Below, piece by piece: positions 1 to 64,000 of a stretch of 64,000 nucleotides of DNA (the stretch's first letter is position 1; every line of letters starts with the position of its first letter). The translations under genes and the position numbers were made by a program. Source of the stretch: Acidimicrobiaceae bacterium (GTDB lineage Bacteria > Actinomycetota > Acidimicrobiia > Acidimicrobiales > Poriferisodalaceae). The notes below the pieces were generated by a model. That model saw only the letters and a program-made list of their open reading frames with translations. It was not told the DNA's origin and did not search any database. The DNA lies in NCBI GenBank assembly GCA_026713105.1, contig JAPOPC010000002.1, positions 1 through 64,000 of the forward strand, given 5' to 3'.

Positions 1-1
1 A

Positions 2-415
2 GATCCCGCCGCAACGAGGGCGTGGGTGCGCCTGCATCCCAAGTCCGGCCGCTGGCTGCACCCGGGCGCACACGCCGATGGAGAGGGTGCCCTGGCCAGC
101 GTCGCGCTGCGCGAGGCGACTGAGGAGACCGGCATCGACGGCCTGGAGGTCTGGACCGAGCCGGTTGATATCGACGTCCACTTGTTCGTCAATCGCCGCC
201 GCACTGAACCCGACCACCTCCACTTCGACGTGCGCTTCTTGGTCCGCGCGCCGCAGCATGCGACGCCCAGCGGCAACCACGAGTCCGAAGGCCTGAGGTG
301 GATCTCGCGTCGTGAGCTCACCGACCCTGGGCTGGGTCTCGATGCCAGCACCCGCCGGCTGGCGCAATACGGCTTCAATCTCGCCCGCACCGTCGGCCCG
401 GGGCGCGACGAATAG
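2..415 (+). CDS. NUDIX hydrolase, 5' end cut by the window
   Basis: The reading frame is open from base 2 and stops at TAG 413-415, so the true start lies before the window. The visible 137 residues carry a NUDIX box centred on REATEETGI, preceded by a PGAHADGEG segment. The spacing of the first glutamate is one residue off the textbook GX5EX7 pattern, but the metal-binding REXXEEXG core is intact. The family hydrolyses nucleoside diphosphates linked to another group; the substrate cannot be told from the fragment. The downstream neighbour on the same strand is a small membrane protein 57 bases away. Confidence 0.8.
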   Translation, partial: DPAATRAWVRLHPKSGRWLHPGAHADGEGALASVALREATEETGIDGLEVWTEPVDIDVHLFVNRRRTEPDHLHFDVRFLVRAPQHATPSGNHESEGLRWISRRELTDPGLGLDASTRRLAQYGFNLARTVGPGRDE

Positions 416-472
416 CGCTGTCGTCCCGCGCGGCTGCCGTGCGCGGCCAGTGCTGGAACGTACGGTGAAGCT

Positions 473-721
473 GTGCGCGAGGTGCTGCTGGCGGTCGAGA
501 ACGTCGTTCTGCTGCTGTGCGGTTTGGTGGCGGGCTGGATAACGGTCACCTACCTGCCGGGCCCCGTGCTGGGGGTGATCGCGATCACCGTGGTCCTGGC
601 TGTCGGCGGCCGGATGCTTTTCAACGGGACCTTCTGGACAGCGGGAATCGGTCTGGTCATCGCGGGCGTCGCCGGCGGTGGGCTCTACATCGCCGACGCG
701 GTGGCTTCGCTGGGGGGATGA
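473..721 (+). CDS. Small membrane protein, unknown function
   Basis: 82 residues from a GTG start. Nearly the whole protein is hydrophobic, with about two or three membrane segments (roughly residues 7-27, 31-48 and 55-78) separated by short Gly- and Pro-containing turns. No catalytic motif is visible. It ends 30 bases before repeat A1. I do not recognise the family. It is kept as a gene because its length, hydrophobicity and codon use (G/C at third positions) look real, but its small size leaves doubt. Confidence 0.55.
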   Translation: MREVLLAVENVVLLLCGLVAGWITVTYLPGPVLGVIAITVVLAVGGRMLFNGTFWTAGIGLVIAGVAGGGLYIADAVASLGG

Positions 722-751
722 CCGCACTCGCCAGCAGTAGGCGGACACCCG

Positions 752-878
752 AGAAGATGCGCGGATAGGTGAACCTTGCGGTTGTCGCACCAGTTGTTTC
801 CCGCTCTTGTTCGCTGTCGCTCACGGGCCGCTCGGGCCACGGCTTCGCCTATCGGCTCAGCCTCTAAGGTCTGCCGCC
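752..878 (+). repeat. Dispersed repeat family A, copy A1
   Basis: This 127-bp element is nearly identical to A2 at 10236-10362. Both run from a gatgcgcggat / ggtgcgcggat start through the family core (790-842) to the base before a start codon. The 3' part holds TAAGGT at 865-870, eight bases before the ATG at 879. That matches the TANNNT -10 spacing seen in leaderless actinobacterial transcripts, so the repeat may carry the promoter of the thioesterase gene (inference). Confidence 0.8.
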
Positions 879-1229
879 ATGAGCGGAGCCATCGAAGTCG
901 GATTCACCACCAGCGAGACCCACCGGGTCACGGACGAGATGTCCCCGCCGCACCTGCCGAACAAGGTGCTGTCCACGCCCGACATGGTGCGCCTCATCGA
1001 GGGCACCTGCCTGTTCGGCGTGCAGCCCCTGCTGGAAGAGAACCAGACGACGGTGGGGATTCACATTTGCGTGAGTCACCAGGCCGCAGTGTCCTCGGGT
1101 GAGGACGTTCTCGTGACCGGCGAGATCAACGAAGTCGACCGCCGCCGCCTGGTCTTCGACATCAAGGTCACCCACGGCGACACGCTCATCTCCGAAGGCA
1201 CGCACCAGCGGTTCATCGTCGGCGGCTAA
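879..1229 (+). CDS. FlK-like thioesterase, hotdog fold
   Basis: 116 residues, the usual length of single-domain hotdog thioesterases. The segment around residues 45-115 (EGTCLFGVQPLLEE, then HICVSHQAAVSSGEDV, then ISEGTHQRFIV near the end) resembles the fluoroacetyl-CoA thioesterase (FlK)/YbgC-like group that cleaves acyl-CoA thioesters in the cytoplasm. The frame is open further upstream to 807, but that extension is translated repeat A1 and the same peptide would appear before the unrelated gene at 10363. The ATG at 879 is therefore taken as the start. The acyl substrate is unknown. Confidence 0.75.
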   Translation: MSGAIEVGFTTSETHRVTDEMSPPHLPNKVLSTPDMVRLIEGTCLFGVQPLLEENQTTVGIHICVSHQAAVSSGEDVLVTGEINEVDRRRLVFDIKVTHGDTLISEGTHQRFIVGG

Positions 1230-1230
1230 G

Positions 1231-1357
1231 GAGCCGCGCGTGCGGGTGCACCCGCGGTGGAGGCGGCAGAACCCTCTGCTCCAGCGATCCAGCAGGTCGC
1301 AACGTCGCAGAGTCTCCTGCCGCCTCCACTGCTATGGCATTTGTGCCTGCCGGCTCG
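1231..1357 (-). repeat. Structured repeat family B, copy B1
   Basis: In minus orientation this copy lies 20 bases after the stop of the selenoprotein candidate. The main stem pairs 1257-1269 with 1317-1329, 13 perfect base pairs. An outer stem pairs GAGCCG 1231-1236 with CGGCTC 1351-1356. Inside are the conserved CTCTGC/GCAGAG helix and a GCGA/TCGC tip helix shared with B2 and B3. GCGGGTGCACCCGC at 1242-1255 is also a perfect palindrome. Confidence 0.85.
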
Positions 1358-1376
1358 AGTCCTCAGCGCCGGGTTG

Positions 1377-1859
1377 CTATCGCTGTTGCTGGCGTTGGAC
1401 GAAGCGAATGATCCGCATGGTGTCCTGGGCCGTGATTCGACCGATGGGACCGGTCGAGTAGCACGCCTGGGCCACCTTGCCCCCTGGCGCCAGCACGAAC
1501 CCGGTGGCGTGCAGGATGCCGCGCTTGGCCTCGGTGAAAGCCCCCGTCGCGGCAGACACCTCGTCGGCGTCGGCGCTGTGCAGCATCCGCACAGGGCCGA
1601 GTTGCAGGTTGTCGGCGAGGCGCTGGGTGGTGTCCTTGTCGTCAATCGACAGCGCTACCACGCTGGCGCCCAGCATCTTCAGCAGTGATGCGGTGCCGTT
1701 GAAGTCAACCAACTGTTGACGGCAGTACGGTCACCAGTGGCCCCGGTACATCAGCACGACGCCCCAGCCGTCGCCGAAGACCTCGGGAATGGTGACCTCT
1801 TGGTCGTCCAGATCGCTCAGGGTGATCTGGGGGAACGCATCTCCGGTGTCGAGTTTCAT
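1377..1859 (-). CDS. Peroxiredoxin-like selenoprotein candidate (in-frame TGA)
   Basis: Read with TGA 1733-1731 as selenocysteine, the frame runs 160 residues from ATG 1859 to TAG 1379-1377. The N-terminal part MKLDTGDAFPQITLSDLDD is the AhpC/TSA entry strand. Residues 37-49 read MYRGHWUPYCRQQ, matching the YRGHWCPYC active site of thiol peroxidase-like AhpC/TSA proteins, with U (residue 43) exactly at the peroxidatic cysteine and a resolving Cys at 46 (UxxC). Both halves stay in one frame with family-like sequence (ALSIDDKD, FTEAKRGILHATGFVLAPGG, TGPIGRITAQD). An AGGAAGG ribosome site lies 11 bases before ATG. A simple TGA-truncation reading would give a 42-residue stub. The likely role is reduction of peroxides in the cytoplasm. 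Other genes here use TGA as stop, so the code itself is not changed. It is divergent from the sterol reductase at 1947. Confidence 0.8.
1694..1733 (-). promoter_or_regulatory. Putative bacterial SECIS hairpin
   Basis: Directly after the UGA the message can fold as UGCC/GGCA plus GUCAAC/GUUGAC, with a five-base AGUUG loop and a 3'-side bulge. The loop lies 17-21 bases after UGA (1714-1710). Bacterial SECIS elements bound by SelB sit just 3' of the UGA with a small GU-containing apical loop at about this distance. The fold was made by eye and needs an energy calculation. Confidence 0.6.
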
Positions 1860-1946
1860 GAGTTACCGCACCTTCCTGTCGGCGGCGGCAATAATCGTAA
1901 GCGGCCACGTCATCGAAGACTCGAATGACGGGAAGGGCGTTCTCAC

Positions 1947-3083
1947 ATGATCGATTGGCTCGGCATCGACCACCTGTTCAAGTTGTCCGCTGGCGAGGCG
2001 GTGATGGGCTTCCTGACGCCGCTGATCGTCTGCGCTGCGGTGTTCGTTGCGCACATGATCCTGCCCGCCCGGCGGGTGACCGGCTACGCCACCAACCGCG
2101 AGACCGGCGAGCCCCGCAGCTACCGGCTCAACGGCGTGCTGGTGTTCGCCCTGGCGCACATCGTGTGGGCATTCGAGCTCACCGGCATGCCGCGCGACTG
2201 GTTCTACCGGTCGACCATGTACGCCATCTTGGGCGGGCTGATCACCGCCGTCATCGCGACGACCATCGTGGTGTTCAGCCAGCCCGAGGGCTCCCAGAAG
2301 AACCCCTTCTTGGCATGGTGGTTTGGTCGTGCGCAAGAGATGCAGTTCTTCAACAACCGCTTCGACCTCAAGATGTACTTCTACATCGTCGGCGGCACGA
2401 TGCTGTCGCTCAACGCGTGGTCCGGGGCGGCGTGGCACATCGACGCAGTCGACGATGTCAACCCCGGCTTGATCCTCTACGTCGCCATCAACTCCTTCTA
2501 CGTCTTCGACTACTTCGTGTGGGAACGGGTGCAGCTCTACACCTACGACCTCATCCACGAGAACGTCGGATTCAAGCTCGTCTGGGGCGGGCCTTTCGTA
2601 TGGGGCTGGATGTTCGTGCTGCCGCTGTGGGGCTTGGCGCCCGTTGCCGATCCGGGATTCTCCGGCGGACCGATGTACTTCTGGCTGATCGGCTGCGCCG
2701 CACTGTTCCTGGTGGGCTGGACGATCTCTCGCGGCTCGAACATGCAGAAGTACACGTTCAAGCGCTGGCCTGAGCGGAAGTTCCTCGGCATCTTCGAGCC
2801 GGAGGTGATCGAAGCCGGCGACCGCAAGATCTTGTGCAGCGGGTTCTGGGGCAAGGCAAGGCACTTCGGCTACTTCGGCGAAGGCCTGTACGGAATTTCC
2901 ATGGCGCTGGTATTCGGGCACTTCACCAACCTGTGGTCCTGGACATATGTGGTGATGATCGTGACCTTCTTCGTTCCTCGCCAGTTCGAGGACGACAGGC
3001 AATGCGCCGAGAAGTACGGCGAAGAGAAGTGGGCTGAATACCAGGCCCGAGTTCCCTACCGGATCATCCCGGGCATCTTCTAG
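1947..3083 (+). CDS. ERG4/ERG24-family sterol reductase, copy 1
   Basis: 378 residues, multi-pass membrane protein of the ERG4/ERG24 (C14, C7 or C24(28) sterol reductase) family, which reduces sterol double bonds with NADPH. Family marks are LTGMPRDWFYRS near residue 80, QKYTFKRWPE near 270, and the C-terminal CAEKYGEEKWAEYQARVPYR followed by IIPGIF. The conserved RHxNYxGE cofactor segment reads RHFGYFGE, so the Asn is replaced by Gly. A ggaaggg ribosome site precedes the ATG. It is followed after 39 bases by a paralogue, evidently a co-transcribed pair. Which double bond is reduced cannot be decided; action on another isoprenoid is possible. Confidence 0.85.
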   Translation: MIDWLGIDHLFKLSAGEAVMGFLTPLIVCAAVFVAHMILPARRVTGYATNRETGEPRSYRLNGVLVFALAHIVWAFELTGMPRDWFYRSTMYAILGGLITAVIATTIVVFSQPEGSQKNPFLAWWFGRAQEMQFFNNRFDLKMYFYIVGGTMLSLNAWSGAAWHIDAVDDVNPGLILYVAINSFYVFDYFVWERVQLYTYDLIHENVGFKLVWGGPFVWGWMFVLPLWGLAPVADPGFSGGPMYFWLIGCAALFLVGWTISRGSNMQKYTFKRWPERKFLGIFEPEVIEAGDRKILCSGFWGKARHFGYFGEGLYGISMALVFGHFTNLWSWTYVVMIVTFFVPRQFEDDRQCAEKYGEEKWAEYQARVPYRIIPGIF

Positions 3084-3122
3084 AGGCGGTCGGCTGAACC
3101 GGCAGCGGAAAGGAAGCCAGCG

Positions 3123-4256
3123 ATGTTCGAATGGCTCGGCGTAGAGCACTTGGTCGAGCTGACTGCGGGCGAGGCGGTGCTGGGGTTTCTCACACCGCTG
3201 TTCGTGTTCGTCGCCTTCTTCGTGCTGCAGATGGTGCTGCCGGGAAAGCGCGTCCCCGGCTACGTCGTCGACAGCAAGACCGGCCAGCCCCGCAGCTACC
3301 GGCTCAACGGCTTGCTCGTGTTCGTCGTGGCCCAGGTGCTGTGGTGGTTCGAGCTCACGGGCATGCCGCGCGACTGGTTCTACCGCTCATCGCTGTACGC
3401 CGTGGCGGGCGGCACGGTGCTGGCCGTCATCATGACGCTGATTGCCGTGTTCAGCCAGCCAGAGGGAGACGTCAAGAGCAAGTTTCTGGCGTGCTGGTTC
3501 GGGCGCGCCCAAGAGATGCAATTCTTCAACGACCGCATCGACTTGAAGATGTATTTCTACATCGTCGGCGGCACGATGCTGTCGCTGAATGCCTTCTCCG
3601 GCGCGGTCTGGCACTACGACAACTTCGACGACCCGAACCCGGGCGCCTATCTCTTCGCTGCGTTCTTCACGTTCTACGTGTTCGACTACTTCGTGTTCGA
3701 ACGAGTGCAGCTCTATACCTACGACGTCATCTACGAGCGCCTCGGCTTCAAGATGTTCTGGGGGGCGCTCATCGTCTACGGCTGGATGTTCATCATCCCG
3801 ATGTGGGGCATGGCCGCGCATGCCGACCCCCCGCACGCAGGCGCCTGGCGGTATCTCTGGCTGATCGTGACGCCGGTGCTGTTCGTCGTGGGCTGGTGCA
3901 TCAGCCGTGGCGCCAACACGCAGAAGTACACGTTCAAGCGATGGCCTGAGCGCGCCTTCCTGGGCATCAGGCCAGAAATCATCGAGGCCGGCGAGCGCAA
4001 GATCCTGTGCAGCGGCTTTTGGGGCGCATCCCGGCATCCCAACTACCTGGGCGAGGGCTTCTACGGACTGGCCCTCGCCTTGAGCTGGGGCCACCTCGGC
4101 AACCTTTGGGCGTGGGTCTATTTCGGTTACGTCCTCGCTCTGTTCACCTACCGCCAGATGGACGATGACAAACGTTGCGCAGAGAAATACGGCCCTGACA
4201 AATGGGCGGAGTACCGGCGGCGAGTGCCCTACCGGATCATTCCCCGCATCTACTGA
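3123..4256 (+). CDS. ERG4/ERG24-family sterol reductase, copy 2
   Basis: 377 residues, collinear with the upstream copy over its whole length and clearly a tandem duplicate. It keeps the canonical RHPNYLGE cofactor segment and the VPYRIIPRIY end that copy 1 partly alters, so this may be the standard enzyme and copy 1 a diverged one. There are about nine hydrophobic segments. An aaggaa ribosome site lies before ATG 3123. The family acts in sterol or related isoprenoid reduction in the membrane. No sterol-forming cyclase is seen in the window, so substrates could be imported sterols. Confidence 0.85.
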   Translation: MFEWLGVEHLVELTAGEAVLGFLTPLFVFVAFFVLQMVLPGKRVPGYVVDSKTGQPRSYRLNGLLVFVVAQVLWWFELTGMPRDWFYRSSLYAVAGGTVLAVIMTLIAVFSQPEGDVKSKFLACWFGRAQEMQFFNDRIDLKMYFYIVGGTMLSLNAFSGAVWHYDNFDDPNPGAYLFAAFFTFYVFDYFVFERVQLYTYDVIYERLGFKMFWGALIVYGWMFIIPMWGMAAHADPPHAGAWRYLWLIVTPVLFVVGWCISRGANTQKYTFKRWPERAFLGIRPEIIEAGERKILCSGFWGASRHPNYLGEGFYGLALALSWGHLGNLWAWVYFGYVLALFTYRQMDDDKRCAEKYGPDKWAEYRRRVPYRIIPRIY

Positions 4257-4279
4257 GCGCACCCGCCGGGGCGCTGGGG

Positions 4280-4353
4280 TGGGCGCTGCAGGACTCGAAC
4301 CTGCGACCCCCTCCTTGTAAGGGAGGTGCTCTCGCCAGCTGAGCTAAGCGCCC
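4280..4353 (-). tRNA. tRNA-Val (anticodon UAC)
   Basis: A 74-base cloverleaf. The acceptor stem is GGGCGCT/AGCGCCC with discriminator A. The D-arm holds AGCTCAGCTGGCGAGAGC, the anticodon arm is CCTCC-CTTACAA-GGAGG with anticodon TAC, and the T-arm is GCAGG-TTCGAGT-CCTGC. The 3' CCA is not encoded. Confidence 0.95.
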
Positions 4354-4374
4354 CCGTCGGCCCGGTCTCGCAGG

Positions 4375-5127
4375 CTACCGGCGGTCCCGCTGGCCGGAGC
4401 CGTCGAGCAAGCTCGCAAGCTGCGCTGTGCTGGCGGCGATGGGCCCTCGGCGCTCGCTGTGGCTGAGGTGAAACAGTTCTTTGTCGGCGGCCTCGCCGGT
4501 CCATGCTCCTGCCTCGTCGCAGATCAGGATGCCTGCGGCGTAATCCCAGACGCCGTGGTTGGAGTTGAGGTCGATGTAGCCGTCGAGGCGGCCGCAGGCG
4601 ACCGCACACAGATCCAGCGCCGCCGAGCCGAGTACCCGAACCTGCCAGACCGGCAAGTCGGGGCTGGGACGTCCTGAGACGCCGATGACGGCCCGCTCAC
4701 CGCTCGTGTGGCCGCTGGGGCTGATCGGGTGGCCATTCCGGTGTGCGCCGCCGTCAGCTGTGGCCGTGAACTCCTCGCCCGACACGAGGTGGCGCACGAG
4801 ACCTGCCACTGGTGTGAGCCCGTCGACGACACAGAGGCTGATGCAGTAGTGCGGGATGCCCCGTGAGGCGTTGGTGGAGCCGTCGACCGGATCGACGATG
4901 ACCGTTTCGCCGCCCGAGCCAGAGCGCAGTCCGGACTCCTCGCTCAGCACACCCACGCCTGCCGCGTCGAGCACATCGAGCGCTGCTGCGTCGGCGACCT
5001 GGTCCAGCGCATATTGATCGGGACGGTCACCACCGTCATGCCAGCGATCGAACGTGCTGAGCGATGCCTGAACCGCGTCCGCTGTGCGCCCCAGCAAGTC
5101 GAGCCAGTCATTGCCGGCAACGGTCAT
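4375..5127 (-). CDS. Inositol monophosphatase family phosphatase
   Basis: 250 residues from the chosen ATG. All three Mg-binding motifs of the family are present: SEESG (about residue 70), VDPVDGSTNASRG (about 85) and WDYAAGILICDEAGA (about 205). Such enzymes release phosphate from inositol-1-phosphate, histidinol phosphate, fructose-1,6-bisphosphate or PAP; the substrate is not decided here, though inositol use fits an actinobacterium making phosphatidylinositol. The frame is open upstream to 5244, but the extra segment is not family-like and 5127 is the best start. The gene lies just downstream of tRNA-Val on the same strand. Confidence 0.85.
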   Translation of the reverse strand: MTVAGNDWLDLLGRTADAVQASLSTFDRWHDGGDRPDQYALDQVADAAALDVLDAAGVGVLSEESGLRSGSGGETVIVDPVDGSTNASRGIPHYCISLCVVDGLTPVAGLVRHLVSGEEFTATADGGAHRNGHPISPSGHTSGERAVIGVSGRPSPDLPVWQVRVLGSAALDLCAVACGRLDGYIDLNSNHGVWDYAAGILICDEAGAWTGEAADKELFHLSHSERRGPIAASTAQLASLLDGSGQRDRR

Positions 5128-5337
5128 TGCACGTTCCAGCCCCGACAAAGCCGTTTTCGGGGCAGTCTTCGGGCCGCGTACAGTCGATCCGAGTTGGCCA
5201 GAGGATCGGACCGCATCGGGCGCACAGTAGTTGGCTGCTTGCACCGGCCCCAGTCACTGACCGCAATTCGGTCGAACCGGGCCGTTCCGGGCTATAGCCT
5301 CCGCGCATCGTTTCAGCGCCGCGTGGGGAGTATCCCG

Positions 5338-5907
5338 ATGGCAGCGATCGACATCACCGGCTACGTGGCAAGCCTGAAGGATCATGCGCACGCGCATGGG
5401 TTCCACATCCACGACGAACGGCAGTTCATCGAGACCTACAGCCTCCGTCAGACGTGGGAGGTCGATCTGCACCCCGCAGAAGCCTGCGGCGGCCCGCTCG
5501 ACCTGCACCTCACGCTCGAAGCCGACCCGCGGACGCTCCTGTCGTTCGAGGACGTGCTGTGGGCAACGCCTGAGAACGATCTGCCTCCCGACGAATTCTG
5601 GCTGCCCCTGATCTTCACGTGGGCCCTGCCGCCGCTGGACCACAGCCCCGACATGTTGGTGTTGGCCACCGACCTGGCGGGTCTGGGCGGCACAGCCCTG
5701 CCGGTGGAGGTGTCCGCCATCGACTCGCTCACCTCGGTGACCGACCCGGCCAGGCGGACGCTGATGATCGTGGCCCGACGGGAACTGTCGCTCCAGGCGC
5801 TGCTGCAGGGCGAAGACGACATGTGCGGCCCGTTCGACCTGTGCACCAAGATCTGCGACTACCTGCTGCACCACGCCAACGACTGGTACGACGAAGTACC
5901 CGCCTAG
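5338..5907 (+). CDS. Hypothetical protein, 189 aa
   Basis: The ATG at 5338 follows a ggggag ribosome site. The protein is soluble and acidic, with no membrane segment. Visible features are an N-terminal HAHAHGFHIHDERQF stretch rich in His, a middle rich in Pro, Leu and Asp, and a C-terminal cluster CGPFDLCTKICDYLLHH with three Cys. I do not recognise the family. Gene-like codon use and the convergent arrangement with the SRPBCC gene support it being real. The 210 bases before it form the divergent promoter region shared with the inositol phosphatase gene. Confidence 0.7.
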   Translation: MAAIDITGYVASLKDHAHAHGFHIHDERQFIETYSLRQTWEVDLHPAEACGGPLDLHLTLEADPRTLLSFEDVLWATPENDLPPDEFWLPLIFTWALPPLDHSPDMLVLATDLAGLGGTALPVEVSAIDSLTSVTDPARRTLMIVARRELSLQALLQGEDDMCGPFDLCTKICDYLLHHANDWYDEVPA

Positions 5908-5920
5908 CGCCGTTGCGCTA
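5905..5920. terminator. Hairpin between convergent genes
   Basis: TAGCGC 5905-5910 pairs with GCGCTA 5915-5920 around a CGTT loop. The two arms contain the stop codons of the converging genes (TAG on each strand). It could act as a bidirectional terminator, but there is no U-tract. Confidence 0.4.
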
Positions 5921-6388
5921 AGACTCTGCGGCTATCTTGATGGCTTGGAGGGTTGCGGCCATCCCGGCACGCACGACGTCGGCCCGGGCTGCCAACTGCT
6001 GTGAGCTCAGATCTCGCAGCGTGGGCGGCAGCGCCAGGACGTCCCAGACCTCGCTCAGCAACGTGCCTCCAGCGTCGTTGGGCGCCATGCGGTAGGTCCA
6101 GCGCACGTAGGGGCCCTCGGGGTCGTCTGGCCGGGTCACCCATTCGAAGCACACCGGGGATTGGGCCGCCGTGACGGTGCAGGGAACGCTCCACTCACGC
6201 TCGCCGATTCGATTGTGCCCTTCGAAGGTCGCGCCTTGCGTGCTCGGCGTGTCGCTGGTCCAGTCGGCCCCGACATTCTCGGGGCTCCACTCCCCCATCC
6301 GGGTCACGTCGGACACCAAGGCATAGACAGCCTCGGGCGTGGCCGCGATCTCCACGCTGGCTTCGTGATGCATTCCGTGAACGGTCAT
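5918..6388 (-). CDS. SRPBCC (START-like) family protein
   Basis: 156 residues, the normal size of a single SRPBCC/polyketide-cyclase-like domain that forms a deep lipid- or ligand-binding pocket. N-terminal SVEIAATPEAVYALVSDVTR followed by MGEWSP is the diagnostic opening of the family, and the end forms the long closing helix (AAATLQAIKIAAES-like). ATG 6388 (MTVHGMHHEA) is chosen; the frame continues upstream but without family sequence. It is divergent from the SCO6745-type gene across 187 bases. Ligand unknown. Confidence 0.8.
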   Translation of the reverse strand: MTVHGMHHEASVEIAATPEAVYALVSDVTRMGEWSPENVGADWTSDTPSTQGATFEGHNRIGEREWSVPCTVTAAQSPVCFEWVTRPDDPEGPYVRWTYRMAPNDAGGTLLSEVWDVLALPPTLRDLSSQQLAARADVVRAGMAATLQAIKIAAES

Positions 6389-6575
6389 GGGTGAGACCGT
6401 AGTTTCGCCCAACCGCGAGGGAGCAACCAAGGTTTCGATGAGGGTTCGACGCTGCGGCAGGGCAGAGCGCGCCATACCATTGCGCCGACCGCGAGCGGCC
6501 CAACCAACACTGCCCGGGCCCGGGCAGCGGACGCCCGCCCAGATCGCACCGCGTCGTGCAGCCGAGGAGTTCCCC

Positions 6576-7475
6576 ATGGGCGAGATTCCACGTACCGAAG
6601 ACCGCCGCAGCCCCATCCGGCGGATGGGCCGCACGGTCGAGCCCATCCACACCGTCGCGTACTACTCACCGGAGATCTACGGATTCAACGACGACGGCTT
6701 CAAGGGGTGGTGGCATGCCTACTTCGCGTACCGCTCAGCCCCCATGGGCAGGGTTAGTGCTGCGACCGTGACCGCGGTGTTCTACAACTTCGCCCCGCGC
6801 ATGGTGGAACGAGCAGTGCCGGGCTGCTGGGACATCATGGAACCCGACGCCGTTCGCGCCCGCCAACTCGAGTTCACGACGGCGTCGATGCAGCGGGCCT
6901 TGGGCGAGTACCCAGACCCCGACGACATCGGGGCGGCGGCGGCTGCGCTGCGCAGCTTCGCAGGCGATCTGCCCATCGGTGCACGCCCCCTGTACGCGGG
7001 CTGGGCATCGGAACCGTGGCCGAGCGACAGCACCGGCGGCGGTGACGTCATGGACCTCTGGCACGGCTGCACGCTGCTGCGCGAGTTCCGCTTCGACGCC
7101 CACAACATCGCACTCGCCGCCGGTGACCTCGACCCCGTCGAGTGCCACGTGATGATGACCACCGGTGGCCATGGCAACGGTGCCACCATCCAGAAGATCC
7201 GCGGCTGGAGCGCCGAAGAGTGGGACGCGGCGTGCCGACGGCTCATTGATCGGGGATGGATCACTGCTGAGGGCGAGCAGACGCCCGAAGGCAACGCTGC
7301 GCGCCGAGCCGTCGAACACGACACCGACCGGCTGTCGTCAGCTGCGGCCGATGCGTTGCCGCCAGGCGATCTCGACGCACTTCTGGAACGGCTCGAGCGC
7401 ATCACGGGCTACCTGGTGGAGACCGGCATCGTGGCGGGTGTCTGGCCGCCTCCCCACGTCACCGTCGCAGCCTGA
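6576..7475 (+). CDS. SCO6745-family protein
   Basis: 299 residues from ATG 6576, which has a gaggag ribosome site. The sequence GFNDDGFKGWWHAYFAYRSA near the start, then RSAPMG, and the alpha-helical body with a winged-helix-like C-terminal part (WDAACRRLIDRGWITAEG) match the actinobacterial SCO6745 family. Its function is not established; the helix pattern suggests a DNA-binding or ligand-sensing fold. It lies 6 bases before glnS on the same strand and may share its transcript. Confidence 0.7.
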   Translation: MGEIPRTEDRRSPIRRMGRTVEPIHTVAYYSPEIYGFNDDGFKGWWHAYFAYRSAPMGRVSAATVTAVFYNFAPRMVERAVPGCWDIMEPDAVRARQLEFTTASMQRALGEYPDPDDIGAAAAALRSFAGDLPIGARPLYAGWASEPWPSDSTGGGDVMDLWHGCTLLREFRFDAHNIALAAGDLDPVECHVMMTTGGHGNGATIQKIRGWSAEEWDAACRRLIDRGWITAEGEQTPEGNAARRAVEHDTDRLSSAAADALPPGDLDALLERLERITGYLVETGIVAGVWPPPHVTVAA

Positions 7476-7481
7476 GGTCCC

Positions 7482-9344
7482 GTGCCTGAGCGAACCGGAC
7501 CCGCCAGCGCTGCCGCCTCCCCGAGCGACTCGCCCGATGGCGGCGGGCGCGATTTCATTCGCGATCAGGTCGTCGACGACCTGGGGTCGCACCGCTTCGA
7601 CGGCAGGGTCCAGACCCGCTTCCCGCCGGAACCGAATGGGTATCTCCACATCGGGCACGCCAAGGCGATCTGCTTGGATTTCACCGTGGCCTCCGAATTC
7701 GGCGGCCGCTGCTTTCTGCGCTTCGACGACACCAATCCCGCAACCGAGAGTCCCGAGTACGTCGACGCCATCGTCGACGACGTGCGGTGGCTCGGCTTCG
7801 AGCCCGACGAGATCCGCTACGCATCGGACTACTTCGCACAGCTCTACGAGTGGGCTGAGCATCTGATCGAGCAGGGTTTGGCCTACGTCGACGACCAGGA
7901 CGCAGCGACCATCTCGGCGGGGCGGGGAGGCTTCGGCCGCCCAGGCACCGAGAGTCCGCACCGCGCCCGGCCGGCCCCGGAGAACCTGCGCCTCTTCCGC
8001 GAGATGGCTGCCGGCCAGCATCCCGAAGGCAGCCGCGTGCTGCGTGCCCGCATCGACATGCAGCACGAGAACATGCAGATGCGCGACCCAGTGATGTACC
8101 GCATCCGCCATGCTCACCACTACCGCAGCGGCGATCGCTGGTGCATCTACCCCACCTACGACTGGGCACACGGCCAGAGCGATGCCATCGAGGGCGTCAC
8201 CCATTCGCTGTGCACGCTGGAGTTCCGCGACAACCGTGCGCTGTACGACTGGTACCTGGAGCACCTGCCGCTGGCCGATCTGGGTTACGCCGGCGACCGC
8301 CCGCATCAGACCGAGTTCGCCCGCCTGGAGCTGACCCGCACGATCACGTCCAAGCGGATCCTGCGGCGTCTCGTGGAGGGCGGCTATGTCGACGGCTGGG
8401 ACGACCCCCGGCTGCCGACGCTGCGGGCGCTGCGCCGACGTGGCTATCCCCCCTCAGCGATCCGGGAGTTTTGCGCGTTCATCGGGGTGGCACGCACCAA
8501 CAGCCGCCACGCCCCGGAGCTGCTGGAGTCGTTCGTACGCACCGAGCTCAACGCGACGGCCCCACGGCGCATGGCTGTATTGAGGCCGCTGAAGCTGGTG
8601 ATCACCAATTGGCCCACCAGCGACGACGGGACGCCGGTCACCGAGTTTCGCGAGGCGGTCAACAACCCGGAAGATCCATCGACGGGCACCCGCCAAGTGC
8701 CATTCAGCGGGACGTTGTGGATCGAGCAGGACGACTTCCGGCTGGAAGCGCCGCCAAAGTACTTCCGGCTCACGCCAGGCCGCGAGGTGCGGCTGCGTGC
8801 TGGCTACTTCGTTCGCTGCGTTGACGCTGTGACCGACGCCGACGGGCAAGTCACCGAAGTGCACTGCACCTATGACCCCGAGACCTCGGGCGGCCAGGCC
8901 CCAGACGGCCGCAAGGTCAAGGCCACCATCCACTGGGTCAGCGCCGACTACGCCGTGCCGATCGAAGCCGCCCTGTACGAACGGCTCTTCGAGGCCGAGC
9001 TTCCGGGCGAGCGCACCGACGATCCCCTCGATGATCTGCATCCGAACTCACGCGAATTGTGCGCCGGCGTCGCCGAGCCCGCCATCGCCGATGTCTCTCC
9101 CGGTGAAGTGGTCCAATTCGAGCGCCTCGGCTACTTCTGCGCCGATGACGACAGCCCGGCTGCGACCGGCGAACCGGACTCCGGCGGCGCCAGCGAACCC
9201 AGCAACACTGCACGTCCAACCGACGACGCTCCTCCGCTGTTCCACCGCACTGTGGGCCTGCGTGACGAATGGGCGAACATTCAGAAGCGGCAGCAGCAAT
9301 CCGGCGGCACCGCCCGCTCAGCAAACAAGGGAGGCGGCAGATGA
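7482..9344 (+). CDS. glnS: Glutaminyl-tRNA synthetase
   Basis: 620 residues, class I synthetase charging tRNA-Gln with glutamine. Marks: FPPEPNGYLHIGHAKAI near residue 48 (HIGH motif in the GlnRS/GluRS form), YPTYDWAHG and THSLCTLEFRDNR of the glutamine site, ITSKRILRRLV as the KMSKS-like loop, then the beta-barrel anticodon domain to about residue 520. The last 100 residues include a low-complexity Asp/Ser/Pro/Gly segment. GTG start 7482 follows GAGGT. Many actinobacteria lack GlnRS and use GatCAB instead, so its presence is a lineage trait or an acquisition. The stop overlaps the SDR start (ATGA). Confidence 0.93.
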   Translation: MPERTGPASAAASPSDSPDGGGRDFIRDQVVDDLGSHRFDGRVQTRFPPEPNGYLHIGHAKAICLDFTVASEFGGRCFLRFDDTNPATESPEYVDAIVDDVRWLGFEPDEIRYASDYFAQLYEWAEHLIEQGLAYVDDQDAATISAGRGGFGRPGTESPHRARPAPENLRLFREMAAGQHPEGSRVLRARIDMQHENMQMRDPVMYRIRHAHHYRSGDRWCIYPTYDWAHGQSDAIEGVTHSLCTLEFRDNRALYDWYLEHLPLADLGYAGDRPHQTEFARLELTRTITSKRILRRLVEGGYVDGWDDPRLPTLRALRRRGYPPSAIREFCAFIGVARTNSRHAPELLESFVRTELNATAPRRMAVLRPLKLVITNWPTSDDGTPVTEFREAVNNPEDPSTGTRQVPFSGTLWIEQDDFRLEAPPKYFRLTPGREVRLRAGYFVRCVDAVTDADGQVTEVHCTYDPETSGGQAPDGRKVKATIHWVSADYAVPIEAALYERLFEAELPGERTDDPLDDLHPNSRELCAGVAEPAIADVSPGEVVQFERLGYFCADDDSPAATGEPDSGGASEPSNTARPTDDAPPLFHRTVGLRDEWANIQKRQQQSGGTARSANKGGGR

Positions 9345-10099
9345 CCGAGCCACGCCCAGTTGACCGGGTGGCAATCATCACCGGCGGCGGATCCGGCATT
9401 GGCCGAGCGTGTGCGCTCGCACTGTCGGAGGCCGGCTGGCAGATGGTCGTGTGCGGTCGCCGCCGTGAGCTGCTCGACGAGGTGGTGGACGAATGCACCG
9501 GCGAGGCCGTAGCCGTCACCGCCGACGTCTCAGCTCCCGATCAGGTTGACGCACTCTTCGCCGCAGCCACCGACCGGTTCGGCCGGGTCGACCTGCTGTT
9601 CAACAACGCCGGCATGGGCACCCGCCCCGTGGCGGTGGATGAGCTGCCGATTGCCGACTGGATGGCCACGGTCGGGGTGAACCTGACCGGATCGTGGCTC
9701 TGTGCTCGTGCAGCCTTCGCTCAAATGAAGCGTCAGGACCCGTCAGGCGGGCGGATCATCAACAACGGCTCGGTGTCGGCACAGACACCGCGACCGCACT
9801 CGTCCCCGTACACCGCCACCAAACACGCGATTACCGGGCTGACCAAAGCCCTGTCGTTGGAAGGCCGCGATCACGGCATCACCGTGGGGCAGATTGACAT
9901 CGGCAACGCCGAATCGCCCCTGACTGCCCCGATGGCCACCGGTGTACCCCAGGCCGACGGCAGCATCCGGGCCGAGCCGCTCATGGATGTCGACGACGTG
10001 GCCCGAGCCGTGCTGTACATGGCAGAGCTGCCAGCCGACACCAACGTGCTCACCATGACCGTCATGGCCAACGGCATGCCCCTGGTCGGCCGCGGCTGA
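9341..10099 (+). CDS. Short-chain dehydrogenase/reductase
   Basis: 252 residues, classical SDR size. N-terminal TGGGSGIGRA binds NAD(P); NNAG lies near residue 90. The catalytic set is Asn (VNLTGSW), Ser (NGSVSAQ), and Tyr/Lys in PYTATKHAITG. The ATG overlaps the glnS stop by four bases, with ggaggcgg upstream, so translation is coupled. Substrate unknown; the nearby sterol reductases, thiolase and LLM oxidoreductase make a lipid or steroid alcohol reasonable. Repeat B2 begins four bases after the stop. Confidence 0.88.
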   Translation: MTEPRPVDRVAIITGGGSGIGRACALALSEAGWQMVVCGRRRELLDEVVDECTGEAVAVTADVSAPDQVDALFAAATDRFGRVDLLFNNAGMGTRPVAVDELPIADWMATVGVNLTGSWLCARAAFAQMKRQDPSGGRIINNGSVSAQTPRPHSSPYTATKHAITGLTKALSLEGRDHGITVGQIDIGNAESPLTAPMATGVPQADGSIRAEPLMDVDDVARAVLYMAELPADTNVLTMTVMANGMPLVGRG

Positions 10100-10102
10100 A
10101 TG

Positions 10103-10233
10103 CCTCAACGGATAGCGCCCAGATGCCATAGCTGTGGGAGCGGCAGGAGACTCTGCGACGTTGCGACCTGCTGGATCGCGGGAGCAGAGGGTCATGCCGC
10201 TCCCACAGCGGGCGCACGCACCCGCGCGGCTCC
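10103..10233 (+). repeat. Structured repeat family B, copy B2
   Basis: Begins four bases after the SDR stop. The main stem pairs 10131-10145 with 10195-10209, 15 perfect pairs, with a different stem sequence from B1 and B3. The outer stem pairs GCGCCC 10115-10120 with GGGCGC 10210-10215. The enclosed CTCTGC/GCAGAG and GCGA/TCGC helices and the tip sequence are conserved with the other copies. Confidence 0.87.
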
Positions 10234-10235
10234 TA

Positions 10236-10362
10236 AGAAGGTGCGCGGATAGGTGAACCTTCCCGCTGTCGCACCAGTTGTTTCCCGCTCTTGTTCGCTA
10301 TCGCTCACGGGCCGCTCGGGCCACGGCTTCGCCTATCGGCTCAGCCTCTTAGGCTGCGCGCC
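10236..10362 (+). repeat. Dispersed repeat family A, copy A2
   Basis: 127 bp, nearly the same as A1. It starts only two bases after B2 and ends at the base before ATG 10363. TAGGCT at 10350-10355 lies seven bases before the ATG, again suiting a leaderless -10 element. Confidence 0.8.
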
Positions 10363-11250
10363 ATGAAATTCGGGTATCTAACAGGAAATCACTACGGCGG
10401 CATCGATCCAGGCGATCTGGCCCAAGAACTCGAAGAACGGGGCTACCACTCGGTCTGGTACCCCGAGCACACACACATCCCGACGTCTCGCGAGAGCCCG
10501 TACCCCAACGGCGGCCAGCTGCCAGGCACCTACCTCCACATGATGGACCCGTTCGTCTCCATCGGCGTCGCAGCCGCACGCACTTCGACGATCAAGCTCG
10601 GCACCGGTGTCTGCCTCATCCTGCAGCACGACCTCATCGACCTCGCCCGCACCGTGGCCTCAGCCGACGTGTTGTCGGACGGTCGCGTCGTGCTCGGTAT
10701 CGGCGTCGGCTGGAACCGCGAGGAACTGGCCGATCATCGGCCCGACATGCCGTTCCGCCAGCGCTATGGCGCCATGCGAGAGCGCGTCGCAGCCATGCGA
10801 TCGATCTGGGAGAACGACCCGGTGCCGGCCCACGACGGCCGCTGGGACGCTCACAGCGAGTCGTGGATCTATCCCAAGCCGGCAAACGGTGCAGTTCCGG
10901 TAGCGCTCGGCAATGCCGGGCCACTCGGCATCCAGCATGCAGCGGAGTACGCCGACGAATGGTGCCCCATCGACGTCGGCGTCATGAACGTCACCGGCAA
11001 GCCCGACGTCACGGGCGGCATCGAGCGATTCCGGCGGCTGGCATCCGAGGCGGGCCGCGACGATGCCAATGACATCCCGATCACGCTCTACATCTGGGGC
11101 AGGCCCAGGCTGGACCGCTTGGAGGCCTACGCCGACGCCGGCGTGAGCCAGTTCGTGTTCACGCCCGTGAACTTCGACCTGCCCTCAGCAGACGAGACAC
11201 TGCGGTACCTCGACGACCTGACACCCACGCTCGAAGCATTCAATAACTGA
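10363..11250 (+). CDS. LLM-class (F420-type) oxidoreductase
   Basis: 295 residues, bacterial luciferase-like TIM barrel using coenzyme F420 or FMN. Typical features: YHSVWYPEHTHIP near residue 30, the IKLGTGVCLILQHDL strand, and GRVVLGIGVGWNREELADH near residue 110, which is the family's cofactor-loop signature. Length and layout fit the TIGR03619-like F420 group common in actinobacteria. ATG 10363 is chosen because the upstream open frame is repeat A2. Substrate unknown. Confidence 0.88.
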   Translation: MKFGYLTGNHYGGIDPGDLAQELEERGYHSVWYPEHTHIPTSRESPYPNGGQLPGTYLHMMDPFVSIGVAAARTSTIKLGTGVCLILQHDLIDLARTVASADVLSDGRVVLGIGVGWNREELADHRPDMPFRQRYGAMRERVAAMRSIWENDPVPAHDGRWDAHSESWIYPKPANGAVPVALGNAGPLGIQHAAEYADEWCPIDVGVMNVTGKPDVTGGIERFRRLASEAGRDDANDIPITLYIWGRPRLDRLEAYADAGVSQFVFTPVNFDLPSADETLRYLDDLTPTLEAFNN

Positions 11251-11289
11251 ACGTCTCTGCCCAACTCGACGAAGTACGCTGATCGAAGA

Positions 11290-11352
11290 GGCCAGCCTCA
11301 GCCGGATGGTGGCCGAGTCCGAGAAGGCGCTTCACACCCGGAGAGGCTGGCC
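11290..11352. terminator. Inverted repeat between convergent genes
   Basis: GGCCAGCCTC 11290-11299 is perfectly complementary to GAGGCTGGCC 11343-11352, with a 43-base spacer. It sits in the 161-base gap between the LLM oxidoreductase and the thiolase, which face each other. The long loop makes terminator activity uncertain. Confidence 0.35.
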
Positions 11353-11411
11353 CTCGCGCGAACGTAGCGACGCACTCGTGCCAGCATCCAACGGATTTCT
11401 CGCCGTTCGGG

Positions 11412-12623
11412 CTAGAGGCCGGAGCGCTCCAGGATGTGCACTCCGCAGCTCGAACCGAGGCCGATCACGTGGGCCAGGCCGACCTTGGCGTCGGGCACCT
11501 GACGGTCGCCGGCTTCGCCCCGCACGTGGGTGGCAACCTCGAACAGGTTGGCCACGCCCGTCGCACCGATCGGGTGCCCCTTCGACAGCAGCCCGCCCGA
11601 CACATTGACCGGGATCTCCCCGTCGCGCCACGGACCGCCCTTGTCGATCCACTCGCCGGCGCCGCCGGGCTCGCACAGCCGCAGGTTGTCGTAGTGCCGC
11701 AGCTCGGCGGTAGCGAAGCAGTCGTGCAGCTCGACGAGGTCGAGATCTGCCGGATCGACGCCGGAGGTCTCGTACGCCTCGTCGGCAGCGTTGCGCGTCA
11801 GCGTGTTGACATCGGGTTGCACCTGGCAGCCCTCGGTCCACGGATCTGAGGTCAGCACCGAGGCCGAGACCTTGACGGCCCGCCGCTGCTGCTCGCGAGA
11901 CAGCGTCTTCAGCTTCTCGTCGGAGACCAGCACGACCGCCGCCGAGCCGTCGCCGGTCGGGCAGCGCATCAGCAGGGTGTTCGGGTAGGCGATGACCTCG
12001 GAGCCCATCACCTCGTCCAGCGAGAATGCCTTGCGATATTGCGCCAGCGGGTTCAGCGTCGAATGCTCGTGGTTCTTCTGCGCCACCTTGGCGAACTGCT
12101 CGAAACCGACGCCGTCATTCTCGTAGGCGTACTCCATGCCGGCCTGCGCAAAGACGCCAGGCATCATGTTGGTGCCAAGGCGGCCTTCGACGCCCACCAC
12201 GGAGCCGAAGCGACCCTTGCGCTCGAACACCTGCTTGTCGGAGCGGGCGGCCCGATCGCCACCGAGCATGCCCATCTTGCCCATCTGCTCGACGCCAACT
12301 GCGAGGCCCATCTGCGCCTCGCCCGCCTTGATCGCCATCATCACGGTGCGCACTGCGGTAGCGCCGGTGGCGCAGGCGTTGGCCACGTTGAACACCGGGA
12401 TGCCGGTCTGCCCGATCTGCTTCTGAAGGCGCTGGCCGACGCCGCCATTCGCTTCGTACAGGCAGCCAGCGGCCAGCACGTCCATGTCGGCCATGGTCAC
12501 CCCGCCGTCATCGAGTGCCCCGAGCGAGGCCTGTGCGGCGAGGTCGATCAGGTCTTTGTCGGCGTAGCGACCGAACTTGGTCATGGAGGTGCCGAGAATC
12601 CAGACGGGATCTTGGTTGCTCAT
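11412..12623 (-). CDS. SCP-x-type thiolase / lipid-transfer protein
   Basis: 403 residues, non-decarboxylating thiolase of the sterol-carrier (SCP-x/Ltp) group. It has the nucleophile region NACATGATAV near residue 90, ELHDCFATAEL near 300, KGHPIGATG near 355 and GLGSSCGVHIL near the end. Such proteins cleave 3-ketoacyl-CoA, or act as aldolases on branched or steroid side-chain CoAs when paired with a DUF35 protein. Exactly such a partner lies 78 bases upstream on the same strand, supporting a two-subunit enzyme. Cytoplasmic. The exact substrate is inference only. Confidence 0.88.
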   Translation of the reverse strand: MSNQDPVWILGTSMTKFGRYADKDLIDLAAQASLGALDDGGVTMADMDVLAAGCLYEANGGVGQRLQKQIGQTGIPVFNVANACATGATAVRTVMMAIKAGEAQMGLAVGVEQMGKMGMLGGDRAARSDKQVFERKGRFGSVVGVEGRLGTNMMPGVFAQAGMEYAYENDGVGFEQFAKVAQKNHEHSTLNPLAQYRKAFSLDEVMGSEVIAYPNTLLMRCPTGDGSAAVVLVSDEKLKTLSREQQRRAVKVSASVLTSDPWTEGCQVQPDVNTLTRNAADEAYETSGVDPADLDLVELHDCFATAELRHYDNLRLCEPGGAGEWIDKGGPWRDGEIPVNVSGGLLSKGHPIGATGVANLFEVATHVRGEAGDRQVPDAKVGLAHVIGLGSSCGVHILERSGL

Positions 12624-12701
12624 GGCTGCTCTCTTTCGGTGATCTGGTTCTTGGTAAATGGTGCTCAGGTCAGATGCTGTGGTCGTTGCCGGGGCGGAGG
12701 T

Positions 12702-13133
12702 TCACGCGGCTTCAGGCTCGTAGCCGAACGCGACTGCTTCGACGCCGTCGTCGTCTGTCGCGGTCACATAGGTGGCGAGACGAACACGCATCCCGAGTGT
12801 CACTTTGGAGGGCTCGGGCTCGACGTTGATGATGTTGCTCTTGACTCGCCCGCCCCCGTCGAGATCCACGACAGCGGATACGTACGGAGCGGGCACTCCC
12901 CGAGCTGCACGGTGCACGATGGTGAAGGTCCGTACCGAACCGGTGTTGGCGAGCCGTGACGCCGTGAACTCCCGCGCCCCGCACGCTGCGCAGGCATTGC
13001 GTCGATCGAAGTAGGTGACCCGGCACGCATCGCAGACATTTGCCACCAGGTGAGGGTCGTTGCCGAGGTGCAGGTATTCCACCATCGAGATCTGGCTCGG
13101 TGGATCATTGTTCGGCGCGCTCTCGTCGGCCAC
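12702..13133 (-). CDS. DUF35 Zn-ribbon / OB-fold acyl-CoA-associated protein
   Basis: 143 residues from GTG 13133, chosen because GGAGG lies eight bases upstream. The N-terminal rubredoxin-like zinc ribbon has CDAC and CAAC pairs (near residues 35-55), followed by an OB fold (VRTFTIVHRAARGVPAPYV onward). This is the ChsH2/DUF35 architecture that binds thiolase-like or hydratase partners acting on steroid or fatty acyl-CoAs. The SCP-x thiolase immediately downstream is the likely partner. A shorter start at ATG 13085 would trim the N-terminal helix. Confidence 0.85.
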   Translation of the reverse strand: MADESAPNNDPPSQISMVEYLHLGNDPHLVANVCDACRVTYFDRRNACAACGAREFTASRLANTGSVRTFTIVHRAARGVPAPYVSAVVDLDGGGRVKSNIINVEPEPSKVTLGMRVRLATYVTATDDDGVEAVAFGYEPEAA

Positions 13134-13207
13134 TTCAGCGATCCTCCCTCGTCGAGCCACATGCTCCGGCCTGCGCCATCTCAGCACAGCCGTCCCGCAG
13201 AAACTTA

Positions 13208-13885
13208 TCAGTGACCCAGCCAGCGGCCCCGGTGCACCACGGGCCGGTCGGCAACGGTGCCCTCGGCGGCGGCGGGGTCCGGTTCGGCGCCGAACAGCGG
13301 GCGCCGCGGGCGCTTCTCACTGGCCGCATACCCGCCCGCAGCTTGCGCGGATCGGTCCGGCCATCCCATGGCAATCACGCCGATCGGCTGGTGCGACGCG
13401 GGAACCCCGAGGGCGCCCGCGACCGCATCGGCGTGTTCGAACATCCCGAAGAAGAGCACGCCGAGGCCCTCGTCGATCGCTGCGTACTGCAGTGCCATCG
13501 CGGCGAATGCTGCGTCCACTGTCCAGTACGGCGTCGCCCACGCCCCAGCGTCGCTGCCGAGGCCGGTCGGTGCTTTGTCGGGTTCGCCATATCGCTCGAC
13601 GTACGCGCTGGGATCCGCCCAGACGGTGACGAGCACCGGGCAGGTGAGCAGGCTTGCCCACCGAAAGCCCTTCCGCCGGTCTGGGGGCATCGCGGCGTCC
13701 CAGTAACGCGCTGTCTCGTCGGGGCCTCGAAGCACGACGAAGTCGAAACCCTGGGCATTGCCCGCCGAGGGGACCCGCCGAGCGACGTCGAGCACACGTG
13801 CGAGCAGCGGCTCGTCGACGGGATCGGCCAGGAAGTGCCGAGTCATCCGTCGCCTGCGGGCGAGTGCGCTGAAGGCTCCGGTCAC
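13208..13885 (-). CDS. Nitroreductase-family oxidoreductase
   Basis: 225 residues from GTG 13885. The N-terminal LARRRRMTRHFLADPVD is the phosphate-contacting start of FMN nitroreductases. It is followed by RVPSAGNAQGFDFVVL (the SAGNxQ FMN motif) and the helix AFAAMALQYAAIDEGLGVLF, then IGVIAMGWP. The family reduces nitro groups, quinones or enones with NAD(P)H. It is transcribed in the same direction as the thiolase pair, 74 bases upstream of it. Substrate unknown. Confidence 0.85.
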   Translation of the reverse strand: MTGAFSALARRRRMTRHFLADPVDEPLLARVLDVARRVPSAGNAQGFDFVVLRGPDETARYWDAAMPPDRRKGFRWASLLTCPVLVTVWADPSAYVERYGEPDKAPTGLGSDAGAWATPYWTVDAAFAAMALQYAAIDEGLGVLFFGMFEHADAVAGALGVPASHQPIGVIAMGWPDRSAQAAGGYAASEKRPRRPLFGAEPDPAAAEGTVADRPVVHRGRWLGH

Positions 13886-13931
13886 TGGCGCACGTGCTCA
13901 GCTCAGCCCCAGACCCGCAGGGCCCCGAGCG

Positions 13932-14597
13932 CTACAGCAGCTTCGCGAGGTCTTCGCGGCTGGCCCATCCGAACGCGATGAGCGCATCGCCGTTCGCGGT
14001 GTCGAAACCGTCGAAGATGTCGATCAGTGTCGGATCGAGCTTCTCGGGACGGGGAGCGGTGTGATTCAGCACGAACGACGGCCCGCCGTCTCCGTACACC
14101 TTGAACTCGCGAGCCTTGTACTCGCCCTGCACGTCGAAGCGCTTCGCCAGCCGACGTCCCCACGCACGGTCCTCGCCGTTGGGCTCGTAGCCCGGACGCG
14201 GCACCACCCGATCGAGCGGCTTGAACGCCGTGAAGGCTGCAGCATCGGCCATCTGGCACGCCACCAGCACGTCCTCGTCGGGGAACGCCAGAACGGCTCG
14301 CCGAAGCTGATCGGTCATCATCGACCGCAACGCGCTGTCGCGGCGGGCGGAACGCCGCGTGGCGCCGGCACCCATCAGCACCGTCGGATCGCCGCCGACC
14401 CGCTCGAGCGTGCAGAAGCCGTAGGCGGCCAGCTTGGTGCCGTCTCGCACGTGGGTGACGAGCACCCAGGCGTCTCGCTGCTTGGACAGATGCCCAACGT
14501 CGAAGTGAACGTTCTCGCCGCTGACCAGTTCGGCCATCTCGGAGATCTCAGCATCGCTGAGTGCCGTGCAGTCCTTTGTCTCAACCTCGAGCGCCAT
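13932..14597 (-). CDS. GNAT-like hypothetical protein
   Basis: 221 residues from ATG 14597, with AGGGG upstream. The first half has the strand-helix pattern of GNAT acyltransferases: a paired strand AAYGFCTLERVGG, a GAGATRRSARRDSALRSMM segment in the position of the acyl-CoA-binding QxxGxG/A loop, and the following helix TDQLRRAVLAFP. The C-terminal half resembles no domain I can name. Acetyltransferase activity is inference. The open frame extends upstream to 14708 without family-like sequence. Confidence 0.6.
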   Translation of the reverse strand: MALEVETKDCTALSDAEISEMAELVSGENVHFDVGHLSKQRDAWVLVTHVRDGTKLAAYGFCTLERVGGDPTVLMGAGATRRSARRDSALRSMMTDQLRRAVLAFPDEDVLVACQMADAAAFTAFKPLDRVVPRPGYEPNGEDRAWGRRLAKRFDVQGEYKAREFKVYGDGGPSFVLNHTAPRPEKLDPTLIDIFDGFDTANGDALIAFGWASREDLAKLL

Positions 14598-14744
14598 GTG
14601 GTTCTCGCCCCTTGCGATGCTTGCTGGCCGATCCTCCGGTGGCCGGCCAATCCAATCCTTCAGTGCTTGTTCAATGCGCGTGCGCACCCGGAGGCCTGAC
14701 GATGCCAAGCGTGCGGCGGTTGCCGCCGGCCGACTTCGTCCCGA

Positions 14745-15266
14745 TCACAGATAGACACCGCCGCGCTCCGCCCCACGAGGCTGTTGCGGCTGGCTGCCCG
14801 CCTCGAGGGCGTTGCCTCGCATGCTGCGCAACTGCCGCTCGGCCATCATCTGCTGCGCCGAGACCGCCGCCTGGATGCCGTGGAACAGCCCCTCGAGCCA
14901 TCCCACGAGCTGAGCCTGCGCGATGCGCAGCTCAGGGCCCGACGGGATGTCGTCGTCCAATGGCAGCACAAGGCGGTTCAGCTCGTCTGCGAGCGGCTCG
15001 GACAAGGCAGTCGCCAGCTCGTCGACCGACAGGTGATACACGTCTCGCATGCGGTCGCGACCTGCTTCGTCGAGTTCCGCGTGACGGACTTCTTCCAGCA
15101 GCTTGCGGATCATGCCGCCGATGCGCATGAGCTTCGCCGGTTCAGGAACGAAAGGCTCGTCGACGTCGTCTTCTGTGAATGGTCCGCCATCCAGCAGCTC
15201 ACCCTGTTCTGGGTCTTGAACCGAATCGCCGACCACCACCAAAATGCTATCTGGCGAGAAATCCAT
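14745..15266 (-). CDS. bpa: Bacterial proteasome activator
   Basis: 173 residues, close to mycobacterial Bpa (Rv3780). The four-helix core is clear: EPAKLMRIGGMIRKLLEEV, DEAGRDRMRDVYHLSVDEL, then ELRIAQAQLVGWLEGLFHGI. The protein ends in GGVYL; in Bpa a C-terminal GQYL docks between alpha subunits of the 20S proteasome and opens its gate without ATP. The protein therefore implies a 20S proteasome elsewhere in the genome, used with Bpa for unfolded proteins. ATG 15266 is preferred over the upstream TTG 15311. Confidence 0.92.
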   Translation of the reverse strand: MDFSPDSILVVVGDSVQDPEQGELLDGGPFTEDDVDEPFVPEPAKLMRIGGMIRKLLEEVRHAELDEAGRDRMRDVYHLSVDELATALSEPLADELNRLVLPLDDDIPSGPELRIAQAQLVGWLEGLFHGIQAAVSAQQMMAERQLRSMRGNALEAGSQPQQPRGAERGGVYL

Positions 15267-15350
15267 CGCCCCCGGCTCAGGGTGCTCCTGCCCGCATAGA
15301 CACTGGCGCAAACGTGGCGAGGCCGCGCCGCTCGGGCCGCTCGGGGCCGG

Positions 15351-16487
15351 CTACATCAGCGCGAAGGGAACCAGCATCTCCTCCGACGTCAGGCCTCCGT
15401 GACGACCGATGAGCGGGTGATGCGGCTGGTCCTCGTCGGGCATCGTGAACGCCTGCAGACCCCGGGGCACGAGCACGACATCGCCGAGCCGGCGTCGAGC
15501 TGCCTCGGTGACATGGCGACCCAGCCACCGTTCGTCCAGCACCTGCTCCACGGGGGCGGCCTCGGCGAAGCCGGCGTAGCGCTCGCAGCAAGCCACGAGT
15601 TCGGCGGCCGCACCTGTTCGAGCATGCAGCCACAGCATTCTGGCTTCGCCGGACCAGCCGCCGGTGAATTCGGCGACTTCCGCGTCGATCATGACCGGCG
15701 GTTCGACGACTTCGACGACGCCGTGATCGGCCGTGACGATCAGCGGGATCTCGTCCCCGACCTCGCTGCGCAGCGCGACGGCGAGGCGTTCAACGGTGGC
15801 GAGGGTCGACCGGTAGCGGTCGCCGAGGCCGAACTCGTGGGCAACCTTGTCCAGCGTGTCGTAGTAGGCAAAGACGAGCTGAAAGCCCTCGTCGACCGCA
15901 CCCCGCACACGCTGCACGATGTCGGATACTTCGCGCCATCCACGCATGGAACCGCCGCGCAGGTGTGCAGCGCTGAACCCGCTGTCGCGGAACTCCGCAC
16001 GTGTCACCACCGCCACCGGCTGACCGCAGAAGGGGTCGACGGGCTGCAATTCCTCGGGCGGCAGCTCCATGCGAACATCGCGCCCGCCAGCGCGCCAACG
16101 AAGCGCATTGAGCAGTCCCAGCGAGGTCGGAACGCGATAGCCGACAAGCCCATGCTCGCCGGGTGCTGCCCCTGTGGCCAGCGACGTCAGGGCAGTCGCG
16201 GTCGTGCTCGGAGCAACAGTGGTGACCGGCGAGGTCGCGTCGCTCGCTGCGGCAAGCGACGGTGCCAGCGAGCGATGACGGTGCAGCTGGTGCCATCCAA
16301 GCCCGTCGACGACCAGCAAGACGACAGTGCGCGCCGCAGCGACGGCATCGTCGATGAGCTCGGTTGCGACGCCGGCGAGGAGCCCAGGGGCCACGGCCGT
16401 GATGCAGCGGCCGCCATATGCCGGCAGGGTGCGGTCGAGAGCCAAAGGCTCGCTGTCCGCTCCGAGGTCGGTGGCGACGGCTTCCAT
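15351..16487 (-). CDS. Alkaline-phosphatase-superfamily phosphodiesterase
   Basis: 378 residues in the nucleotide pyrophosphatase/phosphodiesterase branch of the alkaline phosphatase superfamily. VVLLVVDGLGW near residue 60 gives the first metal ligand, the TTTATALTSLATG segment near residue 100 carries the nucleophilic Thr, YYDTLDKVAHEFG supplies Asp/His ligands, VTADHGVVEV and IGRHGGLTSEEM complete the metal site. No signal peptide is seen, so action is probably cytoplasmic or peripheral. The frame continues upstream into repeat B3, but MEAVATDLG at 16487 is the likely start because the upstream peptide recurs at B1. Confidence 0.85.
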   Translation of the reverse strand: MEAVATDLGADSEPLALDRTLPAYGGRCITAVAPGLLAGVATELIDDAVAAARTVVLLVVDGLGWHQLHRHRSLAPSLAAASDATSPVTTVAPSTTATALTSLATGAAPGEHGLVGYRVPTSLGLLNALRWRAGGRDVRMELPPEELQPVDPFCGQPVAVVTRAEFRDSGFSAAHLRGGSMRGWREVSDIVQRVRGAVDEGFQLVFAYYDTLDKVAHEFGLGDRYRSTLATVERLAVALRSEVGDEIPLIVTADHGVVEVVEPPVMIDAEVAEFTGGWSGEARMLWLHARTGAAAELVACCERYAGFAEAAPVEQVLDERWLGRHVTEAARRRLGDVVLVPRGLQAFTMPDEDQPHHPLIGRHGGLTSEEMLVPFALM

Positions 16488-16504
16488 GACGCCGACCCTA
16501 TGGA

Positions 16505-16636
16505 CTCGAGCGGGTAGGCACAGATGCCATAGCGTTGGAGGCGGCAGGAGACTCTGCGACGTTGCGACCTGCCGGATCGCGGGAGCAGAGGGTTCTGCCG
16601 CCTCCAACGCGGGCGCACCTACCCGCGCTGCTCCTC
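16505..16636 (+). repeat. Structured repeat family B, copy B3
   Basis: Lies between divergent genes, ending 36 bases before the Rrf2 start. The main stem pairs 16532-16547 with 16595-16610, 16 perfect pairs. The outer stem pairs GCGGGTAGG 16510-16518 with CCTACCCGC 16618-16626. The inner helices match B1 and B2, whereas both outer stems have their own sequence and still pair. Confidence 0.88.
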
Positions 16637-16671
16637 AGAGGCGCAGCCGCGGCCGGGGCTACGCTGCCATC

Positions 16672-17139
16672 GTGGCGGTCTCGACGCGGGGAGACTACGC
16701 AAGCCGCGCGTTGCTGTCCCTGGTCCTCAACGACAACGGCCGACCGACATCGGTGCGCGACATTGCGGAGCGCACCGGGCTGCCCCAGCCGTACCTCGAG
16801 CAGATCTTGCTCGCGCTCAAGGGGGCCGGCCTGGTTCGATCGAAGCGCGGAGTCGGCGGCGGCTACGTGATGGCCCGCGACCCAGCCGACGTCACGATCG
16901 GGATGATCGTACGGGCTGTCGACGGACCGATAGCCCTCGGCGACTTCGGCCAGCCTCATCAAGACGGCGCCTGCGATCACGAAGGGCAATGTGTGCTGCT
17001 CGCAATCTGGGACTCGGTCGGCCATCGCATGCGCGCCGAGCTGGATTCCTACAGCCTTGCCGCCGTTGCGGAGGTGGCCCGGGGACTCGCGCCGTGGCCA
17101 GCGGCCGCCGTCGAGACGCTTGAGCCGCCCAGCCGCTGA
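16672..17139 (+). CDS. Rrf2-family transcriptional regulator
   Basis: 155 residues from GTG 16672. The winged helix at residues 1-75 has STRGDYASRALLSL, the recognition helix region TGLPQPYLEQILLALKGAG and the wing SKRGVGGGYVMARDP. IscR and NsrR bind an Fe-S cluster through three Cys; here only two remain in GACDHEGQC, so cluster binding is doubtful. TACGCT at 16660-16665 lies six bases before GTG, suggesting a leaderless transcript. Targets unknown. Confidence 0.88.
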   Translation: MAVSTRGDYASRALLSLVLNDNGRPTSVRDIAERTGLPQPYLEQILLALKGAGLVRSKRGVGGGYVMARDPADVTIGMIVRAVDGPIALGDFGQPHQDGACDHEGQCVLLAIWDSVGHRMRAELDSYSLAAVAEVARGLAPWPAAAVETLEPPSR

Positions 17140-17144
17140 GCGAC

Positions 17145-18095
17145 TCAGTCCGTCGGGAATGCCGCCGGTTCTGAGCCGAATCGTGCCAGCGCGTCGGCAA
17201 AATCCTTCGGCATCGGTGCGCTGAAACCCATGGCGGCACCAGAAGCGGGATGCTGGAATGTCAGCCGGGCCGCATGCAGCAGCGGACGGCCGATGCCGAA
17301 TGGATCAGGGACGCCATAGGTCAGGTCTCCGAGCAGCGGGAGCCCGATGCTGGCCAGATGCACCCGGATCTGATGCGTCCGTCCCGTCTCGAGCCCGCAG
17401 CGAAGCAGCGCGGCCTCACAGGGATGGACATAGGTCTCCACGACGCTGTAGTGCGTACGCGCCTCACGGCCCTCGGCCGACACGGCCATGAGCGTGCGAT
17501 GCTCCCGATCCCGTCCGATCGGGGCGTCGATCGTGCCCGTCGGCGACGGCGGATGCCCGCGTACCAGTGCTGCATAGATCCGGCGGACCTGCCGCCGCGC
17601 AAGCTGCTCGACCAGGCCTTCGTAGGCCGCCGGACTGCGTGCGCACACCATGACGCCGCTCGTCCCGCGGTCGAGTCGATGCACGATGCCGGGCCGGTCG
17701 GGTTCGCCCACCTCCGCCATCTCGGGATATCTCTGGACGAGGGCGTCCGCGAGCGTGCCGTGGGGGTGTCCGATGCCCGGATGGGTGACCACCCCAGACG
17801 GCTTGTCGACCACGACGAGGTCACGGTCGGCGTGCAGGACATCGAACGAGGCGATCTCGCGGTGCCGCTCACGGACCGGAGCCGCAGCCCGCGCTTCGGT
17901 CACCTCGACCCTCGAACCCGGCGCGACCCGCACCGAGCCAGCCCGAGCCACCTCGCCGTCGATCAGCACGCAACCCTCGGCAACCATCTTCGACGTGTCG
18001 GAGCGGGATCGTCCGGTCAGCAACGACAGCGCCCGGTCGATCCGCTCACCGGACAGTGATTCGGGAATCTCGAGACTCAGCAGTCGATCGCTCAC
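17145..18095 (-). CDS. rluD: RluD-type 23S rRNA pseudouridine synthase
   Basis: 316 residues. An N-terminal S4 RNA-binding domain ([17 protein letters not shown]) is followed by the RluA/RluD catalytic domain with HRLDRGTSG (catalytic Asp) near residue 140 and [17 protein letters not shown] near 235. It converts uridines of 23S rRNA helix 69 or a similar target to pseudouridine. GTG start 18095 overlaps the lspA stop (GTGA), the usual lspA-rluD pairing. Confidence 0.92.
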
Positions 18096-18577
18096 CCAGG
18101 CGCCTCTCGGGCGGCGGTGGCACTGCGCCGCTCACTGCGATAGAGGTGAAACAGCACGATGACGAGCCCGACAGTGATGGCAGCGTCGGCCACGTTGAAG
18201 ATCGGCCACCACTGCAGGTCGATGAAGTCCACAACAGCACCGCGCCCCCAGGCTGCTCCGCGGAACAGCCGGTCAGCCAGATTGCCGAGCGCTCCGCCGA
18301 TGATCGCGCCGAGACCGATTCCGGCCCACGCTCCTTGCACACGGCGCCGGAAGTACCACAGCATGCCCACGATGACGATGGCCGCAATCGCCAGAACCGG
18401 GCCCAAACCGCTGCCTGCGGAAAAGGCGAAGCCCGTGTTGTGAACGAGCCGCAGGCGCAGTGTCCACACCAGGTCGATGATCTGATCGTCGAGCGCGGCA
18501 GTGGCCCACGTTTTCGTGATCTGGTCCCCGCAGAGAATGACCCCGGAGGTGAGGACGACCCTGAGATTGCGGGTCAC
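18092..18577 (-). CDS. lspA: Lipoprotein signal peptidase (signal peptidase II)
   Basis: 161 residues from GTG 18577. Four membrane segments and the two aspartate motifs of the family: HNTGFAFS region near residue 50, [13 protein letters not shown] near 105 (first Asp) and [20 protein letters not shown] near 125 (second Asp). It cleaves signal peptides of diacylglyceryl-modified prolipoproteins such as the GerMN protein at 51738. It is followed by rluD with a four-base overlap. Confidence 0.92.
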
Positions 18578-18623
18578 GCGGCTGCGTGCAGCGGACGGGC
18601 GGGGTGCGAACCCCTGGTGCCCG

Positions 18624-19172
18624 TCAGAGCCGGCGCCATGCCGGACCACTGCTCTTGACCTCCACCCGCATCGAAGCGTGCGGGATGGCCTCGAGGCGCT
18701 CCTTGGGGATCGGCTTCCCCGAGATGACACAGATGCCGTACGTGCCATCTTCGATGCGCGCCAATGCAGCGTCGATTTCGGTGATCTCCTCACGCTCGCG
18801 AGCTGAGATCTGCAGCGCCCGATCGCGCTCCACGGCGATGGAATCCCCTTCGCCGGATTCCTCGTCGAACTGGACATCACCAGGTTCGCGCTCGTTGACG
18901 AGCTGCTCGGCTTCGGCTTCGTACCGCTCGGCGTGCTCGGTATAGCGGCGGCGCTCGGCCAGCAGGGCCTGGCGCTGCTTTTCGAGAAACACCTCGCCGA
19001 ATCGAGACTTCGTGACCTTGCGGCGCGGCGCTGCCTTCTTCTTGGGCGCCGTGGCGGCGGCGCTGGCCTTCTTCGCAGTGGTCTGACCCCCGGAGGCGTT
19101 GGCAGACTTCTTGGGCGCTGGCGCCTTCTTCGCGGCGGCCTTGCGGGCGGAAGCCTTCTTCGCGGTTGCCAT
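18624..19172 (-). CDS. DksA/TraR-like protein with Lys/Ala-rich tail
   Basis: 182 residues. Residues 1-55 are a Lys/Ala/Pro-rich histone H1-like tail with AAKK and APKK repeats. Residues 58-140 form a coiled coil ([20 protein letters not shown]), and the end resembles the DksA zinc finger: [19 protein letters not shown]. DksA/TraR proteins bind the RNA polymerase secondary channel through this layout. However, only one of four zinc-ligand cysteines is left, so zinc binding is lost or replaced. The basic tail suggests nucleic-acid contact. It sits between lspA and divergent ileS, a common actinobacterial order. Confidence 0.8.
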
Positions 19173-19347
19173 GGCCCCTCCCCTCCGCGGCGAAGCGGCA
19201 TTCTAGGTCGTCACTTCGGTATGTGGTCGGAACATCGAGGCTCCGTCGATTCCGATGCCTCAGGGGTACCCTCGCTGTCTCGTGGGTCGGCTCGTGGGCC
19301 AGCCCGTACTCTCGGCGGGACGAAAACAGAGCCTGCAGGAGGCGCTG

Positions 19348-22300
19348 GTGAAGCGAGAGCCGGTCGACACCGTGTACCCACGCGTGCCTGCCCAAGCGGA
19401 CTTCCCGCAGATCGAGGAGCGGATTCTCGCGCGCTGGCACGATGAGGAAACCTTCGAGACGTCCATCGCCAACCGGCCTGCGGACGACGAATTTGTCTTT
19501 TACGACGGTCCGCCCTTCGCGAACGGGCTGCCCCACCACGGCCACTTGCTGACGGGGTACGTGAAGGACGTCGTCCCCCGCTACCAGGCGATGCGCGGTC
19601 ATCGGGTCAATCGACGCTTCGGGTGGGATTGCCATGGCCTGCCCGCCGAGATGGAGACTGAGCGCGAGCTCGGCGTGAGCGGGCGTGCTGCGATCACCGG
19701 CTTCGGCATCGAGCGCTTCAACGCCCACTGCCGCGATTCGGTGTTGCGCTACACGGCCGAGTGGCGCAAGACCGTCACCCGCCAAGCACGCTGGGTGGAC
19801 TTCGACGACGACTACAAGACGATGGACCTGCCCTACATGGAATCGGTCATGTGGGCGTTCAAGCAGCTCTGGGATCGCGGTCTCGTGTACCAGGCGTTTC
19901 GCGTCATGCCCTACTCCTGGGGCGCGGAGACGCCGCTGTCGAACTTTGAGATTCGGCTCGATGACGCCACGAGGCCCCGGCAGGATCCTGCCATCACCGT
20001 CTGGTTCGAGCTTCACGATGCAGACGACACAGCCGGCCCAGACATCACAACCGGGCCGCACAGCACCGCCGGGCCGCTTCGCCTGCTCGTCTGGACGACG
20101 ACGCCTTGGACGCTGCCCTCGAACCTGGCGATCGCCGTCGGGGCAGACATCTCCTATGCGGTCGTCGAATCGGGTGCGCTCGGCGGCGGTCGTTTCGTGG
20201 TTGCAGCTGACTGTCTCGAGCACTGCGCCGCCGACCTCGAGCCGTACACGGTGATCGGCACGCTGAGCGGCGGTGATCTGGCAGGGCGCAGCTACGAGCC
20301 GATGTTCGATTTCTTCGGCCATCGAACCGAGGCGTTCCGGGTGCTCGCCGGAGACTTCGTGGACACCTCAGAGGGCACTGGCGTGGTTCACCTCGCGCCT
20401 GGCTTCGGCGAGGAGGATCAGTCGCTCTGCGAGGCCAACGGCATCGAGATCGGCGATGCCGTGCCGGTGGACGACCGGGGCTGCTTCACCGAGCCGGTGA
20501 CGCCATGGGCCAGCCTCAACGTGTTCGAGGCAAACCAGCAGATCATCGCCGAGCTCAAGCAGCGCGACCGGGTGCTGCGCCACGACAGCTACGAGCACAA
20601 CTATCCGCACTGCTGGCGCACCGACACGCCGATCATCTACAAGGCCATCAGCTCGTGGTACGTCAAGGTCACCGAGATCTCCGATCTGCTGGCCGAGACC
20701 AACCAGCAGATCAACTGGGTGCCCGGTCACGTGCGCGACGGCCGGTTCGGCCAATGGCTGGCGGGGGCGCGTGATTGGTCCATCAGCCGCAACCGGTTCT
20801 GGGGCTCACCGATCCCGATCTGGATGAGCGACGACCCTGACTGCCCGCGAATCGACGTCTACGGCAGCCTCGACGAGCTGGAGGCGGACTTCGGGGTGCG
20901 GCCCGCTGACCTGCACCGGCCGTTCATCGATGAGTTGACGCGCCCGAATCCCGACGATCCGAGCGGCCGCTCGACGATGCGGCGTGTGCCCGAGGTGCTC
21001 GACTGCTGGTTCGAATCGGGTTCGATGCCCTTTGCGCAGGTGCATTACCCCTTCGAGAACAAAGAGTGGTTCGAGAAGAACTTCCCGGCCGATTTCATCG
21101 TGGAGTACATCAACCAGACGCGGGGCTGGTTCTACACGCTGCATGTCCTGGCAGGGGCGCTGTTCGGCCAGCCCGCATTCCAGAACGTGATCTGCCACGG
21201 CATCCTGCTCGCTGCCGACGGCAACAAGCTGTCCAAGCGGCTGCGGAACTACACCGAACCCACCGACATCTTCGCCAATCAGGGCTCTGACGCTCTTCGG
21301 TGGTACCTGATGGCCACCAACATCGTCCGAGGCGGCGACACACGGATCACCGACGCGGGCATCGACGAGGTCGCCCGCCAAGTGCTGATCCCCATCTGGA
21401 ACTCCTACGCGTTCTTCACGCTGTACGCGAACGCGGACGGCTACGAGGCCACGTTCCGTGTCGACTCCGCAGATGTGCTCGACCGGTACTTGCTGGCGAA
21501 GACCCGGGCCACGCTGGAATCGGTCACGGCCAGCTTCGATGCGTATGACCTGCCTGGGGCCGCCGCCGAGCTGCAGGCGTTCATCGATGCGCTGAACAAC
21601 TGGTATATCCGCCGCAGCAGGGGACGGTTCTGGGGCGAGACATCCGCCGAGGGGCCCGCTGGCGACGGCCCATCGAGCGGCGACCGGGACGCGTTCGACA
21701 CCCTCTACACGGTGCTGAGAATCTTCGCCGCCATGGCGGCGCCGCTGCTGCCGATGATCACCGAAGAGATCTACGGCGGGCTGACCGGCGGCGACAGCGT
21801 CCACTTGAGCGACTGGCCGGACGCGGCGATGCTGCCATCCGATCCCGAACTGGTCGAGCGCATGGATGCGGTGCGGGCCGCCGCTTCGGCTGCGCTGCGG
21901 GTGCGCGAAGACGCCGGTTTGCGGGTACGCCTGCCGCTGCAACGCGTCACGGTGGCCGGTGAAGGTGCCGAGTTGCTCGAGCCCTACGTTTTCCTGCTCG
22001 CAGACGAGATCAATGTTGCCGAGGTGGTCCTGAGCAACGACTTGGGCACGGCCGCGACGCATGTCCTGCGGCCGAATGGCTCCGCGTTGGGACCGCGCCT
22101 GGGCGCTGCGGCCCAAGAAGTCTTCGCTGCGGCTCGCAGCGGCGATTGGCAGTCATCGGCCGACGGCAGCGTCGTCGCAGGCGGACATGAGCTGCACCCC
22201 GGCGAGTACCAGTTGAGCCTGCAACCTGCCGAGAGGGCCACCACCTCAGTTCTGGAAGACCAGCAGCTCGCCGTGGTGCTCGATACCGCCGTCACGCCCG

Positions 22301-22530
22301 AACTCGAAGCGGAGGGTGCGGCGCGAGACTTGATCCGTACGGTGCAGCAAACACGCAAGGAAGCCGGGCTCGACGTCACCGATCGGATCCATCTGAGGAT
22401 CCGCTGGAGCCCCCCGCACCTCGAGGCAATACGAGATCATGAATCTCTGGTGGCTGCGGCCGTGCTCGCACAGCAGATCGAGTGGCTCCCTGGCGCCGGC
22501 GTGCCGGAGGTTGACGTCGCCCGCGTCTGA
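19348..22530 (+). CDS. ileS: Isoleucyl-tRNA synthetase
   Basis: 1060 residues from GTG 19348, with aggagg seven bases upstream. The HIGH motif appears as GLPHHGHLLTG near residue 60, WDCHGLPAE near 100 marks the eukaryote-like (IleRS2, mupirocin-tolerant) type, the CP1 editing domain has TTPWTLPSN near 280, and NKLSKRLRNY near 625 is the KMSKS loop. It attaches isoleucine to tRNA-Ile. The frame stays open upstream to 19255, but ribosome-site position and family length favour 19348. Confidence 0.95.
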   Translation: MKREPVDTVYPRVPAQADFPQIEERILARWHDEETFETSIANRPADDEFVFYDGPPFANGLPHHGHLLTGYVKDVVPRYQAMRGHRVNRRFGWDCHGLPAEMETERELGVSGRAAITGFGIERFNAHCRDSVLRYTAEWRKTVTRQARWVDFDDDYKTMDLPYMESVMWAFKQLWDRGLVYQAFRVMPYSWGAETPLSNFEIRLDDATRPRQDPAITVWFELHDADDTAGPDITTGPHSTAGPLRLLVWTTTPWTLPSNLAIAVGADISYAVVESGALGGGRFVVAADCLEHCAADLEPYTVIGTLSGGDLAGRSYEPMFDFFGHRTEAFRVLAGDFVDTSEGTGVVHLAPGFGEEDQSLCEANGIEIGDAVPVDDRGCFTEPVTPWASLNVFEANQQIIAELKQRDRVLRHDSYEHNYPHCWRTDTPIIYKAISSWYVKVTEISDLLAETNQQINWVPGHVRDGRFGQWLAGARDWSISRNRFWGSPIPIWMSDDPDCPRIDVYGSLDELEADFGVRPADLHRPFIDELTRPNPDDPSGRSTMRRVPEVLDCWFESGSMPFAQVHYPFENKEWFEKNFPADFIVEYINQTRGWFYTLHVLAGALFGQPAFQNVICHGILLAADGNKLSKRLRNYTEPTDIFANQGSDALRWYLMATNIVRGGDTRITDAGIDEVARQVLIPIWNSYAFFTLYANADGYEATFRVDSADVLDRYLLAKTRATLESVTASFDAYDLPGAAAELQAFIDALNNWYIRRSRGRFWGETSAEGPAGDGPSSGDRDAFDTLYTVLRIFAAMAAPLLPMITEEIYGGLTGGDSVHLSDWPDAAMLPSDPELVERMDAVRAAASAALRVREDAGLRVRLPLQRVTVAGEGAELLEPYVFLLADEINVAEVVLSNDLGTAATHVLRPNGSALGPRLGAAAQEVFAAARSGDWQSSADGSVVAGGHELHPGEYQLSLQPAERATTSVLEDQQLAVVLDTAVTPELEAEGAARDLIRTVQQTRKEAGLDVTDRIHLRIRWSPPHLEAIRDHESLVAAAVLAQQIEWLPGAGVPEVDVARV

Positions 22531-22536
22531 GCGGAC

Positions 22537-22555
22537 GCCGGCTCGGAAAGCCGGC
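22537..22555. terminator. Hairpin after ileS
   Basis: GCCGGCT 22537-22543 pairs with AGCCGGC 22549-22555 around a CGGAA loop, seven bases after the ileS stop and nine before the convergent stop of the acidic protein gene. A plausible bidirectional terminator without a U-tract. Confidence 0.5.
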
Positions 22556-22563
22556 TGTGCCCG

Positions 22564-23232
22564 CTAGGCCGAGAGCGGTTCCTTGCGGATCAAGGCATCC
22601 AGGAACGGATCGTCGAGTTCAGAAAGTGCAAGCGGCGGCCCGTCTGAGCTGGCTTCGAGACCCTCTTCGTCATCTTCAAGGTCGTCGACTGCGTCACGAA
22701 TCGGCACAGCGTCGATCACGTCGGGGACGGTCTCGGGCTGTTCCGCAGTGGCAGCGGGGCTCGTCGCGAGTGGGGCGACGGCCACGGGCATGGCGAGCGC
22801 TGCATCGTCGACGGCTGGCTCGTCGAGTTCGTCGAAGTCGGCGACTTCACCGATGTCACTGACCTCGGGGGCCTCGGAGGCATCGCTGACCTCGACGGTG
22901 TAACCGGCGTCGGTGAGTGTCCTGGAGATCTCGGTGCGTACGAGGCCCGACAGCGCCTCGGTCAGGTCGTCGCTCGCCGTCTTGAACGCTTCGTCGAGTG
23001 CCTGACTGCCCGCTGCTTGCAGTTCTGCGAGAGCGTCCGCGATCTGCGCGACGGTCTCGGGTGAGAGCTGCACCTCGACGGGCTGCGATGGAGACCCCGA
23101 CTCCACGCTGGCCATGCGTTGATCGATCTCGGAGATCTGCGTCGCCAAGGTCGCGAGCTGTGCGCCGATCGTCTCGAGCAAGCCCTCGCCTTCCTTGTCG
23201 GTGGGCTCGACAGGGGAAGTTGGGCTCGCCAT
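22564..23232 (-). CDS. Acidic hypothetical protein in the division cluster
   Basis: 222 residues, strongly acidic. Residues 18-45 look like a short coiled coil (TIGAQLATLATQISEIDQRM); residues 55-105 form a second helical part with ALAELQAAGSQALDEAFK; residues 110-200 are an Ala/Asp/Glu/Val-rich disordered region; the end is ALSELDDPFLDALIRKEPL. No family is recognised. It lies between yggT and ileS, where related actinobacteria have wag31/divIVA, but it lacks the DivIVA N-terminal membrane-binding motif. A division-related role is only suggested by position. Confidence 0.7.
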   Translation of the reverse strand: MASPTSPVEPTDKEGEGLLETIGAQLATLATQISEIDQRMASVESGSPSQPVEVQLSPETVAQIADALAELQAAGSQALDEAFKTASDDLTEALSGLVRTEISRTLTDAGYTVEVSDASEAPEVSDIGEVADFDELDEPAVDDAALAMPVAVAPLATSPAATAEQPETVPDVIDAVPIRDAVDDLEDDEEGLEASSDGPPLALSELDDPFLDALIRKEPLSA

Positions 23233-23266
23233 GGCGCGGAATGTACCAGCCTTCAGGCGATGATCC

Positions 23267-23536
23267 CTAACCGCCAGAACTCCCGCAGATGACCGCCCGA
23301 AACACCTGCAACCCGATGAGCAGCACGATCGGCGAGAGATCCAGCGCCATGCGCCCGAGCCGGACCGCCGGCAAGGCTCGCCGGAGAGGGCCCATGATCG
23401 GCTCGGTGATGCGCACCAGCCACGTCCGCACCACCATGACCGGGCTCTCCGGTGCCAGTGGGATCCAGCTGAACATGACGCGCGCGAAGACCGCGATGAT
23501 GTACAGCAGCAGCAGACTGCACAGCAGGCGTGTCAC
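23267..23536 (-). CDS. YggT-family membrane protein
   Basis: 89 residues from GTG 23536. Two membrane segments flank a loop with SWIPLAPESPVM and the family mark ITEPIMGPLRRALP. YggT proteins sit in the sepF-ftsZ neighbourhood of many bacteria and are linked to division or osmotic behaviour; the mechanism is unclear. It follows sepF after 31 bases. Confidence 0.88.
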   Translation of the reverse strand: MTRLLCSLLLLYIIAVFARVMFSWIPLAPESPVMVVRTWLVRITEPIMGPLRRALPAVRLGRMALDLSPIVLLIGLQVFRAVICGSSGG

Positions 23537-23567
23537 GGTGTCGCCCGGGGTTCCGCGCTGGAGCGTC

Positions 23568-24065
23568 TCAGCGATCGAGGTCCTGTGCGGAAACCGAATG
23601 ATGTTCGTCGTCGCTGACCACGACGTTGAGGGGCACGAGCATGTACACGGCGTTGGCGACCTTGCGCATCTCGCCGTCGCGGGCGTAGCACAGCCCGCTG
23701 GCGAAGTCGAGCAGCCGGCGAGCCGTGTCGCGGTCGAGCCCTTGCAGGTTCAAGATGATCGGCTGGTCACGCTTGAAGCGGTCTCCGATCTGCTGTGCGT
23801 CATCGAACATCCGGGGCATCAGCACAAAGGGCTGTGCGGTCGATGTCGCCACGCGGCGCACCGCGGAGGTCGGCAGGTCAGCCGACGATTGCCGCGCCGC
23901 CGCAGGCGCTCGCTCGACCACGGTGACCCCGCTCTGGCTGGTCTGATGGGCAAACGCGTCCGCCGCTGGCAGGTCTCCCGGAACGGCGCGTTCGACCGGC
24001 GGCGCATAGCTGTCATCAGGGCCCAAGCCCAGATAGCTCATTGCCTGCTTCATGAACGATGCCAT
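23568..24065 (-). CDS. sepF: Cell division protein SepF
   Basis: 165 residues. The N-terminal amphipathic start MASFMKQAMSYLGL binds membrane, a variable linker follows (residues 20-75), and the C-terminal SepF domain has MPRMFDDAQQIGDRFKRD then QPIILNLQGLDRDTARRLLD and DFASGLCYA. SepF anchors FtsZ filaments to the membrane and replaces FtsA in actinobacteria; no ftsA is present in this cluster, which fits. Confidence 0.93.
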   Translation of the reverse strand: MASFMKQAMSYLGLGPDDSYAPPVERAVPGDLPAADAFAHQTSQSGVTVVERAPAAARQSSADLPTSAVRRVATSTAQPFVLMPRMFDDAQQIGDRFKRDQPIILNLQGLDRDTARRLLDFASGLCYARDGEMRKVANAVYMLVPLNVVVSDDEHHSVSAQDLDR

Positions 24066-24140
24066 GCAGAACCTCAGTGAGAACGGCCTCGATGCGGAAA
24101 CTGTCTCGACTGCAAAGGGTACCGACTTGTCAAGTTGCGG

Positions 24141-33787: not shown

Positions 33788-34840
33788 TCACAACGAGCCT
33801 GCCGGAAGTTCGACGAGGTCCAGGCTCAGAAAATCGGCGTAGTACAGGCCCAGCGCAATCGCCACGAGCAGGCTGTTCACGACCCAGAGACGGATCAGCA
33901 CGGTGGTCTCGGGCCATCCGCCGAGCTCGAGGTGGTGGTGCATGGGGGCCATCCGGAACAGGCGGCGCCCAAACAACCGGAACGAGCCGACTTGGATGAT
34001 GACCGACGCCGTCTCGATGACGTACAGGCCGCCGATGACCGGAAGCAGCAAGTCGACATGCAGGAGCATCGCGAGCCCGGCCATGGCCGTACCGATCGCC
34101 AGCGAGCCCGTGTCACCCATGAAGATCCGTGCGGGCGGTGCGTTCCACCACAAGAACCCCGCACAGGCGCCAGCCATGGCAGCAGCCACGATGGCCAGGT
34201 CGAGCGGATGCTTGACGTCGTAGGAGATGGGATGGCGGAATGCCCAGTAGCCGATCACGACGAACGCGGCGAATGCCACCGTGGCTGCTCCGGCGGCAAG
34301 GCCGTCCAAGCCGTCTGTGAGGTTCACCGCGTTCGACGCTCCCAAGACGATGACCACAGCCCACAGAACCCACACCGCGGCAGGGACCTGCAGCGAGTTC
34401 GCGTCAAGCCGGGTGAATCCGACTGCTGTGTCGAGATTGACCCACCACACCGACGCCACCGCAAAGCCGATGCCCACCGCAATGAGCCCGATCAGCTTGG
34501 CCCGCTTGTTCAGTCCCAGATTGCGCTCGCGGCTGACCTTGATCCAGTCATCGGCCAGACCGACGAGGCCAGCGGCGCTGACCGCCGACAGCAGCACGAT
34601 GCCCGAGCGCGTCATCACCGTCTCGGCGCGCAGGTGGCTGACCACGTAGCCCACGACCGCAGCCGCGACGACCGCGACGCCGCCCATCGTCGGGGTGCCG
34701 GCCTTGGTGATGTGCCCCCGGGGGCCGTCGAGACGGATCGGCTGGCCGACGCCTCGCGCTTGCAGCCACGGAATGAGGTAGCGAGTTCCCACCAGCGACA
34801 CGAACATCGCCGAGCTGGCGGCAATGAGCAGGGCGATCAT
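33788..34840 (-). CDS. mraY: Phospho-MurNAc-pentapeptide transferase MraY
   Basis: 350 residues, about ten membrane segments. Catalytic motifs: GLADDWIKV near residue 90 (aspartates), [19 protein letters not shown] near 180 and [14 protein letters not shown] near 240. Then [11 protein letters not shown] near 300, the HHH motif of bacterial MraY. It moves phospho-MurNAc-pentapeptide onto undecaprenyl phosphate to form lipid I. Its ATG overlaps the murE stop by four bases, leaving no room for murF. Confidence 0.96.
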
Positions 34841-36318
34841 GGCTGTGCATTCCTACGCCGCAGCCAGCCAGCCGCGACTGCTGCGTCATCGAACGGCACG
34901 GAGCGATCCGCCGTTACCTGGGAGGTCTCGTGGCCCTTTCCCGCCACCACGACGACGTCTCCTGCCCGAGCGCCTGTGACGGCCAGCGAGATGGCGCTGG
35001 ATCGATCGAGCTCGACATGGAGGCCATCGTCGGCGTCGTGCCTGTTTCCGGCGCCCTCCGCGATCTCGGCCGCAATGCGGGCGGGATCCTCGCTGCGAGG
35101 ATTGTCAGAGGTCAAGACGATGACATCGGCATGACGATCTGCCGCTGCGCCCATGAGCGGCCGTTTCGATCGGTCGCGATCGCCTCCGGCGCCAAAGACC
35201 GCCCAGACGCGTCCTTCGCGACCACCCAGCTCACGGGCGCTGGCCAGCGCGGCGGCGAGCGCGTCGGGCTTGTGGGCATAGTCCACCAGCACCGTGACGT
35301 CGTCGCCGGGGCCGCTGACGGGCCACAGGCGACCGCGTACCGGGGCAATGGCGGCAATGGCGGCCGCGACATCGTCGTCGTCGAATCCGAGCGCGCTCGC
35401 CGTCGCAGCGGCGGCCGCGACGTTCGCTGCATTGAGGCGCCCTAACAGCCCGCAATGGACAGGCCGGCCGCGCCATCGGCCGCTGAGTCCGTGAGAGCTG
35501 ACGACCACCTCGTCCACGTCGGACGGCTGCCACTCCATCACACTGGCCGTTGTACCAGCGACGGTCGATGCCAAGCGGCGACCCCACGCGTCGGCCACGT
35601 TCAGCACGGCGATCTCGCTGCGGCCGTCGAACAGGCGCGACTTGGCGTCGAAGTAGTCCTCCATGGTCTCATGGAAGTCGAGATGCTCATGACTCAGGTT
35701 GGTGAAAACGCCGGCAACGAAGCTGGCGCCGTCCACCCTGCGCTGGGCGAGCGCGTGGGATGACACCTCCATGACGACCATTTCTGCGCCGCCATCCGCG
35801 GCCTCGCTGAGGCGCCGGCACAGTTCCGGTGCCTCGGGAGTCGTGTGGGTCCCATCGAGCGTGCCCATGACCTCGCACGCCGTGCCGCAGGCCCCCGCGA
35901 CGGCCGCAATCGCGTGCGTCACCGTGGTCTTGCCCGATGTCCCGGTGACACCGATGACCGTGCAGCGCTTCCACGGCTGACCCCACACGGCGGCTGACGC
36001 CGGCCCCAGCGCGGCTCGCACGTCCGGCACCGCGATCTGAGGCACATCGACCTCGAGGATCTCCGAGACCAGCAGGGCTGAGGCGCCTGCGGCGATCGCC
36101 TCTGCTGCGAAGCGGTGACCGTCGTGGTGCTGCCCGACCACGCAGCCGAACATCGCCCCGGGCGTGACCGAGCGGCTGTCGTGGGTGATGCCTCGCACGA
36201 ATGCCGGCTCACCGCCCGGTGGGCGGCGGTCGTCGCCCACAGACGCCACATAGTTGCCGCCGATCGCCGTGGCCACTTCGGGGACCGACATCAGGTGCGT
36301 CGGTGACGACGAGCTCAT
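34837..36318 (-). CDS. murE: UDP-MurNAc-tripeptide ligase MurE (meso-DAP type)
   Basis: 493 residues. The N-terminal substrate domain has [20 protein letters not shown], the ATP loop is [13 protein letters not shown] near residue 125, [14 protein letters not shown] near 200, [10 protein letters not shown] near 225 and the recognition motif [11 protein letters not shown] near 420. The Asn-Pro-Arg of DNPR is typical of ligases choosing meso-diaminopimelate. It adds meso-DAP to UDP-MurNAc-L-Ala-D-Glu. In most dcw clusters murF follows; here mraY does. Confidence 0.95.
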
Positions 36319-36327
36319 CGGCGCAGT

Positions 36328-38253
36328 TCACGCATCGGGCGACACCTGCAGCATCCGCAACGCGTATTCGGCGATGTCCGCGAAGACCGGCGCAGCCACG
36401 ATCCCCGCCCGGTACTCATGGGGTTCGTCGAGCACGACAACGACGGTGAGTTCGGGACGATCAACCGGAAGGAAGCCTGCGAACGAGCTCGTGTACGCAT
36501 CGGCGCGGTACCCGCCGTCGGGGCTGGGCTTCTGCGCTGTGCCGGTCTTGCCGGCGACCCCGAAGCCTTCAATGGCGGCCCGCTTGCCAGTCCCGGAGCG
36601 GACCACGTCGGCGAGGATCGACTGCATCTGAGATGCAGTGCTCGGCGACAGGATCCGGCGCGTCGCCGCGGCGTCGGCTGGTCGAAGCGCTCCGTTGCTG
36701 CCCACACTGCCCAGCACGAGCCGAGGAGTGACATGGACGCCATCGTTCGCGATGGCGTTGTAGGCAGCGGCAAGCTGTATCGCGGTGACTGCGATGCCCT
36801 GACCGAACGCGATCGTGGCGAGGTCGGTGCCTCGCCATTGGTTCGCTGCACGCAAGATGCCACGGCTCTCACCCGGCAGCGCCCCAGCGTTGTCGGTCCC
36901 GGTCAGGCGGCCGAAACCGAATGAGCGCAGCGACCGCTGCAATTCGGTCGCGCCGAGCCGTTCGGCGAGTTTGATCGTGCCGATGTTCGATGAGTGAACA
37001 AGGATTTCCGAGGTCGTCATCTCGCGGTCGACAATTGAATACGGCTCGACGAACGCCTTGTCGGCGAATGTGTAGGTAGCCGGTGTGGCATGCACCTCGT
37101 CGGGCGTGGTGAGTCCTGCTTCCAGTGCCGTCGCGATGGTGAAGCTCTTCGCCACCGATCCCGGTTCGAACGCGTCGGCGTATGCAGGGTTGTAGGCCAC
37201 CGGCCCGACCTCTCCGGTGTCGTGATCACGGTCAACCGCGGCCAATGCCAAGACATCTCCGGAGTCCACCTGCATCACTACCACCATGCCGCCCTGCGCG
37301 CCGGTCGCCTCGACTGCTTCGTGGAGAGATCGCTCGGCAACCCACTGCATCTGGGTATGCAGGGTGAGGACAACGTCATCACCGTGGCTGACCGGTTCGA
37401 AGTGCTCGGTTCCGGTCGGCAGCGGCATGCCGCTCTGGGCGATCCGGGCCACTTCACGGCCGTCGGTTCCGCCGAGCACCTCGGCGAACTGCTGCTCGGC
37501 GCCCCCCAACGGGTTCTGGTCGATGTCGGTGACGCCGAGCAGCCCGCGAGCGAAGCCGTCGCCGTTGGGCCGGAGCCGAGACGACTCGCCCCGTACACCC
37601 ACACCGGCGAGCTGCAATTCCTGCACCGCAAGCCCCTCCGACGGACTCACCTGGCGCGCCACATAGACGAAGTGCCGATCGCTCGCGAGCCGCTCGGCGA
37701 TCACGTCGGCATCGATGTCGAGGACCGTCGCCAGCACAGCCGCTGTCTGGTACGGAGCGGTCACCAGGCGCGGGTCGGCCCAGATGGTGGGGAGATGGTC
37801 AGAAACTGCGAGCAGGTTGAGATTCCGATCGAGGATCGCCCCGCGCACCGATTCCAGCTCCCATTGCGCCGTTCCCTGCTGATCTCCGAGGGCGGCGTAG
37901 GTCTCGCGGTCGAGCAGCTGCACTTGAACCAGGCGGGCTCCCAAAACGGCTAGCGCAACGGCACTGGCGATGATCAGCAGCAGTGCCCGCCGGCGCGGCG
38001 GGCCGGTGCGAACTTTGCGCCGGCGCGGAGGTGGCTGCGATCGACCGGATTCGGGGAGCCGTTCAGGTTCCGCCGGTGATCCCTTCGCTCCCGCAGAGGG
38101 GTGCCATGCGGGTGACTTCGGCGATTCTGACCGCTTCGCTGAGGTGGTGCGCGACCGCGCAGCAGGCTGACGCAACCCTGGAGGTGCACCCATGGACGGG
38201 TGCCATGACGCCGGAGTGCCACGGCGTTGCGTCCGATCAAGAACGTCGGTCAT
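36328..38253 (-). CDS. ftsI: Septal penicillin-binding protein FtsI (PBP3)
   Basis: 641 residues. A long basic, Pro/Ser-rich cytoplasmic tail (about 1-85) precedes one membrane segment (RRALLLIIASAVALAVLGA region). The pedestal starts RGAILDRN near 135, and the transpeptidase has EPGSVAKSF (SxxK Ser) near 365, HSSN (SxN) near 415 and VAGKTGTAQ (KTG) near 560. It cross-links septal peptidoglycan with FtsW. The long tail, also seen in actinobacteria, may bind FtsZ or FtsW. The start overlaps the ftsL-like gene by 17 bases. Confidence 0.95.
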   Translation of the reverse strand: MTDVLDRTQRRGTPASWHPSMGAPPGLRQPAARSRTTSAKRSESPKSPAWHPSAGAKGSPAEPERLPESGRSQPPPRRRKVRTGPPRRRALLLIIASAVALAVLGARLVQVQLLDRETYAALGDQQGTAQWELESVRGAILDRNLNLLAVSDHLPTIWADPRLVTAPYQTAAVLATVLDIDADVIAERLASDRHFVYVARQVSPSEGLAVQELQLAGVGVRGESSRLRPNGDGFARGLLGVTDIDQNPLGGAEQQFAEVLGGTDGREVARIAQSGMPLPTGTEHFEPVSHGDDVVLTLHTQMQWVAERSLHEAVEATGAQGGMVVVMQVDSGDVLALAAVDRDHDTGEVGPVAYNPAYADAFEPGSVAKSFTIATALEAGLTTPDEVHATPATYTFADKAFVEPYSIVDREMTTSEILVHSSNIGTIKLAERLGATELQRSLRSFGFGRLTGTDNAGALPGESRGILRAANQWRGTDLATIAFGQGIAVTAIQLAAAYNAIANDGVHVTPRLVLGSVGSNGALRPADAAATRRILSPSTASQMQSILADVVRSGTGKRAAIEGFGVAGKTGTAQKPSPDGGYRADAYTSSFAGFLPVDRPELTVVVVLDEPHEYRAGIVAAPVFADIAEYALRMLQVSPDA

Positions 38254-38695
38254 GCGCTGTAGACGCGTCGGTCAGCAGCGTCTTGATCGAGAGCCAGTCC
38301 CCGCCTTGATGCGTGCTGCTCTGCGGCGGATCTACCGCCGCGATGTGACGCGGCTCGATCCGCACGTCGATCGGATCGGGAGCATTGACGAGGCCGAGCG
38401 CGCCGATCCCCATCAATTCGATCTCCGCAGGGCCATGCAGCATCTGGAGCTCATAGCGGAGATCGATCAGGCGTTCCCGCTCGGTGGCGATCCCCGATTC
38501 CAGTTCCGACAGGCGATATTGACCCGCGGCGAGCACCGAGTGAAACACCGCGAGTCCCGCAAGCACCGTGATCGCTGCAGCCGCCAGCAACGCAGTGACG
38601 CCGACGAGGCGCAGCCCCGCCGCGCGTCGCGCAGGCACCCGCACCAGCGGCGGCGGGGCATCCGCGACGGTGAGATGGGCGGTGGCGAGGGCCAT
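38237..38695 (-). CDS. FtsL-like divisome protein
   Basis: 152 residues with the FtsL layout: a short cytoplasmic N-terminus with PPPLVRVPARRAAGLRLVG, one membrane segment (about residues 32-54), then a coiled coil of the LSELESGIATERERLIDLRY type (about 60-85). Sequence similarity within FtsL proteins is low, so the call rests on topology and on its place between rsmH and ftsI. Expected to pair with DivIC/FtsB and to activate FtsWI. Confidence 0.8.
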   Translation of the reverse strand: MALATAHLTVADAPPPLVRVPARRAAGLRLVGVTALLAAAAITVLAGLAVFHSVLAAGQYRLSELESGIATERERLIDLRYELQMLHGPAEIELMGIGALGLVNAPDPIDVRIEPRHIAAVDPPQSSTHQGGDWLSIKTLLTDASTAHDRRS

Positions 38696-38728
38696 CGAAC
38701 GATGCTCGGATCCGGGATGGCGGGGTGA

Positions 38729-39685
38729 TCAGTGACGGGCTGGTTCGAGCCGCTCAGCGGCACGCAGCAGGGCGCTGGCGGCCCGCGGATTCCGCTCCAC
38801 TTCGGCCGCGCTGGGCCGGGTGACCTTGCGACGCAGCAGGCGGACAGTGGGTGCCGCGCCACAGATGCACGGCAATGTCGACGGGCATTCGCAGACGCCG
38901 TCGGCTGCTTCTCGCAGAATGATCTTCACGGTGCTGTCTTCTCCTGAGTGATAGGTGAGCGTTGCGAGGCGCCCGCGTGGCTGCAGGCGCGCGAGCGCGG
39001 CTCGCATTGCGGGTTCGATGAGGTTGAGTTCGTCGTTCACTTCGATGCGGATCGCCGCGAATGTGCGCATGGCCGGATGGCGCCGGCCGCGCCGGGCCGC
39101 CGCAGGCACCGCCGACTTGACGACGTCGGCGAGCTGCGCGGTCGTGTGCAATGGCCTGGCCGCCACGATTGCGGCAGCGATACGGTGGGCGTACCGCTCG
39201 CCGGCGTGGTGCCTCATCAGCGCGCGCAGTTCAGCGAGCTCGTAGGTATTGACGACGAGTTGCGCGCCGCGTCCGGAGCGTGCGTCCATGCGCATGTCCA
39301 GCGGAGCGTCGTATCGATGCGAGAAACCGCGCTCGCGCGAATTCAGCTGGTGGCTGCTGACGCCGAAGTCGAACAGCACGCCCATGAGCGGACCCGTCGA
39401 GGCCGCATCAACCAGCCCGCCGAGGCGGTCGAATCGTTCGCAGCAGAACGTGACGCGGTCTCCGAACGCCGCGAGACGCTCCTGTGCGGCCGCGATTGCC
39501 TCGGGATCGCGATCGATCCCGAGCAGCCTCCGCCCGGGATGCTGATCCAGGAGCGCCTCTGCATGGCCGCCGCCCCCGAGCGTCGCATCGACGAACAGGC
39601 CGCCCTCAACGGGAGCGAACAGCTCGGTGATCTCATCGATCATGACGGGTTCGTGGAAGGACCGGGCGGCGACGGCGGCGCTCAC
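38729..39685 (-). CDS. rsmH: 16S rRNA (cytosine-1402-N4)-methyltransferase
   Basis: 318 residues from GTG 39685. SAM site VDATLGGGGHAEALLDQHPG near residue 32, FDFGVSSHQLNSRERGFS near 107, LDMRMD near 130, and TYHSGEDSTVK near 255 with a CECPSTLPCICG cysteine segment. It methylates C1402 of 16S rRNA. The GTG overlaps the mraZ stop (GTGA). Upstream open frame to 39775 overlaps mraZ and is not family-like. Confidence 0.95.
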   Translation of the reverse strand: MSAAVAARSFHEPVMIDEITELFAPVEGGLFVDATLGGGGHAEALLDQHPGRRLLGIDRDPEAIAAAQERLAAFGDRVTFCCERFDRLGGLVDAASTGPLMGVLFDFGVSSHQLNSRERGFSHRYDAPLDMRMDARSGRGAQLVVNTYELAELRALMRHHAGERYAHRIAAAIVAARPLHTTAQLADVVKSAVPAAARRGRRHPAMRTFAAIRIEVNDELNLIEPAMRAALARLQPRGRLATLTYHSGEDSTVKIILREAADGVCECPSTLPCICGAAPTVRLLRRKVTRPSAAEVERNPRAASALLRAAERLEPARH

Positions 39686-40128
39686 GCCTGCTCCGATGGT
39701 TCGTCGCCGCTCTCGGGCGATGCCAGCAGCGATTCGCCCTGGGCGTTCATCTCTTGCCAGCGACCCGCATCCCAAATCTCGACTTCGTCGATGGCGCCGA
39801 TCACGACGCAGTCGCGCTGCAGTCCGGCGAATCGGCGCAATTCCTCGGGAATCGCGATACGGCCCTGCTTGTCGGGCAGGACCCGCGCAGCTCCGGCACC
39901 AAATGAGCGCTTCGCTGCGCGTCCGTGCGGTCCGCCGGAGTGGGATCGCTCCGACATCTGGCCCGCGATCTCGCCGAACCGATCCGGTGTCATGAGCGCA
40001 AGACAGCCCTCGCTGTGCTTGATCAGAAAGCCGGACGGCTCAAAGGAACCGCGAAAGCCCACTGGGAGCACGATGCGGCCCTTCGTGTCGAGCGCGTGCT
40101 CATGCTGACCGACGAACAGACTCTCCAA
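39682..40128 (-). CDS. mraZ: Transcriptional regulator MraZ
   Basis: 148 residues with two SpoVT/AbrB-like halves: MESLFVGQHEHALDTKGRI then LPVGFRGSF, and the second VLPDKQGRIAIPEELRRFAG. MraZ forms ring oligomers and represses its own dcw operon. The start is TTG 40128 with GGAGG nine bases upstream. Matching direct repeats lie in its promoter at 40181-40208, so self-control is likely. Confidence 0.94.
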   Translation of the reverse strand: MESLFVGQHEHALDTKGRIVLPVGFRGSFEPSGFLIKHSEGCLALMTPDRFGEIAGQMSERSHSGGPHGRAAKRSFGAGAARVLPDKQGRIAIPEELRRFAGLQRDCVVIGAIDEVEIWDAGRWQEMNAQGESLLASPESGDEPSEQA

Positions 40129-40180
40129 CGCAGGGCCTCCGCAGCGCTCGGATAGGAATCTGGATCACATGGGCATCTGT

Positions 40181-40208
40181 GCCCCTGCAAACCACTTCGC
40201 ACCACTTT
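40181..40208 (-). promoter_or_regulatory. MraZ-binding repeats
   Basis: On the minus strand AAGTGGTGCG, AAGTGGTTTG and CAGGGGCA follow one another at a ten-base period, about 55-80 bases before the mraZ start. MraZ is known to bind direct TGGGN/GTGG repeats of this kind upstream of mraZ. An upstream TTGACC at 40213-40218 could be a -35 element. Confidence 0.7.
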
Positions 40209-40341
40209 ATGGGTCAAACACCCACTATGTCCACCCCGAATGTGCCAAGTCGCCCGTCGCCGGCTCTGCTCGCCGCCGTCGCCGGCCGTGCTCGCCAACG
40301 CTGCGGGACATGGCGCCCCGCCACGGGCGCGCCGGAGAGCT

Positions 40342-40995
40342 TCAGGCGTCGTGCTCGGTGATGAACCCCATAAGCAGCCGGGCGATCTCCGAAGGTGAGT
40401 TGCTGACGCCGAAGTCCGCCCAGCCCGCCGCGCGATCGCGGATCAGATCTGACGTGCCGGAATCCACAGCCGACGCCAGGGGCCCGAGCTCGAATCGCTC
40501 ATAGGCGACGCATTGGAAGCGGCTCCCCTCGCGGGTACGACGCTGAGACACGCCGACCAGCTTCCGGCCGCCTGCGGTGACCTCGCCCGGACCCAGCGAC
40601 GCGAAGCACACCAGGCCCTGTGATGGGCCCGCCTCGTAGGGACCCCGATGCGTGCTTGCAGGCACGCCCACGTGCGAGAACGCCATGGCCAACCGGCGCC
40701 CCAGCCAATGGAATGCCTGGCTGACGTCTGATCGCCACAGCGGATCCCCCGCTGGCACGAAGACGTCCACCCACACGATCGCTGGGGGGTCGAGCCACAC
40801 CAGTCCCCCGCCACTGCGCCGGCGAACCAGGTCGTTGCGCATGCCGCCATAGGGATCAGGGCTCGCAGAGCCCAAGACCACGGCGGGCGCGGTCGGGCGC
40901 AACCTTGAGATGCGACGTCGGCCGTCCCGCGGCATCGGGCGCGCATGCAACAGCCCGGCGGTCGCCTGCCATTCGTCGCGTACCCACGCACTCAC
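40342..40995 (-). CDS. Lipoate/biotin-protein ligase family protein
   Basis: 217 residues from GTG 40995; ATG 41025 is an alternative lying in repeat A6. The LplA/BirA/LipB-fold motifs are visible: RRRSGGGLVWLDPPAIVW (the RxxGGG nucleotide/lipoyl loop) near residue 60, and GGRKLVGVSQRRTREGSRFQ near 145 with the catalytic Lys. Such enzymes join lipoate or a related acyl group to carrier lysines. The short C-terminus suggests an octanoyl/lipoyl transferase-like or LplA-catalytic-domain-only protein. Substrate unknown. Confidence 0.75.
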   Translation of the reverse strand: MSAWVRDEWQATAGLLHARPMPRDGRRRISRLRPTAPAVVLGSASPDPYGGMRNDLVRRRSGGGLVWLDPPAIVWVDVFVPAGDPLWRSDVSQAFHWLGRRLAMAFSHVGVPASTHRGPYEAGPSQGLVCFASLGPGEVTAGGRKLVGVSQRRTREGSRFQCVAYERFELGPLASAVDSGTSDLIRDRAAGWADFGVSNSPSEIARLLMGFITEHDA

Positions 40996-41016
40996 AGGCC
41001 CACGATGGCAGACCGC

Positions 41017-41062
41017 CCGGGCCATGGCTGCGCCTGGCAGCTCAGCCGCTCAGGCCTGCTGC
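41017..41062 (+). repeat. Dispersed repeat family A, partial copy A6
   Basis: About 46 bases align with the 3' half of A2 (CGGGCCATGGCTGCGCCT, then GCTCAGCC and AGGC). The family core before it is absent. It lies between the HNH gene stop and the start of the lipoate-ligase-like gene. Confidence 0.5.
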
Positions 41063-41070
41063 GGGTCCAC

Positions 41071-41706
41071 TCAGACGAGCTGAGGACGCAGGTCTGCGAG
41101 ATAGTCGGTCCACTCTGCGGGGGCGTCGCCTCGCATTGCGGCCACGACAGCAAGCGGTTCGGGAGCGTACGGAGTCTGGCGCAGCCGGTAGCGGCCATCC
41201 GACAGCAACGAGTCGCCCTTGCCCACGTTGCAAGCCCGGCAACAGGCCACCACGTTTTCCCACGTGTGTTCACCGCCGCGGCTGCGGGGGTGAACATGGT
41301 CGATGCACTCCGCCCGATTCCCGCAGTACTGGCAGCGGTAGGCGTCGCGGGCGAACACCGCCCGCCGGTGCAGCGGCGCCCGTCGGCGGTACGGCGCCCG
41401 TGCGTGGTACCTCAGCCGCACGATCGAAGGCACAGACATCGTCAGGCGCGGCGAACGAATGCTGCCCGGCCGGGCGTGGATGACGTCGGCTTTGCCCGCC
41501 AGCACGAGCAGCAGGGCGCGTCGCACGGTCGTGATCGACAAGGGCTGGTAGGTGACGTTGAGCACCAGCGTCCGATCCGACAGCACGGAACGAGCCCGTG
41601 AGATCTTCGGGTCACGCAGGACGCGATGGCCATTACGTGTGCCGTATGTCTTGGCCGCATCGCCAACCGATTGCGACGCATACGCGACGGCTCCCGGTGA
41701 AGTCAT
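41071..41706 (-). CDS. HNH endonuclease
   Basis: 211 residues if started at ATG 41706. The conserved body begins near residue 43 with DRTLVLNVTYQPLSITTVRR, typical of a large actinobacterial HNH family, so GTG 41586 is a possible later start. The nuclease domain has CQYCGNRAECIDHVHPRSRG then NVVACCRACNVGKGD: four Cys for structural zinc and the His of the HNH site. The family is often found as a stand-alone chromosomal gene of unknown role, possibly in repair. Confidence 0.88.
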   Translation of the reverse strand: MTSPGAVAYASQSVGDAAKTYGTRNGHRVLRDPKISRARSVLSDRTLVLNVTYQPLSITTVRRALLLVLAGKADVIHARPGSIRSPRLTMSVPSIVRLRYHARAPYRRRAPLHRRAVFARDAYRCQYCGNRAECIDHVHPRSRGGEHTWENVVACCRACNVGKGDSLLSDGRYRLRQTPYAPEPLAVVAAMRGDAPAEWTDYLADLRPQLV

Positions 41707-41721
41707 GTCAGGGGCCTCATG

Positions 41722-42009
41722 TCACGTGCGAACCGCAACGGCGGCCGGCCAACGTCGGCACCATTCCAGCCATTGGATCAGATCGGAGGGTTCCGCGGCC
41801 GCATCCGCGTCGCTGCCGACCGCAGTCAGTAGGCGGAATCGCACATAGTCACGGTGAGGCAGCGGCAAGAACGGCGCTCGGGTCCACCAGCGACGCGGAA
41901 CCAGTCGCCTCACGGCGCTCGCCGCAGTGATCCACAGATACGGGCGCGTTGCAACCGCAACCAACGTCGGCCCCAAGCGAGGGCTGCGCAGAGTACGTGG
42001 TCGGCGCAC
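41722..42009 (-). CDS. Small conserved hypothetical protein, 95 aa
   Basis: 95 residues, strongly basic, rich in Arg, Trp and Pro. The core RRLVPRRWWTRAPFLPLPHR followed by DYVRFRLLTAVG and a C-terminal LIQWLEWCRRWP recalls a small conserved actinobacterial protein of unknown function. It precedes the HNH gene on the same strand by 15 bases, likely one transcript. Confidence 0.75.
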   Translation of the reverse strand: MRRPRTLRSPRLGPTLVAVATRPYLWITAASAVRRLVPRRWWTRAPFLPLPHRDYVRFRLLTAVGSDADAAAEPSDLIQWLEWCRRWPAAVAVRT

Positions 42010-42025
42010 CGGGCCACCTTAGATG

Positions 42026-42074
42026 CTGAGCCCCGGGCCCAAGCGGCCCGTGAGCGCAGCGAACAAAAGCGGGA
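42026..42074 (-). repeat. Dispersed repeat family A, copy A4 (partial)
   Basis: In minus orientation this reads the family core from TCCCGCTTTTGTTCGCTGCG through CTCACGGGCCGCTTGGGCC. It lies in the 170-base gap between divergent genes, 105 bases before the MoxR start. Confidence 0.7.
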
Positions 42075-42179
42075 GACACAGAGCCCAAGCGGCCACGCTG
42101 AGTAGCCTCAGAGCGTTCTGAGCCTGCCGATACCAGCGAGCCAGATCGTTCCCCGACTCATCCCCGAAAGTCAGCCGCC

Positions 42180-43160
42180 GTGCGCAATCACACCGCCCCG
42201 CAAACGCACGTGGCCGATGCCGAGACGTTCCGGCAGACGTTCGAGCGGATCACGGCGAATGTGGAGCAGGTGATCCGCGGCAAGACCGACGCCGTCGGAC
42301 TCTCGCTGCTGTGCCTGCTGTGCGATGGGCATCTGCTGATCGAAGACGTGCCTGGCGTCGGCAAGACCAGTCTCGCCAAATCGCTGGCAGCCTCGATCGA
42401 CGCACCGTTCGGGCGGATTCAGTTCACGCCCGACGTTCTGCCGTCCGATGTCATCGGCGTGAACGTGTGGGACGAGCGCGAGCGCACATTCGAGTTCCGT
42501 TCCGGCGCGCTCTTCTCCAGCATCGTGCTCGTCGACGAGATCAACCGGGCCTCACCGAAGACGCAGGCGGCGCTGCTCGAGGCGATGCAGGAACGCCAGG
42601 TCACCACCGACCGCACGACGCGCCCGCTCGGCCAGCCGTTCATGGTGATCGCCACCCAGAACCCGATCGAGCATGAGGGCACTTACCCGCTGCCCGAATC
42701 GCAGCTCGATCGGTTTCTCATGCGGATCAGCATCGGCTACCCCGACGCGGATTCGGCCATCGAGGTGCTCAATCTCCACGACGGCACGACTGAGATCTCG
42801 CTCGAACCGGTTGCGACAGCAGGCGAGGTGCTCGCCATGGCACGCACCGTCACGGAGGTCCATGTCGCGCCGGTGCTGCGCCGCTACATCGTCGCCGTGG
42901 CCGACGCCTCACGACAGCGCGGCACGATCACGCTGGGCATCAGCCCGCGTGCGACGCTCGATCTCCAGCGAGTTTCCCAGGCACGCGCACTCGCTGCGGG
43001 CCGGAACTACGTGGTGCCCGACGACGTGAAAGCTGTCGCCGAACCAGTGCTCGGCCACCGGATCAGACTGAGCCCCGACGCACAACTGCAGGGCTTGACG
43101 CCCCAGACAGCGCTGCGCGACGTCTTCGAAGCCGTCGCCGCGCCCACCGCCGCCGGCTGA
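42180..43160 (+). CDS. MoxR-family AAA+ ATPase
   Basis: 326 residues from GTG 42180. Walker A is VPGVGKTSLAKS near residue 60, Walker B SIVLVDEINRASPKTQ near 118, sensor 1 ATQNPIEHEGTYPLPESQLD near 165 and the lid ISPRATLDLQRVSQARA near 260. MoxR ATPases act as chaperones that mature partner proteins; the DUF58 and transglutaminase-like genes that follow are their usual partners. First gene of a three-gene operon. Confidence 0.94.
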   Translation: MRNHTAPQTHVADAETFRQTFERITANVEQVIRGKTDAVGLSLLCLLCDGHLLIEDVPGVGKTSLAKSLAASIDAPFGRIQFTPDVLPSDVIGVNVWDERERTFEFRSGALFSSIVLVDEINRASPKTQAALLEAMQERQVTTDRTTRPLGQPFMVIATQNPIEHEGTYPLPESQLDRFLMRISIGYPDADSAIEVLNLHDGTTEISLEPVATAGEVLAMARTVTEVHVAPVLRRYIVAVADASRQRGTITLGISPRATLDLQRVSQARALAAGRNYVVPDDVKAVAEPVLGHRIRLSPDAQLQGLTPQTALRDVFEAVAAPTAAG

Positions 43161-43188
43161 CGCTCGTTTCGATGCCCCGGGGGGTCGC

Positions 43189-44367
43189 ATGCTGACACGG
43201 CGGGGCCTCTCGGTGGGAATCGGCTCTGTGGTGGCCGCTGGAGCTGGGCGCCTCTTCGGCATGGGCGAGCTGCTCGTTCTTGCCGTCGCGGGCCTCGCGC
43301 TTGTCTGCAGCGCTGCGGTATGGACCCGCACGCGCAGGATCCGCCTGCGGATCCAGCGCTCGGTGCAACCTGTGCGGGTCCACGCAGGCGGACAAGCACG
43401 GGTGCAACTCGCCCTCACCAACCTCGGCGGGCCATCCCCGGTGCTGCATGTGACCGACCCGGTCAGCGGCACGCTCGGGGCACGACTGCGCGTCGGCCCG
43501 TTGCTCGCCGCAGAGCGCCTGAACACGTCGTACCTGCTGCCGACCCACCGCCGGGGTCGCCTGGAGATCGGTCCGGCGGTGGTCGATGTCGTCGATCCGT
43601 TGGGTTTGTCGCGCACCCCGATCGGGTCCGGCCCGCGGACGATGCTCGTCGTGTATCCCGCGACGCAGACACTGGTGCCGCCACGCCTTGCTCGGGGCCC
43701 TGAGCCGCTGGGACTTGCAGCCGACGCTCACACGCTGCAACGCATCGGGGAAGATTTCTACGCACTGCGCGACTACACGGCTGGCGACGATATCCGCCGC
43801 ATTCACTGGCCGTCGACTGCCCGTCTCGGCCGTCCCATGGTGCGCGAAGACGAGGTCCCGCGCCGCAGCCGGGTCACTGTGGTGCTCGACACCCGCAGTA
43901 CTGCCCTCGACGAAGCTCATTTCGAGCTGGCCGTGTCGGCCGCAGCCAGCGTGGTGCTCGCCAGCGCCGCTCGGCACGATCCGCTCCGGTTGCTCACGGT
44001 CGCTGGGGCGGATACGGGCTTCGTGACCTCGGGGGAAGGCCTGGCGCAGCTGTTCGACCACCTCGCCGACGTCTCCACTTCGGCATCGGGATCGTTGCGC
44101 AGCGCACTCGCGGCCGCAGCGGCCACTGCGGTGGGCGCGGTGGTCGTCGTGCTCGGAGGGACGGCCCTTGATGCGGCTCGGGATGCTGAGGCGATCGCAG
44201 CTGCAAGCACGCGCAGCTCGTCGATGACGGTCATCCGCATCTGCAGGTCCGGCGATTCCCTGCCGTCGGCCGGTCCGGGATTCCTCGACATCACCTCCGC
44301 CGCCGAGCTCGGACCCAAATGGGCAGCAGCCCAGGCGTCTGAACAGACCGCAGCAGTTCGCTCATGA
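43189..44367 (+). CDS. DUF58 (vWA-like) membrane protein
   Basis: 392 residues. Two N-terminal membrane segments (about residues 8-45), a beta-rich middle (VHAGGQARVQLALTNLGG), then the DUF58 signature FYALRDYTAGDDIRRIHWPS near residue 195 followed by STARLGRPMVREDE, and a vWA-like fold with VTVVLDTRS. The final 30 residues are Ser/Ala-rich. It functions with MoxR, probably at the cell envelope. The stop overlaps the next start by four bases. Confidence 0.9.
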   Translation: MLTRRGLSVGIGSVVAAGAGRLFGMGELLVLAVAGLALVCSAAVWTRTRRIRLRIQRSVQPVRVHAGGQARVQLALTNLGGPSPVLHVTDPVSGTLGARLRVGPLLAAERLNTSYLLPTHRRGRLEIGPAVVDVVDPLGLSRTPIGSGPRTMLVVYPATQTLVPPRLARGPEPLGLAADAHTLQRIGEDFYALRDYTAGDDIRRIHWPSTARLGRPMVREDEVPRRSRVTVVLDTRSTALDEAHFELAVSAAASVVLASAARHDPLRLLTVAGADTGFVTSGEGLAQLFDHLADVSTSASGSLRSALAAAAATAVGAVVVVLGGTALDAARDAEAIAAASTRSSSMTVIRICRSGDSLPSAGPGFLDITSAAELGPKWAAAQASEQTAAVRS

Positions 44368-46640
44368 GGGGACGAAGTCTTTGGCAGGTGGAGATCTCCC
44401 TGTGGCTGCTGACGCTGGTGTCCGTCCTCATCGCTCGGCGGCTCTTCGACACGTGGGACTACGCACCCTTGTGGCTGATCCTGGCGATGGGCGGGCATGC
44501 GTCGGCCGCAGTGACGAGGCGGCAGCGCTGGCCGCTCGCGGCGGCTGCGACGGCGTCGGTGGTGATGCTGATCATTGTCGAAGGGCTGGCGCTCTACTCC
44601 GACACTTTGTGGCTGCGCGTGGCGCCCAGCGCCGAGACGCTCCGTCACGCCGCGGCTGACATCGCCGCAGCATGGAGGGCATTCGGCATCGTCGAGGCGC
44701 CGACACCTGCCACTGCCGGGTTCTTGGCAGTCGGCGGCGTCGCCGTCTGGCTCGCAGCATTCGTCGCTGACACGCTGGCGCTGCGTGCGAAGTCGATGGG
44801 CCCCGCATTGCTGCCAGCATTCGGCGTGCTCGCATTCGTGGGGGCATTGGGCACCGATGCGTGGCGCATTCGCAGCGCTGCCGCCGTCATCGTGTGCGCC
44901 GTCGCCTTCGCAGCCGCATACGGCATCCACCACACCGGCGACCGCACGCCGGTCGGATCATCGGAGCAGCGGCGTGCGTCGGTGCCGATGCGTACAGCGC
45001 TGCGCTTGGGCACCGCCGCGGCGGTGGGCGCAGCGCTGCTGGTGCCACTGCTGCCAGGCAACGACGCTCCGGCGATCGTCTCATGGAAAGACCTCGACGG
45101 CAGCGCCCCCGCGTCGCGCGTGACGATCAGTCCCCTCGTCAACGCCCAAGGTCGCTTGGTGGGCACCTCGGGCGCAGAGCTGTTCCGCGTCCAAGCAGAC
45201 GCGCCCGCGTATTGGAGGGTTTCGGGCCTCAGCCGCTTCGACGGGACGTTCTGGGGATCCGAACAGGTCTACGGAGATGCGACCCGACACTTGGGAGCGC
45301 GCGCCGATGACGACCTGCTCACCCAGCGGTTCACCGTCGGGGCGCTCGACAGCATCTGGCTGCCGGCCGCGTATGAACCGGTCGGCTACCACGGCCCTGA
45401 TGTGCTGTACGACCCCGAAACCGGCACGCTGGTTACTCAGCACAGCAATGAGCTCGAACCCGGGATGACCTACACCGTCCACTCGGATCCCGATGTTCCC
45501 TCCGTCGCCGGGCTCGTGGCAGCCGGCGACGAGGTTCCGCCCGACATCGCCGAGACGTACCTAGCGCTGCCCGAGGGTTTCAACGAGCGCGTCGCCGGTC
45601 TCGCTGCTGACGTCACGGCCGACGCGACGGGCCCCTATGCCAAGGCGCTGGCGCTGCAGAACTTCTTCCTCGAGAACTTCGTGTACGCGCTGCGGGTGCC
45701 CAGCGGGCACGACACCGAACGCATGGAACAGTTCTTGTTCTCCGAACGGCGCGGCTATTGCGAGCAATTCGCGGGCACCTACGCGGCGATGGCCCGAGCG
45801 ATCGGGTTGCCTTCGCGTGTTGCCGTGGGTTTCACGCCGGGCGAACTCATCGACGGCACCTACGTGGTCAGGGGCGAGCACTATCACGCGTGGCCAGAGA
45901 TCTGGATTGGGGGGCGCTGGGTGTACTTCGAGCCCACGCCGGGGCGCGGGGCTCCAGGGGCTGTGGTGTACACCGGCGTGGCACCCCAGCAGGTGGTGCC
46001 CGGCGACCCAGACGCGGCAGGTGAGGCGGGCTCCGGGTTCATCGGGGCGCAGGGCCTCGAAGATCTGGAAGGACTGTCAGGCGATCTCGAGGGATTCGTG
46101 GACGTCCTCGATTTCGAGGGTTCACAGTCGCCCACCGGCAGCTGGTCGGAGTGGCTCGTCGTGCCGTTCTACGCCGTACTGGCAGTCGGCATCGGATGGC
46201 TCATCACCGTGCCGTCGGTCGTGCGCGTCCGCCGAGCGCTGCACCATCGACGGGCCCGCCACGATGAGCGCGCTGCGGTCGCCGCTGCGTGGGACGACGT
46301 TGCGGAGACCCTCTTCAGTCTCGGCATCGACCAGCGGGCCACGGAGACGCATACCGAATTCGCTGATCGTGTCGACCGCCGGCTGCGCATCGATTCCGGT
46401 GAGATGCATGCTCTGGCCACTGCCGCCCAGGAAGCGGCTTTTGCCTCTGAGCCTCCGGCGCCGCAGACGGTTGCAGGCGCCAAGGAGCATGCGCAGCACC
46501 TCGAGACGCGCATCCAGTCTGCTCGCAGCCGATGGGATCGCCTGGGGACTGCCTGCCGCCCGGCGGCGATGGTCGCCGGACCTCGCTCGCGGCGTCGCCG
46601 ACGCAGCACGCTCGACGACGAGATGACGAAAGCCGGCTAG
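44364..46640 (+). CDS. TgpA-type transglutaminase-like membrane protein
   Basis: 758 residues. About six N-terminal membrane segments (to residue 235) precede an extracytoplasmic part with the transglutaminase core: RRGYCEQFAGTYAAMARAIG (catalytic Cys) near residue 465, GEHYHAWPEIWIGGRWVYFE (His and acidic residue) near 505. One more membrane segment lies near 595, then a cytoplasmic DUF4129-like tail. TgpA-type proteins are linked to envelope integrity. It is the last gene of the moxR-DUF58 operon and overlaps DUF3040 at the 3' ends by four bases. Confidence 0.92.
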   Translation: MRGRSLWQVEISLWLLTLVSVLIARRLFDTWDYAPLWLILAMGGHASAAVTRRQRWPLAAAATASVVMLIIVEGLALYSDTLWLRVAPSAETLRHAAADIAAAWRAFGIVEAPTPATAGFLAVGGVAVWLAAFVADTLALRAKSMGPALLPAFGVLAFVGALGTDAWRIRSAAAVIVCAVAFAAAYGIHHTGDRTPVGSSEQRRASVPMRTALRLGTAAAVGAALLVPLLPGNDAPAIVSWKDLDGSAPASRVTISPLVNAQGRLVGTSGAELFRVQADAPAYWRVSGLSRFDGTFWGSEQVYGDATRHLGARADDDLLTQRFTVGALDSIWLPAAYEPVGYHGPDVLYDPETGTLVTQHSNELEPGMTYTVHSDPDVPSVAGLVAAGDEVPPDIAETYLALPEGFNERVAGLAADVTADATGPYAKALALQNFFLENFVYALRVPSGHDTERMEQFLFSERRGYCEQFAGTYAAMARAIGLPSRVAVGFTPGELIDGTYVVRGEHYHAWPEIWIGGRWVYFEPTPGRGAPGAVVYTGVAPQQVVPGDPDAAGEAGSGFIGAQGLEDLEGLSGDLEGFVDVLDFEGSQSPTGSWSEWLVVPFYAVLAVGIGWLITVPSVVRVRRALHHRRARHDERAAVAAAWDDVAETLFSLGIDQRATETHTEFADRVDRRLRIDSGEMHALATAAQEAAFASEPPAPQTVAGAKEHAQHLETRIQSARSRWDRLGTACRPAAMVAGPRSRRRRRSTLDDEMTKAG

Positions 46641-47014
46641 CTGGAGTCGTCGCGGAAACGGCGCCTCATACGGTCGCCGAAGGAGTCCGAACTGTCGGGC
46701 TTGGTGCGCTTCGCGATCGAATCGGAGACTTTCTCGAGACCCAGCCTGCCCATTTTGCGGACATTTCGCTCGATCACGACTGCACTCGCGAACACCACCA
46801 GGAATGCGACGAAAGACAGCGCAAAGTGCACCTGCAGGCCCAAGCCGATGCCAACCAGACCCAGGATCCCGCCGAGCACAGCCCAGCGGATGTTGCGCAG
46901 GGCATGGCGAGTCAGCGTGGTCTCAGACACTTCCCGCGCGAACTCCGGGTCAGTGTCGTAGAAGTCCTTCTCGATCTCGAGCAGGATCCGTTGTTCGTCT
47001 TCGGAAAGCGGCAC
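46637..47014 (-). CDS. DUF3040 membrane protein
   Basis: 125 residues from GTG 47014. The start PLSEDEQRILLEIEKDFYDT is the DUF3040 signature, followed by two close membrane segments (about 45-85) and a basic C-terminal tail (RMRRRFRDD). The family is actinobacterial and its function is unknown. It is transcribed together with, and downstream of, dinB. Confidence 0.88.
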   Translation of the reverse strand: MPLSEDEQRILLEIEKDFYDTDPEFAREVSETTLTRHALRNIRWAVLGGILGLVGIGLGLQVHFALSFVAFLVVFASAVVIERNVRKMGRLGLEKVSDSIAKRTKPDSSDSFGDRMRRRFRDDSS

Positions 47015-47119
47015 GCACAGACTCCGACTGCTGTCTCACCGATGTTGGGTCCAGTGTAGGACCGCGCCCAGCACTACTTCCACGCACCCCGCGTGCTTCG
47101 CGCCGACGCAGCAGTGATC

Positions 47120-48514
47120 TCAGCGGCCCCAGCGGCGTTCGCCGGGCTGACCGCCTCGCAAGGCAGCCGAGCCGTGCGCAATCACGGCACGGCCAAAACG
47201 GTCTCGAATGGCGTCCAGGGCGTCAGCAAGCTGGATGTCGAGCTCAGAGTCGCCGGTCGGGCCGCAGTCCGTGTCGCCGCTGCGCGCTGGCTCAGCACCG
47301 GACCGCAGGCCCAAGTCGAATGCGAGCTGGAGTGGGGCCGAGGGCTGCGCGGAGTCTTCGTCGACGGCGGCTGTGTCGGCCTCGGTCCCGCCCGACGCCG
47401 TCCCCCCCAGAATCGACACCGCCAGGTTCGACACCGCCACTCCCAGCAAACGGATTCCCCCGCCGAGATCGAGGGTGCCGATGAGCCGCTGTGCCACCTG
47501 CGCGACAGTCGTGCCGGTTTGGACCGGCTCGTCGAGCGTGTGCGCTCGCGTCCGCAGCGAGAAGTCAGGATGCTTCACCTTGACCGTGACGGTCCGCCCC
47601 GACAGCCCGTGGGCGCGCAGACGGGACGCGACGGCATCGGCGAGCCGAATCGCTTCGCCTCGAATGAGATCTGCATCATTCAGATCGAATTCGAATGTCT
47701 GCTCGTGGCTGATCGAACGCGGGATCCCGCCCCGATGAACCGGCCGGTCATCACGTCCCTGTGCGAGTGCCGCCAGGTGCGCGCCGTGCGCCGTGCCGAC
47801 GGCGGAGATCAGCCGTTCCAGCGGCACCGCCGCCAAGTCGCCCACGGTGTGCACATCGATCTCGTGGAGCCGACGCAGCGTCACCGGTCCCACGCCCCAC
47901 AGCGCCTCCGCGCGGTGGGCCCGCAGGAATTCCAGCTCGTCCGCGACACAGACCACCCGAACACCGAGCCCTGGCTCGGGGCCGGTCGCGCGCACGGCCG
48001 GCTTCGCCGCTTCCGAGGCGAGCTTTGCCAAGGTCTTGTTGGAGGCGACGCCGACGGAGCATTCGAGTGCCACCGCGTCGCGGATGGCGTCGCGCAGGTG
48101 CCACGCGATCTCAGGCGACGGGCCGAAGAGCCGGTGGGCACCGGAAACATCCAGAAAGGCCTCATCCAGCGCAATCGGCTCGACATGAGGTGTGACCGAC
48201 TCAAAGACCTCCGCGATTGCCGAAGAGGCCTCGACGTAGCCAGAGAAATCCGACGTGATGACCGCAGCCCCCGGACACAGCCGGCGCGCCTGTGCGGTCG
48301 GCATCGCCGCGTGAACGCCTGACGCCCGCGCCTCGTAGCTGGCCGATGCGACGACACCGCGCCTGCCTGATCCTCCGACGATCACCGGGCGCCCGACCAG
48401 CGACGGATCGCGCTTGCGTTCCACCTCCACGTAGAACGCGTCCATGTCCACGTGCAGGATCGGGAGTTCGCTGGGATCGGTTGGGTCGGGCAATCGATGC
48501 GGTGATCGGCTCAT
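47120..48514 (-). CDS. dinB: DNA polymerase IV
   Basis: 464 residues, Y-family translesion polymerase. ILHVDMDAFYVEVERKRDP near residue 20 carries the first catalytic Asp and steric-gate Tyr; ALDEAFLDVSGAHRLFG near 118 has the Asp-Glu pair; GVASNKTLAKLASEAAKP near 155 and the little-finger domain to about 365 follow. QLAFDL near residue 400 resembles a sliding-clamp-binding motif. It copies past damaged bases. An acidic linker precedes the tail. Confidence 0.93.
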   Translation of the reverse strand: MSRSPHRLPDPTDPSELPILHVDMDAFYVEVERKRDPSLVGRPVIVGGSGRRGVVASASYEARASGVHAAMPTAQARRLCPGAAVITSDFSGYVEASSAIAEVFESVTPHVEPIALDEAFLDVSGAHRLFGPSPEIAWHLRDAIRDAVALECSVGVASNKTLAKLASEAAKPAVRATGPEPGLGVRVVCVADELEFLRAHRAEALWGVGPVTLRRLHEIDVHTVGDLAAVPLERLISAVGTAHGAHLAALAQGRDDRPVHRGGIPRSISHEQTFEFDLNDADLIRGEAIRLADAVASRLRAHGLSGRTVTVKVKHPDFSLRTRAHTLDEPVQTGTTVAQVAQRLIGTLDLGGGIRLLGVAVSNLAVSILGGTASGGTEADTAAVDEDSAQPSAPLQLAFDLGLRSGAEPARSGDTDCGPTGDSELDIQLADALDAIRDRFGRAVIAHGSAALRGGQPGERRWGR

Positions 48515-48537
48515 GGGACTGCCCTGGGTGGCTGCGG

Positions 48538-49032
48538 TCAGCGCCCCTCGGGCGTCACCACCAAGCCGCTGCGGTGATCGCCGGTCACGGTGTAACGGAA
48601 CACGTGGCCGCGCGGAGCACCGCCGTCCAGGTACGCGAGCAGCGGTTCAGCCATCCATGCGTATTGGCCTGTCAGCAGATCTTCGAGTTCGCCGATGCGC
48701 ACCCATCGAGCGTCGAAGACGATGCCATCGGGATCGTCGATATCGAGGTCGCCGCTCCACTGCTGGGCCTCGTGAACCTCGACCTTCAAGAACCAACCGG
48801 GTCCGTCGGTGCCATCGGCCTCGACGGTGTAGAGGGGGCCGTCCCAGGCTGCGACCTGCAAGCCGGTCTCCTCGGCAACCTCACGGGTCAATGCCCCGAG
48901 CACCGTCTCGCCTGGATCGACGACTCCGCCCGGCGTACTCCAGTCGGTGCTGCCATTGCGTCGACGGTTGTTGACCATGAGCACAGTGCCGTCGTGCGCG
49001 AGAATGCCGCCGGCAACAGCCCATCGGTGCAT
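48538..49032 (-). CDS. NUDIX hydrolase
   Basis: 164 residues from ATG 49032; GTG 49044 is possible. The NUDIX box is complete: GGVVDPGETVLGALTREVAE then ETGL (GX5EX7REXXEEXG). It probably removes diphosphate from a nucleotide derivative; MutT-like cleansing of oxidised dNTPs would suit its place just upstream of dinB, but the substrate is not shown by sequence. Confidence 0.88.
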   Translation of the reverse strand: MHRWAVAGGILAHDGTVLMVNNRRRNGSTDWSTPGGVVDPGETVLGALTREVAEETGLQVAAWDGPLYTVEADGTDGPGWFLKVEVHEAQQWSGDLDIDDPDGIVFDARWVRIGELEDLLTGQYAWMAEPLLAYLDGGAPRGHVFRYTVTGDHRSGLVVTPEGR

Positions 49033-49144
49033 GTCAGAGGGCACTCCGGCAGTCTGCCACGCAAGCCGGGCGCCTGAGCCGACACCCAACGCAGCGCACC
49101 GCACGCTTGGGCGATTGACGGTCTGGGTCCCGTCTGGCCGTACC

Positions 49145-49569
49145 ATGGCACGGGTGAGCGTGCAGGGCGACGACTGGCCGCACAGCGGTCCGCAGACACC
49201 AGGCCCCCCCGCCAGCGCCGACGATCCGATGGACGGCGGCATCGGGCTCACTGCTGCGCCCACCGCGTTGCCCTCCGTGCTCGCCCGCGCCGTGGCCTTC
49301 GCCGCAATTGTCGTCGCCGCAGTCTGCGGCGGGCTTGCGGGCTGGGCGACGGGCGCCCTGCAGTGCAGCCTGGACTGCGTCGGCCCCGCGCTGGGCGGGA
49401 CCATCATCGGAGCGCTGGCAGCCGCGGCAGGCGTCGCTGCGCTCGCAGCGCTCGTGCTGCGCTCCATGAGCGAGTGGGCCGACCAGGCCTCAGTACAGCT
49501 TCGCCCAGGCAGCACCCCACAGGGGCGCCGCCGGGCCGGGGCTCGTTCTGACAACAAGGCGGTACGGCA

Positions 49570-49573
<4 letters not shown>
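49145..49573 (+). CDS. Small membrane protein before the two-component system
   Basis: 142 residues from ATG 49145 (GTG 49154 is an alternative). A Pro/Gly/Asp-rich N-terminus is followed by two membrane segments (about residues 45-70 and 80-105) with GWATGALQCSLDCVGPALGG between them, two Cys in the loop, and a basic C-terminus. No family recognised. Its stop overlaps the TTG start of the response regulator, so it belongs to that operon and may modulate signalling. Confidence 0.65.
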
Positions 49574-50250
<677 letters not shown>

Positions 50251-50251
50251 C

Positions 50252-50366
50252 ATGAGGCTGCGGTGGCCGCGCCCGCTGCGGCGGCTGCTGTGCCCGATGG
50301 CGGCACCCGCTCGCAGAGTGGTGACATGAGGCTGCGGTGGCCGCGGCCGCTGCGGCGGCTGCCGCT
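50252..50366 (+). repeat. Imperfect direct duplication at the kinase start
   Basis: About 40 bases from GACATGAGGCTGCGGTGGCC at 50249 recur at 50323 with a 74-base period. The first copy has its own ATG (50252) opening a 25-codon frame that ends in TGA 50327-50329, overlapping the true kinase ATG at 50326 as ATGA. Confidence 0.75.
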
Positions 50367-51741
50367 ACGCGCCCGAGTCGTCGGGGCGTTCACGCTCGGC
50401 GCGATGCTGGCGGCGTTCCTGCTGGTCGTCATGACCTACAGCCTTTCCCGTGGCTCGATGCTGGGCCTGCGCCAAGATTCCTCCGAGGCCCAGTTCTTCG
50501 CGAACGCGACCCAGGTGCAGGGCTCGCTGCGTGCGGAGAGCCCCGACTTCGCCGTCCTCCTGGAATCGCTTCCCAGCCTCAGCGGCAGCCGCTCCATCGT
50601 CCGCACCGGACCCGACATCTGGCGATCTCCGTCGCTCGTGCCCAGCGACCTGCCCGACGAGTTCGTGGATGCGGTGGAGCGGTCTGAAGAGGCCCACGCG
50701 ATGCGATACCGGCTCGACGGTGTTCCCCAGCTCGCGCTGGGTCTGCGCCTGCGTCCGTCTGCGGTGTCCCAGCTCAGCGAAACGCTGTACTTCGAGGTAG
50801 TCCCCCTCTCTGAGATCGAGGCCACGCTCGCCAGCCTGCGCCTGATCCTCGGCGTGGGAGCCGCGCTGACGGTGCTGATCGGCGTCGCCGTCGGCGCCTG
50901 GGCCGGCGGACGGCTGTTACGACCGCTGGCAACGGTGTCCGATGCTGCGAACTCGATCGCTCACGGCCGGTTCGACACGCGCGTCGAACGCAGCGACGAC
51001 CCCGATCTCGCCGTGATCGTGGAGTCGTTCAACGACATGGCCGATGCCATGGAACGCCGGATTGCGCGTGACGCCAGGTTCGCGTCCGACGTGAGCCACG
51101 AGTTGCGTTCACCGCTGCAGACCCTGCGGAGCTCGATCGACTACCTCAGCGGCCATCGCGACGAACTGTCGGCTCAAGGTGCAACTGCACTGGATCTGCT
51201 CGCTTCGGAGGTCGACAGGTTCCAGCAGCTCGTACAGGACCTGCTGGAGATCTCTCGCCCCGATGCGGACTGTTCGGTCTTCGAACGCGGCCTCGTCAAC
51301 ATCACCGAATTGGTCCAGCATCGCGTCAGCACGCACGGGCCCGACGTCACACTGGACATCAGCGCGACTGCGACCGATGCAGTCGTGATCGGCGACAAGC
51401 GAGGACTTGCGCAGGTATTCGACAACTTGTTGCGAAATGCCGACAAGCACGGCGGCGGCGTTGCCCGGGTGGAGATCTCCCGGCCGGGCAATTCGGTTCG
51501 AGTCGCCGTCGAGGACGACGGCCCGGGGGTCGCGCCGTCTGAACGCGAGCTCGTCTTTGAGCGTTTCACACGCGGTGCTGCGGCGCGTAAGCGAGGAGCA
51601 GGCAGTGGCGCTGGTCTCGGACTGGCGCTGGTGTACGAGCACACCCGCCGACATGGGGGAACTGTGCACGTGGAGGCACGCCCCGACGGCCAGCGCGGAG
51701 CGCGTTTCGTCGTCAGACTTCCCATTGCAGGGCACCGATGA
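50326..51741 (+). CDS. Sensor histidine kinase (MtrB-like)
   Basis: 471 residues from ATG 50326. Membrane segments at about 17-40 and 165-190 enclose an extracytoplasmic sensor part; a HAMP domain follows (GGRLLRPLATVSDAANSIAH), then the phospho-acceptor helix FASDVSHELRSPLQTL near 260. The ATPase has FDNLLRNADKHGGG (N box) near 365, VEDDGPGV near 400 and GSGAGLGLALVYEH near 430. It should phosphorylate the regulator just upstream. The stop overlaps the lipoprotein start. Confidence 0.92.
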   Translation: MRLRWPRPLRRLPLRARVVGAFTLGAMLAAFLLVVMTYSLSRGSMLGLRQDSSEAQFFANATQVQGSLRAESPDFAVLLESLPSLSGSRSIVRTGPDIWRSPSLVPSDLPDEFVDAVERSEEAHAMRYRLDGVPQLALGLRLRPSAVSQLSETLYFEVVPLSEIEATLASLRLILGVGAALTVLIGVAVGAWAGGRLLRPLATVSDAANSIAHGRFDTRVERSDDPDLAVIVESFNDMADAMERRIARDARFASDVSHELRSPLQTLRSSIDYLSGHRDELSAQGATALDLLASEVDRFQQLVQDLLEISRPDADCSVFERGLVNITELVQHRVSTHGPDVTLDISATATDAVVIGDKRGLAQVFDNLLRNADKHGGGVARVEISRPGNSVRVAVEDDGPGVAPSERELVFERFTRGAAARKRGAGSGAGLGLALVYEHTRRHGGTVHVEARPDGQRGARFVVRLPIAGHR

Positions 51742-52376
51742 AGCTCCCCCGCTGCGTAATGAAATGCCTCGGCGCAGCCATCGGTTGCGTGATTGCGATC
51801 ACCGGGTGCGGTTTGCCCACCGACGACGCTCCTTCCCGTGTCGAGGTGCCGTCAGGCGTCTTTCCCGAACGCAACAACCAACCCGTCGTGGGTGCAGCTC
51901 CCGATACGCCGACAACCTCGCTGCATGCGGTCTATTTCCTGCGCGACGGCCTGCTCGTGGAATTGCAACGTCCCCTCGCAGCACCGGTCTTCCTCGATGC
52001 CCCTCTCAACAACCTGCTGGCGGGCCCGACACCGGCCGAAGCCGAGAACGGACTCGAATCCGCGATCCCGGCCGGCACCGAGGTCGTGGACGTGCAGCTC
52101 TTGCGGAACAACGTTGTGTCCATCCACCTCAATGAGGTGTTCTTCGAAGTCGAAGGCGCCCAGCGGGTGCGCGCGGTGGCACAGCTCGTCCTCACCGCCT
52201 CAGCGCTCGCACGAGACAGCCAGGGCGTGCTGTTCTTTCTCGACGGCGTCGCGCAGTTGCTTCCCGACGGGGCCGGGACAATTGCTCAGGTCCAGCCCGG
52301 CGAGCTTCCTCGCGCGCTGCGGGTAGACGACTTCAGCGAGTTGATGCCGCTCACTCCCCTGCGCGCTGTCTCTTGA
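51738..52376 (+). CDS. GerMN-domain lipoprotein (LpqB-like, short)
   Basis: 212 residues. A lipoprotein signal peptide with lipobox ITGC (Cys 24) is followed by a GerMN domain: TTSLHAVYFLRDGLLVELQR, LNNLLAGPTPAEAENGLES, then VSIHLNEVFFEVEG. In the MtrAB-LpqB system LpqB interacts with the kinase's outer domain. This protein stops after GerMN and lacks the C-terminal beta-propeller of LpqB. The ATG overlaps the kinase stop, and its 3' end overlaps the opposing trkH gene by 26 bases. Confidence 0.87.
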   Translation: MKLPRCVMKCLGAAIGCVIAITGCGLPTDDAPSRVEVPSGVFPERNNQPVVGAAPDTPTTSLHAVYFLRDGLLVELQRPLAAPVFLDAPLNNLLAGPTPAEAENGLESAIPAGTEVVDVQLLRNNVVSIHLNEVFFEVEGAQRVRAVAQLVLTASALARDSQGVLFFLDGVAQLLPDGAGTIAQVQPGELPRALRVDDFSELMPLTPLRAVS

Positions 52377-53940
52377 GCCCTCGTGTGGACGCGTGGGTCT
52401 CCCGGCGAGTCAGCCGGCGTGGTCCGCGCTGTGCTGCCTGCCGCCCGTAGCGCGAGCGAGTGCCAGCCCGCATCGCAGCAACGAACATCAGCATCGTGGG
52501 AAACACTTCGAGGCGGCCGAACAGCATGAGCACCATCATCACCGGCCGGGACGCACGCTCGAACGCCAGCGCCGATGAGGTCGGCCCGGCCTCGCCCAGC
52601 GCCGGGCCGACGGTGCCGATAGCCGAGACCGCCCCAGAGAATCCGGTCTCGAGATCGTTGCCCAATGCGGTCATCAGCACCCCGCCCGCCAGAGCAAGGC
52701 CCAAGTAGAGCAACACGAATCCCAGCGCCCGCGCCGCCACGTCCTCAGCCACTGTGGTGTCGCCGATGCGCATCGGCAGCACGGCTCTGCGGTGGCGAGC
52801 GCGAATGACCTCCCGGACCGCGTAACGGGCCACGATCTGCAAGCGCAGCACTTTCATGCCGCCTGCGGTCGAACCCGTCATGCCGCCCACCAGGAACAGT
52901 GTCAGCAGCACGAGCTGCGCGGAGGGCGTCCAGAATTGCGAGTGGGTGTAATCGGTGAGGCCGTAGCCCGTATTGGACCCCAGCGACGCTGCATAGAACG
53001 CCGCCTCCCGGATGTTCTGGCCCAGGTCGAGCTTGCCGGAATTGAGTACGAGCAGCGCGATCGCGGCACCACCGATGAGGCTCAGGTACCAGCGCAGCTC
53101 CGAGTAGCCCCGGAGCTTCGACCGGGTGCGCATGATCGTGTGCCAATGGATCGAGAAGCTCGCGCCGCACATGATCATGCCGACGATCACCACCAGCTCG
53201 ACCGCTACCGAGTCGAAGTAGGCAATCGATGCCGAGTGCGTCGAGAAGCCCCCAGTTGCCACGGTGGTAAAGGCGTGCGCTACCGCGTCGAACAGGCTCG
53301 TACCCGCTGCCAGCAGGGCGAGCGCGACCGCCACCGTAAACCCGCTGTACAGCATCCACAACCGCCGGGCCGTGGCGGCGATGCGCGGCGTGAAGCGATC
53401 GGCCGTCGGGCCGGGTGCCTCGTTGGCGATGAGCTCGAGACCGCCGACCTTCAGTGCGGGCAGCACGCTCACGGCGAGGACGATCAGGCCCATGCCGCCG
53501 AACCACTGCGTCATGCTGCGGAAGAAGAGGATCCCGTGGGCAACCCCGTCGATGTCGGCCAAGATCGTGGCACCCGTACAGGTGAAGCCCGAGACCGATT
53601 CGAAGAGTGCGTTGTCGGCCTCGCTCCAACCGATCACGCCGCTGAACAGGTACGGCATCGTTCCCGCTATCGAAACCGCCAGCCATGCCCAGGCCACCGC
53701 CGCGAACGCCAGCGGCGAGTCGGACCGATCCGAGGCCGTGGTCGAGCCCATCATGGCGCTGCCGACGCTCGCAGTGATCGCGGCGGAGGTCCCCAACGCA
53801 AGCGCTCCCCCGCCGCCGTCGACGAGCGCGACGCCTGCGGAGACTGCCATGCCCGCCGCCACCAGCAGCAGAGCCACCCCGCTCACGTGCACCGGCGTGG
53901 ATTCGAAGCGTCGCTCCCCCAGCGATGCCATGGTGCTCAT
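52351..53940 (-). CDS. trkH: TrkH-family potassium transporter, copy 1
   Basis: 529 residues, four repeated M1-P-M2 units. Filter-like loops are GFTCTGATIL, VATGGFSTHS, LGSNTGYGLTD and GGMTGSTAGGMKVLRL, all with the expected glycine. It would form a K+ (or Na+) channel-like transporter gated by the TrkA subunit. ATG 53940 overlaps the stop of the second trkH gene (ATGA), and an upstream in-frame start at 53976 lies within that gene. Third gene of a trkA-trkH-trkH operon. Confidence 0.9.
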   Translation of the reverse strand: MSTMASLGERRFESTPVHVSGVALLLVAAGMAVSAGVALVDGGGGALALGTSAAITASVGSAMMGSTTASDRSDSPLAFAAVAWAWLAVSIAGTMPYLFSGVIGWSEADNALFESVSGFTCTGATILADIDGVAHGILFFRSMTQWFGGMGLIVLAVSVLPALKVGGLELIANEAPGPTADRFTPRIAATARRLWMLYSGFTVAVALALLAAGTSLFDAVAHAFTTVATGGFSTHSASIAYFDSVAVELVVIVGMIMCGASFSIHWHTIMRTRSKLRGYSELRWYLSLIGGAAIALLVLNSGKLDLGQNIREAAFYAASLGSNTGYGLTDYTHSQFWTPSAQLVLLTLFLVGGMTGSTAGGMKVLRLQIVARYAVREVIRARHRRAVLPMRIGDTTVAEDVAARALGFVLLYLGLALAGGVLMTALGNDLETGFSGAVSAIGTVGPALGEAGPTSSALAFERASRPVMMVLMLFGRLEVFPTMLMFVAAMRAGTRSRYGRQAAQRGPRRLTRRETHASTRGLKRQRAGE

Positions 53941-55637
53941 CGCACGCTCATCGGTGAGTGCGTCCGGCGACGCCACCGCCCGTGACGGACCGCAGCCACC
54001 AGGGGATATGCCGCAACGCTCAGCGCCACCGCCGCCGCGGTCACCGACATGCGGCCGAGCAGCATGAGCAGCCCTGCGGTGAGGTGCCCTATCCAGTTGA
54101 CCGCTGCCAGATGCCCGGTCGAGCCCACCGCTGGCACAACTCCCGGCAGGTCCGGATCGACATAGGACAGGGCTGGCCCGACATTGGAGAGCGCGGACAC
54201 GGCGTAGCTGAGCGCGCCGACGATGTCGAGCCCGCTGGCGCCGAGCAGGATCGCCGCGGGAATGAGCAACAGCGCTGCGAGCAGCAGTTCTCCCACGATG
54301 CGGCTGATCGTGGTCTCCGAGATGGTCGAGCGGCCCAGGCGCAGCCGCTCGGCCAGCGATGGGTAGATGGCGCGGCGCAGCTCGCGCCCGATATAGGAAG
54401 CGAGCGTCAACAGACGTACAACCTTGAAACCGCCGGCCATGGACGCGCTCATGCCGCCGATCAGCATGAGCACCATCAGGATCGCTTGGCTGCCGGTCGA
54501 CAGCTCGATGAAGGACGCTGCCTCGAAGCCAGTCGTCGAGATCACCGACACCACCGCGAACAGCGACTTGCGGAAGTGCTCAAGGCCGAAGAGGTGCCCG
54601 AAACCGAAGTCGTCACGGGTCCACAGCGCCACGGTCACGGTGGCGAAGACGATCAACGTGACATACAGCCGGAACTCATAGCTCCGAATGAAGCGGGCCG
54701 GATCACAGCGCCGGATCGCCAGGAACATCAGCGGCAGGCTCACGCCGCCGGCGGCCATGCCGAAGATCGCCACCCATTCGATGGCCGCCGAGTCGAAATG
54801 ACCCAGCGAGTCCGCGTACGTGGAGAAACCCCCGGTCGATGCCGTGGTCAGTGCGTGCAGCCCGCTCTGGGTCAGCGGCATACCCGCCAGCGCGTAGCCG
54901 ACCGCGACCAGCACGGTGAGAGCCGCGTACAGCAGCAGCAGGCGGCCCATCGTGCCGGCTCTGCGCGGCGCCAGCCTGCGAGCCGAACGGGTCGCCACTC
55001 CCCCATCAGAGTCCAGTCCGCCGACGCCGAGGTGTGGCAGTACACGCACCAGCACGACGATGAAGGCAGCCCCGCCCAACCACTGCCCCGCCGCTCGCAG
55101 CGCCAGCATCCCGCCGCCGAGATCCAGCTTTTGGCCGAGATCGGCTGCTGGGATCGTGGTGCTGTTGGTGCCAGTCACCGTCGCCGCTGCCTCGGCGAAC
55201 GCCGTCGCCAACGCCGTGGGCGGGACCGCGCCGGTCGCGAGGTGAGCGACCGCAATGGCGGCCACCGCCGCAAACGACCCAAGCACGAGCGCTGTCAGGG
55301 TCTGGCGTTCGGTGATACGCCGCTCGAATCGGCACAGTCGCAAGAGGCCTAGTGCGAACAGCGCGATGGCAGCGCCTGCAATCAACAGCGGGACAGCATC
55401 AGTCCCGGACTCGCCGCTCGCCCCAACCCGTCCCCCGAACAACCAGTCGAATACTGCACATGCGGCGAACACCGGCGCAGCGGCGGCCAGCACCACCAGG
55501 GCCACCACGGCAAGGGTCGATTCGTAGGGTCCGCGGGCCCACCGATGCAGCGCGCCGTCGCCGGCTCGCACCGCTCTCACCACCAAGCGGCGCAGCCTCT
55601 CGCGCTCCCGAGCCCGGCGAGCCGGACGGGGTGTCAC
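53937..55637 (-). CDS. TrkH-like potassium transporter, diverged copy 2
   Basis: 566 residues from GTG 55637. It has the TrkH fold with a basic N-terminus and two additional N-terminal membrane segments. Filter-like loops are TVTGTNSTTIP, ASTGGFSTYAD, ISTTGFEAASF and IGGMSASMAGGFKVVRL. The first and fourth depart from the usual pattern (SAS instead of GS in the fourth), so ion selectivity may be altered or it may work only with copy 1. GTG overlaps the trkA stop, and its own stop overlaps copy 1. Confidence 0.85.
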   Translation of the reverse strand: MTPRPARRARERERLRRLVVRAVRAGDGALHRWARGPYESTLAVVALVVLAAAAPVFAACAVFDWLFGGRVGASGESGTDAVPLLIAGAAIALFALGLLRLCRFERRITERQTLTALVLGSFAAVAAIAVAHLATGAVPPTALATAFAEAAATVTGTNSTTIPAADLGQKLDLGGGMLALRAAGQWLGGAAFIVVLVRVLPHLGVGGLDSDGGVATRSARRLAPRRAGTMGRLLLLYAALTVLVAVGYALAGMPLTQSGLHALTTASTGGFSTYADSLGHFDSAAIEWVAIFGMAAGGVSLPLMFLAIRRCDPARFIRSYEFRLYVTLIVFATVTVALWTRDDFGFGHLFGLEHFRKSLFAVVSVISTTGFEAASFIELSTGSQAILMVLMLIGGMSASMAGGFKVVRLLTLASYIGRELRRAIYPSLAERLRLGRSTISETTISRIVGELLLAALLLIPAAILLGASGLDIVGALSYAVSALSNVGPALSYVDPDLPGVVPAVGSTGHLAAVNWIGHLTAGLLMLLGRMSVTAAAVALSVAAYPLVAAVRHGRWRRRTHSPMSVR

Positions 55638-56977
55638 CGAAAGGCCTGCTTGACCTCGTCCACGCAGTCAGGCGTCACGAAGGCGACCACGTGGTCCCGC
55701 GCCCTCAACTCGCTGCGGCCCCGCGCAATGCGGGCTTTGCCGTCGCGCACGATGGCAGCCAGCAGCATCTGGCCGGGCAGGTGGAGATCGCGCACGGTCG
55801 ACCCATCAGCTTTCGAGCCCGCGCCCACCGCAAATTCGAGCACTTCGACATTGCCCTCGAGGAATGTGGCGACGGCTGTGACGTCGCCACGGACCATCCG
55901 CAGCACCATGTTGGCGCTCGCGGTGCGGGGCGAGAGCGCAGCGTCGATGCCTACCTGTTCCAGCAGCGGCAACAGCGACAGGCGATGCACCACGGCGATC
56001 GTCTCGCCTGCGCCCTCCGACTTGGCGTACAGGCAGGCCAGCACATTGGCGTCGTCCTCGCCCGTGGCCGCGACGACGGCATCGAAACTTCCGATGTCTT
56101 CGCGAGCGAGAACATCGATGTCGGTGATGTCGCCATGCAGCACCAAGGCGCCTGCGTGGCGCTCGCTCAACTCGAGACACCGCTGGTGCTGCAATTCGAT
56201 GATGACGACCTCGATGTGCCGCTCGAGCAGGCGGCCCGCCAGCAGTCCGGCAGTGCGACCGCCGCCCAGGATCATGACGCGGCGCAAGTCGGAGCGGCTG
56301 AGCCCCATGATCTCCATGAGTTCGCGCCGGCCCTGACGGCGGCAGACGACTCTCAGCAGGTCATGCGGCTGCAGCGTCGTCTCGCGTCGCATCACGGTGA
56401 CATCGCCGTCGCGAGACAAGGCGCCGAAGATGAAGTCCCATTCCGGCTCGTAGTAGGCGCCGACCTCGGCCATGGTCTTGCCGACGAGCGGGGCATCGCC
56501 GCCGAGCCGAGCGCCGACGACCAGTACTTCGCCGTTCGCGAGCTCGTTGATGTCCGAGACGCCGTGGTACACGAGCAGATCCATGATGGCGTCGGCGGTT
56601 TGCTCATCAGGGTCGAGCACCAAGTCGACGCCGATCGCATTTCGCAGGCTGCGACCCGCCGCGCCACGCAAATCGCTGTCCTGCAGCCGTGCGACTGTCG
56701 CCGGCACGCCCGCCTGCTTCGCCTGCATGCACGCCAGCAGGTTGACCTCGTCGGCGTCGGTGACGGCCACGACGACTTCGGCGCGATCGAGGCCGGCTTC
56801 GGCAAGCGCGCTGGGATTGGTGCCGCTCCCAGTCACCGTGAGCAGGTCGACCTCGGAGGCGAGCGCATCGAGGCGCCCTGAATCCCGGTCGATGACGATG
56901 ACATCGTTGCCCTCGCGGCTGAGGCGCTCGGCGATGTAACTTCCGACCTCGCCGGCCCCCACCACGAGAATCCTCAC
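55634..56977 (-). CDS. trkA: Trk system regulatory subunit TrkA
   Basis: 447 residues from GTG 56977. Two RCK units: the first starts ILVVGAGEVGSYIAERLSRE with VIDRDSGRLDAL, the second starts VMILGGGRTAGLLAGRLLER near residue 218 with VLHGDITDIDVL. Each has a C-lobe (near 130-215 and 360-447). The protein binds NAD(H)/nucleotides and gates TrkH on the cytoplasmic side. The upstream open frame to 57091 is repeat A5. First gene of the operon. Confidence 0.93.
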   Translation of the reverse strand: MRILVVGAGEVGSYIAERLSREGNDVIVIDRDSGRLDALASEVDLLTVTGSGTNPSALAEAGLDRAEVVVAVTDADEVNLLACMQAKQAGVPATVARLQDSDLRGAAGRSLRNAIGVDLVLDPDEQTADAIMDLLVYHGVSDINELANGEVLVVGARLGGDAPLVGKTMAEVGAYYEPEWDFIFGALSRDGDVTVMRRETTLQPHDLLRVVCRRQGRRELMEIMGLSRSDLRRVMILGGGRTAGLLAGRLLERHIEVVIIELQHQRCLELSERHAGALVLHGDITDIDVLAREDIGSFDAVVAATGEDDANVLACLYAKSEGAGETIAVVHRLSLLPLLEQVGIDAALSPRTASANMVLRMVRGDVTAVATFLEGNVEVLEFAVGAGSKADGSTVRDLHLPGQMLLAAIVRDGKARIARGRSELRARDHVVAFVTPDCVDEVKQAFR

Positions 56978-56994
56978 AATTTGCGACCCTACTT

Positions 56995-57070
56995 CGGGCC
57001 ACAGAGGCTGCGCCGCATGGCGCAGCCGTGGCCCGAGCGGCCCGTGAGCGCAGCGAACAGGAGCGGGAAA
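56995..57070 (-). repeat. Dispersed repeat family A, copy A5, with palindrome
   Basis: In minus orientation the family core (57070 to about 57028) is followed by a nested hairpin. CGGGCCAC/GTGGCCCG pairs 57028-57035 with 56995-57002, and inside it GGCTGCGCC pairs with GGCGCAGCC. It ends 18 bases before the trkA GTG, so it would lie in the trkA leader. Confidence 0.75.
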
Positions 57071-57150
57071 TACTGGGCTGCAAAGCAACAATGCTCGTCA
57101 ATCCGCGCATCCTCACAGGAAAGCGAAGTCATCATGAACCGGGAGGCCTC

Positions 57151-58671
57151 ATGGCGCTCGTAGTAGCGATCGATGCGGGCACCACCGGGGTGCGCTCGAT
57201 GGCAGTGGACGACAGCGGCACGGAAGTGGCCTACGCCTACCGGCCCTTCCCTCAGCACTACCCCGGTCCGGGGTTGGTCGAGCACGACCCCAACGACATC
57301 TGGGTTGCCACGGTCACCACCCTCGGCGAGCTCTGCGCCAACCTGCAGGCACTCAACGACGGGCAGATGCCAGCAATTGCCGCAATCGGCATCACCAATC
57401 AGCGCGAGACCGTGGTGGCGTGGGACCGACGCTCGGGGGAGCCCCTCGCGCGCGCCCTCGTGTGGCAGGACGTCCGCACTGCGGACCGATGCGAAGCGCT
57501 CGAAGCCGCCGGCCACCTGCCGCACGTCCGCCGCCTCACCGGCCTGGTCCTCAGCCCGTACTTCAGCGGCACCAAGGCCGAGTGGCTGCTGGGTGACGGC
57601 GGCGTGGGGGTCAGCGCGAACCTCGCCATCGGCACCGTAGACAGCTGGCTGATGTGGAAGCTGAGCGGCGGCGCTGCATTCACCACCGACGCGACGAATG
57701 CCTCACGCACGCTCCTGTACGACATCACCGCCGGCAGGTGGTCGGCCGAGATGTGCGACCTGCTGTCAGTGCCCCCCGAGGCTTTGGCGGAGATCCGCCC
57801 CTCGGTGGGACGGTTCTGCGAGACCGCAGATACCACGGCCCTCGGGTCCGGCATCGCGGTCAGCGGCGTCGCCGGCGACCAGCAAGCGGCGCTCTTCGGC
57901 CAGTGCTGTCACGAAGTCGGCATGGCCAAGAACACCTACGGCACAGGGTCGTTCGTGCTGATGAATGTGGGCGATGTATGCCCGGAACCGATCGACGGGC
58001 TGCTCACGACAGTGGCTTGGGATCTCGGCGCCGGACCGACCTTCGCACTGGAAGGCTCAATCTTCGCCACAGGTGCAGCCGTGGGCTGGATCACCGGCAT
58101 CCTCGACGGTCCAGCCGACGCAGCGGATGCCGAAGTGCTGGCCCGCAGCGTGCCCGACAGCGCCGGCGTGGTCGTGGTGCCCGCATTCGCCGGCCTCGGC
58201 AGCCCCTGGTGGGATCCGAACGCCCGCGGAGCGATCATGGGTCTCACGTTTGCGTCCACTTCGGCGCACATTGCACGGGCCACGATCGAGTCCATGGCGT
58301 TGCAGACTCGCGATGTCGTCGAGGCGATGAGCACTGGCGCAGGCCGTGGCATCGCAGAGCTGCGCATCGACGGCGGCGCAGCGATCAACAACCTGTTGTG
58401 CAGCATCCAAGCCGACCAGCTCGGTGTACCCGTCAGCCGACCGGTCGTGACCGAGACCACCGCCATGGGTGCAGCGATGCTCGCTGGGCTGGCAGAGGGC
58501 GTGTGGTCGTCGCCTGCCGAGGCAGCGTCGGTGTGGCAGCTCGACCGGCGCTTCGAGCCTTCGGGTGACCAGGCTTCGGCTGCGGCGCTTCACTCGCTGT
58601 GGCGACAAGCGCTCGAACGGACGCTGCGCTGGCCGGCGGGCGAGTCATCCCGCTCCATCGCCGCGGAGTAA
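57151..58671 (+). CDS. glpK: Glycerol kinase
   Basis: 506 residues, FGGY kinase. VVAIDAGTTGVRSMAVDD starts the ATP-binding fold; GITNQRETVVAWDRRSGEP near residue 83 and WQDVRT near 108 are glycerol-site motifs; GVAGDQQAALFGQCCHEVG near 245, KNTYGTGSFVL near 265 and LRIDGGAAINNLL near 410 complete the family pattern. It makes glycerol-3-phosphate from glycerol. ATG 57151 follows gggagg at eight bases. Divergent from trkA. Confidence 0.93.
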   Translation: MALVVAIDAGTTGVRSMAVDDSGTEVAYAYRPFPQHYPGPGLVEHDPNDIWVATVTTLGELCANLQALNDGQMPAIAAIGITNQRETVVAWDRRSGEPLARALVWQDVRTADRCEALEAAGHLPHVRRLTGLVLSPYFSGTKAEWLLGDGGVGVSANLAIGTVDSWLMWKLSGGAAFTTDATNASRTLLYDITAGRWSAEMCDLLSVPPEALAEIRPSVGRFCETADTTALGSGIAVSGVAGDQQAALFGQCCHEVGMAKNTYGTGSFVLMNVGDVCPEPIDGLLTTVAWDLGAGPTFALEGSIFATGAAVGWITGILDGPADAADAEVLARSVPDSAGVVVVPAFAGLGSPWWDPNARGAIMGLTFASTSAHIARATIESMALQTRDVVEAMSTGAGRGIAELRIDGGAAINNLLCSIQADQLGVPVSRPVVTETTAMGAAMLAGLAEGVWSSPAEAASVWQLDRRFEPSGDQASAAALHSLWRQALERTLRWPAGESSRSIAAE

Positions 58672-58682
58672 GCGCCCGAGCC

Positions 58683-58697
58683 GGACTGACTCAGTCC
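58683..58697. terminator. Palindrome between convergent genes
   Basis: GGACTGA 58683-58689 and TCAGTCC 58691-58697 form a tight inverted repeat between glpK and the aminotransferase, flanked by GCCC/GGGC that may extend the stem. The right arm includes the aminotransferase stop codon. A candidate bidirectional terminator. Confidence 0.45.
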
Positions 58698-59875
58698 GCG
58701 GGCGTGAGCAGGTCCAAGGCACCGCGAAGCTGGCTGACCGCCTGACGGATGCGGTGCTCGTTCTCCACGAGTGCGAATCGCACGTGGCCTTCGCCTCCAG
58801 GACCGAAGCCGACGCCTGGGGACAGAGCGACATTTGCCTCAGAGACCAGCAGCTTGCAGAAATCGACTGAACCCAGGTGGCGGTACGGCTCTGGGATCTT
58901 CGCCCAGGCGAACATCGTGCCCTTGGGCGGCGGAAGTTCCCAGCCGATGCGGCCCAGGCCCCGCACGAGAACATCGCGCCGGTCGCGGTAGGTCTCACGC
59001 ACTTCAGAGGGGTAGTCCTGCTCCTCGTTCATAACCACCGTGGCTGCGATCTGAATCGGCTGGAATGTGCCGTAGTCGAGATAGCTCTTGAGCTTGGCGA
59101 GCGCCGCGATCACCTCTGCGTTCCCCACGCAGAACGCGACTCGCCAGCCTGCCATCGAGAATGATTTCGTCAGGCTGTAGAACTCGACCGCGACGTCCTT
59201 GGCGCCTTCGGCTTGGAGGATCGAGGGCGGCTCATAACCGTCGAATCCCAAGTCCGCGTACGCGAAGTCGTGAACCAGCACGACCTCGCGTTCACGCGCG
59301 AAGTCCACAATCCGCTGCATGAATTCAAGGTCGACGCAGGCCGTCGTGGGATTGTGCGGAAACGACAGCACGATCACCCGCGGGCGCGGCCACGAGTACT
59401 CGAATCGCTCCACCAGACGCTCGAAGAAGGTCTCGCCGACATCCAGCGGTACCTCGCGCACGCTCGCACCGGTGAACAGCGGGCCGAAGATGTGAATCGG
59501 ATAGGAGGGCGCTGGCACCAAGCAGGCGTCGCCGGGTGCGAGCAAGGTCCACATCAGATGCGAGAAGCCTTCCTTCGCTCCGATGGTGTTGATGATCTCG
59601 CTGTCGGGATCGAGTTCGACGTTCCACTTGCGGCGATACAGGTCGCCAACGGCAGCGCGCAGCTTGGGGATGCCGCGACTGGCCGAGTACCGGTGGTTGC
59701 GAGCGTTGAGTGCAGCCTCGGCGAGCTTCTTCACGGCACGTTCGGGCGACGGCAGGTCAGGATTGCCGAAGCCCAAATCGATGACGTCGGCGCCGGCGCG
59801 CCGTCGCTCGATCTTCAGCGTGTCGATGATGGTAAAGACGTACGGCGGCAGGCCACTGATGCGGCGGAACTCCAT
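58691..59875 (-). CDS. Class I aminotransferase (AlaC/DapL-like)
   Basis: 394 residues, fold-type I PLP enzyme. INTIGAKEGFSHLMWTLLAP near residue 92 binds cofactor phosphate, SFPHNPTTACVDLEF near 170 has the conserved Asn, YSLTKSFSMAGWRVAFCVG near 232 carries the PLP lysine and GHVRFALVEN near 367 the carboxylate-binding Arg. It most resembles the alanine/glutamate-pyruvate aminotransferase group (AlaC); LL-diaminopimelate aminotransferase is an alternative. ATG 59875 gives the usual N-terminus. Confidence 0.9.
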   Translation of the reverse strand: MEFRRISGLPPYVFTIIDTLKIERRRAGADVIDLGFGNPDLPSPERAVKKLAEAALNARNHRYSASRGIPKLRAAVGDLYRRKWNVELDPDSEIINTIGAKEGFSHLMWTLLAPGDACLVPAPSYPIHIFGPLFTGASVREVPLDVGETFFERLVERFEYSWPRPRVIVLSFPHNPTTACVDLEFMQRIVDFAREREVVLVHDFAYADLGFDGYEPPSILQAEGAKDVAVEFYSLTKSFSMAGWRVAFCVGNAEVIAALAKLKSYLDYGTFQPIQIAATVVMNEEQDYPSEVRETYRDRRDVLVRGLGRIGWELPPPKGTMFAWAKIPEPYRHLGSVDFCKLLVSEANVALSPGVGFGPGGEGHVRFALVENEHRIRQAVSQLRGALDLLTPAD

Positions 59876-59900
59876 GGCGCTGGCGGCGATCCTCGGCGCC

Positions 59901-60371
59901 CTAGCTCGCGGGACCGGACTCGAGCCGCGCTGCGAAGTCGGCCAGCGCGGTATGGGCGATGCGCCGCTCTGCGCGGCGCTTGACGAAACCAGGCAGCGGT
60001 ACCGCCAGCACCAACGCGAGCTGATACAGCACTTCGGTGCGCCCCGGCTCGGCTGTCGGGTTGAACTCGTACCTGCCGTCGAGCTGCTTCACGACATCGC
60101 CGTCGACCAGTTTCCACGAGATGCGGTGCGGCGCCCCGCTGTGGTCGTATGCGAGCGAGTACCTCGCTGAGCGCCCCAGCGCCTCGACGCGGAACGAGGC
60201 CTGTGTTGCTCGACCTTCGGGATCGCTCTCCGTCACCGTCGCCGTAGAAACGTCGGTAGCCCACTGCGGGTACTGCTCGATGTCTGAGATCAGCGAGTAG
60301 CAATCCTCAGGCGATGCCGTCACGACCGTGGTCATTGTCATCTCATCGATCATCGTTGCGTCCCACGTCAT
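59901..60371 (-). CDS. SRPBCC (polyketide cyclase-like) protein
   Basis: 156 residues. TVVTASPEDCYSLISDIEQY followed by PQWATDV is the COQ10/polyketide-cyclase-like opening, and the C-terminal helix FVKRRAERRIAHTALADFAA closes the pocket. Such proteins bind lipids or aromatic ligands. It is one of two SRPBCC proteins in the window, with little similarity outside the fold. It lies 26 bases upstream of the aminotransferase. Confidence 0.82.
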   Translation of the reverse strand: MTWDATMIDEMTMTTVVTASPEDCYSLISDIEQYPQWATDVSTATVTESDPEGRATQASFRVEALGRSARYSLAYDHSGAPHRISWKLVDGDVVKQLDGRYEFNPTAEPGRTEVLYQLALVLAVPLPGFVKRRAERRIAHTALADFAARLESGPAS

Positions 60372-60474
60372 GAGTCCTGCCTGGCCCCATTGTCTCAGGC
60401 GCTCGGCCGACAGCGGCTCATATTCGCAGCATCTTCATGGTTCTGACACTCACCGTTGTCGCTGTGGGCATGCG

Positions 60475-61590
60475 CTAGCAGGAGAGGGCCGTTTCGAGCT
60501 TGGCCGCGAGCCCGTCGTAGGAGAAGCGCTGCTCCGTCTCTTTGCGTGCTGCGACCCCCATCGCTGATTTCCGGTCATCTGAAGACAGCAGATCGTCGAT
60601 GGCGGCAGCCACATCGTCCGCGTGCGCCGGTCGGTCCACCACAAGTCCAGTCCGGCCGTGAGCCACCGCTTCGTGACTGCCACCCGATCGGCCGGCGACC
60701 GCGGGCACCCCGCATGCAGCGGCCTCGACGAACACAATGCCGAAACCCTCTTGCTCCAGTCCCGCCCACCGGCTGCGGCACGGCGCGGCGAAGACGTCAC
60801 CCATTGCCATGAACAGCGGCACGTCATCGCCGCTGATGCGGCCCAAGAAGACGACCGGGGCGTCGATGCGCCGGGCACGCCGTTCCAGCCGCTGCCGATC
60901 GCGCCCCGCGCCCGCGATCGCCAATTCCAGTCCCGGATGCTTCGGTGACAGCCGAGCCACAGCATCGATGACGGTGTCGAAACCCTTGCGCGGGACGAGT
61001 CTGCTCAAGCACACCACCAGCGGTCCACCGGTCACACCGAACTTGCGCCGTGCGGTGAGACGCTCGCCGGCTCCGAGAGGCACGAACCGTTTCGTGTCGA
61101 CTCCGGGCGGCACTTCGGTAACGGGCAGCGCACGCGACGCGCATCGCTCTGCTTCGGCGGCTGCGTACCCCCCGGCTGAGATCACCATCGCGGCATCTCG
61201 AAGCACCCCAGACAGGACTCCGCTGAGGCCAGGCAAACGTGCCGGCACCGTCACCTCGGCGCCGTGAAGCACGACGCCGTAGGGCATGCCCAGTCGCGGA
61301 CCCAGCGCGCCGAGCGGCAAGGCCGGGTCGAGCAGCACCATCTCAGCGCCAACCTCCTCCGCCAGAGCGCGAATTCGTCTCGCCAGACCCGGATGCGGCA
61401 ACAGCACCCGATCGCGGGTTCGCACGATCCGCATGGGCTGGTCGGCGTCGAAGTGCGCTGCACCCCGGTGCGGCGTCGTGAGGACGGTTGTGGAGTCGGG
61501 CGGCAGGCGACGCCACAGCTCCCAGAGATAGCTCTGGATGCCCCCGATCTTGGGCGGGAAGTCGTTCGTGACCAGCAGATGCGGGCGCAT
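60475..61590 (-). CDS. GT4 mannosyltransferase, PimB-like
   Basis: 371 residues, GT-B glycosyltransferase family 4. It begins LVTNDFPPKIGGIQSYLWEL, the form seen in PimB' of mycobacteria and corynebacteria; VVLHGAEVTVPARLPG near 108, SRLVPRKGFDTVIDA near 197, and EQEGFGIVFVEAAACGVPAV near 285 (EX7E catalytic segment) follow. PimB' adds the second mannose to phosphatidylinositol mannosides at the cytoplasmic membrane face. The ATG overlaps the queG stop (TGATG region). Confidence 0.88.
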   Translation of the reverse strand: MRPHLLVTNDFPPKIGGIQSYLWELWRRLPPDSTTVLTTPHRGAAHFDADQPMRIVRTRDRVLLPHPGLARRIRALAEEVGAEMVLLDPALPLGALGPRLGMPYGVVLHGAEVTVPARLPGLSGVLSGVLRDAAMVISAGGYAAAEAERCASRALPVTEVPPGVDTKRFVPLGAGERLTARRKFGVTGGPLVVCLSRLVPRKGFDTVIDAVARLSPKHPGLELAIAGAGRDRQRLERRARRIDAPVVFLGRISGDDVPLFMAMGDVFAAPCRSRWAGLEQEGFGIVFVEAAACGVPAVAGRSGGSHEAVAHGRTGLVVDRPAHADDVAAAIDDLLSSDDRKSAMGVAARKETEQRFSYDGLAAKLETALSC

Positions 61591-62819
61591 CAGCCCGCCG
61601 CGTACCGCGGTGGCACCGACATGGCCAGCTCAGCCGCCACAAGACCATCCGGATCGTGGTCGCCGAGGCCGTTGCATCGTGCCTCGGCGACAAGTTCGTC
61701 TCGACCCAGCCGGCGCGCCGCCCACACTGCGTGCCCGGCAACGACGTCGGACGCCGATGCGAGCGATCGCCGTAACACCTCATCGACTCCTGCAGCGTCG
61801 GGATCGCCGACATTGCCGAGCACGACGAGGGCGTTGCGTCGCAGATACGACGGTTGCCGGCGCGGCACATACCAGTGCCCGAATGCCGTCATGAGCTCGT
61901 CGTCGGTCATCTGCAGTAGCTCCACGACGTCGACAGCGTCGCTGCGCGTTGCGCTGTCGCCACTGCGGCCGAGCTGGACCGGTTGGCCGCGCTGAACCGC
62001 TGGGGTGGGCTGAACCGCTGGGGTGGAAGGTGGTGCGGCCGCCGCATCATCGTTGAAGGGGCACACGGTCTGGCAGTCGTCGCAGCCGTAGAGGCGATTG
62101 CCGAGGGCGACACGGTGCTCAGGCGGGAAGGCGCCCGCCGCCTGGACAAGCCAGGCCAAGCACCGGTTGGCATCGAGCACGCCCGCGGTGTCGAGGGCCC
62201 CGGTGGGGCAGGCCGTCTGGCAACGGCGGCAGGTGCCACAGCCGTCGGATTGCACCTCGCCGGTCGCCGGCAGCTCTGCGGTCGTGACCACCGAACCCAG
62301 CACGGTCCACGACCCGAGCTCTCGCGACAGCAGCATCGTGTTGTGACCCAGCCATCCCAGGCCGGCGCGGGCCCCAGCGGCGCGATCGACCAAGCGATTG
62401 TCGTCACAGACCGCGACTGCGGCGAAACCACTGCGCTGCAAGACCTCGCAGATTCGATCGAGTCCTGCTCGCAAGGCCCCGTAGGCATCGGTTGCCACGT
62501 ACGCCGCCACGACACCGTCTCGATCGCTCCGGCCGGCCGGACGTTCGGGGGGCGCGAGCGAGTCCGGCGGATCGTAGGTGCGGGCACACACCACGATGCT
62601 GCGAGCCCCCTCGAGGATGTTCCCGGGAGTAGTGGAACGCTCGGGCCGCCCGTAGGTGAACCACATGCCTGCGTGCAAACCGGCTGCCTTGCGCTCGTCG
62701 ATCGCCTGGCGCGCTTGGGTGAACGGCGCTGCGTCGGTCACGCCCACAGCGTTGAGGCCGGCTTCGGTCGCGGCTTGTTGTACCTGGGAGAGCAGCGATC
62801 GCTCTGCGCTTGGCGCCAT
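61590..62819 (-). CDS. queG: Epoxyqueuosine reductase
   Basis: 409 residues from ATG 62819. The cobalamin-binding part includes AGLHAGMWFTYGRPERST near 45 and AGLGWLGHNTMLLS near 150. The two 4Fe-4S motifs are CGTCRRCQTACPTGAL near 195 and CDDCQTVCP near 248. A C-terminal HEAT-like part has PSYLRRNALVVLGNVGD near 315. It reduces epoxyqueuosine to queuosine in tRNA. A low-complexity Pro/Gln/Val insert sits between the cluster and HEAT parts. Confidence 0.93.
   Translation of the reverse strand: MAPSAERSLLSQVQQAATEAGLNAVGVTDAAPFTQARQAIDERKAAGLHAGMWFTYGRPERSTTPGNILEGARSIVVCARTYDPPDSLAPPERPAGRSDRDGVVAAYVATDAYGALRAGLDRICEVLQRSGFAAVAVCDDNRLVDRAAGARAGLGWLGHNTMLLSRELGSWTVLGSVVTTAELPATGEVQSDGCGTCRRCQTACPTGALDTAGVLDANRCLAWLVQAAGAFPPEHRVALGNRLYGCDDCQTVCPFNDDAAAAPPSTPAVQPTPAVQRGQPVQLGRSGDSATRSDAVDVVELLQMTDDELMTAFGHWYVPRRQPSYLRRNALVVLGNVGDPDAAGVDEVLRRSLASASDVVAGHAVWAARRLGRDELVAEARCNGLGDHDPDGLVAAELAMSVPPRYAAG
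61991..62026. repeat. 18-bp tandem duplication inside queG
   Basis: GCTGAACCGCTGGGGTGG occurs twice head to tail (61991-62008 and 62009-62026). In the protein it gives a repeated six-residue PTPAVQ-type unit within a linker, in frame. Confidence 0.85.
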
Positions 62820-62878
62820 CGCCCAAGTGTGCCGTGCGGTGGTGTGGGCGGTACCCCGGGTGAGCGGTTCGAGTGCCC

Positions 62879-63310
62879 TCAGATCACCGGGTCGTACCAC
62901 TCGAGTCCTTTGAACCGGGAGAACCCGGCATCCGCGGTGGCGATCCGCGCCCCGGCCGTTACTGCAATTGCGGCCAGCCATGCGTCGGGCACCAGATTGC
63001 CCCGCAGCAGCCGGTCGGCCTCGGCGAATGCCGCGAACTGCTCCCATGTTGCCGCGGTGCCATGAACGACCTGTGTCGGGCCGGCGGCTCGCAACGCAGT
63101 CACGAACGAGAGCGCATCGCTCAACGGAGCTGGGTCGGAGTAGATCCGAGGGTTAGTGACGATGCGAAGAAATCCGGTGAGCACGACGTCGACGAGGGCG
63201 ATTGCCTCCGCGCCGGCCGCCGCCTCGTTGAGCCAGTCCGCATAGCGGGCATGGAGTTGCTCTTCGCGCTTGTAGGCGTAGACGACGACGTTGACGTCGG
63301 GAAGGATCAC
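62879..63310 (-). CDS. vapC: VapC-type PIN-domain toxin
   Basis: 143 residues. PIN ribonuclease acidic residues appear at Asp5 (MILPDVNVVVYAY), in the middle (DVVLTGFLRI region) and in NLVPDAWLAAIAV, ATADAGFSRF near the end. Such toxins cleave tRNA or rRNA when freed from the antitoxin. The ATG overlaps the stop of the upstream antitoxin by four bases. Confidence 0.9.
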   Translation of the reverse strand: MILPDVNVVVYAYKREEQLHARYADWLNEAAAGAEAIALVDVVLTGFLRIVTNPRIYSDPAPLSDALSFVTALRAAGPTQVVHGTAATWEQFAAFAEADRLLRGNLVPDAWLAAIAVTAGARIATADAGFSRFKGLEWYDPVI

Positions 63311-63552
63311 CGAAAGCCGTCGGCATCGAGCGCTGCTGCGAGCGCGTCGCTATCGGCGATGTCGATGAGCGGCGGCCGCTGTGATGGGTGACCGTGAGCC
63401 GGCAGGCGCTCAGGCGTGGCCGGAATGCCCGATTCGCTCAGTACGTGGTGCAAGCCTTCGATCACCAAGCTGGTGAAGGTCCGGCCTGACGCCCTGGCCT
63501 TCTGCTTCGCCTCCTCAGCCAGGCCGTCAGGCAGATTGACAGTCGTTCTCAT
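63307..63552 (-). CDS. vapB: VapB-type ribbon-helix-helix antitoxin
   Basis: 81 residues from ATG 63552 (MRTTVNLPDGLAEEAKQ). The N-terminal ribbon-helix-helix (residues 1-42, with ASGRTFTSLVIEGLHHVL) binds DNA; the C-terminal part with PPLIDIADSDALAAALD should wrap the PIN toxin. An ATG at 63564 is also in frame but lies inside the palindrome. Autorepression through the operator-like site is expected. Confidence 0.88.
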   Translation of the reverse strand: MRTTVNLPDGLAEEAKQKARASGRTFTSLVIEGLHHVLSESGIPATPERLPAHGHPSQRPPLIDIADSDALAAALDADGFR

Positions 63553-63561
63553 ACATATGAG

Positions 63562-63577
63562 CATATCTCCTGATATG
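63562..63577. promoter_or_regulatory. Operator-like palindrome before vapB
   Basis: CATATC 63562-63567 and GATATG 63572-63577 flank TCCT, inside an AT-rich patch (63550-63590) that stands out from the GC-rich window. It overlaps the presumed promoter and ribosome site of vapBC, as expected for a VapB operator. Confidence 0.6.
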
Positions 63578-63599
63578 GATATATGTTGCAGACAGCCGG

Positions 63600-64000
63600 C
63601 GAACGGGCGGTTGCTCGGGGGCGGGACCAGTCGCGTTGTGTGGTGGTGAAGGTGGCGGTGAAGTCCTCCACCGCGTTGCCATCGGTGTCTTTGAGTCCGT
63701 TGCTGGCTGCTGCGACGACGTAGCGAACGGTGGCGTCGTCCCGGGCTGCAAGAAGACGTCGGTGAGGCGGGCGTCGGTGCTGCGTCGGCTGCGGTTGTCG
63801 TTGCGGGCGACCGGGGTGCCTTTGTTGTCGTCGTCCTTGAGCAGCACTGCGTAGGTGTCCAGCGGCTCGGTGTTGGCGGCGCCGCTGTCGAGGCTGATGG
63901 TGACCCAGCCGGGCGTGTCGAGGGTGAAGGTGTGCCGACGCGCCCAATGCGGCTCAGAGCGGGCGTAGAACACGCTGGCGGTGCGCGGCCGACGCGCTTT
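63600..64000 (-). pseudogene. Decayed surface-protein gene fragment, partial
   Basis: From the right edge the minus strand reads a beta-rich segment, HTFTLDTPGWVTISLDSG then DTYAVLLKDDDNKGTPVARN and LTDVFLQPG, like a pre-peptidase C-terminal (PPC) domain. Near 63745 the family-like sequence moves to another frame: ATVRYVVAAASNGLKDTDGN then AVEDFTATFTTTQRD, like the end of a bacterial Ig-like (SbsA_Ig) domain. The two parts would be separate regions in an intact secreted protein, so a deletion or frameshift has joined them. The 5' part lies beyond the window. Confidence 0.6.

Follow-up and report, generated by a model that had tools for sequence, protein, structure and literature searches.

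We analysed a stretch of 64,000 nucleotides (the window) from the genome of an Acidimicrobiaceae bacterium, a draft assembly of 3.96 Mb in 117 contigs that is 94% complete. On the minus strand of the window, between positions 1859 and 1377, lies a frame of 160 codons followed by a stop. It begins with ATG at 1859 and runs through 41 more codons to a TGA (1733-1731), and then through 117 codons to a TAG (1379-1377). The TGA is the sole interruption of this frame and, when read as selenocysteine (Sec), gives a protein of 160 amino acids containing YRGHWUPYCRQQL, in which Sec43 and Cys46 (TGC, 1724-1722) make up a UxxC site. We refer to it below as the putative gene of a Prx-like UxxC selenoprotein. 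An earlier note on this DNA, made from the letters alone, had pointed to a ribosome site ahead of the gene; a likely one, the stretch AGGAAGG (1877-1871, minus strand), ends 11 nt before the ATG, and it recurs exactly, at most 30 nt upstream, in six of nine same-genus relatives.

The gene is flanked by a divergent ERG4/ERG24-type membrane reductase (1947-3083, plus strand; Pfam PF01222, E=2.3e-33), which adjoins the selenoprotein gene in all ten same-genus loci, our own included; it is a conserved neighbour that stands outside the mechanism discussed here. Two such reductases, of 378 and 377 amino acids, lie in tandem at 1947-4256, the first assigned via Pfam and the second via a 61% match to the first over 79 residues. 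On the other side, a FlK-like thioesterase (882-1229; PF22636) is convergent with the selenoprotein gene and is found near it in nine of the ten same-genus loci. A tRNA gene (4280-4353, minus strand; 71.8 bits) was the only hit of an Rfam scan of the window at the gathering cut-off.

One coding frame spans the TGA

We found that the two sides of the TGA belong together. Taken alone, the 42 codons before it gave no Pfam match (E<=0.001), and those after it, 117 in number, matched AhpC-TSA (PF00578) with 28.9 bits; joined across the TGA, they matched the same family with 63.4 bits (E=2.6e-17). Third-position G+C is similar before (0.86) and after (0.84) the TGA, which argues for one coding frame. 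Both flanks are under purifying selection: in 45 pairs of ten same-genus sequences, median dN/dS was 0.22 for codons 1-42 (range 0-0.45) and 0.073 for codons 44-159 (range 0.016-0.23). All three measures agree with the note's view of a single frame that continues through the TGA and ends in TAG. A composition scan of the window for recoded TGA codons returned eight candidates, among them the codon for Sec43 and one opposite it on the other strand; only the Sec43 candidate has UxxC.

A mechanical ORF finder, however, yields in this frame an ORF of 111 amino acids starting from TTG at 1712, as could be expected if the locus held two genes, one for a 42-residue peptide and another for a downstream protein. 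We consider this extremely improbable. The UxxC/CxxC site and the first strands of the fold precede TTG 1712, and three of four homologues with Cys in place of Sec read straight through this point, the fourth (L042) being cut by Ns. Since the Cys homologues read through and the halves jointly form one Pfam domain, we rejected the two-gene reading. The 111-residue ORF bears out the prediction of the earlier note that automated annotation would truncate the gene.

Conservation of the TGA in relatives

To see how the codon is represented elsewhere, we searched 198 related genomes, our own included (E<=1e-10). Homologues were present in 25 of them, with TGA at codon 43 in 21 and TGC (Cys) in the other four; Trp was found at this codon in none. 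The genus is represented by 11 genomes (again counting our own), of which 10 carry the gene, all with TGA; the other nine proteins are 76-79% identical to that of the window; the eleventh genome, which is 84% complete, gave no match. The remaining 11 TGA carriers come from eight further genera and are 39-50% identical.

Relatives are sparse in wider samples. In the class sample, 4 of 395 genomes matched at E<=1e-20 (three with TGA, including our own, and one with Cys), and in the sample drawn from the phylum, matches at E<=1e-15 came from 3 of 396 genomes (our own with TGA, two with Cys); the two relatives from beyond the order in these samples, whose codons we read, are Cys forms. A pattern scan of named genomes gave 39 matches with one relative among them, a Cys form (37%) from Gluconacetobacter sacchari. 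A plasmid search returned 33 records, all below 60% identity, of which the best 15 were annotated as redoxin or peroxiredoxin-type or had no listed gene. A literature search on Acidimicrobi together with selenocysteine and selenoprotein found nothing.

If the TGA were instead a former Cys codon, altered by mutation in a pseudogene or by a sequencing error, a single base change from TGC or TGT would suffice, and the genome is a draft. This explanation has next to no likelihood. The same TGA recurs in 20 other assemblies, and the homologues that carry it come from seven families of the order; moreover, selection acts on either side of it. In practice the conserved TGA refutes a pseudogene or an error, and we rejected this explanation. 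Disrupted frames in relatives had been named in the earlier note as a finding that would speak against Sec; the comparison of relatives instead favoured the note, with TGA at this codon in 21 of the 25 homologues. The locus thus combines an in-frame TGA, a frame conserved on both sides and an exchange of Cys and Sec among homologues.

Selenocysteine machinery in the same genome

As the earlier note had proposed, we searched the genome for selA, selB, selD and tRNA-Sec and found all four. tRNA-Sec (67 bits in Rfam; identified by ARAGORN as tRNA-SeC with anticodon TCA) lies on contig C37, together with selB (274 bits) and selA (383 bits), which are neighbours; selD (361 bits) is on contig C31. 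A second match above the Rfam cut-off for tRNA-Sec is an ordinary tRNA-Ser, and we therefore count one tRNA-Sec. The lack of selB or tRNA-Sec, which the note had regarded as fatal to its proposal, was not observed. The selD gene (L018:1501-2445; G000:C31:10934-11878) has an in-frame TGA of its own in HGAG-U-ACK, at the usual Sec/Cys site of SelD; judging by this TGA, SelD of the same genome is probably also a selenoprotein.

Among the relatives, selA was found in all 21 TGA carriers (in G107 as a fragment below the cut-off) and in three of the four Cys carriers, that is in 24 of the 25 genomes with a homologue, the Cys carrier G118 not being among the matches. However, 131 of the 198 genomes carry selA overall, including about 107 of the 173 without a homologue. 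The Sec machinery is, thus, necessary for the gene yet a weak predictor of its presence.

The open frame would also be explained if UGA were read as another amino acid, through a reassigned code or near-cognate readthrough, because the TGA by itself names no residue. We judge this very improbable. Of the long frames in the window (40 with at least 250 codons from stop to stop, largely non-overlapping), 30 end in TGA, which is also the final stop of 10 of the 25 homologues themselves; it is therefore an ordinary stop in this code, and we rejected reassignment. The presence of tRNA-Sec, SelA, SelB and SelD, with Cys and never Trp at the codon in homologues, likewise argues against another residue. 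The claim of the earlier note, Sec insertion, is thus supported by the conserved TGA, the Cys/Sec exchange and the machinery, and we regard it as near certain, on this comparative evidence, that the gene encodes a selenoprotein.

A hairpin with frozen codons follows the TGA

The earlier note had also described a SECIS-like hairpin, which is indeed present in the window sequence (1720-1704, minus strand). It would have a 6-bp stem, GUCAAC/GUUGAC (1720-1715 with 1709-1704), closed by the loop AGUUG (1714-1710), which starts 16 nt after the UGA. The constraints on bacterial SECIS elements given in the review PMC13188914 are a loop of 3-9 nt, a stem of 4-16 bp, a G among the first two nucleotides of the loop, a distance of 16-37 nt from the UGA and a minimum free energy of at most -7.5. 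The hairpin fits them, with its 6-bp stem, 5-nt loop, distance of 16 nt and a fold of -12.2 kcal/mol over 43 nt. The folding energy itself is unremarkable (z of -1.07; an equally good fold in 28 of 200 shuffles), so the case for the hairpin rests on codon conservation and not on energy.

This conservation is unusual. In a set of 12 sequences (that of the window and 11 from outside its genus; nine genera), codons +4 to +9 after the TGA read CGT CAA CAG TTG GTT GAC in all but three cases, of which two are at +5 and one is at +8. CGT, TTG and GTT each account for no more than 12-15% of the synonymous codons in the rest of these genes. The product of probabilities for the frozen codons in this set, calculated from the genes' own codon usage and ignoring shared ancestry, is about 1e-38. 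A pattern search allowing up to two mismatches matched 29 of 397 genomes of the order, and the reversed pattern, used as a control, gave 0 in every genome among those listed. All 28 matching loci beyond that of the window read as members of the Prx-like family. A mismatch was permitted in the initial TGA as well, yet this codon is intact in each of the 29 matches. In our own genome, no second copy of the hairpin was found with up to three mismatches; only the selenoprotein gene matches.

Pooling the pattern-search loci with the 21 found by homology gave 33 distinct TGA members. Codons +5, +7 and +8 are identical in 28, 31 and 31 of them, and codons +4, +6 and +9 (CGT, CAG and GAC) in 33 of 33; the block is, thus, nearly frozen across lineages with only 39-50% protein identity. 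In contrast, all seven Cys homologues that we read (L033, L038, L042, L043, L044, L045 and L046) differ in this block, with other codons and other residues.

Owing to this near-invariance of the helix, evidence from covariation is thin: among the 33 sequences there is one two-sided change (in L034), with 5 of 198 cells unpaired, and the observed score was reached by 35 of 500 shuffles (26 of 500 in the set of 21 sequences). When three alternative stretches were folded, the minimum-energy structure included all six hairpin pairs in 15, 11 or 10 of the 21 sequences. RNAalifold favours a competing fold in which the UGA pairs with part of the hairpin (columns 2-27 of alignment A4; window 1732-1707, minus strand), possibly a switch for readout or, alternatively, a mere by-product of invariance. 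The evidence for the frozen codons is, thus, strong, and the exact shape of the hairpin is less certain. Tentatively, and at somewhat less than even chances, we propose that, in this order, the near-invariant 17-nt SECIS of the Prx-like gene is read by its sequence as well as by its shape. The residues RQQLVD behind the active site would then have been fixed by the signal in the RNA and not by catalysis; the codons common to all 33 TGA members and replaced in all seven Cys homologues would be consistent with this. Alternatively, the codons may be frozen simply because the members of the Sec clade share an ancestor.

Active site and fold

The earlier note had described a UxxC arrangement in a peroxiredoxin-like protein, with the TGA in place of the peroxidatic cysteine. 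The first two of these assignments held: the site reads U43-P-Y-C46, and besides the PF00578 match, the best fold matches are peroxiredoxins. The AlphaFold2 model (pLDDT 93.2), in which the first long helix begins at residue 44, was compared with the PDB using Foldseek; peroxiredoxins scored best (3hjp, TM 0.83), with Bcp, AhpC and 1-Cys Prx types leading and ResA-type chains within the top 50 (4nmu at rank 23).

The assignment of Sec43 as the peroxidatic residue, however, had to be rejected. In HMMER alignments to solved peroxiredoxins (2cx3, 6q5v and 5xbs), the Pro of the PxxxTxxC motif is matched by R39, its Thr/Ser by Sec43 and its Cys by Cys46, which puts Cys46 and not Sec43 at the peroxidatic position. 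The protein thus keeps the Cys of the canonical site and has neither its Pro nor its Thr. The conserved Arg also has a role in canonical peroxiredoxins; the one preceding the late strand of these structures aligns with H117 or A118. In alignments to the ResA proteins 3c71 and 4nmu, Sec43 and Cys46 fall on CxxC. We further aligned 25 proteins, namely the 21 TGA forms, three of the four Cys relatives (L042, cut by Ns, was excluded) and L044 from Gluconacetobacter. R39, G40, W42, U/C43, C46, F53, S71, D73, D97, G140 and R141 are invariant, and positions 43 and 46 are the only invariant Cys/Sec columns; therefore, residues 43 and 46 are most likely the redox pair.

Discussion

Taken together, these results point with high probability to a selenoprotein of 160 residues with a thioredoxin/peroxiredoxin fold, in which Sec would be inserted at UGA 43 with the help of the hairpin and would act as a redox pair with Cys46. 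As to function, the protein is likely a thioredoxin-like UxxC thiol-redox enzyme. In the mechanism that we envisage, SelB would bind the hairpin and bring Sec-tRNA to UGA 43. The selenolate of Sec43, whose place directly ahead of the first long helix resembles that of CxxC sites in thioredoxin, would then attack an oxidised substrate, either a protein disulfide or a peroxide. Cys46 would close a selenenylsulfide with Sec43, which a thioredoxin-type reductant could open again.

The same selenoprotein might instead be a true peroxidase, with Cys46 as the peroxidatic and Sec43 as the resolving residue. The alignment of Cys46 with the peroxidatic Cys and the Bcp/Prx types as closest folds would fit such an enzyme, and we see roughly one chance in three for it. 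It is, however, normally Sec that makes the attack. In the window protein, three positions of the peroxiredoxin site carry other residues (in place of Pro and Thr in PxxxTxxC, and of the Arg ahead of the late strand); for this reason, we consider thiol:disulfide-type chemistry somewhat likelier than that of a dedicated peroxidase.

Known redox proteins offer several comparisons. PrxU shares the peroxiredoxin fold and an active-site Sec, but its Sec occupies the peroxidatic position (TxxU), where the window protein has Cys46; Sec of the latter takes the place of the Thr, three positions nearer the N-terminus, and the PrxU profile NF040737 matched 13 of the 25 aligned members weakly. ResA/TlpA thiol:disulfide oxidoreductases have a similar fold and a WCxxC that aligns with WUxxC (4nmu and 3c71), whereas the best fold and most sequence matches of the window protein are Bcp/Prx; by eye, no signal peptide or anchor was evident at its N-terminus. 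SelL has UxxU, whereas the window protein has one Sec, and the SelL-related profile NF040769 matched it weakly (23.7 bits, far under the cut-off of 120). No NCBIfam model reached its cut-off, leaving the protein unnamed by any model there.

The closest counterpart is the Prx-like selenoprotein family described from the Sargasso Sea as distant peroxiredoxin homologues with a thioredoxin-like UXXC where Sec-containing peroxiredoxins have TXXU (PMC1088965), a definition that the window protein matches. The family recurs as 'Prx-like 1' (pfam00578, UxxC, 225 sequences) in the GOS data (PMC2398784) and as 'Prx-like thiol:disulfide oxidoreductase' in PMC13188914; PMC1794560 counts 8 Prx-like selenoproteins and, for Actinobacteria, gives 12 selenoprotein families, and PMC5029168 counts 32 Prx-like selenoproteins in 28 organisms. 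Compared by these descriptions (PMC1088965, PMC2398784 and PMC13188914), the gene shares PF00578, a UxxC that replaces TxxU/TxxC, Cys homologues and a bacterial-type SECIS with the family, and differs in that the present clade has a near-invariant SECIS hairpin. It therefore fits the published description as one more member of an established kind, and the list of selenoprotein kinds is unchanged.

The locus is, thus, of an ordinary kind, and its use lies in being a clean case. With it come 33 sequences that carry the TGA, our own included, all from the same order and the same Prx-like family, and its unusually frozen hairpin may offer a clean test system for recognition by SelB outside E. coli. 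The finding matters mainly in that an apparently interrupted gene is, on the sequence evidence, intact: automatic annotation would halve such genes, and this one is a well cross-checked example of how ORF calling severs an intact gene at its active site.
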